Below are positions 1 through 64,000 of a stretch of 64,000 nucleotides of DNA, piece after piece (position 1 is the stretch's first letter; the number at the start of each line of letters is the position of its first letter). The stretch is from Thalassolituus hydrocarboniclasticus (GTDB taxonomy: Bacteria > Pseudomonadota > Gammaproteobacteria > Pseudomonadales > Oceanobacteraceae): assembly GCF_025345565.1 (NCBI RefSeq), contig NZ_CP054475.1, positions 2,876,006 through 2,940,005 on the forward strand, written 5' to 3'. The notes beneath the pieces were generated by a model that was given only the letters and a program-made list of their open reading frames with translations, was not told the DNA's origin and did not search any database. The translations under genes and the position numbers were made by a program.

Positions 1-130
1 CCGGCAATGACTTGCCGCTGTCGGAACCTGCAACCGGATCACTTGCCGCCTTGGCGTAAGCTTTTCTGCCGGCGGTAGCTGAGGGTGATACAGCTGTATG
101 ATCTACCACATTCAGTTTCAGCTCGTTCAT
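1..130 (-). CDS. FlaG-like flagellar protein, N-terminal fragment
   Basis: The ATG at 130 is preceded by a good ribosome site (GAGAGGTGACTT then ATG) and opens a frame that runs off the left edge of the window. The visible 43 residues begin MNELKLNVVD and are polar and low in complexity, as in the poorly conserved N-terminus of FlaG proteins. FlaG usually lies directly downstream of flagellin and upstream of fliD in polar-flagellum loci and influences filament length. The identification rests on position and on the style of the N-terminus; the conserved C-terminal part is outside the window. It is probably read from the flagellin transcript through the hairpin at 164-183. Confidence 0.55.
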   Translation of the reverse strand, partial: MNELKLNVVDHTAVSPSATAGRKAYAKAASDPVAGSDSGKSLP

Positions 131-163
131 AAGTCACCTCTCAGGTTCTTGGTTAAGCAGCCA

Positions 164-183
164 GGGGAAGGCTGGCCTTCCCC
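164..183 (-). terminator. Hairpin between flagellin and flaG-like gene
   Basis: An 8-bp perfect inverted repeat (GGGGAAGG, loop of 4, CCTTCCCC) lies just after the flagellin stop. No T-run follows in the minus direction, so it looks more like an attenuator or an RNA 3'-end stabiliser than a full terminator. It would favour high flagellin over flaG expression. Confidence 0.5.
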
Positions 184-195
184 ATCAGTCCGCTA

Positions 196-3069
196 TTATC
201 CCAGAAGAGACAGAACCTGCTGACCGGCAGCGTTCGCCTGAGCCAGAACCGAGATACCTGCCTGTTGCAGTACCTGAGTACGGGACAGCTCGGCGGTTTC
301 AGCCGCGAAGTCCGCATCCTGAATCCGTGAGTTCGCGGAGTTCAGGTTCTCAGAGGTCACCTGCAGGTTGCTTACAGTAGAGCTCATACGGTTCTGGATC
401 GCACCGAGGTCGGCACGCTGGCTGGCCACCTGGCCAATCGCGTTGTCGATCGCAGTGATCGCAGCAGTCGCACCTTCGAAGGTCGAAATATCGATCTCTG
501 TCAGGAACTGACCGTTTTCGCCACCACCGTAAGTACCGGTGTTGAAGCCCAGAGCTTCAAGCTCGGTATTACCGTTGCTGCCGACGTTGACTTCAATTTC
601 TTTCGCAGAAGTCAGTTTCACGGTTGAGTAAGTAGTTTCGTAAGTATCTGCTTCAACAGAAGACTTAGTACTTGTACCACCCTGACCGAAAGTCGCTTCA
701 CCGATACCCTCTACCGCAGCGTCCAGACCGAATACACGACCGATTGAAGATGAAGAACCAGACTTATCATCAATCGCGATCGAGATGTTACGGCCATCGG
801 CAGCGGTCAGAGAGATAGACTCACCGTTATCGATTGCAGTCACACCGGTCTGACCTGAGCTCTGGTTAATCAGTGCGATCGCATCAGCACGGGACTTGGC
901 ATAATCGATGTTACCGCCGGAATCTGCCTGCAGAGTCACCGAACCAAGAGACACACCGTTGATGTAGATACCAGCCTGGTCACCATTCTCGAAGGCATTC
1001 GCCTCTGCCTGGGTCACAGCGGTACCACCAACAACTTCGGTTGGATTCACAGTCGCCTGCACACCAGTCTCATCCGATACTTCATTGATCGCGGCGGCGA
1101 CAGCGATACCGGACAAGGTTTTGTTGGACGACAGGATACGGGAACCATCAGATGCGAACTCGGCACTGGCCTTATCTTCGCTGGTTTCTGCCGCTTTGAT
1201 ACTGACGCCGTTAATGGTCAGGTCACCATCTTTCAGACCATTCACACCATCATAAGCAGTGGTCACACTGGTGGTGCCCGATGCCAGTAACTGGCCGGCA
1301 TCATCCGGATCAGACAGAGCAACAGTGACTTTGGTACCGTCGTCAGACTGGAAGGCCAGAGAACCCTGAACATAGTTATTGGTACCTGAAGCCTGGAAGG
1401 CTGCCGCAGCGTTAGTGCCCACCGCAACGTTACCAATCGCGCCTGAAGTATCGAACACCACCAGACCCGCAGAACCTGCTGTGGTTGTGGAGAAGTTCTT
1501 CACATCCAGAACCAGTTCACCGGAAGAGTTTACGGTAGCGCTTACATCCAGATTCTCAGCAGAGAAGTCACGGGCGTTGATCGCATCGGCAGCATTCTGC
1601 GCTGCAACGGTTGCGGTTGAACCCGCAGTGAAGCTGACCATAGAACCACTGGCACCGGTACCCAGCTCAATAGCAGTTGCGGTAGTGGCCATGGTGACAG
1701 TCAGTTTCACGCTTTCATAAGCGGTTACACCAGCCACATTGGAGATGGCTGCTGCCAGGTTGTTCACGAAACCACCACTGGCCATAGTACCGATGGAAGT
1801 AGCACCGTTAACGGTTACTTCATAGCCAATAGAAGTGGTGGTATCGAAACCGGATGCTGCTGCGCTGGCAACACTGACGAAGGTACCGGCAGGGGTTGCG
1901 TTCGAGGCAGAGATATCCTGAGTCTGGGCGTCACTGACCACACTGGCCTGACCTGACTCATAAGTACCTGCAACCAGACCAGCATTGGACAGGTCGCCGT
2001 TACCGGTACCGTTACCACCTTCGATCACGATTTCTTTTACGTCACCGTCAGCGATCAGGGTGAAACCACCTTCGTACACGCCGGTAGCAGCCAGACCAGT
2101 CTGAGCGGCACTCAGAGTACCCAGGTTGATGTCAACGTTACGGCCATCAGCGGCAACCAGCTGCACACCACCTTTATCGAAACCGGTATCAACCGCAACA
2201 ACACCGGTCTGATCAGACACAGCGTTAATCGCTTCCAGTACCGAGGCACGGGTAGTAGAGCCATCGTTAGAGGTCTGAATATCAATGTTCACACCGTTCA
2301 GGCTGATGGTTCCGCTGGCAGCAGAAGCCGTCATTTCAGAACCGGAAACAGTGTTTTCATTCACCTGCGCAGACACACCGGTCTCTGCGGAGTGACGGTT
2401 TACGGCTGCCGCTTTGGAGATAGCGGAAGCATCCGCACCACTGGTGGAAGCAGAATCGTCTTCTGCACGGGAAGCGGTAATCGCCACACCGTTGATGATC
2501 AGGTCGCCGTTAGCCAGCGCGTTGTCAGTACCGATGGCACTGATACCGCTTTCTTTGCTGGAACCCAGCTTGCTGGCTGTCAGTTCGGCAATGGATACGT
2601 CCACTGTCTGACCAGCGTTAGCACCGATCTGGAAGGTTGCTTTGAAAGAACCGTCCAGCAGCTTACGGCCGTTGAAGTCGGTTTCATCAGCAGTACGTGA
2701 AATTTCAGCAACCAGCTGATCAACCTCAGCCTGAAGGGCTTCACGGTCAACGTCAGAGTTGGTGGCGTTAGCAGACTGTACCGCCAGTTCACGGATACGC
2801 TGCAGGTTGTCGTTCATAGAACCCAGCGCACCTTCAGCCGTCTGAGCCAGTGCGATACCGTCACCGGCGTTACGCACGGCCACATTCAGACCTTTGATCT
2901 GAGATGTGAAACGGGTAGAAATCGCCAGACCCGCGGCGTCATCTTTGGCACTGTTAATACGCAGACCAGAAGATAAACGTTGCAGAGCCTGTTGGTTGGC
3001 AGACTGGGATTTATCCAGATTGCGCTGCGCGTTAATAGAGGCAATGTTGGTATTAATAATTTGAGGCAT
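196..3069 (-). CDS. fliC: Giant flagellin (filament subunit)
   Basis: This 957-residue protein is the flagellar filament subunit, exported by the flagellar type III system and polymerised outside the cell. The N-terminal D0/D1 part (about residues 1-165; MPQIINTNIASINAQRNL, then LSSGLRINSAKDDAAGLAIS) and the C-terminal part (about 865-957; ending AGQQVLSLLG) are classical flagellin. Between them lies roughly 700 residues of Ala/Gly/Ser/Thr-rich sequence containing several flagellin_IN-like units (patterns such as AINAVSDQTGVVAVD and LINQSSGQTGVTAID). Typical flagellins are 280-500 residues, so this is a giant form of the kind known from some marine gammaproteobacteria. Cysteine is absent from the parts read. 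The start is supported by CAGGAGAAACACC before the ATG. Transcription is from the sigma-28 promoter at 3156-3182. Ser/Thr richness fits O-glycosylation by the neighbouring Pse/Maf genes. Confidence 0.97.
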   Translation of the reverse strand: MPQIINTNIASINAQRNLDKSQSANQQALQRLSSGLRINSAKDDAAGLAISTRFTSQIKGLNVAVRNAGDGIALAQTAEGALGSMNDNLQRIRELAVQSANATNSDVDREALQAEVDQLVAEISRTADETDFNGRKLLDGSFKATFQIGANAGQTVDVSIAELTASKLGSSKESGISAIGTDNALANGDLIINGVAITASRAEDDSASTSGADASAISKAAAVNRHSAETGVSAQVNENTVSGSEMTASAASGTISLNGVNIDIQTSNDGSTTRASVLEAINAVSDQTGVVAVDTGFDKGGVQLVAADGRNVDINLGTLSAAQTGLAATGVYEGGFTLIADGDVKEIVIEGGNGTGNGDLSNAGLVAGTYESGQASVVSDAQTQDISASNATPAGTFVSVASAAASGFDTTTSIGYEVTVNGATSIGTMASGGFVNNLAAAISNVAGVTAYESVKLTVTMATTATAIELGTGASGSMVSFTAGSTATVAAQNAADAINARDFSAENLDVSATVNSSGELVLDVKNFSTTTAGSAGLVVFDTSGAIGNVAVGTNAAAAFQASGTNNYVQGSLAFQSDDGTKVTVALSDPDDAGQLLASGTTSVTTAYDGVNGLKDGDLTINGVSIKAAETSEDKASAEFASDGSRILSSNKTLSGIAVAAAINEVSDETGVQATVNPTEVVGGTAVTQAEANAFENGDQAGIYINGVSLGSVTLQADSGGNIDYAKSRADAIALINQSSGQTGVTAIDNGESISLTAADGRNISIAIDDKSGSSSSIGRVFGLDAAVEGIGEATFGQGGTSTKSSVEADTYETTYSTVKLTSAKEIEVNVGSNGNTELEALGFNTGTYGGGENGQFLTEIDISTFEGATAAITAIDNAIGQVASQRADLGAIQNRMSSTVSNLQVTSENLNSANSRIQDADFAAETAELSRTQVLQQAGISVLAQANAAGQQVLSLLG

Positions 3070-3155
3070 GGTGTTTCTCCTGTACCTGCGTTACAGAGCC
3101 AGCGCTGTGCTGTAGTAGCAACGTTGCTGCACTCCCTCTGTCTTTGTCATACCTT

Positions 3156-3182
3156 TTAACGGCACACCCGGCAGGATCTTTA
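3156..3182 (-). promoter_or_regulatory. Sigma-28 (FliA) promoter of flagellin
   Basis: On the minus strand the sequence reads TAAAGATC, 11 bases, GCCGTTAA, against the FliA consensus TAAAGTTT-N11-GCCGATAA. The spacing is exact. Transcription would begin about 80 bases upstream of the flagellin ATG. Confidence 0.9.
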
Positions 3183-3388
3183 GAATTTTTTTTGCGCCAA
3201 TATCACGACACAATTCCAACCAGCACGGAATTCTTAAGCGCTTGAAACCATTGAAAATTATTCCGAATGTCAAAAAAACGACAAAAAATCAGCCAGAATA
3301 AAAACCGCGACACATCACTCCCGCAGCGATGGCTCCCGGGGCTTCACAGGCATGTATATTGCTTTGTTCAATGAAAAGAGAGGCTTTT

Positions 3389-5419
3389 ATGACGCACCCT
3401 GCCGAAATCCGATTCAACAAGAACATCGCTTACCTGCAGCAGCACTACCCCTATCTCTACAATCTGGCGCAGAACACGCCCCTGCGGAAGCTGACACTGG
3501 ATATGGACGATCATGGCCGGGTCGATATTCACAGCGGTAATGCTTACTTTTATAACGGTGATGCCAGAGCATTCGCCCGGCAAGAAGCCGAACAGTTCAA
3601 CACGATCGTCGCTCCGGGCAATGCCATCCATGGCCTCAGGCCCCATGGCGCGAACGCCTTTAAGGCACAACGCTATTTCTCCCGCTCAATCACCCGCCTG
3701 TACCAGGACACGCCGGTTGATCAGACCGAGGATTACCAGATCCCGGACTTTCTCGCCCTGGTGGCCATCATGGGGATTGGCGCCGGATTCCATATAGAAG
3801 AGCTGGTCAACCGGCGGGAAATACTCGCCCTGATTATCTATGAAACCGATCCGGAAGAATTTGTCACCTCCCTGTACTGCATCGACTGGGAAGCCATTTT
3901 CCTGAAATTCAGCGAGCGCGGAAAATCCATCCAGCTGGTGATTGGCGACTTTAAGCTGGCCACCGACCAGTATGCGGTACTCTGGAATCAGCTGATTGAT
4001 CATCCGCCCAGTTTTTCCCTGTGTACCTATTTATATAATCACCGCAACCAGGATAAGTACCGCAAGGTCATCAAAAAAATCCAGAAAGATCTGAAGGTGT
4101 ATCTCTCGCTCTGGGGTTATTACGACGATGAAATCAATCAGATGAATAATGCCCTGCATAATTTCCGCGCAGGGAACGAACTGCTGCCGCTGGCAGACGA
4201 GCAAGCCATGAATTGCCCGGCATTTATCATCGGCTCCGGCCCATCCCTCGATGACCGCATCGAAGATATCCGCAAATATCAGGGCAAAGCCGTGCTCTAT
4301 TCGGCCGGGACGGCACTGCGCGCATTATACAAACAGGGTATTAAACCGGATTTCCATATCGAAATTGAATCACACTATGAGCCTTTCCGGGTGATCAGTG
4401 AAATAAATGACCCGGAATACCTGCAGGACATCACCCTGATCTGCTCGGCTCAGACAACGCCGAAAATTCCGCCGATGTTTGGCAAGGTAATGCTTTTTAC
4501 CAAAGACTCCACCGCCATTCATGAGCTGACCAAAGACTTAACCGACCAGATCCGTGGCACAACCCCGACCTGTACCAACGCTGCACTGGCCATCTGTTAT
4601 CACCTGAACCACCAACAGGTATTCCTGTTTGGCACTGACTACGGTTTCCGTAATACCGGTTCACACCACTCCAAGAATTCGATTTATTACAGTGAGCAGC
4701 GCTCTGATCTGGTGAAGCAATCCACCAATTACCAGCAACAGGATCTGATTGAGATTGAATCGGTTGATGGCTCACCAATGCAGACAACCATGATTTATAA
4801 CGCTTCCAGGCGCCGGCTTGAGTCCGATATCAGTTATTTTCTGAAAAACAGAACCATCGAGGTTTATAACTGTGCGAACGGTGCAAAGATCGAAAACGCC
4901 CAGCATATGGAAAAATCTCACTTCTGTTCACTGATGGAATCATCGAGCGCGCAAAAAGAAAGCGATCTTCAGCTTATGGAAAACAAGAAAAGAGCTGTCT
5001 TTTCACCAGAATTCCTGCAGCAACGGACTGACGAGCTGGAAAGCAATCTGAGAAAGATCGCCGATGACATTCTGAATATGATGGGCAGCGGCCAGAAAAA
5101 CCTGACGCAGCATTATCAGAATCTGCATATCGTCGGTCAGTATCTGTCGTTTGGCCTGAGCCGCTATGGTGCTCTGCAGTTCCTGATCCGCGGAGCCATC
5201 TGGCATTACCTGCATGCCGGTGCTTCAGTTGCACTTAAACTTCAGGATTCACCGGAAAAAATGGCGCAATATATAGAGCTTTGGGAAACCAATTTCCGCC
5301 ACTTTATTAATACCGTTCCGGATCATGTACATAACGTCGTCAGCAAAGAATTTAACGACTCAGATCCATGGATTCATACCGCGATTGATGATCCGGATTG
5401 TCCGGAATATGAACCATAG
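3389..5419 (+). CDS. Maf-type motility accessory factor (DUF115), flagellin glycosyltransferase
   Basis: Predicted cytoplasmic glycosyltransferase that attaches a nonulosonic acid to flagellin Ser/Thr before export; this is the role shown for Maf proteins in other bacteria. About 676 residues. The diagnostic MAF_flag10/DUF115 centre begins near residue 280 with IIGSGPSLDD, continues with YSAGTALRALYKQGI-KPDFHIEIE, and later has GTTPTCTNAALAIC and FLFGTDYGFR. The N- and C-terminal thirds are the less conserved flanks. The ATG at 3389 is chosen because AAGAGAGG lies 6-13 bases upstream; an upstream in-frame start at 3329 adds a segment without homology style. The gene is divergent from flagellin and convergent with the Pse operon, whose product CMP-sugar is the likely donor. 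Confidence 0.88.
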   Translation: MTHPAEIRFNKNIAYLQQHYPYLYNLAQNTPLRKLTLDMDDHGRVDIHSGNAYFYNGDARAFARQEAEQFNTIVAPGNAIHGLRPHGANAFKAQRYFSRSITRLYQDTPVDQTEDYQIPDFLALVAIMGIGAGFHIEELVNRREILALIIYETDPEEFVTSLYCIDWEAIFLKFSERGKSIQLVIGDFKLATDQYAVLWNQLIDHPPSFSLCTYLYNHRNQDKYRKVIKKIQKDLKVYLSLWGYYDDEINQMNNALHNFRAGNELLPLADEQAMNCPAFIIGSGPSLDDRIEDIRKYQGKAVLYSAGTALRALYKQGIKPDFHIEIESHYEPFRVISEINDPEYLQDITLICSAQTTPKIPPMFGKVMLFTKDSTAIHELTKDLTDQIRGTTPTCTNAALAICYHLNHQQVFLFGTDYGFRNTGSHHSKNSIYYSEQRSDLVKQSTNYQQQDLIEIESVDGSPMQTTMIYNASRRRLESDISYFLKNRTIEVYNCANGAKIENAQHMEKSHFCSLMESSSAQKESDLQLMENKKRAVFSPEFLQQRTDELESNLRKIADDILNMMGSGQKNLTQHYQNLHIVGQYLSFGLSRYGALQFLIRGAIWHYLHAGASVALKLQDSPEKMAQYIELWETNFRHFINTVPDHVHNVVSKEFNDSDPWIHTAIDDPDCPEYEP

Positions 5420-5437
5420 CCACCGGGCTATGGTTCA
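5410..5437. terminator. Convergent hairpin after maf and the Pse operon
   Basis: A perfect 12-bp stem (TGAACCATAGCC / GGCTATGGTTCA) with loop ACCG overlaps the maf stop codon and lies 26 bases past the end of the convergent methyltransferase gene. There is no strong T-run on either side, so efficiency is uncertain. Confidence 0.6.
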
Positions 5438-5462
5438 CAGCTGAACTATTCCAGCATAAGTA

Positions 5463-6632
5463 TTAATAACGATAAGGATAAGTTGCATCGCCATGCCAGC
5501 CATAAGCCTGTAATGACTGTGCAATTTCATCATAGAAGGACGACGCGACCACCATAATCCACTGGCTGGCGTCGTCTTTATTCTGAGCAATCCATTCTTC
5601 CGCCGGCTGAATCCGGCATTGTTCATAACCGGCAAAAATTCTTTCTGATTTATTCGGGTTACCATCAAGAATAACGTCCGGGACAAAATCCAGAAAACTC
5701 ATTAATGCCCGGCCGCCGGCACCCGCTCCCCACATTGCAATCTTCCGTCCGGAAATCTGCTCAGCCAGCCGTTGCTTCTGCGCATCAATACCCTGCTGAA
5801 AATGACCAATATTCTCTGGTACCGAAAAACTCAGTGCCTGCTCACGGTCACGGGTACAGAAGGCAATAAGGTTGCCAACATCGGATACCTGATATTTCTG
5901 AATAAACCAGCCATGCCGGGCCAGCAGAACCTGCAGCGAATGCTTGCAAAACAGACTTACATGCTCAACATGAAAAGGCGCCCGGCTTTCATGTTCGATT
6001 GCCCAGTCCAGACCCGGGGTTTCAATAAACATTGCACCGTCGGGATTCAGCAGCATGGACGCCGCAGCGATATAGTCATCAAAGTCAAAGACGTGTTCGA
6101 TCACATGGCGGCTGTAAATAATATCCACTTTCCGCCCCAGCGCTTCTGCAAATGAGCGATTGAAAAAGCTGTTATAAACGCAAAACCCCTGCCCCTCGGC
6201 TTGTTCCCGTGTTTCATCATTTGGCTCGATCCCCAGATACTCCATCTGCGGATACAGTGTGCGAATCTCACTCAGCACCTCTGCAGCAGAACAACCGATT
6301 TCCAGCACGCTCTGAAAGCGTTGCTCCTGCCCGGTGACAAATTCCTTAAAAAAGCCGACAAAATCCTGAGTAAATTTTGTTCCTATATGGCCTGGTCGTG
6401 GCGTGTAGTAATGCTGTTTATACAGATTTTCCAGCACAGATTTATCGTAATGCCGCTGATAAGCCTGACCGCAATCACAGCATAATCCATATTCAATATC
6501 GACCTCAAAAGGTGGCTGCAGTGTTGCACCGACCGGAACCGGGTGCTGATACACCGGAAATTTTTTCAGTGTTAACAGAGTTTCTGACTGTTCGCCGGCA
6601 CACACCGGGCAGATAGTTTTTTGATCCGTCAT
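5463..6632 (-). CDS. Zinc-containing SAM-dependent methyltransferase (sugar C-methyltransferase type)
   Basis: A 389-residue protein with the three-part layout of TylCIII/NovU-like sugar methyltransferases. An N-terminal zinc knuckle (C8-x2-C11 and C51/C52-x-C54) is followed by a class I SAM fold with motif I VLEIGCSAAEV near residues 109-119 and RHVIEHVFDFDDY later, and then a C-terminal Rossmann-like domain (MWGAGAGGRALMSFL). It is the last gene of the nonulosonate operon, so the likely substrate is the flagellin sugar or its acyl substituent; this is inferred from context. The ATG at 6632 is preferred: GGAGAACTGAGT lies just upstream and it starts 2 bases after the PIG-L stop. An in-frame start at 6650 would overlap that gene. 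Confidence 0.8.
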   Translation of the reverse strand: MTDQKTICPVCAGEQSETLLTLKKFPVYQHPVPVGATLQPPFEVDIEYGLCCDCGQAYQRHYDKSVLENLYKQHYYTPRPGHIGTKFTQDFVGFFKEFVTGQEQRFQSVLEIGCSAAEVLSEIRTLYPQMEYLGIEPNDETREQAEGQGFCVYNSFFNRSFAEALGRKVDIIYSRHVIEHVFDFDDYIAAASMLLNPDGAMFIETPGLDWAIEHESRAPFHVEHVSLFCKHSLQVLLARHGWFIQKYQVSDVGNLIAFCTRDREQALSFSVPENIGHFQQGIDAQKQRLAEQISGRKIAMWGAGAGGRALMSFLDFVPDVILDGNPNKSERIFAGYEQCRIQPAEEWIAQNKDDASQWIMVVASSFYDEIAQSLQAYGWHGDATYPYRY

Positions 6633-6634
6633 AC

Positions 6635-7312
6635 TCAGTTCTCCAGCCAACGTAAAATAGTTAATGCCTCTGCCCGCTCAACCCCCGCACTGGCTCCGCG
6701 CATCTGCGCCAGCGCATCGACCGCCTGATAGGAACGATAATGAGGATATGCCCGCATTTCCGCATCGTAACACTGCAGAGCTTCCTGTTTTTTATTCCAG
6801 TCCTGCTCACTCAGTGCGATATAGCAATTGGGGTTAAAAGCAGCACTGGCCGGATTCCAGCCGGTTGCGCTCACCACCTCGAAGCTGGCAATTCGCTGCA
6901 CCGGATGGCCGGGTAAAGGCCGGCAGGCTGTCAGCGTTGCCTCCAGTGCCCGGCGGTGATCAGCATTAAGATCGGCGGCAGAATGAGTCAGTACCGTATC
7001 CGGTGCATAAGCAGCAATATGAGGTTCAATTGCCTGCACAATATCCAGCAAAGGAACCTGATCGAGCCGGTTATCGGGAAAGTTCAGCGTTGCCAGAATC
7101 TGATGACCCAGCACAGCAGCGGCCGCCTCTGCACCACAGGTTCGCTGGCCGATGCGCTCTTCGCCACCGGCACGCGATGTCTCACCATCAGCCAGAAATA
7201 AACAGGCAACGTCTTTGCCTTCCCTGACCCAGCGATGGATTATTCCTCCGGCACCCAGCACTTCATCATCGGCATGGGCGGCGATAATCAGTATCCGTTT
7301 CATTCCAGTCAT
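6635..7312 (-). CDS. PIG-L/LmbE-family zinc deacetylase
   Basis: A 225-residue single-domain protein of the PIG-L (LmbE) family, which removes N-acetyl groups from amino sugars using a divalent metal. The metal motif AHADDE is at residues 12-17, and the second histidine cluster H110-SAADLNAD-H119 matches the family. The start ATG overlaps the pseI stop as ATGA, with GGGAG 9 bases upstream; an ATG at 7303 is an alternative. In this operon it could de-N-acetylate the nonulosonate or an intermediate, making a free amine for the ATP-grasp ligase encoded upstream. That order of steps is an inference. Confidence 0.85.
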   Translation of the reverse strand: MTGMKRILIIAAHADDEVLGAGGIIHRWVREGKDVACLFLADGETSRAGGEERIGQRTCGAEAAAAVLGHQILATLNFPDNRLDQVPLLDIVQAIEPHIAAYAPDTVLTHSAADLNADHRRALEATLTACRPLPGHPVQRIASFEVVSATGWNPASAAFNPNCYIALSEQDWNKKQEALQCYDAEMRAYPHYRSYQAVDALAQMRGASAGVERAEALTILRWLEN

Positions 7313-8340
7313 TCCAGAAGCTCCCAGCTCATAGCCGTACCACGCGCAATATCGGCGCGGGCTTTTTTACCGATCACATCAGGTAAATGTTTCGGCTTAA
7401 GGCCAAAACCCGGACGAATGACGCGCACATTATCCGCGCTTATACGCTCACCGGCTTTAATATCTTTAACACAATAAACCGAACGTGAATGCTGATTGCC
7501 CTGACGGGATGGGGCATCAATAATACGGTCGCTGCCCAGCGCCTGAAATAATGCCCGCGCCTGCACGGCCATCGATTTGAATTCCTCTGGCTCCAGAGAA
7601 AACTCCGCATCCGGGCCGCCATCGCTGCGCTGCAGGGTAAAGTGCTTTTCAATAACTCTCGCCCCTAAAGCAACAGCACCAAGTACCGCAGTATTGCCCA
7701 GGCTGTGGTCAGATAACCCGGTAATAACCGGTAAAGTGGCCAGGCGCTTAAGAACATTCAGATTCATATCCGCTTCACTGGCCGGGTAACTGCTGATGCA
7801 GTGCAGAAATACCAGATCCTGCGCTCCGGCCTGTCTGAGCCAAAGCAGCGTTTCCTGAATTTCATTCCAGTTGCTGACGCCGGTCGATACCAGCACCGGC
7901 TTTCCGGTACGGGCAACATGAGCAAGTAATTCAGGGTCCTGTGCCTCAAATGAGGCAATTTTATAGGCTGGGCAGTTAACTTCTTCAAGAATCCGCACGG
8001 CTTCTTTATCAAAAGGTGAACTGAACAGGGTTACGCCCTGCTGGCGGGCGTAGCGGAATAACTCCTGCGTCCAGGATTTTGGCGCAGCAATATTTTTATA
8101 AAGCTGATAATAACTCTGCCCGGCCCAAAGCGGATCTTTAATAATAAAATCGTCCAGGTCGCAGTCGATGGTCAGGCTGTCGGCATCATAGGTCTGAATT
8201 TTTACCGCATCGGCACCGGCATTCATCGCCGCGTCAATAATGGCTTTGGCACGATCCATATCCTGCATATGATTATTGGACATTTCCGCAATAATATAGG
8301 GCGGTTGATCGGCACCGATGATCTGATTATTAATGTTCAT
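7309..8340 (-). CDS. pseI: Pseudaminic acid synthase (NeuB family)
   Basis: Condenses 2,4-diacetamido-2,4,6-trideoxy-L-altrose with phosphoenolpyruvate to give pseudaminic acid in the cytoplasm. The 343 residues contain an N-terminal NeuB TIM barrel (IIAEMSNNH near the start, DAVKIQTYDADSLTI, later TGLSDHSLG and VIEKHFTL) and a C-terminal SAF/antifreeze-like domain (about 285-343, with VIRPGFGLKPKHLPDVIGKK). The ATG at 8340 matches the family N-terminus and overlaps the HAD gene by 11 bases; the longer frame to 8448 would cover that gene. It belongs to the pseB-C-F-GH-I pathway encoded here. Legionaminic acid synthase is the main alternative, but the PseB/PseC partners argue for pseudaminic acid chemistry. 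Confidence 0.93.
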   Translation of the reverse strand: MNINNQIIGADQPPYIIAEMSNNHMQDMDRAKAIIDAAMNAGADAVKIQTYDADSLTIDCDLDDFIIKDPLWAGQSYYQLYKNIAAPKSWTQELFRYARQQGVTLFSSPFDKEAVRILEEVNCPAYKIASFEAQDPELLAHVARTGKPVLVSTGVSNWNEIQETLLWLRQAGAQDLVFLHCISSYPASEADMNLNVLKRLATLPVITGLSDHSLGNTAVLGAVALGARVIEKHFTLQRSDGGPDAEFSLEPEEFKSMAVQARALFQALGSDRIIDAPSRQGNQHSRSVYCVKDIKAGERISADNVRVIRPGFGLKPKHLPDVIGKKARADIARGTAMSWELLE

Positions 8341-8965
8341 AGGAATACTCAAACCGGTAATAGTCGATGCCCGCATTACGGGCAAAGCCGCCGTCTGTTG
8401 CCGGAGAATCTCCGACATACAGCGGATGGCTGAACTGGTAATCTGCAAGCAATCTGTCCCATGCCCAGCGGGAAGGCTTCAGTTGCTCCGGATTGTACTT
8501 ATCACAATAGACCACTTTGCTGGCCAGAGAGTCCAGGCCGAGGCACTTAACTTTATGCTGCTGCAGTGCGGTATGCCCGTTGGTTACGATAAACAAAGGC
8601 CGCCCCTGTAAGTTAGCCCTGATCTGTGCAATCAGGTTATTTTTGCTGACGAAGGCCGGTCGCTCATCACGGTAAAACTCAATCGCCCGGCTGACAATAT
8701 CCGGACTGAGATTAAAACCGGCGAAGACGTCATCGAAAAGATGGGGGTAGGTAGGTCCTAATCGTAATTTTTCGGCGGACATTTTTCTGGCCAGTCCGGA
8801 AACCGCCTCTCCCTGTTGCCCGAGCCAGTGCTCCAGCGCAGTAAAGATGCAATGGTCGTACTCCGCCTGCGCGTACAGGGTATTATCAAGATCAAACAAC
8901 CATTCCTGATAAGGCTCCAAATGGATAAATAACTGCCTGATATTATCGGCAAGATCAGTAGACAT
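8330..8965 (-). CDS. HAD-superfamily hydrolase
   Basis: A 211-residue haloacid-dehalogenase-type phosphatase. Motif I is WLFDLDNTLY (D25, D27), motif II is IVTNG, a lysine follows in the EQLKPS region, and motif IV is YVGDSPATD. This resembles the pyrimidine-nucleotidase/SSM1-like branch. The ATG at 8965 has TGGAGTGAG before it; 11 bases overlap the ATP-grasp gene on one side and 11 overlap pseI on the other, so expression is clearly coupled. The canonical pseudaminate pathway needs no HAD phosphatase. It may act on a modifying group or a phosphorylated sugar; the substrate is unknown. Confidence 0.75.
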   Translation of the reverse strand: MSTDLADNIRQLFIHLEPYQEWLFDLDNTLYAQAEYDHCIFTALEHWLGQQGEAVSGLARKMSAEKLRLGPTYPHLFDDVFAGFNLSPDIVSRAIEFYRDERPAFVSKNNLIAQIRANLQGRPLFIVTNGHTALQQHKVKCLGLDSLASKVVYCDKYNPEQLKPSRWAWDRLLADYQFSHPLYVGDSPATDGGFARNAGIDYYRFEYSYEH

Positions 8966-9869
8966 ACTCACTCCAGTAACGGCAGAAGGTTTTTTCGGAG
9001 AGAGTAAATGCCGGTGGTTGTTCATCATTCAGCCAGAGACGGATAGCAGCATCGGCCAAATCAGCGCCGGCCAGTATGGTAAACATCAGACTTCCGGATA
9101 AGCGCGGATTAATTTCGATCAGCTTAGGTCCTGCATCTGTCAGCATAATCTGAATATTCACCAGCCCGCGGAAATTCAGCTTCTTACTGACAGCGGTCAC
9201 CAATTCAAGTACCTGCGGATTCTGATCAATACGGCCAATCGTCGATACACCGGCTGCCAGAAGACGCTGACGGGCAACCGCAGACAACAGTGCCGACTCC
9301 TTACCGAACAGACAATCCACGGTGTACTCAACGCCTTTAAGCTGCTGCTGCAGAATCCCCTGCTCTTTCGCAGAAAGAACCGAAAAAACAGCGTCATCAT
9401 CAACCAGCATTACGCCTTTTCCGCCACGACCGTTACGCGGCTTATATATCGCCGGAACGCCAATGGCCCGCGGAGCAATGGCTAAATCATTCTGCTCACA
9501 GAACGTCTGAAAATTCAGTTTATCCAGACAAATTTTCATACTCTGATCAGCAGACAGCATTATTTTGCTCTTCTGAATCTGTCCGGCTCCGGCATTGACA
9601 ATCGCCAGCAATTCTTCATCGATAAAGGGCAGGAAAAGATCACAACGATCAAGCTGCTTTGCCAGAAACGGAAGATAACCACTGTCTGTCGCCATGGGCG
9701 AAAGTACAAACTCATCGCACATAGCCGCCCCCAAAGGCGCGGCATACTCATTGGCATCCATTCCTATAATGTAATAGCCCTTTGAGCGCAGATGCTGTAC
9801 CAGCGAGGCGGCGGCAGGTGAGGCGGCAGCGCTGATCAGAATACGGGGTTTATTACTGATATCTGACAT
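8955..9869 (-). CDS. ATP-grasp ligase
   Basis: A 304-residue ATP-grasp enzyme. An N-terminal Rossmann-like preATP domain (RILISAAASPAAASLVQHL) is followed by the ATP-binding glycine loop (YKPRNGRGGKGVMLV) and the metal-binding segment LIEINPRLSGS. Such enzymes activate a carboxylate as acyl-phosphate and join it to an amine. No such step exists in core pseudaminate synthesis, so it probably attaches an amino or other carboxylic acid to the sugar. The ATG at 9869 has AGGAAAAG upstream. It overlaps the pseG-pseH gene by 17 bases. Confidence 0.8.
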   Translation of the reverse strand: MSDISNKPRILISAAASPAAASLVQHLRSKGYYIIGMDANEYAAPLGAAMCDEFVLSPMATDSGYLPFLAKQLDRCDLFLPFIDEELLAIVNAGAGQIQKSKIMLSADQSMKICLDKLNFQTFCEQNDLAIAPRAIGVPAIYKPRNGRGGKGVMLVDDDAVFSVLSAKEQGILQQQLKGVEYTVDCLFGKESALLSAVARQRLLAAGVSTIGRIDQNPQVLELVTAVSKKLNFRGLVNIQIMLTDAGPKLIEINPRLSGSLMFTILAGADLADAAIRLWLNDEQPPAFTLSEKTFCRYWSEYVY

Positions 9870-11373
9870 ACATTTCTTTTCCTGATGGCCGGAATCCGGC
9901 ACGGCGAAAACTGCGGCGCGACGCATAATTGCCATTTTTTATAGCCGCATATAAACGGCGTTCTGAATGCACAGAGGCACAAAGATTCAGGGCGCTTGCA
10001 GCCAGACCAAGTCCCTGAAACCTGTGCGTTACAAGTACCGATATTTCAGCATCCCGGCGATTATGAATATCCAGACGGATATAACCCGCCGCCATTCCGC
10101 ACAGCATGATCTTATAAAGAATAACGCTGCGGCTGGGTAAAACCTTGAGATACCATGAGCGGTGATCAGACCAGACCGGTACCTGTGGATTACGGAAAAA
10201 TCGTCTGGCACCAGGCTCTTTCTGCCACTGATAAAACAGCGTGCAATCCTGTGGCCGTGCTGCTGTTAGCTGCAAATCCTGGCGGCTTTTAAGCAACATC
10301 TCCCGCACAATGCGCTCTGCCCCACAGCCATCAAATAATGCAGCTGCACACTGACTCATATGCTGTAACTGCTGTGGATTTTTCAGAACGTCAGCCAGTG
10401 CAGGAAGGTCAAGCTTTGCTGAACAGGTAAAATCACCGATATTGACTGCCATTCCCGCACTGACCGCAGCCTGTGCCGTCGCCTGCTGATTATCCGCGAT
10501 GACAACCAGCGCTGTTGGTAAACCACGGCTTGCTCTCTCCCAGGTTGAACTGCCACCGGCACCAATTGCCAGATCGACGCTGTCATAGAGTGTGCACATA
10601 TCCTGACAATAAGATTGCAATTGCACTGCGAAGGGGTAATACCCTGCGGTTATTTTTTCTGCGATCTGCGTATGGGAAACCGAACACTGATTGACCAGAA
10701 CAACCAGCTGCAGATTCAGGCGTTGCGCCAGAGGCATCAATTGCTCAACGATATCAGCGCTGTAACCCGGTAAATCAGCACCACCAAGGTTAATCAGGAT
10801 TTTCAGCTGACTATGTCCTGAGTAAATACGGTTCACTTTTTTGCGCATAAATTCCGGGCGCAGCAAAGAAAAACGGGCACCCGTCAAGATCCGGCAAGTG
10901 CTGTCAGTCCAGACGGAATAAGCCTCTGCATCGGCGGCCAGATTCTGATCCAGTAACAGATCACTCTGATGCTGCCGGTGCGGCCAGTCATCCAGAGCAA
11001 GCAAACGACAACCAGTGCTTTTAAGCGCAGACTGCCACTCCGCATTCAGTTCATAATGATCAACAATAACCCAATGGGGTTGCCATAATCCTGCGGGCTG
11101 CAGCGTAAGCTTTGCATCTTCTGCAATGGCTTCAGCAGAAGAAAGCTCAGCCCCCGGAATCAGATCAACCGCAAAACCATAGCGGCTGATTAACGCCTGA
11201 GCGTGCCCCGGTAATTCGCGGCAGATAAACCGGCATTCAGCTCCGGCTTTGGCTAAAGCAGCGGCCAGAGTCAGACAGCGCATGATGTGACCATGACCTA
11301 TGGCCTCAGAAGCATCGGCCCTGATTAATACTCTCATACGGCTCGTAACAGGCGTACTCATCGGCGGATTCAT
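9853..11373 (-). CDS. Fused PseG hydrolase - PseH-like N-acetyltransferase
   Basis: A 506-residue fusion of two consecutive pathway enzymes. Residues about 10-355 are PseG, the UDP-sugar hydrolase of the GT-B fold (GHGHIMRCLTLAAAL near the N-terminus, INLGGAD, GAGGSSTWERASRGLP). Residues about 365-506 are a GNAT acetyltransferase of PseH type (FYQWQKEP, HRFQGLGLAASAL as the acetyl-CoA loop, YASRRSFRRAGFR). PseH normally acetylates the 4-amino group before PseG removes UDP; a fusion would channel the substrate. The first start at 11373 lies 8 bases after the pseF stop; ATGs at 11361 and 11337 are also possible because no ribosome site is strong. Confidence 0.9.
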   Translation of the reverse strand: MNPPMSTPVTSRMRVLIRADASEAIGHGHIMRCLTLAAALAKAGAECRFICRELPGHAQALISRYGFAVDLIPGAELSSAEAIAEDAKLTLQPAGLWQPHWVIVDHYELNAEWQSALKSTGCRLLALDDWPHRQHQSDLLLDQNLAADAEAYSVWTDSTCRILTGARFSLLRPEFMRKKVNRIYSGHSQLKILINLGGADLPGYSADIVEQLMPLAQRLNLQLVVLVNQCSVSHTQIAEKITAGYYPFAVQLQSYCQDMCTLYDSVDLAIGAGGSSTWERASRGLPTALVVIADNQQATAQAAVSAGMAVNIGDFTCSAKLDLPALADVLKNPQQLQHMSQCAAALFDGCGAERIVREMLLKSRQDLQLTAARPQDCTLFYQWQKEPGARRFFRNPQVPVWSDHRSWYLKVLPSRSVILYKIMLCGMAAGYIRLDIHNRRDAEISVLVTHRFQGLGLAASALNLCASVHSERRLYAAIKNGNYASRRSFRRAGFRPSGKEMYVRYQ

Positions 11374-11381
11374 CAGCGTAT

Positions 11382-12095
11382 TTAACCCTGCGTTCCGGAA
11401 AATGCCTGCATTTCCTGCATGGCACGGAACAGGTACTCAGCTCTCTGCCAGTCTTCTTCCGTATCAATGTCCTGTACCCGATAGCGGGGAATAACCAGTG
11501 GCACAGAATCGGTGGAAAAGATCATTTTTTCCTGCAGCCAGGCATCTGCTGTTCCCCAGTAAAACTGCGCGGCATCATGATAAGCCTCTTCAAGTTCCTG
11601 CGAGCGCTTAACAAACAACTCCGGATTAAACATCTCGCCCCGCCCGGAAGGCAGAATCCTGAGGGCACGCTGTACAGGCGAGGGAAAACTGGCAACAGGA
11701 AACACATAACTGACGCTGCTGTCGCGTAAAACAGTCTCCGCCTGCTGAATATCAGCGGCAGAAATAAAAGGCGCTGCAGCATAAATACAGCAGACCTGTT
11801 CCGGCTCTTCACCCTGTTGCTTAAGCCAGTTAATCGCATGAGCCACAACCGGAATGGTCGCCGCCTGATCCGTTGCCAACTCCGCCGGGCGGGTAAAAGG
11901 CACTTCGGCACCAAGACTCCTGGCTACAGCCGCGATTTCTGCATCATCGGTCGACACAATAATTCGATCAAAGCAGCCACTGGCACGCGCTGCCTCAACA
12001 GACCAGGCCATAATCGGTTTGCCAAAAAATGGCCGGATATTTTTTTTAGCAATGCGCTTACTGCCACCACGGGCAGGAATTACAGCTACCTTCAT
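11382..12095 (-). CDS. pseF: CMP-pseudaminic acid cytidylyltransferase
   Basis: Activates pseudaminic acid with CTP to the CMP-sugar used by Maf glycosyltransferases. The 237 residues carry the cytidylyltransferase N-terminal signature VAVIPARGGSKRIAKKNI, followed by IIVSTDDAEIAAVARSLGAEV and RVQDIDTEEDWQRAE near the end, all typical of the NeuA/PseF family. The ATG at 12095 overlaps the pseC stop as ATGA, indicating translational coupling. A longer frame to 12218 would run into pseC and has no family sequence. Confidence 0.93.
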   Translation of the reverse strand: MKVAVIPARGGSKRIAKKNIRPFFGKPIMAWSVEAARASGCFDRIIVSTDDAEIAAVARSLGAEVPFTRPAELATDQAATIPVVAHAINWLKQQGEEPEQVCCIYAAAPFISAADIQQAETVLRDSSVSYVFPVASFPSPVQRALRILPSGRGEMFNPELFVKRSQELEEAYHDAAQFYWGTADAWLQEKMIFSTDSVPLVIPRYRVQDIDTEEDWQRAEYLFRAMQEMQAFSGTQG

Positions 12096-13249
12096 AGCAA
12101 TGCATCCGTAACGGCCTGAACAACGGAATCCTGTTGTTCTTCTGTCAGTGTATGATACATAGGCAGACTGATCGCCTGCTGGTAATAGCGCTCCGCCTGA
12201 GGAAAGTCTCCGTTGCAAAACCCCATGGCCTGATAAAATGGCTGCAAATGCACCGGTATATAGTGCAGGTTCACTCCTATACCCTGCTCGCGCAGTGCTT
12301 CAAATATCTGTCGATGAGTCTTGTTGATATTTTCCAACTGCAATCGGATCACGTACAGGTGCAACCCGGAATAACCGTCGGGGTTTTGCCAGGGCGTTGT
12401 TAGCGGCAGATCAGCCAATAATTTGTTGTAACGATGTGCCAGTTCGTGCCGGCGTGCAACAAACTGGTCAAGCCGCTGCATCTGACTGACTCCCAGAGCA
12501 GCCTGTAACTCAGTCATACGATAGTTAAAACCGAGTGCTATCTGCTGATAATACCAGGGACCATCCGGCTCTCTGGTCATGTGCGCCGGATCACGGGTAA
12601 TACCGTGGCTGCGCAGCAGCATTAATTTTTCTGCCAGTACAGATGAATTGGTCAGCGCGGCACCGCCTTCTGCGGTTGTGATTATTTTTACCGGATGGAA
12701 ACTAAAAACCGTAATATCACTGTAACGGCCACTGCCGATTGGCTGATTCTGGTATTGCCCACCAATTGCATGGGATGCATCTTCAATAACCCGGAAGCCA
12801 TAACGTTCGGCCAGCCGGTTTATTGCAGCCATATCACAGGGTTGACCACAGAGGTGAACAGCCACCACTACTTTGGGCAGCATGCCCTTTTGCTCTGCCT
12901 GAATCAGTTTCTGTTCAAGCGCGAGCGGACACAGGTTGTATGTTTTTTCATCGATATCGACAAAATCAACCTGAGCACCACAATATAAAGCACAATTGGC
13001 CGAAGCAACGAAGGTCACCGGCGATGTCCAGACATAGTCACCTGGGCCAACATCCAGTGCCAGACAAGCAAGATGCAACGCCGAAGTCGCACTGTTAACC
13101 GCCACTGCATAAGCAGCACCGGTATAATCAGTTAATGCTTTTTCAAACAGAGGCACCTGAGGCCCCTGAGTCAGAAAATCTGATTGTAAAACATCAACAA
13201 CAGCATCTATGTCCTGCTGATTAATATCCTGACGGCCATATGGAATCAT
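12092..13249 (-). CDS. pseC: UDP-4-amino-4,6-dideoxy-N-acetyl-L-altrosamine transaminase
   Basis: PLP-dependent aminotransferase of the DegT/DnrJ/EryC1 family that installs the 4-amino group on the PseB product. About 385 residues. Characteristic pieces are IPYGRQDINQQDIDAVV at the N-terminus, SATSALHLACLAL (phosphate binding), VIEDASHAIGG (the Asp that binds the pyridine ring) and FSFHPVKIITTAEGG, whose Lys forms the Schiff base. The ATG at 13249 starts 2 bases after the pseB stop; an in-frame TTG at 13255 is less likely. Confidence 0.94.
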   Translation of the reverse strand: MIPYGRQDINQQDIDAVVDVLQSDFLTQGPQVPLFEKALTDYTGAAYAVAVNSATSALHLACLALDVGPGDYVWTSPVTFVASANCALYCGAQVDFVDIDEKTYNLCPLALEQKLIQAEQKGMLPKVVVAVHLCGQPCDMAAINRLAERYGFRVIEDASHAIGGQYQNQPIGSGRYSDITVFSFHPVKIITTAEGGAALTNSSVLAEKLMLLRSHGITRDPAHMTREPDGPWYYQQIALGFNYRMTELQAALGVSQMQRLDQFVARRHELAHRYNKLLADLPLTTPWQNPDGYSGLHLYVIRLQLENINKTHRQIFEALREQGIGVNLHYIPVHLQPFYQAMGFCNGDFPQAERYYQQAISLPMYHTLTEEQQDSVVQAVTDALL

Positions 13250-13251
13250 TA

Positions 13252-14250
13252 TCAAAGGTTTCCGATTTTATCCCGGTGTTGATCAATCCAGTCAGAGAGT
13301 TCCTCATCCGTCATCCATTCCTGGTTATTATCGCTGGCATAGACAAAACCTTCAGGAACTTTAACGCCATTTTTAATCCGGCTTGGGCAGTGATCCCAGT
13401 CGTTGATTGCCGGTAAAATTTTAAAGTGCTCGTCATACTCATAGGTATGGTAAGAATCTTCAACGCCAATCATCTGTTCATGCAATTTTTCACCCGGGCG
13501 AATGCCAACGAACTCGATATCGGCTTCCGGTGCTACTACTCTGGCAATGTCAGTGACTTTCATGGACGGAATTTTTTTGACATAGATTTCACCGCCAACC
13601 ATATCTTCAAAGGCATGCCACACCAGTTTGACCGCTTCATCCAGAGAAATCATAAAGCGTGTCATGCGCTCGTCGGTAACCGGCAGGACACCCTTGTCCC
13701 GGATAGACATAAAGAATGGAATCACTGAGCCACGGGAACCCATTACGTTGCCATACCGGACCACGGAAAACCGTGTGCCATGCTCACCAGAGTAGGAATT
13801 GGATGCGACAAATAATTTATCGGATGCAAGCTTGGTCGCACCGTATAAATTAATCGGCGAACTGGCTTTATCGGTCGACAGAGCGACACAGCCTTTAATA
13901 TCATGATCGATACAGGCATCAATGACATTCATTGCGCCATTAATATTGGTCTTGATGCATTCAAAGGGGTTGTATTCAGCGGTTGGTACAATTTTCGTCG
14001 CAGCGGCATGAATCACATAATCAACACCATCCAGCGCCCGGTATAACCGGTCTTTATCCCGCACATCACCGATAAAAAACCGTACCCGCTTGTCACCGGC
14101 AAACATCTTTGCCATTTCCCATTGTTTCATTTCATCACGGGAAAAGATGATGATCTTTTTCGGGTTATATTTTTCCAGAGTCATCGGCACAAAAGCATGG
14201 CCAAACGACCCCGTTCCTCCGGTGACAAGCAATACCTTGTTATCAAACAT
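13252..14250 (-). CDS. pseB: UDP-GlcNAc 4,6-dehydratase (inverting)
   Basis: First enzyme of CMP-pseudaminate synthesis; makes UDP-2-acetamido-2,6-dideoxy-L-arabino-hexos-4-ulose. It is an extended SDR of 332 residues with the NAD(P) loop GGTGSFG near residue 11, the ALSTDKASSP segment and the YGATK catalytic pair. Start is clear (CCAGGAGAGTCATA before ATG). It opens the operon 53 bases downstream of flgL; no sigma-28 or sigma-54 promoter was recognised in that gap, so readthrough from flgL or an ordinary promoter inside flgL is likely. Confidence 0.95.
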   Translation of the reverse strand: MFDNKVLLVTGGTGSFGHAFVPMTLEKYNPKKIIIFSRDEMKQWEMAKMFAGDKRVRFFIGDVRDKDRLYRALDGVDYVIHAAATKIVPTAEYNPFECIKTNINGAMNVIDACIDHDIKGCVALSTDKASSPINLYGATKLASDKLFVASNSYSGEHGTRFSVVRYGNVMGSRGSVIPFFMSIRDKGVLPVTDERMTRFMISLDEAVKLVWHAFEDMVGGEIYVKKIPSMKVTDIARVVAPEADIEFVGIRPGEKLHEQMIGVEDSYHTYEYDEHFKILPAINDWDHCPSRIKNGVKVPEGFVYASDNNQEWMTDEELSDWIDQHRDKIGNL

Positions 14251-14303
14251 TATGACTCTCCTGGAACGCCATAGCGGAACCGGTGACTATAAGTACCAAG
14301 CTA

Positions 14304-15542
14304 CTACAGCTGATTGAACAATGACAACCTTGAGATGGTGGTATAGCTTTGCTGCGCCGCTTCCAACAGAAAGCTCTGCAGTGACAGGCGGCTTACCGCC
14401 TCAGCAAAATCAACATCCGACAGTTTTGACAGTACTTCTTTGTTAACCAGACCGACATCCGCCGACAGATTGCGGGTGTTATCCACAACATTCAGCCGGG
14501 CACCTACCTGACTGCGGATTTCAGACACCGATGACTGAGCAAACGCCAGATTGGTGAGGGTATCTTCAATAAGAATATCCAGAGTTTCCGAATCCACCAC
14601 ATTATCTTCCAGCGTATTCAGGCCAGCGGTCAGGCGGAAGATAGTGTCAGTGATACTCTGCTTGGGCGTCGACTTAGCCAGTACTTCATCACCCGGCTCA
14701 GGGTCGCCATTGAGGGTAATCGTAATACCGGCAACCACCACATCGGTACCCGGGCTGTATGCCTGATTGCTCATACCTTCGACAACCCGGTTATCGGAAG
14801 CACGGCGAACGGTGTAATTCGGCCCTGCAGGAGTAATGGAGGATTCCGGATTAAACGTAATAATCAGGTCATCAGGGTAAAAATCTGCATATTTTTCCTC
14901 ATCAACAACAAATCCCGGACTGATACGCATGGTGCCTTTGTTGAGAGGATTTAACTCAGTGGTAAAGGTATTCTTAGATGCTTCCACATCAACAAAAAGA
15001 CTTTTACCGTTGTCCCCGGTTGCAACATTAGTGGACGCTCCAATAGTGAGAAAACGTTGTCCTTCATCACCTTTGTAGTCATAGCGTCCGCTGTCATTTT
15101 TAACAAAGGGAGCGTCCCCCCCCTTAAAACCAGCGAATACATATTCACCATTGGCATCACGGGTATTAAATAAATCAACCAGAGCTTCCTGAATCTGATA
15201 CACCTCGGCGGCGATCGCCTGCCGATCGGTAAGGGTCAGAGAACCGCCACCGGCTTTAACCGTCAGTTCTTTCAGACGGGTCAGGTTATCGGTAACCGAG
15301 CCCAGAGTTGCGTCTTCCAGTTTCAGGCGGTTATCGGCCGCAGTCATATTGCGGTTGTACTGATCCCGCAATGCCTGATCCTGCTGCAGCTGCAGAATTT
15401 TGGTTGCGGCAATAGGATCGTCTGCCGGTGTCAGTACACGCCGGCCACTGGAAACCTGTTGCTGGGTTTTATTGACCGCCGACTGATTATCAAGAATGCC
15501 ATTAAGCCCGGTATTAAAACTCTGCAATGTTGCGATACGCAT
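14304..15542 (-). CDS. flgL: Flagellar hook-filament junction protein FlgL (HAP3)
   Basis: Second hook-filament adaptor, located between FlgK and the flagellin filament and secreted by the flagellar export apparatus. The 412 residues have a flagellin-like N-terminus (MRIATLQSFNTGLNGI, QVSSGRRVLTPADDPIAA) and C-terminus (DVDFAEAVSRLSLQSFLLEA). It is somewhat longer than enteric FlgL (317), in line with the enlargement of other external parts here. It lies 20 bases after flgK in the flgF-L block. Confidence 0.95.
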   Translation of the reverse strand: MRIATLQSFNTGLNGILDNQSAVNKTQQQVSSGRRVLTPADDPIAATKILQLQQDQALRDQYNRNMTAADNRLKLEDATLGSVTDNLTRLKELTVKAGGGSLTLTDRQAIAAEVYQIQEALVDLFNTRDANGEYVFAGFKGGDAPFVKNDSGRYDYKGDEGQRFLTIGASTNVATGDNGKSLFVDVEASKNTFTTELNPLNKGTMRISPGFVVDEEKYADFYPDDLIITFNPESSITPAGPNYTVRRASDNRVVEGMSNQAYSPGTDVVVAGITITLNGDPEPGDEVLAKSTPKQSITDTIFRLTAGLNTLEDNVVDSETLDILIEDTLTNLAFAQSSVSEIRSQVGARLNVVDNTRNLSADVGLVNKEVLSKLSDVDFAEAVSRLSLQSFLLEAAQQSYTTISRLSLFNQL

Positions 15543-15562
15543 AAGTAATCTCCTGGCAAACC

Positions 15563-18544
15563 TTAGCGGAAAGTCGAAATCAAGGTATCAAAAATACTGC
15601 GTGCTACCTGAATTACCTGCGCACTGGCGTTATAAGCCAGTTCGTACTTAATCAGGGCTGCGGCCTCTTCATCGAGGTTCACGCCGGACAGACTGGTTAC
15701 TGCCCCCTCAGAATTCCGTAACAGTACTTCACTGGAATCGCGGTTAATCTGCGCTCGACTGGTAACTGAACCAATTTCTTCCACCAAGCGGGAATAGGAT
15801 TCCGAATAGCTGGTATTTCCGGCCACCGTGTCTTCATTCTGCAGTGCAGCCAGAGCCACACCATTACGGCTGTCTGAAGTTCCGTCGGTATTAAATCCAA
15901 CGGTAAATTCGTCACCACTTTGTGCCAGACCACTGATTTCAACATCGAAACCAAAATGCACTGGTTCGCCCACCGGATTCTCGGCGAACAAATTATTACC
16001 CGGCGGCTCGATATCCAGACTGTAACCGGGATCGGCAATCACTTTGATCTGTCCACCCATGGATATTTTCGATGAGCCATGAACACCGGTAGCATTCATC
16101 GGCAGGCGCGGCTGAAAGCTGATGGTGCCGCGCTCATCAATATCCACATCCAGATTGCCGGAGAAGGTAAAACCGGCATTTTCCAGCTGGGTACGGATGG
16201 CATCGACGACTTCAACACCCGTTGCATAGGTGTCTGTCAGTTCAATGTTAAAGGTGCCCTGTCCCGGAACATCAAATTCGTAGGTGTAAGGACCACCCTC
16301 ACTGAAGTCATAGCCATCGTACTCAGTCAGTGGCGTAAATGGCGCTTCGCCGGTTTCACGCAAGATAATGTCCTGGCCGTTACTGACGCTGAAACCATCG
16401 CCGTTATCTCCGGATATCTCCAGATTGACGTCATCACCATTCAGTGCCGTTATAACCACTTTGCTGCCATCACTGCGCGCGACAATACCCAGGTCCTGCA
16501 GATCACGGTTACTGTTAATACGGTCGGCAATAAAATCTGGTGTTACCGGGTCGGGTACTTCTTGCGGGTAACTGGCATCGTACTTGGTCTGATTCGGGCC
16601 AAGGGTATCGGTCAGAACAATTCCGTTCAGACTGAACGTCATCGGCTGAAAAGGATTCGCATCACCGCTGAAATCACTCAGCTCAACCGTTGTCCGCGCC
16701 AGAGCTTCAATCCCCTCGCGCTTACTTAATTGCTCGGCAATTTCTCTGGCAGAAGCATTCGCTTTGGTAATCAGCGTGGGTTGTGTTGTTACTTTGCCAC
16801 TGACCGGATCGGTATGACTTATAACAATACGCTCCGGGAAAAAGCCATTCTGAGGCAATATATTAGCCGCCGGTGGTGGCGCCTGATAGGTTGTATTAAC
16901 CGGCAGGTAACCACCAAAGCTGGTAAAGGCTGTTTTGCCTTCATCGGCGGGCAGAATTGAGTTGCTGATACCCGGTACGTAAGTCTGATTCATTAATGGC
17001 GGGAACAGCGGAATCGGTTTACCCGGGTCGGTGTTATCCAGCACATCGTAAGTTGTCGGTGAGGTAAACCGGATCAGCAGTGGCGGTGTCAGCTCACCTT
17101 CACGGGAAAAATACGGAGTATTAATGTCATACACTCCGCCCTGAGAAATGGCTGCATTACCACGATTACCAATAGCCGAGTCGGTCACGATAGGGGACGC
17201 AACCGCAACCTGTTCAGGGCGGGTAATATTAACCTTAATTTTGCTGGATTCGTTACGGGTCGGCATAATGCGGAAATCATCGCCAGCCTGAAAGCTGCCG
17301 TCTTCAAAACGGATTTCAAAACCATCGACTTCTACAGAATCCGGAAAACTGCCCGTCAGTGCTCCGCTGCTGACGATTTTATCGTCATCCAGGCGTTTAA
17401 TGCGGTAGGTGTAATCATCAGGGCCGGGAAATTCCACCTGATATTCACTGATGGTTAACGCTCCGGCATCTTTAATATGCACACTGAGCAGACGATCATT
17501 GGGCCGGGCATTCTGACTATCACCCAACACGCGGTTATAGGTTTTTTCCGGCGTATTTATATCGGTAAAAAAGTTTTCACCCATTTTACCGTCGTAATCG
17601 ATGCCCAGCTTATGCTGTTCATTAAAGGTCTGATTAATCACCAGAGCCAGACGACCGAGACCATTCAGTACCGGATCCAGAACTTCATTACGGAATTCGA
17701 GTGTTCCGCCCAGCTGACCACCAACAATCTCGTCAGTGACATTCTGAATAACATCACCTTTGCGGAAATACAGATCTGAACGTGACGGATCAGAACCACC
17801 GGCATCGGTAAATACTTCGTTGTAATCATTACCAATAACCAGCGCCTGACCATTACCGATAAAGACGTTCCAGACCGAATCGTCCTGCTCAACTACGTTG
17901 ACCTTAACCAGCTCGGACAGATCCTTAACCAGTTTGTCACGGGCATCCAGTAAATCGCTGGGTTCGATACCATTGGCCGATGCGGTGGCAAACTGAATCT
18001 GCTCATTCAGCTCTGCAATGCCTTCGGCGATGGTAGTAATCTGCCCGACCATCACTTCCATCTGACCATTAATAATTTCGTTCTGCGCGTACAGACGATC
18101 ACTGATAGAAGTAAAACGATCAACCAGACCATTACTCTCCGATACCAGAACCGCACGCCCCGGCAACGACGACGGATCATCCACCACGGCCTGCAGGGCA
18201 GAAAACATACGCTCCAGCCCCGGCTGCACACCGGTGCCGGAATCTGCAAGTAAGCTGTCGATCTGTTCTGCGTTTAAAGCCAGCGTATCAAAGCCATTAA
18301 AGGTCGAGGTATCACGCCAGAGTTGCTCAGTCAGAAACTGATCATAAACACGGTTAACCGTATCGACATTAACGCCTGAACCGACCCAGACACCGCCTTT
18401 ATTCTGCGGACTGACGGCACTCTGGCCGATCACCTGGCGGCTGTAGCCCTCTGTGCCGGCATTGGTAATATTATGGCCGGTGATGGTCAATGCCGTCTGA
18501 CTGGCGCGCAGACCGGAAATACCAATTTCAAGAATACTAGCCAT
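15563..18544 (-). CDS. flgK: Flagellar hook-associated protein FlgK (HAP1), enlarged
   Basis: First hook-filament junction protein. The 993 residues start with ILEIGISGLRASQTALTITG and the family motif HNITNAGTEGYSRQ, and end with the helical tail YELAYNASAQVIQVARSIFDTLI. Usual FlgK proteins have 540-690 residues; the extra length is in the middle (about 330-880), which is Asp/Gly/Thr-rich and includes flagellin_IN-like stretches such as FIADRINSNRDLQDLGI followed by a GSKVVITAL-type strand. The stop-start region overlaps flgJ by 8 bases. Confidence 0.96.
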   Translation of the reverse strand: MASILEIGISGLRASQTALTITGHNITNAGTEGYSRQVIGQSAVSPQNKGGVWVGSGVNVDTVNRVYDQFLTEQLWRDTSTFNGFDTLALNAEQIDSLLADSGTGVQPGLERMFSALQAVVDDPSSLPGRAVLVSESNGLVDRFTSISDRLYAQNEIINGQMEVMVGQITTIAEGIAELNEQIQFATASANGIEPSDLLDARDKLVKDLSELVKVNVVEQDDSVWNVFIGNGQALVIGNDYNEVFTDAGGSDPSRSDLYFRKGDVIQNVTDEIVGGQLGGTLEFRNEVLDPVLNGLGRLALVINQTFNEQHKLGIDYDGKMGENFFTDINTPEKTYNRVLGDSQNARPNDRLLSVHIKDAGALTISEYQVEFPGPDDYTYRIKRLDDDKIVSSGALTGSFPDSVEVDGFEIRFEDGSFQAGDDFRIMPTRNESSKIKVNITRPEQVAVASPIVTDSAIGNRGNAAISQGGVYDINTPYFSREGELTPPLLIRFTSPTTYDVLDNTDPGKPIPLFPPLMNQTYVPGISNSILPADEGKTAFTSFGGYLPVNTTYQAPPPAANILPQNGFFPERIVISHTDPVSGKVTTQPTLITKANASAREIAEQLSKREGIEALARTTVELSDFSGDANPFQPMTFSLNGIVLTDTLGPNQTKYDASYPQEVPDPVTPDFIADRINSNRDLQDLGIVARSDGSKVVITALNGDDVNLEISGDNGDGFSVSNGQDIILRETGEAPFTPLTEYDGYDFSEGGPYTYEFDVPGQGTFNIELTDTYATGVEVVDAIRTQLENAGFTFSGNLDVDIDERGTISFQPRLPMNATGVHGSSKISMGGQIKVIADPGYSLDIEPPGNNLFAENPVGEPVHFGFDVEISGLAQSGDEFTVGFNTDGTSDSRNGVALAALQNEDTVAGNTSYSESYSRLVEEIGSVTSRAQINRDSSEVLLRNSEGAVTSLSGVNLDEEAAALIKYELAYNASAQVIQVARSIFDTLISTFR

Positions 18545-19601
18545 CGTTGCGGCCTCCGCTCAGTGCTGCGTCGGCACGCAGTTGTTCGAGAGCGGAATTC
18601 AGTGTGCTGCTTTGTGATATACGCTGAATTTTCGCTCCGTATTGTGGATCGGTGGCATAACCGGCCTGCTGCAGGGCATAGCCATAATGCCCGGCGCCCA
18701 GGTTCTGACCGATAGCCTGCTGATAACGTTCAGCACCCTGCAGGAAGTTGGCATAATCACGAACGCCTTCTTCCATCGACGAATAAGAACGAAATGGTGC
18801 CCGCTCTTTTACGGCCAGGCCGTCGCGGTATTCATGGGTAATCACATCCACACGCTCACCCTGCCAGCGGCTGTCCGCTTTAATACCAAAGAAATTAAAA
18901 CTGTTACGACCCTGATCATCACTGATCATGTATTTTCCCCAACCGGTTTCCAGTGCGGCCTGAGCAACGATGGCTTTTGGCTCAACACCCAGTTCAGCGC
19001 CGACTTTTTCGGCCAGCGGATAAAGAGCGGCAACGAACTCTGCCGGAGTGGCAAACTGTTGCCCTTTATTACCGCTGCCGCTGGCTGCCGCAGCAACTGA
19101 ATCTGAACTGCCGGTAACCGCAGACTGAGCCCGAGGGCGAAGCTGATGCAATTCAGCATCAACGGCATCCATCGTTGCGTTGAGCGCCGTAACATGAGAA
19201 GGAGCAACCATCGATAACGGAGAGCGGGCGCGACGATCAAATAACTTACCCTGATCCAGCTGCTGGGCGTCATTTTTGTTGTCACCGTAATTGGTCATCA
19301 GCTGACGATAGATAACCTGCGAAAGCCCCATGCCCTGCTGGCCGGAGAGCGACAGCGCCATCTGATCATCATACATTTTGCGGTAGAAATCGGTTTCCGG
19401 AGAATTGAACATCGAGTCTTCTTCGAACACTTTATTGGCGTCACGCATAGACGACATCATCATGTTCAGAAACATCGATTCAAACTGCTTGGCAACTTCC
19501 ATCAGCGCGGCGTTTTTATCGTCTTTACCCAGTGTACGGATATCCTGAATAGCATTCAGGTCGGTATAAATATGGGCGCTCTGTGGTTGTGTCTGGATCA
19601 T
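18537..19601 (-). CDS. flgJ: Peptidoglycan hydrolase FlgJ
   Basis: Dual-function protein that caps the growing rod and locally digests murein. The 354 residues contain the N-terminal rod-binding domain (about 15-105; VAKQFESMFLNMMMSSMRDAN) and the C-terminal glucosaminidase domain (about 185-345; AQAALETGWGKYMI with the catalytic Glu, then FNFFGIKAD). A Ser/Ala-rich linker joins them. In Pseudomonas flgJ follows flgI directly; here a small gene, a repeat array and a MITE-like element lie between. Confidence 0.95.
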   Translation of the reverse strand: MIQTQPQSAHIYTDLNAIQDIRTLGKDDKNAALMEVAKQFESMFLNMMMSSMRDANKVFEEDSMFNSPETDFYRKMYDDQMALSLSGQQGMGLSQVIYRQLMTNYGDNKNDAQQLDQGKLFDRRARSPLSMVAPSHVTALNATMDAVDAELHQLRPRAQSAVTGSSDSVAAAASGSGNKGQQFATPAEFVAALYPLAEKVGAELGVEPKAIVAQAALETGWGKYMISDDQGRNSFNFFGIKADSRWQGERVDVITHEYRDGLAVKERAPFRSYSSMEEGVRDYANFLQGAERYQQAIGQNLGAGHYGYALQQAGYATDPQYGAKIQRISQSSTLNSALEQLRADAALSGGRNDG

Positions 19602-19701
19602 GGCAATCTCCTTTGTCAGGGAAACTGCAAGATGCTTGCCACTATTACCAGTGGGAGTTCGCGGTGTATTTCCGCATCAGCGATTTTATTGGTGGGAAAA
19701 A

Positions 19702-19932
19702 GCGTAAGCTCTGCATGGAAATACAACGATATCAGCAAAGCTACCACGCAGAGCGTGGGAGCCAGATGTGAACAGACTAAAAGGCGTAAGCTCTGCGTGA
19801 AAATACAACGATGTCAGCAAAGCTACCACGCAGAGCGTGGGAGCCAGATGTGAACAGACTAAAAGGCATAAGCTCTGCGTGAAAATACAACGATGTCAGC
19901 ACAAGCTGGCACGCAGAGCGTGGGAGCCAGAT
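19702..19932. repeat. Three tandem 82-bp repeats carrying REP-like palindromes
   Basis: Units begin at 19702, 19784 and 19866; the first two are full (82 bp), the third ends at 19932 and has a one-base insertion. Each contains the short palindrome (C/G)CACGC-AGA-GCGTGG (19744-19758, 19826-19840 and about 19909-19923). Each also contains an upstream arm GCTCTGCrTG that can pair with CACGCAGAGC. No coding frame is convincing. The 337-bp stretch between flgJ and the FliT-like gene holds little else. Confidence 0.85.
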
Positions 19933-19939
19933 CTATGCT

Positions 19940-20239
19940 TCAGTGTGGCAACTGTTGGTACTGGGAAAGCTTTTTCTTGCCGCTCTGGCGGCTGGCGATG
20001 CCTTTCTGCTCCTGCTGCAGATCTTCCAGCAGCAGCTGTTCTTCCTGCAGTAAATTTTCCAGAAATAACTGCTGCTCGTTGGTCATATCAATCAGCTCAC
20101 TGATCTGGGAAAACCACTGCTGTAATAACTCATTACGCCGCTGAATCCGTTCATCGACCCCCTCTCGAACCCCCTGACGAATCAGCGAACGGAGCTCCAG
20201 AGACAGGCTTTTTACCTGCTCAAACAATTCAGCACTCAT
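19940..20239 (-). CDS. Small coiled-coil protein, FliT-like export chaperone candidate
   Basis: A 99-residue, Leu/Glu/Gln-rich, almost wholly helical protein. The C-terminal pattern (LLEDLQQEQKGIAS then SGKKKLSQY) recalls FliT-type chaperones, which have a coiled-coil body and a basic tail containing a Tyr. FliT binds the filament cap FliD and FlhDC or FlhA. The gene sits between flgI and flgJ, not its usual place beside fliS/fliD. No cysteine, signal peptide or membrane segment is present. Ribosome site is weak (AAGAGAA). It could instead be an unrelated coiled-coil protein; the assignment is tentative. Confidence 0.5.
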   Translation of the reverse strand: MSAELFEQVKSLSLELRSLIRQGVREGVDERIQRRNELLQQWFSQISELIDMTNEQQLFLENLLQEEQLLLEDLQQEQKGIASRQSGKKKLSQYQQLPH

Positions 20240-20263
20240 ATTCGTGTTCTCTTATGTTTATTA

Positions 20264-20527
20264 GGGCCTGTTAACACTAATTAAACAGGTCTGTTATCGG
20301 CCAAAAATTCCTCAGACAAGGCGCTGAGAGTGTTGCCTAACGGGTTAAGCAAACGAACAGCAACGCAGGATGAGGGATTTTTAGCCATAACCCTTCGGGC
20401 TGAGGCCAGTTTTCCCCATTAACGTCGTCGTTCGTCATTCATTTAGCCCGCTAATATCACTCCTCTCTCCTTGTTCTGAGAAAAACTGGCTCTCAGCAGG
20501 CCCGATTCACTTAGTGTTAACAGGCCC
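20264..20527. mobile_element. MITE-like element, 264 bp, with 17-bp inverted termini and TA target duplication
   Basis: The ends are perfect inverted copies of GGGCCTGTTAACACTAA (20264-20280 and 20511-20527), and both ends are flanked by TA (20262-20263 and 20528-20529). That fits a non-autonomous derivative of an IS630/Tc1-type transposon. There is no coding capacity. The inner part just after the left end (CCTGTT..AACAGG) can form a hairpin. A diverged partial copy lies at 55493-55558. It occupies nearly all of the gap between flgI and the FliT-like gene. Confidence 0.85.
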
Positions 20528-20532
20528 TAGTA

Positions 20533-21630
20533 TCAGATAACAATCAATTCAGCCTTTAACGCACCGGCCTGCTTCATTGCTTCAAGAATAGCCATTAAAT
20601 CACCGGGCGCAGCCCCTACTTCATTCACGGCTTTCACAATACTGTCGAGGGATACACCGGGACCAAATTTAAACATACGGCTATCACCACCGTTGTCGAT
20701 ATTAATATTGGTCTGCGGCACCACCACGGTTTCGCCATCGGCGAGGGCATTGGGCTGAGCAACCTGAAAATCTTCGGTAATGGTTACCACCAGGCTGCCG
20801 TGGGTAACCGCCACCGGCTCAATCATCACATTCTGGCCGATAACAATAGTACCGGTGCGGGAATTAATAATAACCTTGGCCCGCTCTTTACCGGTTTCAA
20901 TTTCCAGATTTTCAATAATGGATAAATAACTGACGCGCTGACTGGTATCGCGCGGCGCACTGACACGGATTGAGGTTGCATCCAGTGCTTCAGCGGTGCC
21001 TGGTCCGAGTAAGTTATTAATGCGTTCAACCATAGCCCGTGCGGTAGTAAAGTCCGGCTGATCGAGGTTAAAAATAAGGCTGTCGCCACGGGAAAAATTG
21101 CTGGGTACAGTTTGCTCCACAGAAGCACCGTTAGGAATACGGCCAACACTGGGTACATTTACGGTAATTTTTGAACCATCGTTACCTTCAGCGCCAAAAC
21201 CACCCACCACCAGATTCCCCTGAGCAACCGCATAGATATTACCGTCAGCACCTTTCAGCGGCGTAAACATCAGTGCGCCACCACGCAGGCTTTTGGCATT
21301 ACCTAATGAAGCAACGGTAACATCCACCCGCTGTCCGGGCTTGGCAAAGGCCGGTAATTCTGCAGTAACCGATACCGCCGCCACATTCTTTAATTTCGGA
21401 TCGACGCCGGCCGGCAAAGTAATGCCGAATTCGGCCATCATGTTGCGGAAAGTCTGAGTGGTGAACGGTGCTTTATCACCGGTCCCATCCAGCCCCACCA
21501 CCAGACCGTAACCCACCAGCTGGTTGGTACGCACACCGGAAATACTGGTGATATCTTTAATACGTTCAGCCTGTACGGCCGGTGTCAGAACAACCGACAC
21601 CACAAACAGACAACTCAGAAAACGTAACAT
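20533..21630 (-). CDS. flgI: Flagellar P-ring protein FlgI
   Basis: Forms the periplasmic P ring around the rod. The 365 residues begin with a Sec signal peptide ([19 protein letters not shown], cleavage before ERIKD) and contain the conserved [20 protein letters not shown] and [23 protein letters not shown]-type ends. Length is normal for the family. The ATG at 21630 has GAGGAGAAAAACG upstream; an upstream in-frame start at 21663 would extend into flgH and spoil the signal peptide. Confidence 0.97.
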
Positions 21631-21650
21631 CGTTTTTCTCCTCGGCCGGC

Positions 21651-22349
21651 TTACAGTGGCCACCAGGGCGAATTAAGAATGCGGTCAAACCAACCCTGCT
21701 TGGTCGCATTATTCAGATTGCCACGACCACCAAAGGAAATACGGGCATCAGCCACTTTACTTGATGAAACGGTATTATCTGGCGTTATATCCTGCGGCCG
21801 GATCAGACCACTGATGCGGATATATTCTTCCCCTTCACTCAGGGTCAGCCATTTTTCACCGCGGATACGTAAAATACCGTTAGGCATAATTTCCGCGACC
21901 GAAACCGAAATCTGGCCACTCAGACTGTTAGAGCGGTCAGCTTCACCTTTGCCGTTAAATTTACGGTCAGCCGAGGTATCAGAATCCAGCCCCAGATTTT
22001 TCCAGCCGGGCACTGTACCCATCACACTGTTAGGCACAATGCTGTTACTGGAGGTTTTATCCGATTTGGTTTGCGCCGATTTTGATGACTGATACTGCTC
22101 ATCAAAAATCACCGTAATAATATCGCCGACCCGACGCGCCTGCTGGTCGGTGTACAGGCCAAAACTGTAGCGCGCCTGAAATAAAGAACCATTGGCCATT
22201 GGTGGTGGCTGCAGACTTTCAGCCGAAACCGGCGCGTAATCCGGATCATCGGGGTACACTTCAGGCTCCAAAGGCACGGAAGTACAGGCCTGCAACAGGG
22301 AGAGCATCGCCAGCATCAGGGTTGTACGGGATAAAAACTGCGTATTCAT
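21651..22349 (-). CDS. flgH: Flagellar L-ring lipoprotein FlgH
   Basis: Outer-membrane lipoprotein forming the L ring. The 232 residues start with a lipoprotein signal ([12 protein letters not shown], Cys 22 as lipidation site). The family regions [26 protein letters not shown] and [28 protein letters not shown] occur in the usual order (given here in pieces: GDIITV, then [17 protein letters not shown]). It lies 20 bases upstream of flgI in the flgF-L block and has normal length. Confidence 0.97.
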
Positions 22350-22359
22350 AACAACCTCC

Positions 22360-23145
22360 TTACACGTTCTGCGTCAGGAACTGCAGCATCTGATCGGCGG
22401 CGGATACGACCTTCGAATTCATTTCGTAGGAACGCTGCACGGTAATCATTTTTACCAGCTCTTCCACCACTTCAACGTTAGAGTTTTCCAGTGCTCCCTG
22501 CTCTACCGTACCAAAGCCTTCTTCATTCGGTACGCCTACCTGCGGCGCGCCACTGGCGGCGGTTTCGTAAAACACATTACCGCCCACCGCCTGCAGGCCC
22601 GCCGGATTAATAAAATCGACGGTTTCAATCTGGCCCAGCTCCTGCGGCGTCGGATCACCAAACAGGGTGGCCTGCACGATACCGTCTTTACTGACCGTGA
22701 GCTGGTTGGTCTGCTCCGGAATGGTGATCTGCGGTTCCAGCGGATAACCGTTCACGTTCACCACCACCCCTTCATTGTTGATATGAAAGGTACCGTCACG
22801 GGTATAACCAATGGTGCCGTCCGGCATCGCGATCTGGAAAAAACCACGACCGTTAATCGCCATATCCAGCGGCTGATCAGTCAGCTGCAGGGAGCCGGTG
22901 GTGAAAATCTTTTGCGTACCGGCGGTACGTACACCGGTACCCAGCTGCAGGCCTGAAGGCAAACGGCTGTCGGCCGAGGAATTGGCGCCGGGCTGACGCT
23001 GAATCTGGTAGAGCAGATCCTCAAATACCGCGCGGTCTTTTTTAAAGCCGGTGGTGGATACGTTGGCCAGGTTGTTAGATACCGTGGTCAGTGCCAGGTC
23101 CTGTGCTTCCAGTCCGGTTTTACTTACCCAAAGTGCATTTAACAT
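22360..23145 (-). CDS. flgG: Distal rod protein FlgG
   Basis: Major subunit of the distal rod. At 261 residues it is identical in length class to enteric FlgG. The N-terminal rod signature is LWVSKTGLEAQDLALTTVSN with NNLANVSTTGFKK, and the C-terminal is VEELVKMITVQRSYEMNSK. A good ribosome site (AGGAGCTGACCT) precedes the ATG. No expansion is seen, in contrast with hook and filament proteins. Confidence 0.97.
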   Translation of the reverse strand: MLNALWVSKTGLEAQDLALTTVSNNLANVSTTGFKKDRAVFEDLLYQIQRQPGANSSADSRLPSGLQLGTGVRTAGTQKIFTTGSLQLTDQPLDMAINGRGFFQIAMPDGTIGYTRDGTFHINNEGVVVNVNGYPLEPQITIPEQTNQLTVSKDGIVQATLFGDPTPQELGQIETVDFINPAGLQAVGGNVFYETAASGAPQVGVPNEEGFGTVEQGALENSNVEVVEELVKMITVQRSYEMNSKVVSAADQMLQFLTQNV

Positions 23146-23158
23146 AGGTCAGCTCCTG

Positions 23159-23905
23159 TTACTGGTTAGCCAGAAGTTGTGTAGTGGCGGCGGTATTTTC
23201 ATCCACCCGTTTCATCAGTTTTACCTGCATTTCGTACTGCCGGTTAAGGGCGATCAGGCTGGTCAGCTCTGTGACCGCATTAACATTGCTGCCTTCAACA
23301 AAACCATTCACCAGAGTGATATTCGGGTCGGCGACTGCTGGCGGTGTGGCCGGATCACGGAAACGGAACAGGCCATCTTCGCCTTTTTCCAGCGCCTGCA
23401 GATCCGGACGCACCAGCTTAAGCTGCACCGGTTCAGCGACCGCCGCCGGGTTTTCCCCCAAGGGCTGAATCGTCACGATACCGGCGCGACTGACTTCAAT
23501 ACTCTGAAACTCTGGCAGCACCACAGGCCCGCCATCGCCAATCAGCTGCAGACCGCTGCCATTTACCAGACGGCCATCGGCATCAACGCTCAGATCGCCG
23601 GCACGGGTATAAGCCTCCTGGCCATCCGGTCCCTGCACAGCAAACCAGCCATCACCTTCAATAGTCACGTCCATGCGGTTGCCGGTTTCGACCAGCGGAC
23701 CCTGACGGAAATCACTGGCCGGACGTTCGGTCATGGCATAGGCACGGGTTGGAAAGTGATCGCCGAAAACCCCCATCGCCCGGCTCTGGGTGTAGTCCGA
23801 GCGGAAGCCTGTGGTACTGGCATTGGCCAGGTTGTTGGCGTGTGCGGCCTGCCCCAGCGTATTTTGCTTGGCACCTGACATGGCAATGTATAAAGCGCGG
23901 TCCAT
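23159..23905 (-). CDS. flgF: Proximal rod protein FlgF
   Basis: Rod subunit of 248 residues. It begins MDRALYIAMSGAK, includes ANNLANASTTGFRSDY, and ends with the family tail TSLIALNRQYEMQVKLMKR. The ATG at 23905 is preceded by GAGGCAGAACT; the longer frame to 23971 would start inside the sigma-54 promoter region. It is the first gene of the second basal-body transcription unit. Confidence 0.95.
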   Translation of the reverse strand: MDRALYIAMSGAKQNTLGQAAHANNLANASTTGFRSDYTQSRAMGVFGDHFPTRAYAMTERPASDFRQGPLVETGNRMDVTIEGDGWFAVQGPDGQEAYTRAGDLSVDADGRLVNGSGLQLIGDGGPVVLPEFQSIEVSRAGIVTIQPLGENPAAVAEPVQLKLVRPDLQALEKGEDGLFRFRDPATPPAVADPNITLVNGFVEGSNVNAVTELTSLIALNRQYEMQVKLMKRVDENTAATTQLLANQ

Positions 23906-23971
23906 AGTTCTGCCTCTGTTCTTGCAGGTAAGGCGGAAAATCCACCTTACCGAATGAGTTACAGGAAACAT

Positions 23972-23987
23972 TGCAGAGGACGTGCCA
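23972..23987 (-). promoter_or_regulatory. Sigma-54 promoter of the flgF-L block
   Basis: Minus-strand sequence TGGCAC-GTCCT-CTGCA matches the RpoN consensus TGGCAC-N5-TTGCW with the invariant GG and GC correctly spaced. It lies 67 bases upstream of the flgF start. An activator such as FleQ is expected from related bacteria. Confidence 0.85.
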
Positions 23988-24055
23988 AAACCATAAAAAC
24001 CATTATTTTCAATGACTTATGATTTATTGACGGTATCGGAGCGGAAAAAGCGTGG

Positions 24056-24099
24056 GAAAAACGGCAGCCTCTTCCGCCAGAGGGGAAGAGGCTTGCCGC
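24056..24099 (-). terminator. Terminator after flgE
   Basis: Long hairpin CGGCAAGCCTCTTCC, loop, GGAAGAGGCTGCCG followed by TTTTTC on the minus strand, just after the flgE stop. It separates flgBCDE from flgF-L. Confidence 0.9.
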
Positions 24100-24109
24100 C
24101 GGACAGTCA

Positions 24110-27100
24110 TCAGATATTCAGAATGGTCTGAGTGACCTGGTCGGTGGTTTCAATGGTTTTGGCACTGGCCTGGAAGTTACGCTGGGCAATGATCAGACCG
24201 ACCAGCTCTTCCGATAAATCCACGTTCGAATCCTCCAGAGCTGATGAACGGATCTGACCAAAAGAAGCGGTGCGTGGCGAGCCCACCGTCGGATCGCCCG
24301 ACTCAAAAGACTCGGCCCAGGATGTATCCCCCAGTGGCGTCAGACCTTCCGGATTGCGGAAGTTGGCCAGCGCCACCTGCCCCAGCGTCTGTGCCTGACC
24401 GTTGGTGAAGCGGGCAAAGATAATCCCTTCCTGATCCACCTCAAGCCCGGTCAGACGGCCGGTGGTGTAACCGTTCTGGCTCACTTCGTTGACCGCAAAG
24501 GCGCTGCCGAACTGGGTAGAACCACTCAGGTCAATCTGGAAGTTGGAGTTGCCTGGCGGATCGGACAGCGGCAGACCACCTTCCAGTACGTTTACCGAAC
24601 TCAGGGCGCCGGTCGGATTACCGTCGGCATCCTTCGGATCCCAGTTAGTAATGTAAATATCGCCGGTCGACAGCGGATCGAAGCTGCCGTCCTGATTAAA
24701 GAACAACTCAAAACGTGCCGGCGTTGGCTCCAGATTCTGCGGGAATGGCAGAGTCGGGTCCGGATCGCCGACATCAAAACCATCCACCTGAACATACATG
24801 GCCCACAGATTGGCCTCGTTCGGACGGCTCGGATCAACCGGTTCCTTAACGAAGTACTGGGTCATCACATGGGTATTACCCAGGCTGTCATAGATATTCA
24901 TCGAGGTGGCGTGGTTGTAGGTGTCCTGATCTTTCGGATCAAAAGCATTCAGGGTGTAAGGGGTAAACTCATCCGGAGTCAGTGCCCCGAAAATACCGGA
25001 TACCACCGGATCAGGCTGACTCAGGGTGTAGTTTTCATTCAGGATAAAGGTCACCACACCACCCACTGCCGCTGACAGATCAGCACTGGTACTGCCGCCC
25101 AGCACTACCGGCCCGGTGTTATCGGCGCCCTGCACCACCAGCGAGTCCGATACCACCGGACTGTCGATGCTCAGCTTAATATCGCGGCCGATTTCGTTGG
25201 TGATGACCAGATCACCGGCTGCGGTAATTTCGGCACTAAAGCCCGGCAAGGTGGTGCCACGATACGAGTTAATTTCGTCGGCAATATCTTCCAGTGAAGT
25301 AGAGGTTAATACCTGACCGTTCAGCGTCAGTGTCATATCGTTGCCAGGACTGTTGTAGCCCGACAGCGGAATGTTCATGGTGGTCAGCGCCGATGCAGTC
25401 ACACCCGGCTGCTTGTTGAACAGCGCCACAATGGCATTGGCTTCACTGCGCTCAGGAATCAGGATTTCGGTTTCTTCACCGTCCGGATTGGTCAGCACAA
25501 CGGTTTGTTCCGGGTACTCGTTATTCACCCCTTCAATACCGGTCGTCAGCAGGGTGCTGTCGGCCGGATTGGCCTGCAGCAGACCATACAGCTCAGCGGC
25601 GCTGATGTCCGGGCCGGAGGCGGTGATGTTGCTGATCGAGATAATCGAGGCTTCACCGGCTTCAGTGGCGCGCAGCTCCAGCTGATACTGTGGCGGCACC
25701 ACGTTCGGTTCAATTTCTACCGCCGCCGCCTGCACACCGATATAGCCATCAGCATCCTGACTGTTCAGCTGGCGGTTAATGCTGGCCGCCAGTTGCTGTA
25801 CCGAACGATATTCTTCGTCCAGCGTAATCAGCACAGAGCCGCTGCGGTTTTCGTTATCCGGCGCCGGTACTGTCAGGTTGATGCGGAAGCTGTTGGATTT
25901 ATCCACCTCATCCTCACCGGTAACCACAAACAGGCTGTCAAAGCCCAGAGCAGCCACCGCCTGCGGCTCAGCTACCGTTGGTGTCACTGAGATACCTTCA
26001 CCGGAACCAACATTGGTGTTGGTAAACACCAGCTGGCCACCCACCGCATCCACGGAGACCTTACCGGCGATACCGGCAGCACCGATGTAGATATCAATCT
26101 GCTGCTGAATCGCTACCGCCAGATCATCCAGCGACGCATAGTTAGCCGGCGGAATGGTGATATTGAACGGACCACCGCCATTACCCGTGGTACTGGTCAC
26201 TTCCAGCTGGAATACGTTGTTTGCCTGCACCGGCTCAACGCCATTATCAAAACGGTTACCGGAAAGGAAACCGATGCTGTCGAGACTCAGACCTATGGAA
26301 GACACCGTGTTATTGGCAATCTGCAAATAGTCGCCCTGAGTGGCCGGCGCCTGCACCTGGAACTCGATACGGCCGGCATTGTTTACCGCCAGCACCTCTT
26401 CGTTACCTGCACCGGCCGTAGCGGTGATTTGCGTATTAATCTGTGCCACGGCATCGGCAATGCTCAGCGTGGCATAACCTGAACCCGGGGCTGCGCCCTG
26501 CCAGGCTGCCTGACTCAGGTTAATCTGATAGGTAGCTCCGGTTTCGGTAGCGATGGCAAAGGCCAGCACATTACCGCTACCGGCGCTGATATCCAGCGCA
26601 CCATAGAGGTTACTCGCGGTCAGCTGGGCAAACTGGCCGGGATCGGAAGAGACAATACTCAGCGGAGGCGTTGCCGTAGTACGGGTGGTGGTTGAAGTAC
26701 CCGGAATACTGCGGAAATCCGCAGTCAGTGCGCCTGCGCCAACAAACAACAATGACCCCTGAGTGCCGGCAGTTACCGCACCAGCCGCACCAAAGGCCGC
26801 CATACTGGCCGAGTTACTAAAGGCAAAGCTGGAACCGTCGGTCGCACTGTAACCGCCACGCTCAAATACCAGATTACCGGTACCATCGGTGGTCGCGGTC
26901 AGCTGCTGCGATCCCAGCACAGCATCAATTGACTGCTGGATTAATGTCAGGGCTTCTGCCTGAGTAGAACCGGCCGGAATCGCCTGCAGGGTGATCGTCT
27001 GCACACCATTACCATCGCCCAGATCGACATCAAAGGTTTCACCACCAACAGTACCGGCAGTGGCAACGTTGGCGACGGTATTACCACCACCCAGCGCACC

Positions 27101-27745
27101 ATCAAAAGCTACCGCAGCAGGCGTGCCGCCAGTCGTCGGCTGACCGGCCGAATCCAGAATTGTCCGGGTCGAGTCAGCAATACCGGAATCGGCAGCACCA
27201 ATCGCCAGACCGTTGGATACCAGCTGTAAGCCCTGCTCCTGCAATACCTTTTCACTGGCATTCAGGTTCAGAATGGCCGATGCCAGATTGGTCAGTCGTG
27301 GTGGCTGGTTGGCAACCTGGATTCGGATATCCCCCAGAACACCATTAACCACACCATTTTCATTCGCGGCATAACCCTGCAGGCGTGACCCATTATTGGC
27401 GACCACATAGCCGTCTTTATCGAGGGAAAAAATACCGGAACGGGTGTAAGACACGCTGCCGCGATCTTCCAGTACAAAGAAGCCATTGCCGTCGATAGCC
27501 ATATCCAGCGCACTCTCTGTGCCACTGATATTCCCCTGACTGAATTGCTGGCGGACGTTATCCACCATAACACCGCTGCCGACCGGCTTAATGCCGGTGC
27601 CCAGCAGGGTGGTGGTGTACACGTCGGAAAATTCCGCCCGTGATTGTTTAAAGCCGGTGGTACTGGCGTTGGCAATGTTATTACCTGTTACCTCAAGGTC
27701 GGTCGAGGCAGCCCGAATACCACTTAAACCAATATTAAAAGCCAT
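24110..27745 (-). CDS. flgE: Giant flagellar hook protein FlgE
   Basis: Hook (universal joint) subunit. Hook proteins usually have 400-500 residues, but this one has 1211. The N-terminal rod/hook signature is MAFNIGLSGIRAASTDLEVTG with NNIANASTTGFKQS. The C-terminal region (from about 930: ATSMNIYDSLGNTHVMTQYFVK, shown in pieces SMNIYDSLGNTH and LVGLIIAQRNFQASAKTI) is standard FlgE/FlaK. About 600-700 residues are inserted in the outer domain; they are Ala/Gly/Thr-rich and contain repeated AxxIxxQI/AASINRQL followed by beta-rich segments resembling flagellin_IN. The insert is predicted to face outward and thicken the hook, matching the giant flagellin and FlgK. Confidence 0.96.
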   Translation of the reverse strand: MAFNIGLSGIRAASTDLEVTGNNIANASTTGFKQSRAEFSDVYTTTLLGTGIKPVGSGVMVDNVRQQFSQGNISGTESALDMAIDGNGFFVLEDRGSVSYTRSGIFSLDKDGYVVANNGSRLQGYAANENGVVNGVLGDIRIQVANQPPRLTNLASAILNLNASEKVLQEQGLQLVSNGLAIGAADSGIADSTRTILDSAGQPTTGGTPAAVAFDGALGGGNTVANVATAGTVGGETFDVDLGDGNGVQTITLQAIPAGSTQAEALTLIQQSIDAVLGSQQLTATTDGTGNLVFERGGYSATDGSSFAFSNSASMAAFGAAGAVTAGTQGSLLFVGAGALTADFRSIPGTSTTTRTTATPPLSIVSSDPGQFAQLTASNLYGALDISAGSGNVLAFAIATETGATYQINLSQAAWQGAAPGSGYATLSIADAVAQINTQITATAGAGNEEVLAVNNAGRIEFQVQAPATQGDYLQIANNTVSSIGLSLDSIGFLSGNRFDNGVEPVQANNVFQLEVTSTTGNGGGPFNITIPPANYASLDDLAVAIQQQIDIYIGAAGIAGKVSVDAVGGQLVFTNTNVGSGEGISVTPTVAEPQAVAALGFDSLFVVTGEDEVDKSNSFRINLTVPAPDNENRSGSVLITLDEEYRSVQQLAASINRQLNSQDADGYIGVQAAAVEIEPNVVPPQYQLELRATEAGEASIISISNITASGPDISAAELYGLLQANPADSTLLTTGIEGVNNEYPEQTVVLTNPDGEETEILIPERSEANAIVALFNKQPGVTASALTTMNIPLSGYNSPGNDMTLTLNGQVLTSTSLEDIADEINSYRGTTLPGFSAEITAAGDLVITNEIGRDIKLSIDSPVVSDSLVVQGADNTGPVVLGGSTSADLSAAVGGVVTFILNENYTLSQPDPVVSGIFGALTPDEFTPYTLNAFDPKDQDTYNHATSMNIYDSLGNTHVMTQYFVKEPVDPSRPNEANLWAMYVQVDGFDVGDPDPTLPFPQNLEPTPARFELFFNQDGSFDPLSTGDIYITNWDPKDADGNPTGALSSVNVLEGGLPLSDPPGNSNFQIDLSGSTQFGSAFAVNEVSQNGYTTGRLTGLEVDQEGIIFARFTNGQAQTLGQVALANFRNPEGLTPLGDTSWAESFESGDPTVGSPRTASFGQIRSSALEDSNVDLSEELVGLIIAQRNFQASAKTIETTDQVTQTILNI

Positions 27746-27772
27746 AATCTAGTCTCCGTTGCCCGTTCCGAA

Positions 27773-28564
27773 CTACTCATCCAGAATCTGTTTAATCTGA
27801 TCCAGCGAGGCACTGCGACCGCCCGCCAGATTCAGAATGACCGTTCCACTGCCGCTCATGGTGACGCTGTCGACCCGTGAGCTCATCTGCATTCCCAACT
27901 CTTCTGATTTACCGCCCATGGTGCCGGTAACCTTGAATACGTATTCACCGGCCGGATACGGCACAGGAATCTTGTCGCCGTTAGCATCCAGTACCAGCTC
28001 GCCTTCTTCGTCTTTGTAATATTCCTGACGATTCAGCTTATCGATGTCGAGATCGATGATTTCGCCATCGACCATCATATTCAGACCATCCCAACGTACT
28101 GACATCGAGCCTGCAGGGCGGTTGCCCAGCGGAATCTGCTCCAGCAGCACGCCATTTTCATCTTCAATACTCAGCTGCAGGTTACTGGCGCTTTCCGGAA
28201 CATCGGTGTAACCACTGACCACGCCACCGCTGAGCAGCAGGCCGGTTTCATTACCTTCAACAATGACCGACTGACCAACCAGGCTGGATGCCTGCAATGC
28301 AGACGCCGAGTTAAAACGCGACATCATGCTTTCACTGGTGGTATTGAGCTTGTCGATCCCCTCCACCGTGGAAAACTGCGCCAGCTGCGCCACGAAGGCC
28401 TGGTTATCGGTCGGCTCCAGCGGGTTCTGATTGTTCAGCTGTGCAACCATCAGCTCCAGAAACGCATCACGACCCAGTTCATTCTCTTTCGGCTCTGCGG
28501 TATTGCTGGGCTTGCGGTACTGATCCAGCGCAGCAGTGTTATTACCGACTTCATTAATTGCCAT
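27773..28564 (-). CDS. flgD: Hook assembly scaffold FlgD
   Basis: Hook cap that guides FlgE polymerisation. The 263 residues include the N-terminal LGRDAFLELMVAQLNNQNPLEP (given as FLELMVAQLNNQNPLEPTDN) and FVAQLAQFSTVEGIDKL, a FlgD Ig/Tudor-type middle and a C-terminal DSVTMSGSGTVILNL strand. It is slightly longer than enteric FlgD (231). It lies between flgC and flgE in the first basal-body operon. Confidence 0.96.
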   Translation of the reverse strand: MAINEVGNNTAALDQYRKPSNTAEPKENELGRDAFLELMVAQLNNQNPLEPTDNQAFVAQLAQFSTVEGIDKLNTTSESMMSRFNSASALQASSLVGQSVIVEGNETGLLLSGGVVSGYTDVPESASNLQLSIEDENGVLLEQIPLGNRPAGSMSVRWDGLNMMVDGEIIDLDIDKLNRQEYYKDEEGELVLDANGDKIPVPYPAGEYVFKVTGTMGGKSEELGMQMSSRVDSVTMSGSGTVILNLAGGRSASLDQIKQILDE

Positions 28565-28574
28565 AACCTGCTCC

Positions 28575-29021
28575 TTACTGTCCCAGACTCAACGTACGCT
28601 GCAGCATCTGCTTTGCGGTCTTCAGCACTTCGACATTCATCTGATAGCTGCGTGATGAAGACATCATGTCAGTCATTTCTTCAACGATGTTCACGTTCGG
28701 GTAATACACATAGCCATCCTCATTCGCCATCGGATGATCCGGCTGAAAACGCTGCTGCAGCGGCGCATCTTTCTCCACAATTCCCATCACCTGAACACCA
28801 GCGCCGGTACCGTCTTCGATGCTCTGAAACTCATTATTGGCATTCACTTCCATAAAGGTTTTATGCATTACCGCAAACCAGGGCTTACGTGCACGGTAGG
28901 TTTCATCGACCGAGCTGGATGCACTTTCCGCATTGGCGATATTACTGGCGGTGGTGTTAATCCGGATCGACTGAGCATTCATGCCGGAACCGGCGATATC
29001 AAATACGTTGGATAACGACAT
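28575..29021 (-). CDS. flgC: Proximal rod protein FlgC
   Basis: Rod subunit of 148 residues with the family start MSLSNVFDIAGSGMNAQSIR and NTTASNIANAESASS. The YPNVNIVEEMTDMMSSSRSY segment and a C-terminal helix complete it. Two bases separate it from flgB. Typical length. Confidence 0.96.
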   Translation of the reverse strand: MSLSNVFDIAGSGMNAQSIRINTTASNIANAESASSSVDETYRARKPWFAVMHKTFMEVNANNEFQSIEDGTGAGVQVMGIVEKDAPLQQRFQPDHPMANEDGYVYYPNVNIVEEMTDMMSSSRSYQMNVEVLKTAKQMLQRTLSLGQ

Positions 29022-29023
29022 AA

Positions 29024-29422
29024 TTATTCTCCCCGGATCGCGCCTTTCATGCCTTTGAACTTGCCACTGAGAAATTCAAAGCTGGCGTTGTAGTTCATGC
29101 TGTTACGGCCATACAGCGCCTGTTCCATCTGCGAATCGACGGTGTTGCCATCAATCGAAGGCTGAATCGGATTGCGGTACAGCAGCTCATCATCGCGCTG
29201 AGTATGGCCACTGAGATGACCGGAGTGAGTACGCTCCAGCGCCACGCTGTTGCGGGAATTAACTTCTCCGGCCAGTACGGCCTGAAAATTGATATCACGT
29301 GCCTTGAATCCCGGCGTATCAGAGTTGGCCAGATTATTTGCCAGAATTTCTGCCCGCGCCGCGCGCAGCTGCAGAGCAGAAGGATGAACGCCGAGGGCGT
29401 TGGTGAAATTGATAGAGGCCAT
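29024..29422 (-). CDS. flgB: Proximal rod protein FlgB
   Basis: First rod subunit, 132 residues. It begins MASINFTNALGVHPSALQLR and has the LANNLANSDTPGFKARDINF signature and a C-terminal LSGKFKGMKGAIRGE. It is the first gene of flgBCDE, with the sigma-54 promoter 36 bases upstream. Confidence 0.96.
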   Translation of the reverse strand: MASINFTNALGVHPSALQLRAARAEILANNLANSDTPGFKARDINFQAVLAGEVNSRNSVALERTHSGHLSGHTQRDDELLYRNPIQPSIDGNTVDSQMEQALYGRNSMNYNASFEFLSGKFKGMKGAIRGE

Positions 29423-29457
29423 AATCTGATTCTCTTACGTGACTATGACTGGAAGAT

Positions 29458-29473
29458 AGCAACCCCTGTGCCA
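29458..29473 (-). promoter_or_regulatory. Sigma-54 promoter of flgBCDE
   Basis: The minus strand reads TGGCAC-AGGGG-TTGCT, a perfect match to the RpoN consensus (TGGCAC-N5-TTGCW). A T-rich tract lies immediately upstream, as often found. Transcription would start about 25 bases before the flgB ATG. Confidence 0.93.
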
Positions 29474-29505
29474 AAAAAAATAATCCTTATTTTTCAGTAC
29501 GTTAG

Positions 29506-29532
29506 AAATAAAAAGCCGCCCTTTAAGGCGGC
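29506..29532 (-). terminator. Terminator after cheV-cheR
   Basis: Stem GCCGCC / GGCGGC with a six-base loop, followed on the minus strand by TTTTTATTT. It ends the cheV-cheR unit immediately before the flgB promoter. Confidence 0.88.
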
Positions 29533-29588
29533 AATGGAGCGGCAATTTAACGGCAACGGCAAACCTTTACCGACCGGCGGCAAGCAGC

Positions 29589-30425
29589 TTATGCGCCTCC
29601 GGTCTTCTTCGCCCGGTACACAATCCCCGGATGGCATTGCACCATTTCGAAGTAATCACTCAGGTTATTCATTGCCTCAGACGCACCGAGCATCAGATAA
29701 CCGCCCGGATTCAGGCTGCCGTGCATACGCTTCAGAATGTCGTGCTTCAGATCAGCAGAAAAATAGATCAGCACGTTACGGCAAAAGATAATGTCGAATT
29801 TGCCCAGCAGCGCAAAGCTCTGCTGCAGATTCTGGGCACGAAAATCCACCCGGCTGCGCACCTGAGAATTAATGCGCCAGCGATCAGAATCAACCTCTTC
29901 AAAGTACACTTTGAGGTGCTGATCATTCATGCCACGACGGATCGCCAGTTGCTGATACACCCCTTCTTTAGCCGCTGCCAGCGAGCTGGGGGAAATATCG
30001 GTGGCGACAATGCGCTCGCCGGTCATCAGCTGACCCGGGTTCTTCTTTCTGAATTCTTCGATCTCAATACTGAGTGAATAGGGCTCCTGGCCGGTCGAAC
30101 AGGCCGCCGACCAGATTTTCAGCGGACGCCGCTGCTGTGCCAGCTCAGGCAACAGCTTCTCACGAAAAATCCGGTAAGGGTGTTCGTCACGGAACCACAG
30201 GGTTTCGTTGGTGGTCATCGCATCGATAACACTTTCCTGCAGACTGCGGTTGCGCTCCATGGCAACCAGCAGGTCTGAAATACTGGCCACCGACTCCCGC
30301 TCCATCATGCGCCGCAGACGACTGGTCACCAGGTACTCTTTACCTTCGCCCAGCATGATACCGCTGCTTTTTTCCAACATCTGACGGAAGCGGTTATATT
30401 CATCCACTGACATTTCTTTGGTCAT
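29589..30425 (-). CDS. cheR: Chemoreceptor glutamate methyltransferase CheR
   Basis: Methylates glutamates of chemoreceptors using SAM, for sensory adaptation. The N-terminal helical domain (FRQMLEKSSGIMLGEGKEYL) is followed by the SAM fold (IWSAACSTGQEPYSLSIEIE, then FDIIFCRNVLIYF and GYLMLGASEAM). The start at 30425 (MTKEM) is chosen: it has GGATGAGA just upstream and the N-terminus then matches Pseudomonas-type CheR. An ATG at 30446 is 2 bases after a hairpin and has no well-spaced ribosome site. With cheV it forms a two-gene unit upstream of flgB, as in Pseudomonas. Confidence 0.94.
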   Translation of the reverse strand: MTKEMSVDEYNRFRQMLEKSSGIMLGEGKEYLVTSRLRRMMERESVASISDLLVAMERNRSLQESVIDAMTTNETLWFRDEHPYRIFREKLLPELAQQRRPLKIWSAACSTGQEPYSLSIEIEEFRKKNPGQLMTGERIVATDISPSSLAAAKEGVYQQLAIRRGMNDQHLKVYFEEVDSDRWRINSQVRSRVDFRAQNLQQSFALLGKFDIIFCRNVLIYFSADLKHDILKRMHGSLNPGGYLMLGASEAMNNLSDYFEMVQCHPGIVYRAKKTGGA

Positions 30426-30448
30426 ATTCTCATCCACATAGCCCATAG

Positions 30449-30471
30449 CCTGTTTAATGTGCTTAAACAGG
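30449..30471 (-). promoter_or_regulatory. Intercistronic hairpin cheV-cheR
   Basis: Perfect 9-bp stem CCTGTTTAA / TTAAACAGG with a 5-base loop, filling the gap between the cheV stop and the first possible cheR ATG. No T-run follows, so it is not a usual terminator. It could block the 30446 start or stabilise the cheV message. Confidence 0.6.
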
Positions 30472-30473
30472 TC

Positions 30474-31400
30474 CTAACTGGCTGCATTCACTTGTCGCAC
30501 AACCCGTTCCGCAAGAATGTCCGGATCAAACTTGGCAATAAAATCGTTCGCCCCGACTTTCTCAACCATCGCTTTATTGAAAACACCACTCAGGGATGAA
30601 TGGAGAACAATAAAAAAATCTGCCATACGGCTGTCGCCACGAACCCGCGTGGTCAGGGTGTAGCCATCCATCTCCGGCATCTCAATGTCGGAAATCATCA
30701 TCATATAATGATCACTCACCCGCTCACCGTTTTCGGCAATGGCATGCAGGTGCTCCCAAGCCTCACGTCCGTCATTCAGTGCAACCACCTCAACACCGAC
30801 ATTTTCCAGACAACGGCTTACCTGCTTACGGGCAATTTTAGAGTCATCAACAATCAGCACTTTTTTGGCCTTGGCCCTGGCATGAACATCCTCGCTGATC
30901 ACCCCTTCACTGATCTGTTCATTAACCGGCGAGACTTCCGCCAGAATTTTTTCCACATCAATGATTTCGACCAGCTGCTTGTCCACTTCGGTAACCGCCG
31001 TCAGGTAATGCTCACGACCGGTTCCCTTTGGTGGCGGATGAATATCACCCCAGTTCATATTGATGATGCGTTCCACACCAGCCACCAGAAAGCCCTGAGT
31101 CTTGAGGTTGTATTCGGTAATGATGACGAAAGCATTTTTCAGATCCTGCAACGGCTCATTCCCCGTTGCCATGCTCATATCCATGATCGGAATTGTGCCC
31201 GAGCGGATATGTGCCACACCACGAACGACCGGATTACTGCCCGGCAGAATCGTCAGCTTCGGACATTGCAGAACCTCTTTAACCTTAAAGACGTTGATGC
31301 CGTAGACCTGCCGTCCATTGACGCGAAACAGCAGCAATTCCAGCCGGTTCTCACCAACCAGCTGCGTACGCTGATTCACTGTGTCTAACACACCTGCCAT
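30474..31400 (-). CDS. cheV: Chemotaxis coupling/response protein CheV
   Basis: Couples receptors to CheA and is itself phosphorylated. The 308 residues comprise a CheW-like domain (about 15-165; LELLLFRVNGRQVYGINVFK then GSNPVVRGVAHIRSGTIPIMD) and a receiver domain (about 180-305; VLIVDDSKIARKQ, phospho-Asp in MISDIEMPEMDG, FIAKFDPD with the conserved Lys). A good ribosome site (GGGGAGCTTGTT) precedes the ATG. Divergent from flgA across 97 bases in which no clear sigma-28 or sigma-54 site was found. Confidence 0.95.
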   Translation of the reverse strand: MAGVLDTVNQRTQLVGENRLELLLFRVNGRQVYGINVFKVKEVLQCPKLTILPGSNPVVRGVAHIRSGTIPIMDMSMATGNEPLQDLKNAFVIITEYNLKTQGFLVAGVERIINMNWGDIHPPPKGTGREHYLTAVTEVDKQLVEIIDVEKILAEVSPVNEQISEGVISEDVHARAKAKKVLIVDDSKIARKQVSRCLENVGVEVVALNDGREAWEHLHAIAENGERVSDHYMMMISDIEMPEMDGYTLTTRVRGDSRMADFFIVLHSSLSGVFNKAMVEKVGANDFIAKFDPDILAERVVRQVNAAS

Positions 31401-31497
31401 AACAAGCTCCCCAAAAGTCGATCCGGCATGACCCTTGCTGTATCTGTTGAAACCATGGACTCAACGCCAGATAAATGACATTCAATATCACGTGTTT

Positions 31498-32208
31498 ATG
31501 AGCATAGTAGAGAACCAGCGCCATCGTCGGATATTTGCTGCAATTTTCCTCGCCCTCGCCACACTGCCCTGCTCGCCTGCAGTTCAGGCGTCAGGCTGGC
31601 AGGAGGAAGTCGGGCAGCAACTGGTCAGCCGCTGGCAGGAAATCAGCGGTCACTCAGCTGAAGCCTCAGTATCCTTTCCCGGCCTGCCGGCAGACTACCA
31701 GCTGCCAGACTGTCAGGGAGGCTTCGGACTGGCTCTGGTCAAACCTCTGCAGGCCGGACGTAACGGACTGGAACTCAGCTGCAACGCCCCCTACTGGAAG
31801 CAGCATCTGGCAATACAGCTGCATACTTACAAGACGGTTGCCGTGCTGCGGAAACCGGTCAGCGCCGGCCAGCCCCTGACCACTGACGATATATCCATGG
31901 TGCGCCATGACACCGGCGAGCTGACCAAAGGCTACTACCCCCGTGCGGAAGACGTGCAGGAACAAATCAGCCGCCGCAGCCTGCGTGCCGGCACGGTGCT
32001 GAGTCCGGATATGCTCGATCCGCCGCTGATCATAAACCGTGGTGAACGGGTCAAAATCCGGGTTAACCGCCCGGGTATACGCATTGAAATGAACGGCACC
32101 GCGCTGGAAAATGGCCGGCAGGACGAACGAATCCGGGTGCGTAACGAACAATCGCAGAAAATCATCTTCGGCCGGGTAACCGGGCGGGGCTTAGTACAGG
32201 TCGAATAA
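31498..32208 (+). CDS. flgA: Flagellar P-ring assembly chaperone FlgA
   Basis: Periplasmic chaperone for FlgI. About 236 residues starting with a signal peptide (RRIFAAIFLALATLPCSPAVQA in two pieces: FAAIFLALATL, SPAVQA) and containing the C-terminal SAF/FlgA domain (VLRKPVSAGQPLTTDDISMV, RSLRAGTVLSPDMLDPP, VTGRGLVQVE). The ATG at 31498 gives the proper signal peptide; an in-frame TTG at 31435 is less likely. It is followed by flgM. Confidence 0.93.
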   Translation: MSIVENQRHRRIFAAIFLALATLPCSPAVQASGWQEEVGQQLVSRWQEISGHSAEASVSFPGLPADYQLPDCQGGFGLALVKPLQAGRNGLELSCNAPYWKQHLAIQLHTYKTVAVLRKPVSAGQPLTTDDISMVRHDTGELTKGYYPRAEDVQEQISRRSLRAGTVLSPDMLDPPLIINRGERVKIRVNRPGIRIEMNGTALENGRQDERIRVRNEQSQKIIFGRVTGRGLVQVE

Positions 32209-32224
32209 AATTTCAAAAAATTGC

Positions 32225-32251
32225 TAAAGTTCCAACTATGGCCGCCGATAA
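32225..32251 (+). promoter_or_regulatory. Sigma-28 (FliA) promoter of flgM
   Basis: TAAAGTTC, 11 bases, GCCGATAA is a near-perfect FliA promoter with exact spacing. It makes flgM-flgN-flgZ part of the late class, giving feedback by the anti-sigma factor on its own regulator. Confidence 0.95.
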
Positions 32252-32298
32252 CACCTATGCAGGAGTGTAAAATGCCTAACTGGCTCGGAGATTTGTCT

Positions 32299-32598
32299 AT
32301 GAATATCAATAAGTTAACTGGCGGAGTGGACAACAGTTCACGCACCCGTAACGAGCCGGTAAATAAAGACCCGGCACCAACCGCTAAAGCGCAGGAAAGC
32401 GCAGTATTTACCGACCAGGTAAAACTCAGCGCCAGCAGCAAAAGCATTCAGCAGGTTGAAGCGGAAATCCGTGAAATGCCTGATGTCGATGACGCGACCG
32501 TAGAACGCATTCGTGGCGCCATCGAAAGAGGCGAATACAAGATCGACTATGAAAAGCTGGCAGGAAAAATGCTTGATTTTGAGGATCGTCTCAACTGA
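32299..32598 (+). CDS. flgM: Anti-sigma-28 factor FlgM
   Basis: Binds and inhibits FliA until it is exported through the finished hook. The 99 residues are mostly disordered at the N-terminus (MNINKLTGGVDNSS). The FlgM C-terminal signature follows: VKLSASSKSIQQVEAEI, VDDATVERIRGAIERGEYKI and YEKLAGKMLDFE. The chosen ATG has CGGAG 8 bases upstream. A second in-frame ATG at 32272 has an even better AGGAG and would add MPNWLGDLS. The sigma-28 promoter would place its transcript start just ahead of that upstream start. Confidence 0.93.
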   Translation: MNINKLTGGVDNSSRTRNEPVNKDPAPTAKAQESAVFTDQVKLSASSKSIQQVEAEIREMPDVDDATVERIRGAIERGEYKIDYEKLAGKMLDFEDRLN

Positions 32599-32612
32599 AG
32601 CAGTGAACTCCT

Positions 32613-33083
32613 ATGCGCACAGACACCGAACAATTCGCAGCTTTCCTGCAAACTGAGCTGGAATTAGCCACGGGAATCCACACGATTCTCGAACAGGAAC
32701 GGGATGCTCTGGCCGCCAGCGACCTGCAAAGCCTGCAAACACTCCAGCAGGAAAAAACACTCTGTCTCCACCAGTTACAGGAACACGCCGCAAACCGCCT
32801 GCAATGGATGAAAAAATCCAATCTGCCGCAATCGGCGCAGTGCCTTCAGCATCCGGATATTGCCGCAGCGGCAAATATCCCCCCCTTGTGGCAAAAACTC
32901 GAAGAGCAGTACAAACAAAATCAGAAGCTATCCATCCAACTCTCCGATATCGTCCTCCACGCACGTCACCGCACCCTGCAAAAACTTAAAATCTTGCGTG
33001 GCCAGCAGAATGATCCACACTTATACAACGATAAAGGGAAAGCAAGTAGCCTGAAGCAGGGACAAGGGTACATTCAGGTCTGA
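32613..33083 (+). CDS. flgN: FlgK/FlgL export chaperone FlgN
   Basis: Cytoplasmic chaperone for the hook-filament junction proteins. The 156 residues are largely helical, with FAAFLQTELELATGIHTILEQE and LQTLQQEKTLCLHQLQ in the N-terminal half, as in FlgN. A Lys/Gln-rich tail follows. It is 14 bases after flgM, the standard order. Its substrate FlgK is unusually large here, but the chaperone itself has normal size. Confidence 0.88.
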   Translation: MRTDTEQFAAFLQTELELATGIHTILEQERDALAASDLQSLQTLQQEKTLCLHQLQEHAANRLQWMKKSNLPQSAQCLQHPDIAAAANIPPLWQKLEEQYKQNQKLSIQLSDIVLHARHRTLQKLKILRGQQNDPHLYNDKGKASSLKQGQGYIQV

Positions 33084-33105
33084 TCATGTCTGGGAACCAA
33101 GGGCA

Positions 33106-33846
33106 ATGTCTGAGGAAAAAAATCAAGAATACCTGCTCGATGAACCGGAAGATATTTACGGAGCATTGCGCAAAATCGTCCTGATGGGCACACCGGTTAA
33201 AGTACGGATTGACGGCAGCGACGAAGTGTTCACCTCCGCTATTCCACAAACCGACTTTAAAAGCCGCAGCTTTTTCATGGACAAAGTCATTCCGCAGCAG
33301 GGTAACGACCTGATCCGTGCAGGGAAACGTTTTCATATTGAATGTGACAGTCAGGGTGTGCGTATTGAATTCCGCATGACCGGCCGGCTGAAATACCAGC
33401 CCCAGAAAGAACAATACCGTGCCGAATTTCCCGAGCAGGTTCTGTATCTTCAGCGCCGCACGGCATACCGTGTAGCGGTGCCGCCTGCTCACAATATTCT
33501 TCTGAAAATTAAAATGAACGATGGCGAAGGCGATTTACTCGGTCGCCTTCTGGATCTGTCATCCAGTGGCTTTAAAGCGCATTTCAGCGCCAATGTAAAA
33601 AAACGACTGGAAGAACAGCGTGAATTCCCGATCGCCAGAATCCGCTTTAATAAAGAAAACACCATGGATTGCAGCCTGGAAGCCCGTCATATCATCAATG
33701 ACGATGAGGGCAATACCATCTGCGGCTTCGCCTTCACCATGGTATCGGCCATGGCACAGCGTTACCTCGACCGCCTGATCACTGAGTTTCAGTGGGAAGA
33801 GCGCCACCACAAAGACCTCGAAGAAGAACCCCTCGGCGACGTTTAA
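33106..33846 (+). CDS. c-di-GMP-binding flagellar brake, YcgR/FlgZ type
   Basis: A 246-residue protein with an N-terminal YcgR-like domain (about 15-110) and a C-terminal PilZ domain. The c-di-GMP contacts are present: R118-TAY-R122 (RxxxR) and D150-LSSSG-155 (DxSxxG). Proteins of this type slow motility or bias turning when c-di-GMP rises, by contacting the stator or rotor. The position after flgM-flgN is that of flgZ in Pseudomonas. It is probably transcribed from the sigma-28 promoter at 32225. Confidence 0.92.
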   Translation: MSEEKNQEYLLDEPEDIYGALRKIVLMGTPVKVRIDGSDEVFTSAIPQTDFKSRSFFMDKVIPQQGNDLIRAGKRFHIECDSQGVRIEFRMTGRLKYQPQKEQYRAEFPEQVLYLQRRTAYRVAVPPAHNILLKIKMNDGEGDLLGRLLDLSSSGFKAHFSANVKKRLEEQREFPIARIRFNKENTMDCSLEARHIINDDEGNTICGFAFTMVSAMAQRYLDRLITEFQWEERHHKDLEEEPLGDV

Positions 33847-33892
33847 CGACAAAAGCTGACAGCACCGCTGTCAGCCGTTAAAATGCCTGCCT

Positions 33893-33968
33893 CTCCCTAT
33901 AGTTCAACCGGATAGAACGGATGCCTCCTAAGCGTCAGATTCAGGTTCAAGTCCTGATGGGGAGGCCA
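33893..33968 (+). tRNA. tRNA-Arg (anticodon CCU)
   Basis: A complete cloverleaf can be drawn. The acceptor is CTCCCTA / TGGGGAG, the D-arm GTTC..GAAC, and the anticodon stem GATGC / GCGTC around loop CTCCTAA (anticodon CCT). The T-arm is TCAGG-TTCAAGT-CCTGA, with discriminator G and an encoded CCA at 33966-33968. It reads AGG codons. No phage or integrase sequence follows it. Confidence 0.96.
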
Positions 33969-34039
33969 CCCCTCTTCCTGCACCACCTTTAATTCTTCCG
34001 TGTCGTGTTACACTGCCGCCTGATTACAGGAGGTACAAC

Positions 34040-34894
34040 ATGAATAAACAAATCCGTTCCCTGCTGCTGTTTACGTTCATTGCATTGCTGCTGGCTGGTT
34101 GCAGTAACCTGCAGAATATAGCCAAAGCACAAAAACCCCAGGCGCAGATTTCATCGGTAACGGTGACTGAGCTGTCGTTAACAGAAGTTACCCTGCTGGC
34201 CAAAGTCACGGTCAAAAACCCAAATCCGGTTAAGCTGCCGGGCGTCAGCCTGACTCTCGATCTGAATATCGATGGTAAAAAGATTGTGGAGGTGACGCAG
34301 CCTGACAGCAGTATTTCATTACCAGCGAAGGGCAGCCGCGACATCAGTTTACCCATCACGCTGAAATATACCGACCTGTATAAAACGGTGTCAGGCATCA
34401 AAGACAAATCATCCGTGGCTTATGAAATCAATGGCCGTGTCAGCATGAAAGTTCCTGTACTCGGCGACGTCAGCCTGCCCGTCAGGCACAAAGATACGCT
34501 GCCTGTACCGCATCTGCCCGATGTCAGTCTGGTTAACGTCAGAATGGAAGATGCCAGCCTTACCCGCCTGCGTCTCTCGTTTGATCTTGCCGTCAGCAAT
34601 CCAAACAGCTTTGGCTTAAAGATAAATACCCTGAGTTACCAGTTGTCGGCGGCAGGTAAATCCCTGAGCAGCAGCAAAACCGAACCACTGACGCTGAATG
34701 CCGGTGAGCGCAAAACCTTTTCAATACCGCTGTCGCTGAGCCTGTCTGAAGCCGGCAGCAGTGTCTTGCGTTTATTAAGCGGAAAATCAGCCGTTACTTA
34801 TAAACTCGATGGCAAAGCCGATATTGCACCGGCACTGAAAGTCTGGAAACCAAAGCCGCTGACCTTCAGCTCGGAGAAAACCCTGAGCCTCTAG
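34040..34894 (+). CDS. LEA14/WHy-domain lipoprotein
   Basis: A 284-residue envelope lipoprotein with lipobox LLAGC (Cys 21). Two successive LEA_2/WHy-type beta-sandwich domains follow (about 35-150 and 155-275). Each shows the family pattern of a long strand followed by an N-P-N motif (VTVKNPNPVKLPGV; LAVSNPNSFGLKI). The family is linked to stress or water-deficit protection, but bacterial members have no settled function. A strong ribosome site AGGAGGT precedes the ATG. It is convergent with the ZorAB-like operon, 2 bases apart. Confidence 0.82.
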   Translation: MNKQIRSLLLFTFIALLLAGCSNLQNIAKAQKPQAQISSVTVTELSLTEVTLLAKVTVKNPNPVKLPGVSLTLDLNIDGKKIVEVTQPDSSISLPAKGSRDISLPITLKYTDLYKTVSGIKDKSSVAYEINGRVSMKVPVLGDVSLPVRHKDTLPVPHLPDVSLVNVRMEDASLTRLRLSFDLAVSNPNSFGLKINTLSYQLSAAGKSLSSSKTEPLTLNAGERKTFSIPLSLSLSEAGSSVLRLLSGKSAVTYKLDGKADIAPALKVWKPKPLTFSSEKTLSL

Positions 34895-34896
34895 GC

Positions 34897-35373
34897 TCAG
34901 GTAATCGGATAGAAGGGATATTCCTGCTTGAAAGTATCGAGCGAGAATTGCTCACGGATTTGTTCAGAAAATTCTGCACGCCGTAACCGGCGTGCGTCCA
35001 CACCCTGATATTGCAGCACAGACAAACACTCAAGGCAGACACCTTCGTTCTTCTTAGCCGACAGTGCTCCGGTACCAATCTGTAAACGATCCTGATGATG
35101 GCGCAACGCCTGCACTTTCTGGCAATACGCCAGATGATAATCCTGCTCATGAAACAGCCAGACACGGGTATTTTTAAAGGCCAGGGTTTTATCTTTCAGA
35201 ATACGCAGTGCCTGCCCTTCGGCGGTCAGCATACCGTTGTCGAGGACTTCGCGTTCGGCATAGGTCAGCTGGCGTGCCGGATCGAATAATTCAAAATGTC
35301 CAAGCTCATCCGCGCCCATGCTTTCACGCAGACGGTTAAAGCCTTCATGCTGAAGAAAGTCGGTAATTTTCAC
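34897..35373 (-). CDS. Unknown 158-aa protein encoded with ZorAB-like motor
   Basis: Not recognised. The 158 residues have no signal peptide or membrane segment, so it is probably cytoplasmic. It contains FELFDPARQLTYAEREVLDNG, LKNTRVWLFHEQD-like sequence near the middle (FKNTRVWLFHEQDYHLAYC), and a Cys pair in GVCLECLSVLQYQG. The start overlaps the MotB-like stop by 4 bases, so the product should be made in step with the motor proteins. It may be an effector or regulator of the motor. It does not resemble ZorC, ZorD or ZorE nucleases or helicases from what can be read. Confidence 0.7.
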   Translation of the reverse strand: MKITDFLQHEGFNRLRESMGADELGHFELFDPARQLTYAEREVLDNGMLTAEGQALRILKDKTLAFKNTRVWLFHEQDYHLAYCQKVQALRHHQDRLQIGTGALSAKKNEGVCLECLSVLQYQGVDARRLRRAEFSEQIREQFSLDTFKQEYPFYPIT

Positions 35374-36080
35374 GGCAAAACCCGGTCTAGAATCGTCGCA
35401 ATCCGCCCTTCAGCATCGGTGCGGACTTTAAACTCCACCCGGCGTGAGCGCTCGCCATTTTCCACACCATTATCATCACGCACGACTTTGGCAGAAGACA
35501 GGCCATTCGCGGTCAGGTGAGATTTAAGCCAGTCTTTATTGGTGCTCACATCCGGTAATTCGAGGACAAACCCCAGCGCGGAGCGGGTGCGTTTTTGTGA
35601 CAGTTCCATATTACGGATATAGGCATCATCTTCGCTCAGCGCGCCATACCAGGCACTGGAGGTGTGGCCTTCAATACGTACTTCGAGAATATCGTCACGG
35701 TATTTTTCACGGGTAATGATACCGATATAGCGCGGAAAAAAATCGGCCAGTATTGACTGAAATTCCGGTTTAAGATCAGCGGCGCCTTTATCGAACAACA
35801 CTTCGGTATTGTTAAAACGGAAGGTCAGATCTTTATCCAGCTCAGCTCCCCAGCGCTGCATATCACCGGCAAATTCACTTTTTAAATCTTCGTATAACTG
35901 CACACGCAGATGATCGTACAGAATGGCGACGTCGCGGATTTTATCGCGTTCCTGTTCGACATTAATCATGAAGACAATGGAAATCAGCATAAATACCATC
36001 ATCAGACCAGCCATTAAATCGGAAACGGCAACCCAGTGCCCTTCCTGTTCTTTCAGCTGCTCCAGTTCATTTTCATTCAT
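35370..36080 (-). CDS. MotB/ZorB-like OmpA-domain protein
   Basis: A 236-residue inner-membrane protein with one N-terminal membrane helix (VAVSDLMAGLMMVFMLISIV) carrying Asp 21, the position of the ion-binding Asp of MotB/ZorB. A periplasmic OmpA-like peptidoglycan-binding domain follows (about 85-225; VLFDKGAADLKPEF, VRIEGHTSS, LSQKRTRSALGFVL, ERSRRVEFKV). The DLMAGLMM wording is close to ZorB-type stators. The start overlaps the MotA-like gene by 8 bases. It is not the flagellar stator motB: the partner has a long coiled-coil tail. Confidence 0.85.
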   Translation of the reverse strand: MNENELEQLKEQEGHWVAVSDLMAGLMMVFMLISIVFMINVEQERDKIRDVAILYDHLRVQLYEDLKSEFAGDMQRWGAELDKDLTFRFNNTEVLFDKGAADLKPEFQSILADFFPRYIGIITREKYRDDILEVRIEGHTSSAWYGALSEDDAYIRNMELSQKRTRSALGFVLELPDVSTNKDWLKSHLTANGLSSAKVVRDDNGVENGERSRRVEFKVRTDAEGRIATILDRVLP

Positions 36081-37311
36081 CGATCTGCTCTGCCATTTTC
36101 ACCAGCCGTTGCAGCTTCTCGGTCAGCGGTGAGTAATCACTGACGAATTTTTCGGACAACGCGGTCAGCTGCATACCAAAGGATTTCAGCGCCTTGTTCA
36201 GCTCTTCTTCCATGCTTTCATCCAGCACCACTACCTGACGCTCAACCCGCTCGCCAATACGCTGCAGCTGCTGCAGACTTTGCTGCTGCTGATCCTGTAA
36301 ACGCTGGCCGCTGTCGGTCAGATTCTGCTGTAACTGCTGCTCAATGCTCTGTTGCATTTTGCCCAGCTCTTCAACGGCCCAGCGCTGCTGCATCTGCACG
36401 GCATCGGCCATTCCCTGAGTTAAGGCAACGACGCGATCTTCCAGTTTTGGCAGACCGTCAGCCGCGTGATTAACCAGGTCGGCCAGACTGCCAAGCTGAG
36501 ATTGCAGATTCGCGCGCTGTGCCTCCAGGCCATTCAGCAGATCCTGCAACGATTCAGAAATGCCGTTGAAAGCATTGGCATGCTTCACCATATATTCGAA
36601 CGCCTGACTGGCTTCCTGCATGGAGCCCGAGGTGCGCTCCTGCTCAGTAATCAGGGTATTTAACTGGTCTTTGTAATTCTGCTGCCACTCCAGCATGGCA
36701 ATAACCGACTGGTTCAGGCGTTTGAAGTTATCGCCGTACTGTTCATTAATCTTGGTATTAAATTCGCGCATAACGGCTTCAATCGCATTCACCAGCGCTT
36801 TGGCATTGGCCTCAGCCATACGCTCCTGATAACTGTCGAGCGCGCCGATAACCTGATTCATACGCTCCAGCGTCTGCAGATGCTGGCGCTGCAGTAACTG
36901 CTGCAGGCCGTTATCCAGCTCCGGATTCATCTGATCGGCAATGTGTTTCAGCGAGGCATCCAGATCGTCGATGGTTGCCACCCGCGTCTGATTCACTTCA
37001 CGCCGTCCGGTCTGGGCCAGAGCACCACGGATCTTCAGCGTCAGTGCACCCAGCAGACCAACAATGGAAGACCAGAACGCGGTTTTCAGACCGTCCATCA
37101 GCTTTGGTACACTGCCCTGAATATCGGCGGTATCGAAGTGCCACAAGCCAAGCGCCACACCCAGGAAAGTACCGAAAATACCAATACTGGTGAGAATATT
37201 GGGGGCAATTTCAGCGGTGCGGTTGGAATAACGGTAAAAGTGGAAGAACAGGGTCAGTGCCGCAATCGCGATCATCAGCCCCAGTGTCCATCCGGAAAAC
37301 TGCTCCATCAT
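36073..37311 (-). CDS. MotA/TolQ/ExbB-like ZorA-type channel with long coiled-coil tail
   Basis: A 412-residue protein with about three membrane helices: near 5-27, near 38-58 (ILTSIGIFGTFLGVALGLW) and near 75-95 (LKTAFWSSIVGLLGALTLKI). A cytoplasmic tail of some 300 residues, rich in Gln, Glu and Leu and predicted as coiled coil, follows (QQNLTDSGQRLQDQQQQSL). The SIGIFGTFLG motif and long tail are features of ZorA-type and related MotA/TolQ/ExbB proteins. With the ZorB-like partner it should form an ion-driven complex spanning the inner membrane. The ATG at 37311 is preferred to a TTG at 37353. Confidence 0.85.
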   Translation of the reverse strand: MMEQFSGWTLGLMIAIAALTLFFHFYRYSNRTAEIAPNILTSIGIFGTFLGVALGLWHFDTADIQGSVPKLMDGLKTAFWSSIVGLLGALTLKIRGALAQTGRREVNQTRVATIDDLDASLKHIADQMNPELDNGLQQLLQRQHLQTLERMNQVIGALDSYQERMAEANAKALVNAIEAVMREFNTKINEQYGDNFKRLNQSVIAMLEWQQNYKDQLNTLITEQERTSGSMQEASQAFEYMVKHANAFNGISESLQDLLNGLEAQRANLQSQLGSLADLVNHAADGLPKLEDRVVALTQGMADAVQMQQRWAVEELGKMQQSIEQQLQQNLTDSGQRLQDQQQQSLQQLQRIGERVERQVVVLDESMEEELNKALKSFGMQLTALSEKFVSDYSPLTEKLQRLVKMAEQIDE

Positions 37312-37457
37312 GAGTATCTGCTCTTTCGCCAGAGTGAGGTTTATTCCCAACAAGTCTAGTTCATGTTGGTTGTTTTGCTTCCCGGCTATAAAAACGCAAT
37401 ATTCCCTTTTTATCCGGCTCGGGGCTTAATGAATCCTTTACAAGATAAGGAATGGGT

Positions 37458-37778
37458 ATGCTGATCAGTAATATGGAAGTCGTCCCCGGCAAAAAAATTG
37501 CCGCTCACTTAGGTCTGGTACAGGGCAGCACCGTGCGCGCCAAGCATGCCGGCCGCGATATTATGGCGGGTCTGAAGAATATCTTTGGCGGCGAACTCAA
37601 GGGCTATACCGAGCTGTTATCCGAATCCCGCGATGAAGCTCTGCAGCGTCTGAGCGAGCAGGCCCGCGCTCTGGGCGCCAATGCGGTGGTCAATGTGCGC
37701 TTTTCCACCTCATCCATTGCTGCCGGAGCCTCCGAAATCTTCGTCTACGGTACGGCGGTGATTCTGGAGGATCGCTGA
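37458..37778 (+). CDS. YbjQ-family (UPF0145) protein
   Basis: A 106-residue soluble YbjQ-type protein. YbjQ-family proteins assemble as oligomers and were labelled heavy-metal-binding, but the function is unsettled. Motifs visible are RAKHAGRDIMAGLKNIFGGE, YTELLSESRDEALQRL and LGANAVVNVRF, all typical. The ATG at 37458 has AAGGAATGGGT upstream; the ATG at 37452 is too close to the ribosome site. It overlaps the next YbjQ-like gene by one base. Confidence 0.85.
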   Translation: MLISNMEVVPGKKIAAHLGLVQGSTVRAKHAGRDIMAGLKNIFGGELKGYTELLSESRDEALQRLSEQARALGANAVVNVRFSTSSIAAGASEIFVYGTAVILEDR

Positions 37779-38260
37779 TGGGTCAGCTGATTGTCTTTCT
37801 GACATTACTGGCGCTGGGCTATGGCTTTGGCCGGCTGGCGGAATCACGCCATTACCGCAGCATTATTGCCCGCGAAGATGCGCTGCGCAGCCTGCTGGTA
37901 CTACCCGACCGCATGCCCCCCATTCAGTTTCAGAGCCATACCAGCACGCTGGTGACCGGCTCGGTGGTTATTTCGGTGGATTATTTTAAAACCGTCGCTG
38001 CCGGTTTACGCGGCATTTTCGGCGGACGTGTCGGCGCCTATGAAAGCCTGCTCGACCGCGCCCGCCGTGAAGCGATCCTGCGCATGCAGGAAGAAGCGCA
38101 GAGCCTGGGAGCTGAGGCGGTATTCAATCTCAAGTTCGAAACCAGCCGCATCGGTCAGAATGCCGGCCAGGGATTAGGATCGGTAGAGGTACTGGCATAC
38201 GGAACGGCTCTTATTCCAACACCGGTTTCTGCTTCTGCTGCGTCGGCAGTGGCACGCTGA
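37778..38260 (+). CDS. Membrane-anchored YbjQ-like protein
   Basis: A 160-residue paralogue of the preceding gene with an N-terminal membrane anchor (LIVFLTLLALGYGFGRL). A YbjQ domain follows (VDYFKTVAAGLRGIFGGRVG, YESLLDRARREAILRM, LGAEAVFNLKF). The ATGG start overlaps the previous stop. The pair suggests a membrane-bound and a soluble version working together, possibly with the following M48 peptidase. Confidence 0.8.
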   Translation: MGQLIVFLTLLALGYGFGRLAESRHYRSIIAREDALRSLLVLPDRMPPIQFQSHTSTLVTGSVVISVDYFKTVAAGLRGIFGGRVGAYESLLDRARREAILRMQEEAQSLGAEAVFNLKFETSRIGQNAGQGLGSVEVLAYGTALIPTPVSASAASAVAR

Positions 38261-38261
38261 G

Positions 38262-39209
38262 ATGAGCGTGCCTCCCTTACACAACCATGAGCCAAACCAT
38301 GAGCCCAGGCAGAGCGCGCCTCTGCCAAAGGGCAACCCCAAACTGCCCGAGCAGATCAACAACCGTAACGAACATCCGCTCAAAGACTTTCTGCTACTGG
38401 CCGGCGCACTGCTGGCTTTGATGTTTATCCTGACCCTGCTGCTGGGCTGGAGTGCGCAGTGGCTGGGGCCGAAAATTCCTTATTCCTGGGAAAGCCGCTG
38501 GTTTTCCTCCGCACCAGAAGCCGTATCCGGCGCACTGCAGCCCAGCACTCAGGACACGCACGCTGCAGATACAGCGCGCCAGCAGGCACTGCAGCAATTA
38601 CTGGACAACCTGCTCAGCCAGCAAAGCGCGCCATTAAAGGTGCGGCTGCACTGGTTAGCGCACGAAGATCCCCCCAACGCCTTTGCCACGCTCGGCGGCC
38701 ATATTTTTGTGACCCGCGGCCTGTTAACTCAGGTCACGTCAGAAAATGCGCTGGCGATGGTGCTGGCCCATGAATATGCCCACGTAGAGCAACGTCACCC
38801 GATAACCCTGGCACTGGAACAACTGGCGCTATCACTGCTGGGCAGCGTGATAGGCAGTGAAGGGGCTGCCAGTATGATCGGCCAGCACACCAGCCTGCTG
38901 ACGCTGTTAAGTTTCAGCCGGGATATGGAGCGCAGCGCCGATCAGCGTGCGCTTGAAATACTGCAAAGCCATTATGGCCACAGTGCCGGAGCTGATGAGT
39001 TTTTCCGCAACATGCTGAACCAGCACGATGAAAGCCGCTGGGCGCTGATGTTCCAGACCCACCCATTAACCAGCGAACGCCTGCAACAGATCAGTCAGGC
39101 CGGTTCAGCCACCGTGCCTGTAACTACCAGCCAGCTGACGCCACTACCCGCATTGCTGCAACTGAATGACGGTGCAGACAGTAAAGAAGCTCAGATTCCG
39201 CAGCCATAA
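38262..39209 (+). CDS. M48-family metallopeptidase
   Basis: A 315-residue membrane-anchored zinc peptidase. A Pro/His-rich cytoplasmic head is followed by one membrane helix (about 43-64; LLLAGALLALMFILTLLLGW) and the M48 catalytic domain. The zinc motif is HEYAH at 170-174, and the third ligand is probably the Glu in RDMERSADQRA. This layout places the catalytic part in the periplasm, as in BepA/LoiP-like quality-control proteases. It is the last gene of the YbjQ-YbjQ-M48 operon and is followed by a strong terminator. Confidence 0.88.
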   Translation: MSVPPLHNHEPNHEPRQSAPLPKGNPKLPEQINNRNEHPLKDFLLLAGALLALMFILTLLLGWSAQWLGPKIPYSWESRWFSSAPEAVSGALQPSTQDTHAADTARQQALQQLLDNLLSQQSAPLKVRLHWLAHEDPPNAFATLGGHIFVTRGLLTQVTSENALAMVLAHEYAHVEQRHPITLALEQLALSLLGSVIGSEGAASMIGQHTSLLTLLSFSRDMERSADQRALEILQSHYGHSAGADEFFRNMLNQHDESRWALMFQTHPLTSERLQQISQAGSATVPVTTSQLTPLPALLQLNDGADSKEAQIPQP

Positions 39210-39210
39210 A

Positions 39211-39237
39211 AAAGCCCGGACAATGCCGGGCTTTTTT
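39211..39237. terminator. Bidirectional terminator between M48 peptidase and trxB
   Basis: Stem GCCCGG / CCGGGC with A-runs on one side and TTTTTT on the other, so it can serve both convergent genes. Confidence 0.92.
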
Positions 39238-39254
39238 ATACAAACAACTGAAGA

Positions 39255-40716
<1,462 letters not shown>

Positions 40717-41430
40717 ATGCAAAAGCGCCAGGAAATACAACAACGTTCACGTCTGGGCACCCTGCTCATTCACAAAGGGATGATCACCCGTCAGCAACTC
40801 GACGAGGCCCTGACACTGCAGGCCCAGAGTGGTATGCGTCTTGGCGAAGTACTGGTCAGCAACGGCTGGTTAACAGAGCGTCAGCTTAACCGGGCGCTGA
40901 AGAAACAATCCCGCTACCGTCTGATTGCCGCCATCAGTGCCGTCCTGCTTGGCCCTATTCAGCCGTTTATGGCCAACGCCAATGCCGCAACCGATAACAG
41001 CGCCATTGCCGAGCAGCAGATTACCGAGCGCAGTGGCATGCAGATGCTGTCAGACCATGCAATGTCGGATGTTACCGCCCAGGGCGCGATGACCAATTAT
41101 GAACGCCTGCTGGATATCGTTAATACCGATCTTGGCAGTGACGATGACGCCGCGATTACCACCCTGGAAAGTCTGGCCTCCTCGCTGATACCCGGTACCA
41201 ACCTGCTGGATGCTGATATGGAAGTATCCGGTGTTGAATACGAGCCGGGCCCACGCACAACCATCAACGCCGATGGTTCACTGGAAGTGCAGATGCCAAC
41301 CTCCATTAAGCAGATTGCTTTCCGCAACGTCAGGGTAGCGGGTTCTGAAGGCCAGCATATGGGTGATGTGGTTATCCGCAACGTCAGCTTTGGTGCCGGT
41401 ACCAGCGTCAGGATTCAGTTACGGCCATAA
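40717..41430 (+). CDS. MshEN-domain membrane protein with FilA-like exported part
   Basis: A 237-residue protein with an unusual layout. Residues about 11-64 are two tandem MshEN/T2SSE_N-type motifs (RLGTLLIHKGMITRQQL and RLGEVLVSNGWLTERQL). In other proteins, motifs of this pattern bind cyclic di-GMP. Then comes a hydrophobic segment (about 67-85) ending in an A-x-A-rich stretch (MANANAA) like a signal anchor or internal signal peptide. The remaining 140 residues have the phrase LSDHAMSDVTAQG, similar to the start of FilA/DUF6160 surface proteins, and a beta-rich end (VVIRNVSFGAGTSVRIQL). Function is unknown. Confidence 0.75.
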   Translation: MQKRQEIQQRSRLGTLLIHKGMITRQQLDEALTLQAQSGMRLGEVLVSNGWLTERQLNRALKKQSRYRLIAAISAVLLGPIQPFMANANAATDNSAIAEQQITERSGMQMLSDHAMSDVTAQGAMTNYERLLDIVNTDLGSDDDAAITTLESLASSLIPGTNLLDADMEVSGVEYEPGPRTTINADGSLEVQMPTSIKQIAFRNVRVAGSEGQHMGDVVIRNVSFGAGTSVRIQLRP

Positions 41431-41441
41431 AGCCTGAGCAT

Positions 41442-41469
41442 AAAAAACGCCGCTAATGCGGCGTTTTTT
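41442..41469. terminator. Bidirectional terminator
   Basis: AAAAAA, CGCCGC, loop TAAT, GCGGCG, TTTTTT; serves the convergent genes ending at 41430 and 41486. Confidence 0.93.
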
Positions 41470-41485
41470 ATGTCTGCAATAACGG

Positions 41486-43153
41486 CTATTGCGTCAGAAA
41501 ACGCTGAATCAGCTGCGCTTTATCCACATCGGCACTGTTATCGGCAATCAGGTTCAGCTGATTGCGCTGTGCCTGCGAGAGCGCACTCACATCCATATTG
41601 GCCAGAATCGCCTGGCTAACCAGATTGGAGGTCTCGCCCTGCAGATGCTCCAGCAGCAACGGATAATGCTGCGGATCGCGGCTCAGGGTCATCCCGGCAG
41701 CATAACGCTCACGGCTCGAAGACGACCCCAGATGAGCAATAATGTCAGCGTCCAGATCGGTCAGTCCGGCGTTATTCGCCGCCATAATGGCTGAGGCTGC
41801 CTGCGGGCCGTCCATACGCTCACTTAACAGCTGTGTCAGTTGTTGCTGCTGGCTGCTGTTATCGCTGCCCTGCCGTTCGAGCTGACGCACCATGCTGCCC
41901 ATACTGATCAGGGCATTAGCCTGCACATTAACGCTTTCCTGTGCATTACGTGCCAGAGAATCCAGCGCCGAATACGCCCGCGGCGTCACCTGACCACTGG
42001 CCGACAAGGCCACCATCAGACGCACCTTTTGCATATCCACCGCTTCTCCGGCCCCCTGTGGCAGGGTCTGCAGCACGTCGAGCATAAAGTCTTCCGCTTC
42101 CGGCCGGCCACTGATACCGAGGGCAAAAATCAGATCGCGGCCAGCCTCGTCACTGAGTTCCACACCATTACCCTGCAGGGCGTCAGCCAGCTCATAGGGC
42201 GAGAAGTTATCCAGCAGATACTCTGCTGCGCGGATAAGGCGCGCGGTATTGCGATCCTGGGCGAATCCGGCAAACACCGCCCACATATCAGCAGCCGAAG
42301 TTACCGGTGTGGCAAACTCGGCGCTACTGACCTGGCGCATCTGCCAGCGCTGGGCTGCATTGGCACCTTCATTAAAGGCGTAACGGTTCAGATCGGCATA
42401 CAGCGGAATACCTTCCGCCCGGATGCGGAACTCGATATAGCCCTGCTGCCCCGCCACCTGCAGCGCCTGACGCTCGGTGGATGTCAGCTGCTGCGGCAGA
42501 CAACCACCATCGTTGACAATACGCCAGTCGCTGCGGTTAGCGGCAAAATCCCGGCTGAGCAGTGATAAATCGGTATCGGCGCGGAATACTGCCCGCTCAC
42601 TGCCTGCGGCCGTCTGGCGGTAACGGTATAAACGCTGCAGCGAGTCATAGGCATAACGGTAGGTTTCGCCTTCATGCCCCACCGACAGGCCTTTTAGCAA
42701 CTGACTGATCACCGCCAGCGGATGCTGCTTCATCAGGCCCAGATCATTAAATGCCACAAACACGGCCCCCTGACCACTCTCCACCCGGCTGAGATACGGC
42801 AGATCCGGCAGGGCCAGCGCCCCATCGCCTTCATCAATGCGGATATCCGTGGCTACCGCACGAATCAGATCGCCATTGGCCTGCTGCAGCTGGGTACGGA
42901 AACTCAGGCCGGAGCTGTACACCAGCTGATTATTCAGGCGCGACACCACCTCAACCTGCACGCGGTAGGCAGCATTCAGTGGCTGACCGGCCGCACACTG
43001 CAGCGGTTCTGCGGCCTGGTGCTGATCAATGTCAGTCGCCCCGACAAAGGCCGGCGGCCGGGTCGGCAGGGTTTGCAGGTAAAGGTAGAATCCTGCACCC
43101 GCAACAACCAGCAAAACCAGCAGGGACAACGAGATTCGTAGCAACCAACGCAT
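41486..43153 (-). CDS. Membrane-anchored periplasmic protein of unknown function
   Basis: 555 residues. An N-terminal signal anchor (LLRISLSLLVLLVVAGAGFYLYL) is followed by a Pro-rich linker. A beta-rich region (about 50-300) contains YRVQVEVVSRLNNQLVYSS, and the C-terminal half (about 310-555) is helical with HEAT-like repeats (ANALISMGSMVRQLE; GMTLSRDPQHYPLLLEHL). A beta funnel followed by a helical array faintly recalls vitellogenin/lipid-transfer N-domains, but this is only a shape argument. It lies after the Cys-rich exported protein gene, with a terminator between them. Confidence 0.75.
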   Translation of the reverse strand: MRWLLRISLSLLVLLVVAGAGFYLYLQTLPTRPPAFVGATDIDQHQAAEPLQCAAGQPLNAAYRVQVEVVSRLNNQLVYSSGLSFRTQLQQANGDLIRAVATDIRIDEGDGALALPDLPYLSRVESGQGAVFVAFNDLGLMKQHPLAVISQLLKGLSVGHEGETYRYAYDSLQRLYRYRQTAAGSERAVFRADTDLSLLSRDFAANRSDWRIVNDGGCLPQQLTSTERQALQVAGQQGYIEFRIRAEGIPLYADLNRYAFNEGANAAQRWQMRQVSSAEFATPVTSAADMWAVFAGFAQDRNTARLIRAAEYLLDNFSPYELADALQGNGVELSDEAGRDLIFALGISGRPEAEDFMLDVLQTLPQGAGEAVDMQKVRLMVALSASGQVTPRAYSALDSLARNAQESVNVQANALISMGSMVRQLERQGSDNSSQQQQLTQLLSERMDGPQAASAIMAANNAGLTDLDADIIAHLGSSSSRERYAAGMTLSRDPQHYPLLLEHLQGETSNLVSQAILANMDVSALSQAQRNQLNLIADNSADVDKAQLIQRFLTQ

Positions 43154-43187
43154 GATGATCCGGACTCCGTGTTAAACAATATATCGG

Positions 43188-43219
43188 TAAAAACAAAAGG
43201 CCCTTCACGGGAAGGGCCT
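43188..43219 (-). terminator. Terminator after the Cys-rich protein gene
   Basis: Stem AGGCCCTTC / GAAGGGCCT with a 4-base loop and a T-rich tail (TTTTGTTTTT) on the minus strand. Confidence 0.9.
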
Positions 43220-43245
43220 CAGGACTCGCGTTCGGGCAGCGTTAC

Positions 43246-44793
43246 TCAGAAGCTGAGCGGACGGCTGGCCTCTTTATCGAACAGCGTTTTGTCTTCGTGG
43301 TAACCGTCCCACTGCACATCGGCATTATCACCAAAGGCATTGGTTTCGATCCCGAAGACGCGCAGGAAGGTATCCACATAGCCACGGCCGGAAGACAGCA
43401 GGCTGTGCAGCGATTCCTGCTTGTACATTTCATAACCTTCAGCACCGTTACGCATACCTTCTTCCAGCTGATAAGGCATGGCCAGTTCCAGCACCCAGAC
43501 TTTGAATTCGGCACCTAATTGCAGCAGATCCGGAATAAAGCTCAGGATGCTGGTTACGCGCAGATAAGCCTCCGCCGACAGCCACAGGTCCATGCCCGGA
43601 GTCACCGCCAGTGCGGTGCTGTTGGCATGCTGCTTACCATCGATAATCAGCGGCGGCAGGCTGCGGTCAACCACAGAAGTCAGGGTTGCATCGGTGCTCA
43701 TGGTGCTGCCCACAGTGCCGTACACACGGAACGGGATCAGCTCATAAACAGACACGCTCATCACGCCCAGATCCACACCGGCCATATTGTGCAGCACACT
43801 GTCGAACATACGGGTGCTGGCTTTTACCGTGACGCTGGGTTTGAAATTCAGTGACGCTTTTGCCACCACACCATCATCTTCACAACCGGCCTGAGCCGAG
43901 AAATCCAGTACCACCGTCTGTGCCAGACTCGGTACAAACCAGGCGCCGCTGCTGGCGGAATCCGAAATCGCGTTGAGGATCGCATCACCGGTTGCATCCA
44001 CCGCCAGACCGCCAATGTTAACCGGGTCCGGTACCGGCAGACCGAAAGCACCTTCAACCGCTTCCAGGCCACAGACGATCGGCGCAAAAGACATATCGGT
44101 CTTCAGCTGTGGCTGCTGACCTTCCGGCACCACAATGCCGCTTTCGCCCAGGTTAGCCAGTACATCAGCCTGTTGTTCGGCCGCTTGCTGGCGGATACGC
44201 TCGGCACTGTCGTTATTGGCAAAACGGCCAAAACACAGCGGGCCAACACCGGTAAAGGTATCTGCGCAAGGCTCATAGCACAGACCGGCTTCGTTCACAG
44301 AACCTGACGCACACTGCATCGCAATGCGTGGCTGCACCCAGGATTGCTTGGCACGGCTTTCCACAGGCCAGCTCCATTTGGTACAGATAGCACCGCCATC
44401 AGACCAGCCTTGCGGACACTGTTCCCAGCACACGCCGGCAACCGAATTGAAGCCCGCCGGACACTGCTCGGCACACAGGCCGGCATTGGCGTCATAGCCG
44501 GCCGGACAGGTATTGGGAATGGTGCCGACACCGCGGTTGTAACTCCATTCAAAAAAGCTTGCCTGCACATCGGCAACGGTGGTGTTAATCGCCGCTTCAA
44601 CCGCACCAAACACATCGGCAGTTACTGACAGGAACTGATCCCCATCACTGCCCTGGCCGGTAACTGTTTGAATGTTGATAGGGAATTGCACACCAGCATC
44701 GGCATCAGCCGCCAGTGTCATCGTTTCGGTCGCTGCCTGAACAGTCATAGCCGTCAGGAACAGCGGAGCCAGCAAACAGCGGATCCATTTCAT
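43246..44793 (-). CDS. Exported Cys-rich repeat protein, unknown function
   Basis: 515 residues starting with a signal peptide (MKWIRCLLAPLFLTAMTVQA, cleavage before ATETM). Residues about 100-190 contain tandem Cys modules of the form CPAGYDANAGLC-xxQ-CPAGFNSVAGVC-xxQ-CPQGWSDGGAIC, a pattern more familiar in eukaryotic extracellular proteins. The rest is beta-rich with a few further Cys and Trp residues. The start at 44793 has GAGGATAATAACA before it; the frame extends upstream to 44937 without a credible start. I do not recognise the family. It is probably periplasmic or surface-exposed and disulfide-bonded. Confidence 0.8.
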   Translation of the reverse strand: MKWIRCLLAPLFLTAMTVQAATETMTLAADADAGVQFPINIQTVTGQGSDGDQFLSVTADVFGAVEAAINTTVADVQASFFEWSYNRGVGTIPNTCPAGYDANAGLCAEQCPAGFNSVAGVCWEQCPQGWSDGGAICTKWSWPVESRAKQSWVQPRIAMQCASGSVNEAGLCYEPCADTFTGVGPLCFGRFANNDSAERIRQQAAEQQADVLANLGESGIVVPEGQQPQLKTDMSFAPIVCGLEAVEGAFGLPVPDPVNIGGLAVDATGDAILNAISDSASSGAWFVPSLAQTVVLDFSAQAGCEDDGVVAKASLNFKPSVTVKASTRMFDSVLHNMAGVDLGVMSVSVYELIPFRVYGTVGSTMSTDATLTSVVDRSLPPLIIDGKQHANSTALAVTPGMDLWLSAEAYLRVTSILSFIPDLLQLGAEFKVWVLELAMPYQLEEGMRNGAEGYEMYKQESLHSLLSSGRGYVDTFLRVFGIETNAFGDNADVQWDGYHEDKTLFDKEASRPLSF

Positions 44794-45009
44794 TGTTATT
44801 ATCCTCAGGTGAGAGCGCCTGAGATTAGACAATACTGGAACCATAGTACAGCACGAAAAGTGAACGATTCGCGCCGATGTGGTACTCAATTGCCAACTGG
44901 CCTGAAGAGTCACCTGAAGGGCAGAATCAGATGACAAAAGCGCGACTGGCAGATGAATTTTTTATCACCTATTGCCGGAATCTGATCCCACAAAAAAACA
45001 GAACAAATA

Positions 45010-45037
45010 AAAAACGGGAGCTGCTGCTCCCGTTTTT
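45010..45037. terminator. Terminator after the TRAP transporter operon
   Basis: Stem CGGGAGC / GCTCCCG, loop TGCT, with A-run before and TTTTT after; acts on the minus-strand operon ending at 45090 and may also work on the plus strand. Confidence 0.88.
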
Positions 45038-45089
45038 GTTTATCCGCTTCTGCGGCTCACGTCACCCCGTTGCTCGCCGCAGATTTTTG

Positions 45090-47216
45090 TCAGTCGTAAC
45101 CGATGGCCAGTGGCACAAAGGCTACAATCGCCAGCGCAATGGCCATGGTGACCAGTGGCAGAAGAATACGCTCATGGCGATACCAGAAGCTCATACCGGC
45201 GCTTTCTTCTTTCGCCAGGCGAACCTCTTCTTCGCCAACCACCTGCCGGGTAAGCAGATGGTTAAGCGCCACCGGCGGACTGAGATAACCCAGCTCAAAG
45301 GCCACGAGTGTCACCATCCAGAAATGCACCGGATCAATGCCGCTGTCATAAGCGATGGTGGCAATGGTTGCACTGACCAGAATCACCGCCCCGTATGGGT
45401 CCATAACCATACCGATCACCACCAGAATGGCGACCAGCAGTGCCATTGCCAGCCAGATCGAATCGAAGGTTGTGGGCACCATGCTCATCAGTTCGGCACG
45501 TTCGACCACACCACCGATGCTCACCGACAAGCCCATCAGCATCAGTAACGCACCAATGTGACCGGTGGTTTCCGTGGTGGCTTCACGGATGGTTTTTTCG
45601 ATGGAATCGTTACCGCGGCGCAGATCACTCCAGGATTGCTCCAGACGGTTTTCAACGTAATCGATATTCAGGTTTTCACGCTTCAGTGCAGCTTTTTCCT
45701 GCCCCAGACGTTCATAAACCAGAATCACCAGCAGCAGTACCGGCAGAATAAACGGCGCAGAAAACTCATCCAGATAGGCATTCAGAGCCACGGCATAAAT
45801 TGCCAGCGTAATACCGATGATAAATACATAAGGAATCAGCGGCTTCAGTGCCTGTAAAAACTCAGGGAAAACATTGTCCGGCGTCTCCAGACGCATCGGC
45901 CCCTGGCGGGTTGCCAGCGCCATCAGGGCAAACAGCAGCGTGGTCAGGAAGAATACCTTCACGCCCCAGCCAAACAACTGATCGGTGGTTACCTCATTGT
46001 TCAGAGCGGCGATAATCACCACCAGCAGACAAGGACGCAGTACCACACCCAGCGAGCCTGACATCGCCGTGGCTGCCAGAGACAGCTGACGGCGCGCGCC
46101 GGCACGGCGCAGCTCGTTATAAATCAGACCGCCCACGGCGATGACGAAAATACCCGAGGCACCGGTATAAGCGGTCGGAATAGCTGCCACAGCAACCACC
46201 GCCACGGCCAGTAATTCCGGTGGTAATTTGAACGGACGGAACAGATTGAACACCACCTGCGCAAGCTCAGTACGCTTCAGCAGCATACCGATCCACACAT
46301 ACAGGCCCACATTCAGGAACAGTTGCGACAGTTCCATCATCTGGTTCAGGTAAATACCGATACCGGCACTGTGCCCGGCGGAAATAAAGTACGCCCCGGA
46401 AATAATGCACATGGTGGCGTACAGCGGCACAGCCAGCTGTGCTTTCAGGAAGCTGCCGCCAGGCTTGGCATCTTTCGGGACAAACAGGAACTGATACAGG
46501 CTCAGCAGCAGAATAAAGGCAAAACCGATAATCCACAGATGATGCAGAATACTGTGCTGGGTGGTGACTTCCACACCGGCAGAGAACGCGACTTCACGGA
46601 AGCTGTAGACCGAATAAAACAGAATGGCACTGGCCAGCAGCTGCGCACCGGACGCGACGCGGTAATCCATCACGGTTTCCATCGGGCGCAGTGCAATATG
46701 GTGACGGCGGAATAACGCGGTCAGGCCGCAGATAAGCACCAGCACCGCCAGCATAATACGCTGGGCACTTAAACCGAATTCGCCGAATTCAGCCACGCTT
46801 AATTCAATCGCACGGAATACACGGACGGCCGGTGTTACCCGGTCAACGGTGCTTTCATACAGAGCGTGTTTTTGCTGACATTGTTCCTGCGCGGCCAGCA
46901 ACGACTGACGCATAACCTCAGGATCGGCCGGCTCTTCTTCAAATAAATCCCACTCATCATCCTGCTGAGCATTGGCTTCTGCCACCAGACGCGCTAACTG
47001 CGCATCAATATCCATGGTCGGGTTACAGGAAGGCTGTACCGGGTCGGTACGCAACTGGAAATAGCCATCCCAGACACCTTCACCCAGTTGCAGCAACTGA
47101 GCGTGCAACGCATGACTGCTGTTAAGGATGACAACAAATACCAGCACCAGAAATGCAGGTAGAGCGGCGAGCCATTCGTACGCCGTGCGGTTGCCTACAC
47201 GTACTGTCTGCTCCAT
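45090..47216 (-). CDS. TRAP-type transporter permease (fused small and large subunits)
   Basis: A 708-residue inner-membrane protein. The N-terminal part (1-about 270) has several membrane helices plus a long acidic extra-membrane loop (about 55-135) and corresponds to a DctQ-like small subunit. The rest has the many helices of the DctM large subunit (IPTAYTGASGIFVIAVGGLIYNEL in pieces, MSGSLGVVLRPCLLVVI, FELGYLSPPVALNHLL). TRAP systems import carboxylates or other solutes with a sodium gradient and a periplasmic binding protein. The binding protein and a lipoprotein are encoded just upstream. Substrate cannot be read from sequence. Confidence 0.85.
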   Translation of the reverse strand: MEQTVRVGNRTAYEWLAALPAFLVLVFVVILNSSHALHAQLLQLGEGVWDGYFQLRTDPVQPSCNPTMDIDAQLARLVAEANAQQDDEWDLFEEEPADPEVMRQSLLAAQEQCQQKHALYESTVDRVTPAVRVFRAIELSVAEFGEFGLSAQRIMLAVLVLICGLTALFRRHHIALRPMETVMDYRVASGAQLLASAILFYSVYSFREVAFSAGVEVTTQHSILHHLWIIGFAFILLLSLYQFLFVPKDAKPGGSFLKAQLAVPLYATMCIISGAYFISAGHSAGIGIYLNQMMELSQLFLNVGLYVWIGMLLKRTELAQVVFNLFRPFKLPPELLAVAVVAVAAIPTAYTGASGIFVIAVGGLIYNELRRAGARRQLSLAATAMSGSLGVVLRPCLLVVIIAALNNEVTTDQLFGWGVKVFFLTTLLFALMALATRQGPMRLETPDNVFPEFLQALKPLIPYVFIIGITLAIYAVALNAYLDEFSAPFILPVLLLVILVYERLGQEKAALKRENLNIDYVENRLEQSWSDLRRGNDSIEKTIREATTETTGHIGALLMLMGLSVSIGGVVERAELMSMVPTTFDSIWLAMALLVAILVVIGMVMDPYGAVILVSATIATIAYDSGIDPVHFWMVTLVAFELGYLSPPVALNHLLTRQVVGEEEVRLAKEESAGMSFWYRHERILLPLVTMAIALAIVAFVPLAIGYD

Positions 47217-47266
47217 GGAAGAATACCTCTGAAAATTACTGCTGCCGGCGCGCAGGGTATCCGCAA

Positions 47267-47290
47267 CCGCAGCTCCGGACGGAACTGCGG
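47267..47290 (-). promoter_or_regulatory. Intercistronic hairpin before the TRAP permease gene
   Basis: Imperfect stem CCGCAGTTCCG / CGGAGCTGCGG with a two-base loop, in the 93-base gap between the binding-protein stop and the permease start. No T-run follows. It could stabilise the upstream message so that more binding protein than permease is made. Confidence 0.5.
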
Positions 47291-47309
47291 TGTTGCCGGC
47301 TGTTTATTG

Positions 47310-48302
47310 TTATTCGAGTTTTTCGACACACTCTGCGGCGGCCGGTGTTTCGGCACAGCGCAGTTTGCGCATCAGGCGCAGCATATTGCCGTCGTAAACG
47401 CCTTCGTCACGCAGGGAGATGCGTACATTGCGCAGCATCTGGTTGTACTTGTCGTGATCATCCTTGCTCAGATCAACCCAGTATTTATCATCGATTTCGG
47501 CGGTGTCCTTATCGATATATTCGCGCATACGGTCGAATACGCTGGCGATTTTCACACGGGATTTCTGGCCAAAGTCGGCAGGAAAACGGTCTTTATGCAG
47601 AATCAGCTGGAAGTCCAGATAGGCCAGATTAAAGCGCAGAATACCGCCCTTATTGCCCAGCCCCTTGTACATTTCCAGCGGCTTGTAAGCCACCGCCGGC
47701 GCGTAAGCGGCATCGACGCTGCCGTTATTGAACTTGCCGGAGAAATTAGCCGAGTTGGACGGTACCACCGAAGCACCGACATGATTGACCAGCTTCATCG
47801 ATGGCTCATCATATTCAATGGTGGCAATGCGCTTACCCGACAGTTCTTCAACCGAATCGACGGTGCGGTCGCGCAGGAACAGGTAAATAGGCCCGGCCGG
47901 CAGAATACCCGCCACTTCATAGCGGCCTTCAGTCATAAACTTCGCCGCTTTCGGTGAGGCAATGGTGTTCACCAGATTGCGCATCACGTCATCACTCGGC
48001 ACACCGCCAATGGCTTCAACCGTGGCGGTAAACTTGTTGAACGGACGCGCTCGTGCGCCGGTCATCAGCACCGCGTCACACTGCTCGGCCTTAAAATCAT
48101 CAACCGCGATTTTCTCATCGGTGTAGGCGCGCAGGTGGAAGTCCACGCCCCACTCCAGTGCGATGGTGCTGTAATCTTTGGTCATGCCATAGATAGAGCC
48201 GTTAGCGCCCAGCGGGTCGTATACACAGAATGTACGCTTTTCCAGTGCTCCGAAGGCCAGTTGACTGGTACCCAGAGCCATCAGCAGTAATGCCCGTAAC
48301 AT
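47310..48302 (-). CDS. Periplasmic solute-binding protein (AdeT/DUF6091-like)
   Basis: 330 residues with a short signal peptide (MLRALLLMALGTSQLAFG). A two-lobed binding-protein-like body follows, with FCVYDPLGANGSIYGMTKDY, LSGKRIATIEYD and GSVDAAYAPAVAYKPLEM. It resembles the proteins once called AdeT in Acinetobacter, now regarded as putative solute-binding proteins beside TRAP permeases. It contains paired Cys near the C-terminus (RCAETPAAAEC). It is 2 bases from the upstream lipoprotein gene and precedes the permease, so it is the likely substrate receptor. Confidence 0.72.
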   Translation of the reverse strand: MLRALLLMALGTSQLAFGALEKRTFCVYDPLGANGSIYGMTKDYSTIALEWGVDFHLRAYTDEKIAVDDFKAEQCDAVLMTGARARPFNKFTATVEAIGGVPSDDVMRNLVNTIASPKAAKFMTEGRYEVAGILPAGPIYLFLRDRTVDSVEELSGKRIATIEYDEPSMKLVNHVGASVVPSNSANFSGKFNNGSVDAAYAPAVAYKPLEMYKGLGNKGGILRFNLAYLDFQLILHKDRFPADFGQKSRVKIASVFDRMREYIDKDTAEIDDKYWVDLSKDDHDKYNQMLRNVRISLRDEGVYDGNMLRLMRKLRCAETPAAAECVEKLE

Positions 48303-48304
48303 AT

Positions 48305-49315
48305 TCAGTCTCCCAACAGATCGTCGATATCCAGGGTGTTCGCTTTTGGCTGAACATCATCCCAGAAAGTCCCCAGACCACCAGTTGGCGTGCGGGCACC
48401 GGTTGCTTCAGTCCACAGACGGTCTGACACGGCCGTAATCTGACGGCTGGCCATAATATCCATCATGCGGTAATCCGGATTGCTCGAAGTGGCCTTCAGC
48501 GACGCAGCATGGCGGCGGATAGCATCACGCAGCTGCTCAGTGTTGCCTGAACCGTCGGCAATCACCACTTCGATGGCATGGGCCATACGCACACCAGAGG
48601 CGGTGGCAATACGGCTGGCGTTAGCCATTTCCTGCCATGGGTCTGTGCCCTTTGGCGCGGTGTCCGGCATCATTACCCAGATACCGGCCTGTAATGCCTG
48701 CGGCAGCCCCCACCAGCGCACGTTATCCACACACTGCAGACCACGTACGGCTTTCATGGCGATGTCTTTCGGTACGTTAACGCTGCTCTGTGAACGCAGG
48801 TCACTCATTACCGACTGCATACCGGCAATAGAGCCCAGTACCCAGTAAATTTCTTCGTCTTTGCTCAGATCAGGACACTCGTCGCCCGGTTCACCGAACT
48901 CCGCCACCATGTGCTGATACGCCATATACTGACGGCTGGCTGCCACAGCAAAGGCGCGTTTTTCACGGATGCGGGCATCTTTGGCTTCGGCAATGTTCTG
49001 GCTTTTGAAGGCACGCACGTAGGTCAGCGCTTCTTCGTGGGCTTTTTCTTCCGCACAGGAGCCTGACATCATGTACATGGTTACCGCGGCGCGGTCTGGC
49101 GGAAAGGTGACTTCCGAGAACGACATCAGCGTCGGAGCCATGGCCGTGGTCATACCGCAGGCCATCTCCGGGTCGCTGCTTTTCATGGTATAGGGAATCG
49201 CATACTCTTCGGTGTAATCGTATGCAAACCAGCCGGTTGTTTTGTAGATCATGCTGCAGCCGGACATGCTGCTGATCGCCAGCACTGCCAGCGTAATACG
49301 CGCGAGGAAAGACAT
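48305..49315 (-). CDS. TRAP-associated lipoprotein (TatT-like position)
   Basis: 336-residue envelope lipoprotein: signal ends with the lipobox ISSMSGC (Cys 20). The mature part is mostly helical, Met/Ala-rich and has scattered Cys (ACGMTTAMAP, GSCAEEKAHEEAL, DECPDL). It opens the operon lipoprotein - binding protein - permease. Some TRAP systems have a helical-repeat lipoprotein, TatT, that interacts with the binding protein; this gene may play that part but I cannot show sequence relation. Confidence 0.65.
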   Translation of the reverse strand: MSFLARITLAVLAISSMSGCSMIYKTTGWFAYDYTEEYAIPYTMKSSDPEMACGMTTAMAPTLMSFSEVTFPPDRAAVTMYMMSGSCAEEKAHEEALTYVRAFKSQNIAEAKDARIREKRAFAVAASRQYMAYQHMVAEFGEPGDECPDLSKDEEIYWVLGSIAGMQSVMSDLRSQSSVNVPKDIAMKAVRGLQCVDNVRWWGLPQALQAGIWVMMPDTAPKGTDPWQEMANASRIATASGVRMAHAIEVVIADGSGNTEQLRDAIRRHAASLKATSSNPDYRMMDIMASRQITAVSDRLWTEATGARTPTGGLGTFWDDVQPKANTLDIDDLLGD

Positions 49316-49506
49316 GACGCCCCCATTTCTGATGAGTAGTTTTTTTTATTCTGTTCAGGATAACAATCATCCTGATGGGTCTTACCTGAGTGTCTTGCAC
49401 TGGTTAAGCCCGGCCCCAGTCTAACGCCAATGCCGCTGAAAAGCTTGGCCCAGCCGTCACCGGGCCCGCGACAATAGAGTCAATCAAGGGTCTTAGAAAG
49501 GTTAAA

Positions 49507-50412
49507 ATGCGCCAACAGCCAGCATCCCCGCACCGTCAAAAGCGTGCACAAAACGACACGTTACCGGCTTCAGAACACAGCCGGGCGCTGCAGCAACTGC
49601 TCGACCAGCATTTCGCGCAGGCCAGTCAGCGGGTGGATACGGTCTATCGCCGCCACTTTGCTCCGGCCAAAGCGGTTTTTGCCCGCCACTGGCGCCACCG
49701 CCGCGATATTCCCGGCGATCTTCTCGCCCTGCCGCGCACGCTGCTCGGCCTGCTGCACCGCCGTCCGGGCGGCATCGCCAGCCCCAGTGGCAAACAACAG
49801 GAAATGCGCCGTATTCTGGAGCAGGAACTGCTCGACTTGCCCGCTCTTGAAGCCAGCCTGCAGCAATACTGTGAGCGTATCATCGAGCATTACCGTCATG
49901 ATCTTGAAGACCAGCAGGCACTGACACCGGCGCAGCGGCAGGAATTTGAACACTATGTGGAACACCAGCTGGTGCGCCTGCATCTGCCCAGCGAAGGACT
50001 GCGCGAAGGCATGCTGGCCCTGACCATTATGCTCACCGGCCGCTTACTGGGGGATAAAGCCATGCTCAGCAGCGCCGCCAGTCTTGGCGGCACCGTCGCC
50101 GGCAGCGTGTATCTCGGCCAGCAGAGTTGGTGGGGAGCCTTCTGGGCCGGCTGGTTTGGCGTACCGGCCTGGGTCAGCTGGGTCGGAATCGGCAGTGGTG
50201 TTCTCTCAGCCCTGCTGCTATCGCCATTACTGGCACCGGGAGTGGAATGGGGTATGAACCGTCTGCGCGCCCGCCGCGTGCTGCAGCAGACCGTACAACA
50301 GGCACAGGAAAAACTGACCAGTAAAGATGGCGTGCTGCTCGCCAGCCGGCTCGGCGTTTATCTGCAACTGCTGCCGGATCTGGCGCAGTTTCTGGCGCGG
50401 CTGAAAAGCTGA
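49507..50412 (+). CDS. Unknown inner-membrane protein
   Basis: 301 residues, not recognised. A basic, helical N-terminal half (VDTVYRRHFAPAKAVFARHW) precedes a Gly/Trp-rich hydrophobic region (about 165-250: LSSAASLGGTVAGSVYL, WWGAFWAGWFGVPAWVSWVG, SALLLSPLLAPGV). Two to three membrane helices are likely; a helical C-terminal tail (LQQTVQQAQEKL) follows. A ribosome site (AAAGG) precedes the ATG. It is divergent from the TRAP operon and stands alone. No clue to function. Confidence 0.75.
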   Translation: MRQQPASPHRQKRAQNDTLPASEHSRALQQLLDQHFAQASQRVDTVYRRHFAPAKAVFARHWRHRRDIPGDLLALPRTLLGLLHRRPGGIASPSGKQQEMRRILEQELLDLPALEASLQQYCERIIEHYRHDLEDQQALTPAQRQEFEHYVEHQLVRLHLPSEGLREGMLALTIMLTGRLLGDKAMLSSAASLGGTVAGSVYLGQQSWWGAFWAGWFGVPAWVSWVGIGSGVLSALLLSPLLAPGVEWGMNRLRARRVLQQTVQQAQEKLTSKDGVLLASRLGVYLQLLPDLAQFLARLKS

Positions 50413-50847
50413 CTCAGGCCAGATCCGCTGACCATTGCCGACAAAGCGCTGTCATAAAACAAACACTTGGCAAGGAGTCTGCGTAACGCCATAGTAACTA
50501 CAGGTGTGTTTTCTGGCGTAAGCCGCAGACACACCATCACCCACGGAGGGAGGGTAAGTTGCTACCCGAGAGCAGTATGACGCTGCCTGGATATGGCAGA
50601 CACAGTATGCACACCGGCACCAGTGGCCTGCATACCCACAGAACACCACCACCGACGCTGAACCTCCGTTGCAACGTCCAATCCCTTACCATCTCTGCTC
50701 AATCCCGCTCCGTCCCCAACCCTGTCCGTCAACCAACCTCAGCCACATGCCAACGCGAGTCCAAACCCTTTTGCCCGCTTTACCCAGCGTGGCATTCCGC
50801 CATTTCTGTATCTGATCAGCCCAACCTGAAACCAGGAGAGTGCTTAT
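50413..50847 (+). other. Gene-free region with several strong inverted repeats upstream of PhoH-like gene
   Basis: No convincing coding frame. Between 50478 and 50635 at least four foldable units follow each other. They are GTCTGCG/CGCAGAC (50478-50484 with 50524-50530) with an inner ACGCC/GGCGT pair, alternative to GGTGTG/CACACC (50503-50508 with 50530-50535); GGGTA/TACCC (50552-50567); CTGCC/GGCAG (50583-50599); and GTATGCA/TGCATAC (50605-50635). This may be a structured RNA or long 5' leader. The last part has the ribosome site CAGGAGAG for the gene at 50848. Confidence 0.45.
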
Positions 50848-52227
50848 ATGGCCGCAACTAAATCCGCAACCAAGCTGTACGTTCTGGACACCAATGTTCT
50901 GATTCATGATCCGGCTGCGATCCTGAATTTTGAAGAACACCAGGTGGTGATCCCCATGACCGTTCTGGAGGAGCTGGATAAACTGAAAATGGGCAAAGCG
51001 TCCATTGCCACCGACTGCCGTGAGGCAATCCGTAAGATCGACCATATCATCGGCGACGCCAGTCCAACGGAAATCGCCAAAGGCGTGCCCATTGCCCGCC
51101 CGGATGGCTCGGTACAGGGACATCTGTCTATTCTGCTGGATAACTTTGAAGCGCCTAACCGCTCACTGCCACCGGATCTGAATGACAACAAAATTATTAA
51201 CAGTCTGGTAGGGCTGCAGGAAAAACACCCGCGCCGCGAAGTGGTGCTGATTACCAAAGACATTAATATGCGCCTGAAAGCCCGCGGCTGCGGCGTCGGC
51301 GCACAGGATTATCAGAACGACCAGTTACTCACCGATGTAGCCCTGCTGGAAACCGGCTATCACACCTTTGCCGATTCTTTCTGGGAAACCCAGTCACAGG
51401 TTGAAACCTTCCACGACGAAACCGGCACTTACCACCGCATTCCGCTGGAAAACCTGCCCGACGACCTGTACGTAAACCGTTTTATCGTCGATGAAAAAGG
51501 CTTTATTGGCCGTGTCGTGCTGATCGAAGAGGATACCGCCCTGCTGCAGGATCTGCCGGCTGAGCAGCTGTTGTCGCAGAGTGCCTGGGGCCTGACGCCG
51601 CGTGATATTCCGCAGGCACTGGCACTGCATCTGCTGATGGACCCGGACGTGCATCTGGTCACCCTGACCGGTCAGGCCGGCTCAGGTAAAACCATTCTGG
51701 CACTGGCCGCCGCTATCGAGATGACCGTTGCGACACAACAGTTCCGCCGCATTATTGCCACCCGCTCAACCCGCGGACTGGATGAGGACATCGGCTACCT
51801 GCCCGGCACCGAAGCGGAAAAAATGGAACCCTGGCTGGGCGCCATCACCGACAACCTGGAAGCTCTGCATGATGACGACGAACATGCCACCAGCAGCGTC
51901 GATTACATTCTGCAAAAAGTACCCCTGCAGTTTAAATCGCTGAACTACATCCGCGGACGCAGTTTTCAGCACAGCCTGATTCTGATCGATGAGTGCCAGA
52001 ACCTGACCCCGCACCAGATGAAAACCATCATCACCCGTGCCGGCGCCGGCTCGAAGGTGGTGTGTCTGGGGAATCTGGCACAGATCGATACGCCTTATCT
52101 GAATCCGATCAGCTCAGGACTGACCTATCTGATTGAGCGTTTTAAAGAATTCAGCAGCGGCGGCACCATTCATCTGGAAGGCTCTCCAAGATCCATTCTG
52201 GCGGAATATGCGGAGACCCACTTATAA
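50848..52227 (+). CDS. PIN-PhoH family ATPase/ribonuclease
   Basis: 459 residues with an N-terminal PIN-type nuclease domain (about 9-150; LYVLDTNVLIHDP, PMTVLEELDKLK, acidic residues as in PIN active sites). The C-terminal part is a PhoH ATPase domain (about 255-459; Walker A GQAGSGKT, Walker B LILIDECQNLT, GNLAQIDTPYL). PIN-PhoH (PhoH2) proteins couple helicase and RNase activity in some bacteria. The ribosome site AGGAGAG precedes ATG. It is followed by its own terminator. The preceding 430 bases have unusual secondary structure. Confidence 0.93.
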   Translation: MAATKSATKLYVLDTNVLIHDPAAILNFEEHQVVIPMTVLEELDKLKMGKASIATDCREAIRKIDHIIGDASPTEIAKGVPIARPDGSVQGHLSILLDNFEAPNRSLPPDLNDNKIINSLVGLQEKHPRREVVLITKDINMRLKARGCGVGAQDYQNDQLLTDVALLETGYHTFADSFWETQSQVETFHDETGTYHRIPLENLPDDLYVNRFIVDEKGFIGRVVLIEEDTALLQDLPAEQLLSQSAWGLTPRDIPQALALHLLMDPDVHLVTLTGQAGSGKTILALAAAIEMTVATQQFRRIIATRSTRGLDEDIGYLPGTEAEKMEPWLGAITDNLEALHDDDEHATSSVDYILQKVPLQFKSLNYIRGRSFQHSLILIDECQNLTPHQMKTIITRAGAGSKVVCLGNLAQIDTPYLNPISSGLTYLIERFKEFSSGGTIHLEGSPRSILAEYAETHL

Positions 52228-52296
52228 CGGTTATTGAGGCGCGACTGAGTATCAGAACTTTGACGATATAAGAAGTCTGAACTATATAACTAACAG

Positions 52297-52333
52297 GGCT
52301 TTGAACATGCCAGCATGATTCAAAGCCTTTTTT
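52297..52333 (+). terminator. Terminator after PhoH-like gene
   Basis: Stem GGCTTTGAA / TTCAAAGCC enclosing CATG..CATG, followed by TTTTTT. Confidence 0.93.
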
Positions 52334-52382
52334 ATCGCCCCTAAATTCACCATCCCGGAGAGATCCACGGAAGGTTCATATT

Positions 52383-52802
52383 ATGAAAGCACTTGTATTC
52401 GCCGCCCTTGCTGCCCTGTCCACCAGCGTTGTTGCTGCACCGGCAGAAGAAACAATCTACGAACTGGAATTTGAAACCGATTCCAACTGGACCAGTATTG
52501 AAATCCGTGACGACGCGGTTTTCGTTAATGCCCCCGCCGGTGAAAGCATGAACGTGACCGCCAAAGACGGTTTACGCTCTTTCACGATTTCGCCGAAAAA
52601 AATCCACCTGCGCTCGCGCACCCGTGGTCTGGTTAATATGAACCTGTTTGTAAAATCGAAAAATAACGTACTCGGTCTGACCATCTGTAAAGGTTCACCG
52701 AGCAGCTACACCTGGATTAAATCCGGCCAGTCGAAGCAGAAAAACGATCTGAAAGAAAAAGATCACTGCGAACAGGCCGCACTGGTGCTGCAACTGTTCT
52801 GA
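52383..52802 (+). CDS. Small secreted protein, unknown
   Basis: 139 residues with a clear Sec signal peptide (MKALVFAALAALSTSVVAA). The mature part is beta-rich (IYELEFETDSNWTSIEIRD; DGLRSFTISPKKI) and has two Cys (LTICKG, KDHCEQ) that could form one disulfide in the periplasm. No family recognised. Monocistronic between two terminators. Confidence 0.78.
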   Translation: MKALVFAALAALSTSVVAAPAEETIYELEFETDSNWTSIEIRDDAVFVNAPAGESMNVTAKDGLRSFTISPKKIHLRSRTRGLVNMNLFVKSKNNVLGLTICKGSPSSYTWIKSGQSKQKNDLKEKDHCEQAALVLQLF

Positions 52803-52823
52803 TTAAAGCCCCGGAAAACGCCC

Positions 52824-52865
52824 GCCCCGCGACTAACTGCTTCTGTTAACCGCGGGGCATTTTTT
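52824..52865 (+). terminator. Terminator after small secreted protein
   Basis: Stem GCCCCGCG / CGCGGGGC with a 19-base loop, followed by ATTTTTT. Confidence 0.88.
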
Positions 52866-52880
52866 GCGTCAGTACTGCCG

Positions 52881-53126
52881 TCAGTGTTCCAGAATATCGC
52901 GCCGGAAATCCCCCTTAAACATCGGGATCTCATGCAACTCCTGCTCCCCCTCCATGCTGAAGTACATCGCACTCTGCTCCGGCGGAAAGATTTTCACATT
53001 GCCCTGAGTGCTGATCGGACGCGCTCCGTGCATCATATCTTTCAGCATCAGATAGATTTCTTCGTAACTCTCACCACGCAGTTCAACTTCCACTTCGGTG
53101 GTAAAACGGAATGACATCTTAGCCAT
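52881..53126 (-). CDS. Conserved small protein of unknown function
   Basis: 81 residues starting MAKMSFRFTTEVEVEL. The alternating hydrophobic/charged beginning suggests a beta strand, followed by helix SYEEIYLMLKDMMHG. No cysteine or signal. The ATG at 53126 has AGGAGGGCC upstream; the longer frame to 53210 has no ribosome site. Not recognised. Confidence 0.65.
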   Translation of the reverse strand: MAKMSFRFTTEVEVELRGESYEEIYLMLKDMMHGARPISTQGNVKIFPPEQSAMYFSMEGEQELHEIPMFKGDFRRDILEH

Positions 53127-53292
53127 GGCGCGGCCCTCCTCTTCAGGCTGTTTTCTGAGCCTAACCCAGAGCCGGAAAAAAGCCGCGTGAAAGCCCGCAC
53201 ATAGACACATACAACCTAATCAACTCAGACAAAAGAGCAGGAAGCTATAAAACAGCGCTGTTAAACTCTGACCGGAGATGAGGAGGAGAGGT

Positions 53293-53829
53293 ATGCAACG
53301 AATCGCTATTTACTGTGGTGCCCGCAGCGGCAATGACCCCAAATACGCCAGAGCCGCAGAGCAGCTGGCACGTTACCTGGCACAACAGGGCATCGGCATT
53401 GTTTACGGGGGCAGCAACAGTGGACTGATGGGCATTATTGCCGATACCGCCCTGGCCGAAGGTGGCGAAGTCATCGGTGTGATTCCCGACTCACTGCACA
53501 AGCGTGAAGTAGCTCACCTTGGGCTCACCACCCTGCATCATGTGGCCGGTATGCATGAACGTAAGGCGCTGATGGCCGAGCTTGCTGATGCCTTTGTTGC
53601 CCTGCCCGGCGGTATCGGCACGCTGGATGAACTGATTGAAATCTGGTGCTGGGCCGGTATGGGGGCGCACAGCAAACCCTGCGCCTGCTATGAGGTGGAT
53701 AACTACTGGCAGCCACTGTTTGATCTGCTCAGCCATGTGCAGCAGGAAGGTTTTGCCCACGGCGAACAGCAACTGTTACGCGCCAGTACGCCGGAACAGC
53801 TGCTCGCCTGTCTTAACGCTGGCCACTGA
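53293..53829 (+). CDS. LOG-family protein (putative nucleotide phosphoribohydrolase)
   Basis: 179 residues of the LOG/TIGR00730 Rossmann-like family. The signature PGGIGTLDE is at 105-113, and IVYGGSNSGLMG and MHERKALM are in their usual places. Members cleave nucleoside 5'-monophosphates to base and ribose phosphate; in plants and some bacteria this makes cytokinins. The ATG at 53293 is preceded by GGAGGAGAGGT, better than the ATG at 53278. Confidence 0.92.
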   Translation: MQRIAIYCGARSGNDPKYARAAEQLARYLAQQGIGIVYGGSNSGLMGIIADTALAEGGEVIGVIPDSLHKREVAHLGLTTLHHVAGMHERKALMAELADAFVALPGGIGTLDELIEIWCWAGMGAHSKPCACYEVDNYWQPLFDLLSHVQQEGFAHGEQQLLRASTPEQLLACLNAGH

Positions 53830-53846
53830 GCAAAAAAGCCACTGAA

Positions 53847-53875
53847 CAGGAAGGCGGCCGACAGCGCCGCTCCTG
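53847..53875. terminator. Possible hairpin between LOG gene and antiporter gene
   Basis: Stem CAGGA..GCGGC / GCCGC..TCCTG with a two-base bulge in the 53-base convergent gap. A T-run (GGCTTTTTTG on the minus strand) lies a few bases farther. Weak evidence. Confidence 0.45.
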
Positions 53876-53882
53876 GTATACC

Positions 53883-55472
53883 TCAAACCTGATGGGCAAC
53901 GTCCAGCGGCTCACTGCCAGTGAGCAGATGGCGGCTTTCGGCGGCAAAACCCGCCCCTACTTCGGAGTAATAGTTAAAAGCCACATCCACACCGAGGTGT
54001 AACAGCTCTGCGCGCTCGTCTTCATAACGGGCAACCGCAGCCACTTTGCCCTGATAACCAGCCAGCTTCAGCATCTCCAGCGTGCTGCGCATTTCGGTCT
54101 GTGACGGCAGTGCCAGCATCACCAGACGAATGCCCTGGGTACTCACTTTCTGCCAGAATTCCATATCATCGGAATCACCAACCACCACATTAAAGCCTTC
54201 GGCTTTTAACGCCGCGACACGTTCAGCATCCGACTCCACGCCCCAGACCCGGCTGCCGTATTCGCGCTCCAGCGCACAGTAAGCGCCCTTACCAACCCGG
54301 CCCATCCCCAGAATCAGCACCGTTGCCTCTTTTGGTCGCTCAAACCCCTGATGCGCACCGGCACGCTCAAAGCGATTGATACTGTCTTTACGCAACGCAT
54401 AAATATGATGCGCACGACGGTAAATAAAGCTGCTGAGAATAAACGACAGCGACATAACCAGCGCAATGATCACCAGCCAGTCTTCGCTCAGCCAGCCACG
54501 GTTGACGCTGAGGCTGGCGACAATCAGACCGAATTCGCTGTAATTGGTCAGCGCCAGAGCACTCAGATACGACGATCGGCCAGAAACACTGAAGCGCGCC
54601 AGCAGGGCAAAAAACAGTACGAATTTAACCAGCAACAACACGGTCAGCAGCAGTGCCGTCAGCGCCATATCGAGGCTCGGCAAGGCGGTAAAGCCAATGG
54701 ACAGGAAGAAACCGATCAGGAACAGATCCTTGAAGTTCATCAGTACTTTATACAGCTCGGCCGATTTGGCATGGGACGCCAATAACATCCCCACCAGCAA
54801 GGCGCCCAGATCGCCCTTCATATTCACCAGGGTAAAGAGTTCAGAGCCGCCCAGCGCCAGGAAAAACCCCAGCAGCGGCAATAACTCGCCGTGTCCGGCC
54901 TGACTGACCAGACGGTGTAACAGCGGTTTGATCAGAAACAGACCGAACAGGCCGAACGCCCAGAGCGATGGCGTTTTACCGGTTGAAGCCACCAGAAACA
55001 CCACCGCCAGAATATCCTGAATCACCAGAATACCAACCGCAATTTTGCCGTGGCGGGTTTTCAGTTCGGAGGCTTCCTCCAGCATTTTCACCACACAAAC
55101 GGTGGACGAAAAGCTCAGGGCAAAGGCCACCAGCAGCGCCGCTGTCAGCGGAATATCGAAGTAATGGCTCAGGCCCAGCCAGGCTGCCAGTAACAATACA
55201 CCGGCCAGTAACACCACCCAGACACCGGTATGCAGCACACTGGTCAGCCACACTTCCTTTTGCATCAGCGCACGGATATTCAGCTTCAGGCCGATGGTAA
55301 ACAACATCAGGGTAATCCCCAGATCGGCCAGCGCCTGCAAGCTACCGACCGGTTGCACGCCCATCGCATGCAAACCAAAACCGGCCAGCAGGTAGCCGAC
55401 CAGGGGCGGCATTCCCAGTTGCTTGACGACGAAGCCACAAAGGAACGCCACTAATACCCACAAATAATCCAT
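53883..55472 (-). CDS. Kef-type (CPA2) cation/proton antiporter with TrkA-N domain
   Basis: 529 residues: about 12 membrane helices of the monovalent cation:proton antiporter-2 family (GYLLAGFGLHAMGVQPVGSL, FSSTVCVVKMLEEASELKTRHG in shorter motifs SSTVCVVKML, KIAVGILVIQDILAVVFL). A cytosolic TrkA-N/RCK domain follows (from about 385; VLILGMGRVGKGAYCAL, VVGDSDDMEFW). Domain order matches KefB/KefC/YbaL, which exchange potassium for protons. The C-terminal TrkA-C part is absent, as in YbaL-like forms of this length. Its upstream region carries a partial MITE copy. Confidence 0.9.
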   Translation of the reverse strand: MDYLWVLVAFLCGFVVKQLGMPPLVGYLLAGFGLHAMGVQPVGSLQALADLGITLMLFTIGLKLNIRALMQKEVWLTSVLHTGVWVVLLAGVLLLAAWLGLSHYFDIPLTAALLVAFALSFSSTVCVVKMLEEASELKTRHGKIAVGILVIQDILAVVFLVASTGKTPSLWAFGLFGLFLIKPLLHRLVSQAGHGELLPLLGFFLALGGSELFTLVNMKGDLGALLVGMLLASHAKSAELYKVLMNFKDLFLIGFFLSIGFTALPSLDMALTALLLTVLLLVKFVLFFALLARFSVSGRSSYLSALALTNYSEFGLIVASLSVNRGWLSEDWLVIIALVMSLSFILSSFIYRRAHHIYALRKDSINRFERAGAHQGFERPKEATVLILGMGRVGKGAYCALEREYGSRVWGVESDAERVAALKAEGFNVVVGDSDDMEFWQKVSTQGIRLVMLALPSQTEMRSTLEMLKLAGYQGKVAAVARYEDERAELLHLGVDVAFNYYSEVGAGFAAESRHLLTGSEPLDVAHQV

Positions 55473-55492
55473 GCAAGATCCTGTTACTGCTC

Positions 55493-55558
55493 AGGCCTGT
55501 TAACACTCATTAGACAGGCCTGCTATTGGCTGAAAATTCCTCAGGCAAGGCACTGAGA
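55493..55558. mobile_element. Truncated copy of the MITE-like element
   Basis: 66 bases starting AGGCCTGTTAACACT and ending near CACTGAGA align without gaps to the left end of the element at 20264, with about nine differences in 65 positions. The right end is missing. The copy lies 20 bases upstream of the antiporter start codon. Confidence 0.75.
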
Positions 55559-55655
55559 CTGGTACCCAGTATAGCGTGTGCGGAAAAGCAGAGGCCTGAC
55601 ACGGGTCAGGCCCTGTATGCGGAGGGTCTGCAGCCTGCGGCAAGATGGCGCGGTT

Positions 55656-58475
55656 TCAGAAGAAAACGGCGGTACGCAGATAGCCTCTGGTTTCACCCAG
55701 ATCCTCATCCAGTCCGTGTGCCACGCCAAGCACGAACGGCAGCGCCAGGTTATAGCCAAGTACCACATCCACACCCAGCTCTGCGCCAACCGCACTCAGC
55801 TGTGGCCGGTGCTGCTCACGGAACCAGGCACTGGCGGTCTGTGCCCAGGCACCCAGCGAGATATCCCCCAGTCCCAGCGGGATCATGCCCCAGTTACGCT
55901 CAACCCGGGTCAGAAAACGGTTAAAACGAATCACACCGTTGTAGTATTTATGGCCGATCTGCACATCATCATCGTAGCCCGGCAACGCAAACTGATCGCG
56001 GCCAAACAGCAGTGCTTCTTCCCCCCGGTTGCCACCAATGGTGAATGGCTCAGCGCCACGGTCGGCAATACCGCCTGCAACGCCAAAGCTCAGGGTATTA
56101 CGCCCCGGCAGATCAAAGGTGTGCTTCAGACTCGCCTGCCACTGGTCGCCGTTATAATCACTGTTCAGGACATCATTGCTCTCATAGACCAGATCAGCAT
56201 AGGTTCCCCAGCCGATACCCGGCACATTGCGGTACAGCTCGCGGTTATCGAAACTCAGTGCCACACCGGCCAGCGTTTCTTCAAAGCCGTCACCACGATC
56301 GACACCGGCCGGCGCGCGTTCAATCTTTTCGTGATCGGCAACCAGACCCAGATGCAGCTGCAGCTGATCTTCAAAGGCATCCATTACATGGTCACGGCGA
56401 GCGATCAGCAAATCTTCGCGCTTGGCAGAATAATCATCTTCCAGCCCGGTATTCAGGTCGCGATAGGAGTGCGTACGGTTCCACAGCAGCGACCAGCGGG
56501 TGTCATACAGATAACTGGCCGACACATCCGCCCAATCCTGTTTGAAATCCCATGACGCAGCAATGCTGTAGGTATGACGCCCTACCGCATCGTTGCCACT
56601 GGTGGTCAGCCCCAGTGCCGACGAGTATTCATCGATACTGAACAGCGGCAGCCAGTATTTAGGCGCCAGTGTCGGCCATGGGGAATAATCACTGCGCTCT
56701 GACGGCACCACGCCACTGACCGCCGGCGGATAATCATAGCGCCCCTGACGGCTGGCGATGCTGAAGCTGGTCAGCGCCCTTGGGGTCAGCATTTTCAATT
56801 GATAACCTTCGCTGGTGTAATCCTGATAGGCCACCTGACCATTCAGCCAGCGTGGCTGAAACGCGCCACCCACCACCTGCGTCCATTGTTCCACCATGCC
56901 GGTTGCCGGTTGCAGCACATAGAGGTTAAACACGCCGTCGTAGTCGGCACTGTAAAGAATACGGCCATCGGGCAGAAACTCCGGCTGATGCTCAATCGCC
57001 CGCGTATCGGTTAACGCCTGCCAGCGCAGCGTGCCCAGATCGAGCTTTTCCAGATTCCAGCCCTGCTGCGGACGTTTGAGCGATGCCACCAGCGATTGCC
57101 CATCCGGCGCAACATCAAAACTGCCCAGCACGGTTTTATCCCCGCCCTGCCACAACATGTGAGCATCACCATCGCGCTGCAGCAGCCACAATTCACTCAG
57201 ACCATGCACTTTACGGCTGCCAATCAGCTGCTGCCCATCTGCCAACCAGCGGATTTTACGCAGGCGCAGATCTTTGCTGATGCGCTTCCAGCCGCCATCC
57301 GCTGACCACAGGAAAACGTCATTCAGATCGCGGCCACTGGCATGGCTGATCAGACGCGAAACGGCCAGGGTGCCATCGGCGGCGATATCGGCATCGGTCA
57401 CACCTTTAGTCGCGGTCAGGGAATGCACCGACCAGCCATTATCAGCCGAACCGTCCGGCTGCCAGCGGCTGATTTCTGCCCGGTCTTCACCGTTATCAAT
57501 CACCTGCAGCAGCGAACCCTGTGCTGCGACAGTCACCTGCTGTGTATTGCTCAGTACCGGCAAAGCATCGCCGGATATTTCCTGTGCCCGCAGTTTGTCT
57601 GTCGCAGGCGTAAAGCTGGCCAGCAACCACTGGCGGTAGTCATTCCACAGCGCCGGAAACGATTTGCCAAACACCTTCTTGGCCACATAGTTCTGCATCA
57701 CATAGGGAATCAGCTGGCCGCTGAAATCGTTGAGATAACGACTCATCACGGCTTCGCCATAAGTCTCTGACAGGTACTGCCAGAAATAGGCGCCGTATAA
57801 ATAGTGTTTACCGCGTGGCCAGTCGCGCAACGGCACCACCACCTGATTCAGGTCGTCGCCCTGATGGCTGTCGAGTTCCATACGCATCTGCATCGCATAG
57901 ATGCTGCCGTCGAGGCGGCCATACCCCAGCGTGCGGTTGGTTTCCAGGTAAACCGCCAGTCCTTCGGTAAACATAGAAGGCGTAAACACATGGGGAAACA
58001 GCCAGAACATACGGCCAAACACCTTACGGCCACTGCGGGGAATGCCCCGGCTCATATTCATATGCAGTATGTGCACATATTCGTGACGGATCAGGCCGTG
58101 CAGCCACTCATCCATATGCTCAAGCCCGGCAACATCTTCAGCCGGGCTGGCAAACAGACGGATCTGCACAAAAGGAAACGGGGTGGCCCAACCATTGGAA
58201 TAGTCGTAATCGTCCACCAGCACCATCTGCGTGCGCTCGTCCGGTTCCTGTGTGAAAAACGGCACCAGCTCATCGTGCACGCGCTCGGCAATGGTCAGCG
58301 CATGCTGCGCCATCTGATCGTAGCGGGCCGGATAATGCAGCTCGAAATGCGCTGACGTCCGGGTCTGCCAGTCGGTATCGGTACGATCCCAGGCCGCCGG
58401 AACGGCCAACACCCGGCCACTCAGCAGAGTAAATAACAGCAACAGTATTACGCGACAGATAGCAGCTCCGTTCAT
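55656..58475 (-). CDS. Outer-membrane metallopeptidase-like protein with beta-propeller and barrel
   Basis: 939 residues with a signal peptide (ILLLLFTLLSGRVLA). Residues about 35-290 form a peptidase-MA-like zinc domain (HEYVH at 131-135; third ligand probably the Glu of MFTEGLAVYLE). About 310-570 contain WD40/TolB-like propeller strands (DGQSLVASLKRP, EHQPEFLPDGRILYSADYDG in two short blades). The C-terminal third (from about 610) has alternating beta strands ending in an aromatic residue (YLRTAVFF), typical of outer-membrane barrels. It may be a surface protease or sensor. Monocistronic. Confidence 0.78.
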   Translation of the reverse strand: MNGAAICRVILLLLFTLLSGRVLAVPAAWDRTDTDWQTRTSAHFELHYPARYDQMAQHALTIAERVHDELVPFFTQEPDERTQMVLVDDYDYSNGWATPFPFVQIRLFASPAEDVAGLEHMDEWLHGLIRHEYVHILHMNMSRGIPRSGRKVFGRMFWLFPHVFTPSMFTEGLAVYLETNRTLGYGRLDGSIYAMQMRMELDSHQGDDLNQVVVPLRDWPRGKHYLYGAYFWQYLSETYGEAVMSRYLNDFSGQLIPYVMQNYVAKKVFGKSFPALWNDYRQWLLASFTPATDKLRAQEISGDALPVLSNTQQVTVAAQGSLLQVIDNGEDRAEISRWQPDGSADNGWSVHSLTATKGVTDADIAADGTLAVSRLISHASGRDLNDVFLWSADGGWKRISKDLRLRKIRWLADGQQLIGSRKVHGLSELWLLQRDGDAHMLWQGGDKTVLGSFDVAPDGQSLVASLKRPQQGWNLEKLDLGTLRWQALTDTRAIEHQPEFLPDGRILYSADYDGVFNLYVLQPATGMVEQWTQVVGGAFQPRWLNGQVAYQDYTSEGYQLKMLTPRALTSFSIASRQGRYDYPPAVSGVVPSERSDYSPWPTLAPKYWLPLFSIDEYSSALGLTTSGNDAVGRHTYSIAASWDFKQDWADVSASYLYDTRWSLLWNRTHSYRDLNTGLEDDYSAKREDLLIARRDHVMDAFEDQLQLHLGLVADHEKIERAPAGVDRGDGFEETLAGVALSFDNRELYRNVPGIGWGTYADLVYESNDVLNSDYNGDQWQASLKHTFDLPGRNTLSFGVAGGIADRGAEPFTIGGNRGEEALLFGRDQFALPGYDDDVQIGHKYYNGVIRFNRFLTRVERNWGMIPLGLGDISLGAWAQTASAWFREQHRPQLSAVGAELGVDVVLGYNLALPFVLGVAHGLDEDLGETRGYLRTAVFF

Positions 58476-58683
58476 GATTCGGCTTCCCTGAAAAATAGTT
58501 GCCCGAAAATAGCGGATTCGTATGACAACAACAACCGTAACAACAACCGTAACCAGGCTGCTTGCCGCATGGATTAGGCTGACATAGAGTAGAAGTCTGC
58601 CGCCGCGCCAGCGCTGGTCAGGCCGCAGGGAGAAACCGATCTCCGATTACGTTAAACCGTATTCACCAGCCGGGAGAGACAGT

Positions 58684-59211
58684 ATGTCATGGTCAGACGT
58701 TTATCGTCGTTATGCCCGTTACAACCGGGAAATGAACCGCCAGCTGCTGGATGTGTGCGCAACTTTGCCGCCCGGGCAGCTGCAAGCCTCCTGTAATCTG
58801 TATTTTGACTCCCTGCTCGGCACCTGGAATCACCTGCTGGTCACCGATATTCTCTGGCTTAAACGTCTGTCTGTTATTTTTCCGATGCTGGAAGAATTGC
58901 GTGACCTGCCCACACCGGCAGCCCTGAATACGCAACTGGTCACCGGTCTGGACAGTCTCCGCCCCCTGCGCGACCGCCTCGATAATGCCTATGTGCGCTG
59001 GTGCGACCTGCTGCGCGCCGATGATGCCCGCGATGTGTTGCAATACACCAACAGCCGCGGCGAAGAAATGGCAAAGCCACTGGATCTGGTACTGCAGCAT
59101 ATTTTTAATCACCAGACCCACCACCGTGGTCAGATTACGGCCGGCCTGAGTTGTCTGGGTGTGGATTACGGCGTAACCGACCTGTTATTTACTCCGGCAC
59201 TGAACGACTGA
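58684..59211 (+). CDS. DinB/YfiT-family metal-binding protein
   Basis: 175 residues folding as a four-helix DinB bundle; the three metal histidines are visible: H50 (GTWNHLL), H143 and H147 (IFNHQTHHRGQ). DinB-type proteins include thiol-dependent S-transferases and damage-inducible proteins. A GGGAGAGACAGT ribosome site precedes the ATG. The specific reaction is unknown. Confidence 0.88.
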   Translation: MSWSDVYRRYARYNREMNRQLLDVCATLPPGQLQASCNLYFDSLLGTWNHLLVTDILWLKRLSVIFPMLEELRDLPTPAALNTQLVTGLDSLRPLRDRLDNAYVRWCDLLRADDARDVLQYTNSRGEEMAKPLDLVLQHIFNHQTHHRGQITAGLSCLGVDYGVTDLLFTPALND

Positions 59212-59264
59212 TGATGATTCAGCCACTGCAGATATAACAATAAAAAAGCCGCTAAGGAGCAGCC

Positions 59265-60119
59265 GTGCTTAATCCCAATATCTGGCGCAGCCAGCAACGT
59301 GACTTCCACTGGCAAGGATTGCGCATTGGTTTTCATGACGAAGGACAGGGACCGGTCTTATTACTGTTGCATGGCCTGCCCGGCAGCAGCTGGGACTGGT
59401 ACCGCCTGTGGCCGATGCTGACCGGCCAGTTCCGCCTGATCTGCCCTGACCTGCCCGGCTGCGGCGACTCCGATAAACCCACAGAGTACAGTTACCGCCT
59501 TAATGATCAGGCGCAAATGGTGCTTGCCTTACTTGCTCATCTGGGCATCGAGCAATGCCAGATCGTTGGCCATGATTATGGTGCCGGTATCGGCATGCAA
59601 TTGCTGAACACAGACAGCAACATTCGGATTGGACGCTGCAGCTGGATTTCTGCCCGCCGCGGCGGTGATGCGCGCTACTTTCTCTGGCGTGAACTCTGGC
59701 TGGCCGGGCCATTGGGCCAACTGCTCAGCCATTGCATCAGCGAAGGTCTGTATGGCCGTTATCTGGAAACCCTGAGCGGCCCTTTCACGCCGATAAGCAG
59801 TCAGACCCGACAGGATCTGTGGCAATTATTGTGTGCCCATCAGGGGCTGCAGGTTTTGCCGCAGCTGCTGCACTATCGTTATGAACTGCCACTCAGCAGC
59901 GAAACCAGTATGGCCAGCAACAATGCGCAACAGTTTATCGACGGGGAATATGATCCTCTGAGCAGACACAACAGGAGCAACGGCTCACTGTGGATAAAAA
60001 CCGGTCACTTTCCGCATCTGGAAGATGCCGAACATCTGGCGATGCTGTTAACGGAGTTTCACCGCGGACATGACGCCGGCAGTCAGGCGGTTTTTCAGAA
60101 TCTGCGCAACGGTGAGTAA
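59265..60119 (+). CDS. Alpha/beta-hydrolase
   Basis: 284 residues. The oxyanion HGLPGSS (36-42) and the nucleophile elbow GHDYG (Asp 104) identify a haloalkane-dehalogenase or epoxide-hydrolase-like member, in which Asp is the nucleophile. The C-terminal GHFPHLEDAEHL supplies the catalytic His. Start is GTG at 59265 with AAGGAGCAGCC upstream. The natural substrate cannot be told from sequence. Confidence 0.87.
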   Translation: MLNPNIWRSQQRDFHWQGLRIGFHDEGQGPVLLLLHGLPGSSWDWYRLWPMLTGQFRLICPDLPGCGDSDKPTEYSYRLNDQAQMVLALLAHLGIEQCQIVGHDYGAGIGMQLLNTDSNIRIGRCSWISARRGGDARYFLWRELWLAGPLGQLLSHCISEGLYGRYLETLSGPFTPISSQTRQDLWQLLCAHQGLQVLPQLLHYRYELPLSSETSMASNNAQQFIDGEYDPLSRHNRSNGSLWIKTGHFPHLEDAEHLAMLLTEFHRGHDAGSQAVFQNLRNGE

Positions 60120-60138
60120 CGGCAAAGAGCAGAGGAAA

Positions 60139-60450
60139 TCAGAGAAAGCGCAGACTTTCAGCGGCAATAATGGCCAGCAACGCCAACACAAACCAGCCCC
60201 AGTGACGGAACACCGGCTGCGGCAACGGGTCGGTGATGGCATTGGCCTGATCGTATTCCAGCATCAGCCGCCGCCCGACTTCGTAATCAACATCGTTCAC
60301 CAGCACCCGCACATAATTCTGCACCGGCAGCTCACCCAGACCACCCGTCAGGTGAGCCCCTTCGATAAATCCCTGAATACGGTGCTGCTCAAGCAGCCCA
60401 AGTACCAGATGGGCTTCCAGTGTATCGGCTGCCTGGTAAACACATTTCAT
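60139..60450 (-). CDS. DUF2007-family small membrane protein
   Basis: 103 residues. The N-terminal domain (YQAADTLEAHLVLGLLEQHRI, IEGAHLTGGLGELP, RVLVNDVDYEVGRRLM) is the DUF2007 putative signal-transducing domain, related to the PII-like fold. A C-terminal membrane helix (WGWFVLALLAIIAAESL) anchors it. Such proteins are common but functionally uncharacterised. It is 16 bases after the propeller gene, and probably cotranscribed. Confidence 0.85.
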   Translation of the reverse strand: MKCVYQAADTLEAHLVLGLLEQHRIQGFIEGAHLTGGLGELPVQNYVRVLVNDVDYEVGRRLMLEYDQANAITDPLPQPVFRHWGWFVLALLAIIAAESLRFL

Positions 60451-60466
60451 TTGCCGACCTCGTGCA

Positions 60467-61600
60467 TCAGGGATTCAGATAGGATTCTGCCCTGCTCAGC
60501 GAAAAACGGTAAATCGGATAAGGTCCGGCAGCGAGAATTTCTTCACGACTGTGGCCGATCACCTGATGCAAAGCGGAACAGGTAACATAAAGATAGTCGC
60601 CCTGACGGCTGAAGCCATCCGGCCAGCGCAGATCAACACTGCGCAACAGCGTCTGTAATTCACCATCCGGCGTGCGGCGTACAATCGCGGAGTGCTCGAG
60701 GTCCGACAAATAGACATTACCGGCAGCATCCACTGCCATACCATCGGTCATGGTTTTCGCGCCAAGGCTTTCGACGCGGGAACTGAGCGTTGCATGGGGC
60801 AATTCTTTATCAACAAGATCAGCCACCCGGATACGGTACAGCTCATCAGCCGCAACGGCGGCAAAGTACAGCCACTCATTGGCGTCATCCAGTGCGATGC
60901 CATCCACCCCCGGATTAACCGTAAATAGTCCGAACAGGGTCATCGCCTGGCCCTGCACCACGGGTTCAAATTCTCCGGCGCGCACGCTGGCGTCGCTCTG
61001 CAGCAGGCGGCGACTGCTGTTGCTGACACGGTCGTACACCACCAGAGCAGGAGTGCGCGCCAGCAGGCTGGCATCGGTAATAAAGAAATAACGGCCATCG
61101 GCACTGATGCGGAAATCGTTGGCGTGGGCGCCCAGCGGAAACACATCGCGCGGGAAGCGATAGCTGTGCAGCAACTCGCGGCTGTTAATATCAAACGCCA
61201 GCAGACGTACGCTGTTCAGCGCATGGCGGCCATTATCCAGCAGCCACAATTCATTATTGTGCAGGCGCAGCGACAGCACTTCATTCAGCGCATTCTCTTC
61301 GCTGCCACCGGGTTGCCACTCTGCAGAAGGGAAGGGGCTGACTTCGCCATCCGCCCATAAAGCGACGTTGGTTTTTGGTGAGGCTTCCGGGTGAAAGGTG
61401 AAGAAGATCCGCTGATCTTCGGCCACCGCCAGGTTGCCGGGAGGCTCAGGCAGACTGGCAACCTGCTCCAGCTCGGTCGACGGCAGCAGCGGTGCGCCAC
61501 TGCGATCCGGAAATGAAGCACTCTCCACATACACCAGGCGCATCGCCCCCAGCAACAGGACCAGTAACAGCGATACAGCAATAAGCCAGCGACTGATCAT
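60467..61600 (-). CDS. MRJP/yellow-like or SMP-30-like beta-propeller protein
   Basis: 377 residues with an N-terminal signal anchor (LIAVSLLLVLLLGAMRLVYV). The body shows propeller blades with LLDNGRHAL, ANDFRISADGRYFFITDAS, GVDGIALDDANEWLYFAAVA and DGMAVDAAGNVYLSDL. The pattern resembles major royal jelly/yellow proteins and SMP-30/gluconolactonases. It is likely periplasmic; the ligand is unknown. Confidence 0.8.
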   Translation of the reverse strand: MISRWLIAVSLLLVLLLGAMRLVYVESASFPDRSGAPLLPSTELEQVASLPEPPGNLAVAEDQRIFFTFHPEASPKTNVALWADGEVSPFPSAEWQPGGSEENALNEVLSLRLHNNELWLLDNGRHALNSVRLLAFDINSRELLHSYRFPRDVFPLGAHANDFRISADGRYFFITDASLLARTPALVVYDRVSNSSRRLLQSDASVRAGEFEPVVQGQAMTLFGLFTVNPGVDGIALDDANEWLYFAAVAADELYRIRVADLVDKELPHATLSSRVESLGAKTMTDGMAVDAAGNVYLSDLEHSAIVRRTPDGELQTLLRSVDLRWPDGFSRQGDYLYVTCSALHQVIGHSREEILAAGPYPIYRFSLSRAESYLNP

Positions 61601-61794
61601 GACGACTCCTTTGTTATTTTTAATCTGAACGGACAGTCATTCGCGCCGCACAAAGTAGCAAAGTTTGCCGCTCAATGGAAAACCTGCGCCAGCGTAGCCT
61701 CATAGCGGACGACGGTCATGCGCTACCCGCACAGCAGCACATAGGGTAAAGTGCCGCGTTTTAGCCGGGGGCCGGTGATCACGCCGGGCATGCA

Positions 61795-62607
61795 GTGGAT
61801 CTCGATATTCTTTACCTCGATAACGAACTGGTTGTTATCAACAAACCCAGCGGCCTGCTGGTACACCGCAGCGAAATTGACCGCCATGAAACCCGCTTTG
61901 CCCTGCAGCTGCTGCGTAACCAGCTGGGACAGCGGGTGTACCCGGTTCACCGTCTGGATAAACCCACATCCGGTGTTCTGGCTTTTGCCCTGAGTCAGGA
62001 AATGGCCAGCCTGATCACCGATCAGTGGCGCCAGCGCGCCGTGGATAAACGTTATCTCGCCATCGTCCGTGGCTGGATGCCCGAGTTTATTCATCTTGAT
62101 AAACCCATGGCGCCACCGGTCGATAAATACGCCAAACACGAAAGAATCAAACCCGAGCAGGAAGCCATCACCGATTTCCGTTCGCTGGCCCACGCCGAAA
62201 TTCCGGTCTTTATCGATAAATACCCACAGTCACGTTATTCACTGGTTGAGTGCATTCCGCACACCGGACGGAAACACCAGCTGCGCCGCCATCTGAAACA
62301 CCTCAGCCACCCGATTATCGGCGATGCCCGCTATGGCAAAGGCCGCCACAGCCGCTATTTCCGCGATCAGCTACAGGCACCGCGTTTGCTGCTGCATGCC
62401 TCGCAGCTGACGATGAGCCACCCTGTCAGCGGTGAAACGCTGGTGTTCAATGCCCCATTGGATGGCATCTGGCGACGTCTGGTTCAGCACTTTGACTGGT
62501 ACGCAGCCCTGCCGGAAGCTCTGCGTTTTAATGAGCAGGATACGCCCCATCCATCGCTGGATTGTTTCCTGAATGTCACGGATGAGGACGACGAAGATGG
62601 CATCTGA
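61795..62607 (+). CDS. truC: tRNA pseudouridine synthase C (tRNA U65)
   Basis: RluA-family pseudouridine synthase of 270 residues. It has LDILYLDNELVVINKPSGLLVHRS at the N-terminus (given as ILYLDNELVVINKPSGLLVH), the catalytic HRLDKPTSG (Asp 55) and GRKHQLRRHLKHL. The combination with the RSEIDRHE segment points to TruC, which modifies uridine 65 of tRNAs. The start is GTG at 61795; the ribosome site is weak. It is followed by a hairpin and then the DnaA-box region. Confidence 0.92.
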   Translation: MDLDILYLDNELVVINKPSGLLVHRSEIDRHETRFALQLLRNQLGQRVYPVHRLDKPTSGVLAFALSQEMASLITDQWRQRAVDKRYLAIVRGWMPEFIHLDKPMAPPVDKYAKHERIKPEQEAITDFRSLAHAEIPVFIDKYPQSRYSLVECIPHTGRKHQLRRHLKHLSHPIIGDARYGKGRHSRYFRDQLQAPRLLLHASQLTMSHPVSGETLVFNAPLDGIWRRLVQHFDWYAALPEALRFNEQDTPHPSLDCFLNVTDEDDEDGI

Positions 62608-62628
62608 AGGGCCGGAAAAATCATCCAC

Positions 62629-62650
62629 AACGGCGCCGGGTCGCGCCGTT
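62629..62650 (+). terminator. Hairpin after truC
   Basis: Perfect 8-bp stem AACGGCGC / GCGCCGTT with a 6-base loop, 21 bases after the stop; followed by TCTGG, so T-run is poor. Confidence 0.6.
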
Positions 62651-62680
62651 TCTGGCTTGCTTGAGGTTATCAACATTTTC

Positions 62681-63485
62681 TGTGGATAATTCTGTTGGAA
62701 AGTTTCTGATAAGTGCCCGGAATCCAGTACTGATGCGGCTCTGAGTCAGATTGGCTGAAATAACAACAAAAGCCAAATCTTATGTAATTCAATGAGTTAT
62801 GCCATCCACCAGAATGTATTTCAGTTTTTTGACTTTTGAATGTCCGTTCAAAAAGCAGATACCACCGATGTGCATAACCCGTTCTCAGTGAGATTTTTAA
62901 GTCAAGAGGAAAAGAACGCCATTTAACGAAAAAATGTCCTCTGTGCCACTCCATCAGCGCCGTTTAAATGTCCACAGATTCTGTGCATAACTTTGTGAGT
63001 AAGCTTTTGGAAAGTCCCTGTTTTTCGCATAAACAGCGGCCTCCCGTTAGATTGTTTATTTTTTAACCAATATTAAAATCCCTTTACTTTCAACAACTTA
63101 CAAAAATCAATAGCCCTTTTGCCTATTTTTGAGCCAAATTACCGACAAAAATACCGCAGCAACTCCTGATGTGCATAAGATGCATCATCTGAGTTCATCA
63201 TGCGCCAAAACAGAGCCTGTTTGCGCTCCCTGCTGAAGCCTGCACGACAGCAGTCGGGAAAGGCTCTGCGCGGTAAGTAACCACTTCCTCTGACAATCTG
63301 TGGATATTTCCGGGGATAAAACCAGAGCAGAGCAATACGCTGATCAATATTTTTCTTTCGCCAGGACTGCGCAGTATCCGGCCTGTTCAGATAATTCTTA
63401 TAGAAAACAAACGCTTATAAATTTTAATACAAAGGTACTATTTTTTGGCGGTGCAGCAGTGGCCGTCTGCGCGCAGTGTGCATAA
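62681..63485 (+). promoter_or_regulatory. Cluster of six DnaA-box-like 9-mers in one orientation
   Basis: The 980-base gap between truC and dsbC has no convincing gene. It contains TGTGGATAA at 62681-62689; TGTGCATAA at 62869-62877, 62982-62990, 63170-63178 and 63477-63485; and TGTGGATAT at 63299-63307. These are the reverse complement of the DnaA box TTATNCACA, with one mismatch in the last listed. All six point the same way. A random kilobase would hold well under one. GATC sites are almost absent. It may be a second origin-like or DnaA-titrating site. Confidence 0.75.
63049..63163. other. AT-rich stretch within the DnaA-box region
   Basis: From TTGTTTATTTTTTAACCAAT to CAAAAATACC the sequence is markedly AT-rich with several A/T runs, in contrast with its surroundings. 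It lies between DnaA boxes at 62982 and 63170 and is the best candidate for an unwinding element. Confidence 0.5.
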
Positions 63486-63538
63486 CTTTATCTTGCCGGC
63501 TGAATTGCGCTCTTTCGCCGTTCCGGGCATACAGGCAT

Positions 63539-63563
63539 AAAAAAACCTCCCGCAGGAGGTTTT
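63539..63563 (-). terminator. Terminator after dsbC
   Basis: Stem AAAACCTCC / GGAGGTTTT with loop CGCA; on the minus strand a run of seven T follows. Confidence 0.92.
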
Positions 63564-63591
63564 CAGGTACTTCAACAGGCTGATGCTGAAA

Positions 63592-64000
63592 TCACATCAC
63601 GCCGAGGCGACGGGCCAGATCATCCGCCGGCATATAGCCAGGGAACAGACGTCCATCATCGACAATAATGGCAGGAGTACCGGTTACACCCACTTCCTGA
63701 CCAAGATCGTACTGGGCAGCAATTGGTGCACCGCAATCTTTGCTCTTATCCATCATCGCCACAACCTGCCCCTGCAGAGCGCGGTACTGGTCTTCCAGTT
63801 CAGAAGAACCACCGGACTGACGCAGGCGCTGACCCAGAATGCTCATATCACGCTGAGTATTCTTCATGGTGGTCATAGCCGCCTTACGGTCCGCCTGACA
63901 CCAGACATAGTTAATCTTGCGGTAAGAGTCAGTCAGCTCGCCACTGCGCGGATCTTTGATACCGGCACGTGGATAAGCCAGATAACGCACGGTAATACCC
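63592..64000 (-). CDS. dsbC: Disulfide isomerase DsbC, C-terminal part
   Basis: The frame runs off the right edge; 136 C-terminal residues are visible. They contain GITVRYLAYPRAG, YVWCQADRKAAM, the second DsbC disulfide-type Cys (KSKDCGAPIAA) and the cis-proline loop GVTGTPAIIV, followed by PGYMPADDLARRLGVM. DsbC is a periplasmic dimer that reshuffles wrong disulfides; the CxxC site and dimerisation domain lie beyond the window. An apparent start at 63990 is inside the gene (a Val codon GTG). Confidence 0.93.
   Translation of the reverse strand, partial: GITVRYLAYPRAGIKDPRSGELTDSYRKINYVWCQADRKAAMTTMKNTQRDMSILGQRLRQSGGSSELEDQYRALQGQVVAMMDKSKDCGAPIAAQYDLGQEVGVTGTPAIIVDDGRLFPGYMPADDLARRLGVM

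Follow-up and report, generated by a model that had tools for sequence, protein, structure and literature searches.

Probable tandem array of DARS-type DnaA-reactivating elements between truC and dsbC in Thalassolituus hydrocarboniclasticus

Introduction

The function of DARS, the sites that reactivate DnaA, has been worked out in E. coli, where DARS1 is active without IHF and DARS2 lies mid-arm on the chromosome. According to passages of PMC5742627, the defining feature of both is a core of three DnaA boxes (I-III) with equal spacing, of which box I is reversed. Passages of PMC4245941 state that DARS2 requires both IHF and Fis, and the cited part of PMC4585315 places datA always near oriC in E. 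coli. Passages of several papers also report DARS-like sequences in V. cholerae at the same places as in E. coli (PMC6090056), DARS-like sites in seven E. coli-proximal species (PMC8682772), DARS-like sequences in E. coli-proximal species (PMC4245941) and, citing Fujimitsu 2009, DARS-like sequences in 'many proteobacterial species' (PMC10380432). The sites in these passages are the same kind of element as the one described here, and the species named are enterics, Vibrio and Shewanella.

A literature search that covered few subscription journals returned no DARS paper for Thalassolituus or Pseudomonas and no recognised description of the complete module reported below, of its breadth or of tandem arrays, and the cited passages of PMC6090056, PMC8682772 and PMC10380432 describe neither the distal box, nor a tandem array, nor a truC-dsbC location. 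What is known is the occurrence of DARS-like sequences in many proteobacteria; the complete module, its breadth and the tandem arrays were not found described and are apparently new. Should the complete module prove to be the usual form in the class, the E. coli sites would be poor guides to the rest. Its computable signature would allow DnaA-recharging sites to be found, mapped and deleted in hundreds of species, and the reasons for the constant distance from IHF site to distal box, and for mid-arm tandem copies spaced by about 300 bp, become testable. The array itself is a candidate replication timer for marine oil-degrading bacteria.

Results

The densest DnaA-box cluster found in the genome lies between truC and dsbC

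Within the window, the whole 64,000-nucleotide stretch of DNA that was analysed, 805 bp of the gap between truC and dsbC contain five boxes that are exact TTATNCACA and a near-box, every one pointing the same way. The initial annotation had described six 9-mers here, and all were recovered where it put them: TGTGGATAA at 62681, TGTGCATAA at 62869, 62982, 63170 and 63477, and TGTGGATAT at 63299, in the same orientation throughout and with steps of 188, 113, 188, 129 and 178. NCBIfam agrees with its naming of the flanking genes, through best matches that in both cases fall below the curated cut-off:

61795-62607, + strand, truC, ending towards the array; best match NCBIfam TruC, 317.7 bits, cut-off 328
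63592-63999, - strand, C-terminal part of dsbC, ending towards the array; NCBIfam DsbC, 69.8 bits, cut-off 215; truncated where the window ends

The protein encoded by truC shares 98% identity with that of Thalassolituus alkanivorans. The gap has a GC content of 44% and, as had been noted, hardly any GATC (one, vs 4.9 per kb in the window).

Exact TTATNCACA occurs nine times in the window, five of these in the cluster, compared with a mean of 1.79 in whole-window shuffles. The 4.07 Mb one-contig genome contains 179 copies, vs 24 for the reversed pattern, and arithmetic from the genome-wide count gives an expectation of about 0.035 per 805 bp. Of the 122 genome sites of TTATGCACA and TTATCCACA (the C and G variants), five share this kilobase; the maximum elsewhere is two. 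The 9-mer is too rare to explain the cluster, which answers the genome-wide count that the initial annotation had proposed. With the T/A variants added, four boxes that differ in type and orientation formed a second cluster at 410314-410664 among the matches listed. The truC-dsbC cluster is the densest such DnaA-box site found in the genome.

DnaA is also able to regulate transcription, and in that capacity could point to a transcription-control region, or a small RNA, between truC and dsbC. The flanking genes converge, so that the gap holds no truC or dsbC promoter and transcription control is unlikely; a promoter search gave one promoter-like match vs 1.7 expected, and Rfam gave no family at threshold and one sub-threshold terminator-like match (STnc130, 63528-63562). 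We regard this explanation as highly improbable. A coding role for the small ORFs in the gap is likewise disfavoured, because the box distances shift in 1 bp steps among relatives.

The boxes are parts of a tandemly repeated module

The cluster boxes are parts of a tandemly repeated module of about 210 bp, in which boxes I-II-III (box I inverted) are followed by a GTYAGATTG block, then by an IHF-like site (+106) and, at +188, by a distal DnaA box. Of the three copies, those at 62667-62877 and 62968-63178 are strong and the last is degenerate. The initial annotation contained neither the inverted box I nor box III nor the IHF-like sites; the AT-rich middle that it did mention is where the Fis-like and IHF-like sites of copy B are located. 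Boxes were scored out of 8 positions against TTWTNCACA. R1 is a sequence-only model, run with cmsearch, of the 39 modules in alignment A1, which were taken from 44 modules after three were dropped for N, one as a duplicate and one for lying too near the truC end; a separate model was run with nhmmer. The features are as follows, with offsets counted from box II:

62667-62877, + strand, copy A, DARS-type module; R1 match 62664-62879, 120.8 bits (the copy itself is among R1's 39 rows); nhmmer 144.4 bits
62667-62675, - strand, copy A box I, inverted, TTATCAACA; 7/8 to TTWTNCACA
62681-62689, + strand, copy A box II, TGTGGATAA; 8/8
62693-62701, + strand, copy A box III, weak, TGTTGGAAA; 6/8
62745-62753, + strand, copy A conserved block, GTCAGATTG
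62787-62799, + strand, copy A IHF-like site, ATTCAATGAGTTA; 8/9 to WATCAANNNNTTR; +106
62869-62877, + strand, copy A distal DnaA box, TGTGCATAA; +188
62968-63178, + strand, copy B, DARS-type module; R1 match 62967-63180, 123.9 bits (also an R1 row); nhmmer 147.3 bits
62968-62976, - strand, copy B box I, inverted, ATGTCCACA; 6/8
62982-62990, + strand, copy B box II, TGTGCATAA; exact box
62994-63002, + strand, copy B box III, TGTGAGTAA; 7/8
63046-63054, + strand, copy B conserved block, GTTAGATTG
63054-63068, no strand assigned, copy B Fis-like dyad, GTTTATTTTTTAACC; 6/6 to GNNYANNNNNTRNNC
63088-63100, + strand, copy B IHF-like site, TTTCAACAACTTA; 8/9; +106
63170-63178, + strand, copy B distal DnaA box, TGTGCATAA; +188
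63299-63485, + strand, degenerate copy C; box II TGTGGATAT at 63299, distal box TGTGCATAA at 63477 (+178)
63405-63417, + strand, copy C IHF-like site; 8/9; +106

The Fis consensus GNNYANNNNNTRNNC was taken from a passage of PMC8682772. The box II repeat distance is 301 bp from A to B and then 317 bp. In copy C box I is unrecognisable (4/8); the copy was matched by R1 at 63289-63486 with 20.3 bits (E 3e-5, or 0.00114 in the genome search) and by nhmmer over its second half only (E 0.075). The pattern box - IHF - box occurs at exactly two places in the genome, both in the truC-dsbC array.

Module geometry is conserved downstream of truC in the family

The region downstream of truC was read in the best 30 of 55 genomes searched, all from the same family and including our own (L006, the window); four of the 34 family genomes searched (one genus, with truC about 50% identical) and 21 genomes of other families stood outside this reading. 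The initial annotation had made its proposal depend on conservation of the boxes in relatives, and boxes were present at all 30 loci, as pairs 183-190 bp apart (46 pairs). An IHF-like site lay at +104 to +107 from the first box in 44 of the 46 pairs, where shuffles of the inner sequence expect 0.2, and was absent from the second pair of L029 and the first of L032. Box I and box III were scored in 40 box-II anchored modules, six of the 46 pairs being left out for having less than 40 nt of upstream sequence. The inverted box I was found at -14 in 37 of these (mean 0.37 at other offsets) and the direct box III at +12 in 38 (mean 0.49). Because the A1 modules were picked by their box pair and IHF-like site, part of the conservation that A1 displays in these elements reflects the choice itself; box I, box III and the conserved block played no role in the choice.

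In the first-copy rows, which boxes and IHF site had helped to pick, mean pairwise identity was 0.98 for box II, 0.92 for the distal box and 0.74 for the IHF site, and 0.36 between the IHF site and the distal box. A perfect Fis-like dyad was present in 13 of 15 later-copy modules vs 3 of 29 first-copy modules, copies having been sorted solely by their order in the locus. In the window the scan for Fis sites ran as far as the IHF site and gave the perfect consensus in copy B alone, on the core side of that site.

Five exact boxes within 805 bp would also suit a passive site that titrates DnaA and has no catalytic role. Titration leaves unexplained why spacing is held to about 1-2 bp, why box I is inverted and why an IHF-like site is present, and we consider it very unlikely.

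Between the IHF site and the distal box of copy A, 33 bases (62822-62854) are identical in the four nearest loci (L006-L009), unlike the variable spacer around them.

Comparison with E. coli DARS1, DARS2 and datA

DARS1, DARS2 and datA carry no annotation in the E. coli record used and were located by neighbour genes and box geometry; datA was placed at the tRNA genes glyVXY (L036), which we take to be its site, in line with the title of PMC10950094. The core offsets of DARS1 and DARS2 in MG1655 are -14 and +12 (box I-II-III spacing 14, 12), the same as in the module, and both strong window copies have the three-box core with opposed box I. The sequence relation extends past the boxes, over about 150-160 R1 positions in both E. 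coli sites. For DARS1, in the bioD-uvrB gap (L038:1105-1262), R1 gave 49.5 bits; the match covers positions 4-160, takes in the AATTG block and reaches the IHF position. The nhmmer model gave DARS1 39.4 bits. The IHF position of DARS1 is degenerate (the TTTTAACTGGTTA region), unlike that of the module, and DARS1 is a single copy with other neighbours, whereas the array here is tandem and lies at truC and dsbC. DARS2, in the rppH-mutH gap (L037:3634-3782), gave 24.9 bits over R1 positions 5-164. Its AGTCAATGCATTA aligns to the module IHF site but lies at +95 instead of +106; the difference of 11 bp is about one helical turn. If this placing is right, AGTCAATGCATTA would overlap the IHF region footprinted in E. 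coli DARS2 as IBS1-2, for which the cited passages of PMC4245941 give no coordinates. Like DARS2, the module holds its IHF site at a fixed distance from the core, as seen in 44 of 46 pairs and, with 8/9 at +106, in both strong copies. DARS2 is not the tandem of two to three copies present here.

Several differences count against a DARS-type reading. Neither DARS1, which has no exact DnaA box at +188, nor DARS2, which has no same-direction distal box there, carries the module's distal box in the model alignment. DARS2 was missed by nhmmer at E<=0.1. The perfect Fis dyad is rare in first copies and misplaced relative to the essential Fis sites FBS2-3 of DARS2, which, going by passages of PMC4245941, lie across the IHF site from it. 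The known DARS sites of E. coli and V. cholerae have uvrB and mutH as neighbours (passages of PMC6090056), and neither gene flanks the array, which has truC and dsbC instead.

The layout is also partly shared with datA. Read in the same direction, datA presents an inverted pair, then at +93 its IHF site and at +162 a box that points the same way, an order like that of the module (+106 and +188), so that in both an IHF site stands between same-direction DnaA boxes; the distal box is a datA-like trait, missing at that place in the E. coli DARS sites. A datA-like site would hydrolyse DnaA-ATP in an IHF-dependent manner and thereby damp re-initiation. Against this, R1 barely matched E. coli datA, with 10.4 bits over box II and its flank only, nhmmer gave no match at E<=0.1, the box I-II spacing is 12 in datA and 14 in the module, and the array is not near oriC (see below). 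On balance a datA-like site is unlikely. The initial annotation had offered datA-like and DARS-like regulators side by side; the DARS-like half is supported by the I-II-III geometry and by the R1 matches to both DARS sites, and the datA-like half retains the shared layout and that low score.

Together, the box geometry, the spacing and orientation, the IHF-like site, the conservation, the match to DARS1 and DARS2 and the chromosomal position make it likely, as judged from sequence, that the truC-dsbC locus is a tandem array of DARS-type DnaA-reactivating elements.

The array lies mid-arm

The array is 1.13 Mb from dnaA in the 4.07 Mb genome, about half-way along a replication arm, which is a DARS2-type and not a datA-type position. 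Six genomes of the family, each a single contig that begins at dnaA, have it at 0.51-0.67 of the half-chromosome from dnaA, the place of the terminus having been checked for our own genome (G000) only.

DnaA boxes, an IHF-like site and AT-rich DNA are also what a second replication origin would offer, and an undescribed origin-like site was among the initial suggestions. Between 0 and 1.95 Mb the sampled GC skew is above zero; past 2.05 Mb it is below zero, on both sides of the array too; the sign changes near dnaA and at 1.95-2.05 Mb, and not at the array. The contig start carries dnaA and dnaN with two boxes. An origin at the array was rejected on these grounds and is almost certainly not the explanation.

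Relatives of the module are widespread

In tallies that always count our own genome and also take in partial matches, R1 matched 380 of 390 genomes in the order (E<=0.01; 365 of 375 outside the family), 322 of 369 in the class (E<=0.001) and 191 of 299 in the phylum sample. Many of the listed best matches span positions 4-218 and so include the distal box; others end earlier. Many of the R1 matches outside the class in the phylum rows come from one family (f240), some over the full module. The nhmmer model gave 44 matches at E<=1e-3 in 362 kb and none at E<=10 in the reversed sequence. A strict pattern of box I - II - IHF - distal box was found at 93 places in 74 of the 369 class genomes, while the reversed control gave 0 in every row. 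The strict pattern also misses the window copies, which weighs against the DARS-type reading, and gives 0 in the whole of our genome because its box I and II letters deviate.

Alignment A2, of 28 matches outside the core family set, has the consensus I-II-III, AAATTG, a TTTTNACCA stretch, TCAATAANTTA and TGTGCATAA; it is a biased sample, because its rows are the top-scoring matches. The GTYARATTG block (62745-62753 and 63046-63054), between the core and the Fis-like dyad, recurs in distant genomes, and AATTG is found in DARS1. Neighbours of the R1 matches differ among families (gpsA and flavin reductase, purL, dUTPase, transglutaminase, rmuC and others); no conserved gene neighbourhood was found among the matches outside the family, and many flanking proteins had no Pfam match. 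Since relatives of the module are widespread, the array may help to set replication timing.

It is conceivable, though rather doubtful, that the complete module represents the original switch for the nucleotide state of DnaA in Gammaproteobacteria and their kin. Such a switch would combine a DARS core with a datA-like arm, made up of the IHF site and the same-direction distal box, would usually occur in tandem, and could be shifted by IHF and Fis from recharging DnaA to silencing it and back. The E. coli sites would then be specialised remnants: DARS1 would have lost the arm, DARS2 would have altered it while its second copy decayed, and datA may be a further remnant.

Proposed action of the array

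By analogy with the E. coli sites, we infer that DnaA, IHF and Fis would bind the DARS-type array, that nucleotide exchange would take place there and that the tandem copies would act jointly. The encoded DnaA matches, over residues 408-500, the DnaA chain of PDB 1j1v (7e-44), presumably E. coli DnaA domain IV, and 17 of 18 relatives, our own genome among them, have a Fis homologue. ADP-DnaA would sit head to head on boxes I and II, as passages of PMC5742627 and PMC8682772 describe for E. coli, and also on box III. IHF would bend the DNA 106 bp from box II and so draw the distal box, together with Fis in copy B, towards the core. The resulting complex would let ADP go, and the freed DnaA could then take up ATP, making a replication start at oriC possible.

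Tandem pairs and related sequences elsewhere

Further R1 pairs in our genome lie at 410371 and 410640, at 3513442 and 3513699, and at 323536 with a weak partner at 323767; a match at 318673 stands alone. Pairs were also seen in other genomes, for example 381 bp apart in G639, 337 bp in G751 and 346 bp in G544, an observation that comes from the listed R1 matches and not from a survey. In the E. coli DARS2 region R1 found a weak second core (L037:3950-4092, 11.7 bits) 316 bp past the DARS2 core, which hints that DARS2 may be a decayed tandem pair.

The region 410371-410745, close to a gene for a Na/Pi cotransporter, is a DnaA-box cluster whose pair of DARS-core-like matches scored 20.4 and 48.8 bits. 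More partial DARS-core-like matches in our genome lie at 323536-323852 (upstream of argS), 318673-318776 (between an ILVD/EDD dehydratase gene and an HNH gene) and 3513442-3513791 (between a PAP2 gene and an Ada-like gene). In the window, weak R1 matches at 23985-24034 and 29471-29518 (15.2 and 16.3 bits) cover the IHF-like half only and are probably AT-rich IHF-like sites. A CCTCCCGCAGGAGG hairpin after dsbC (63540-63563), probably a terminator, is 91% alike over 32 bases to 3895854-3895885 of the genome (L002).
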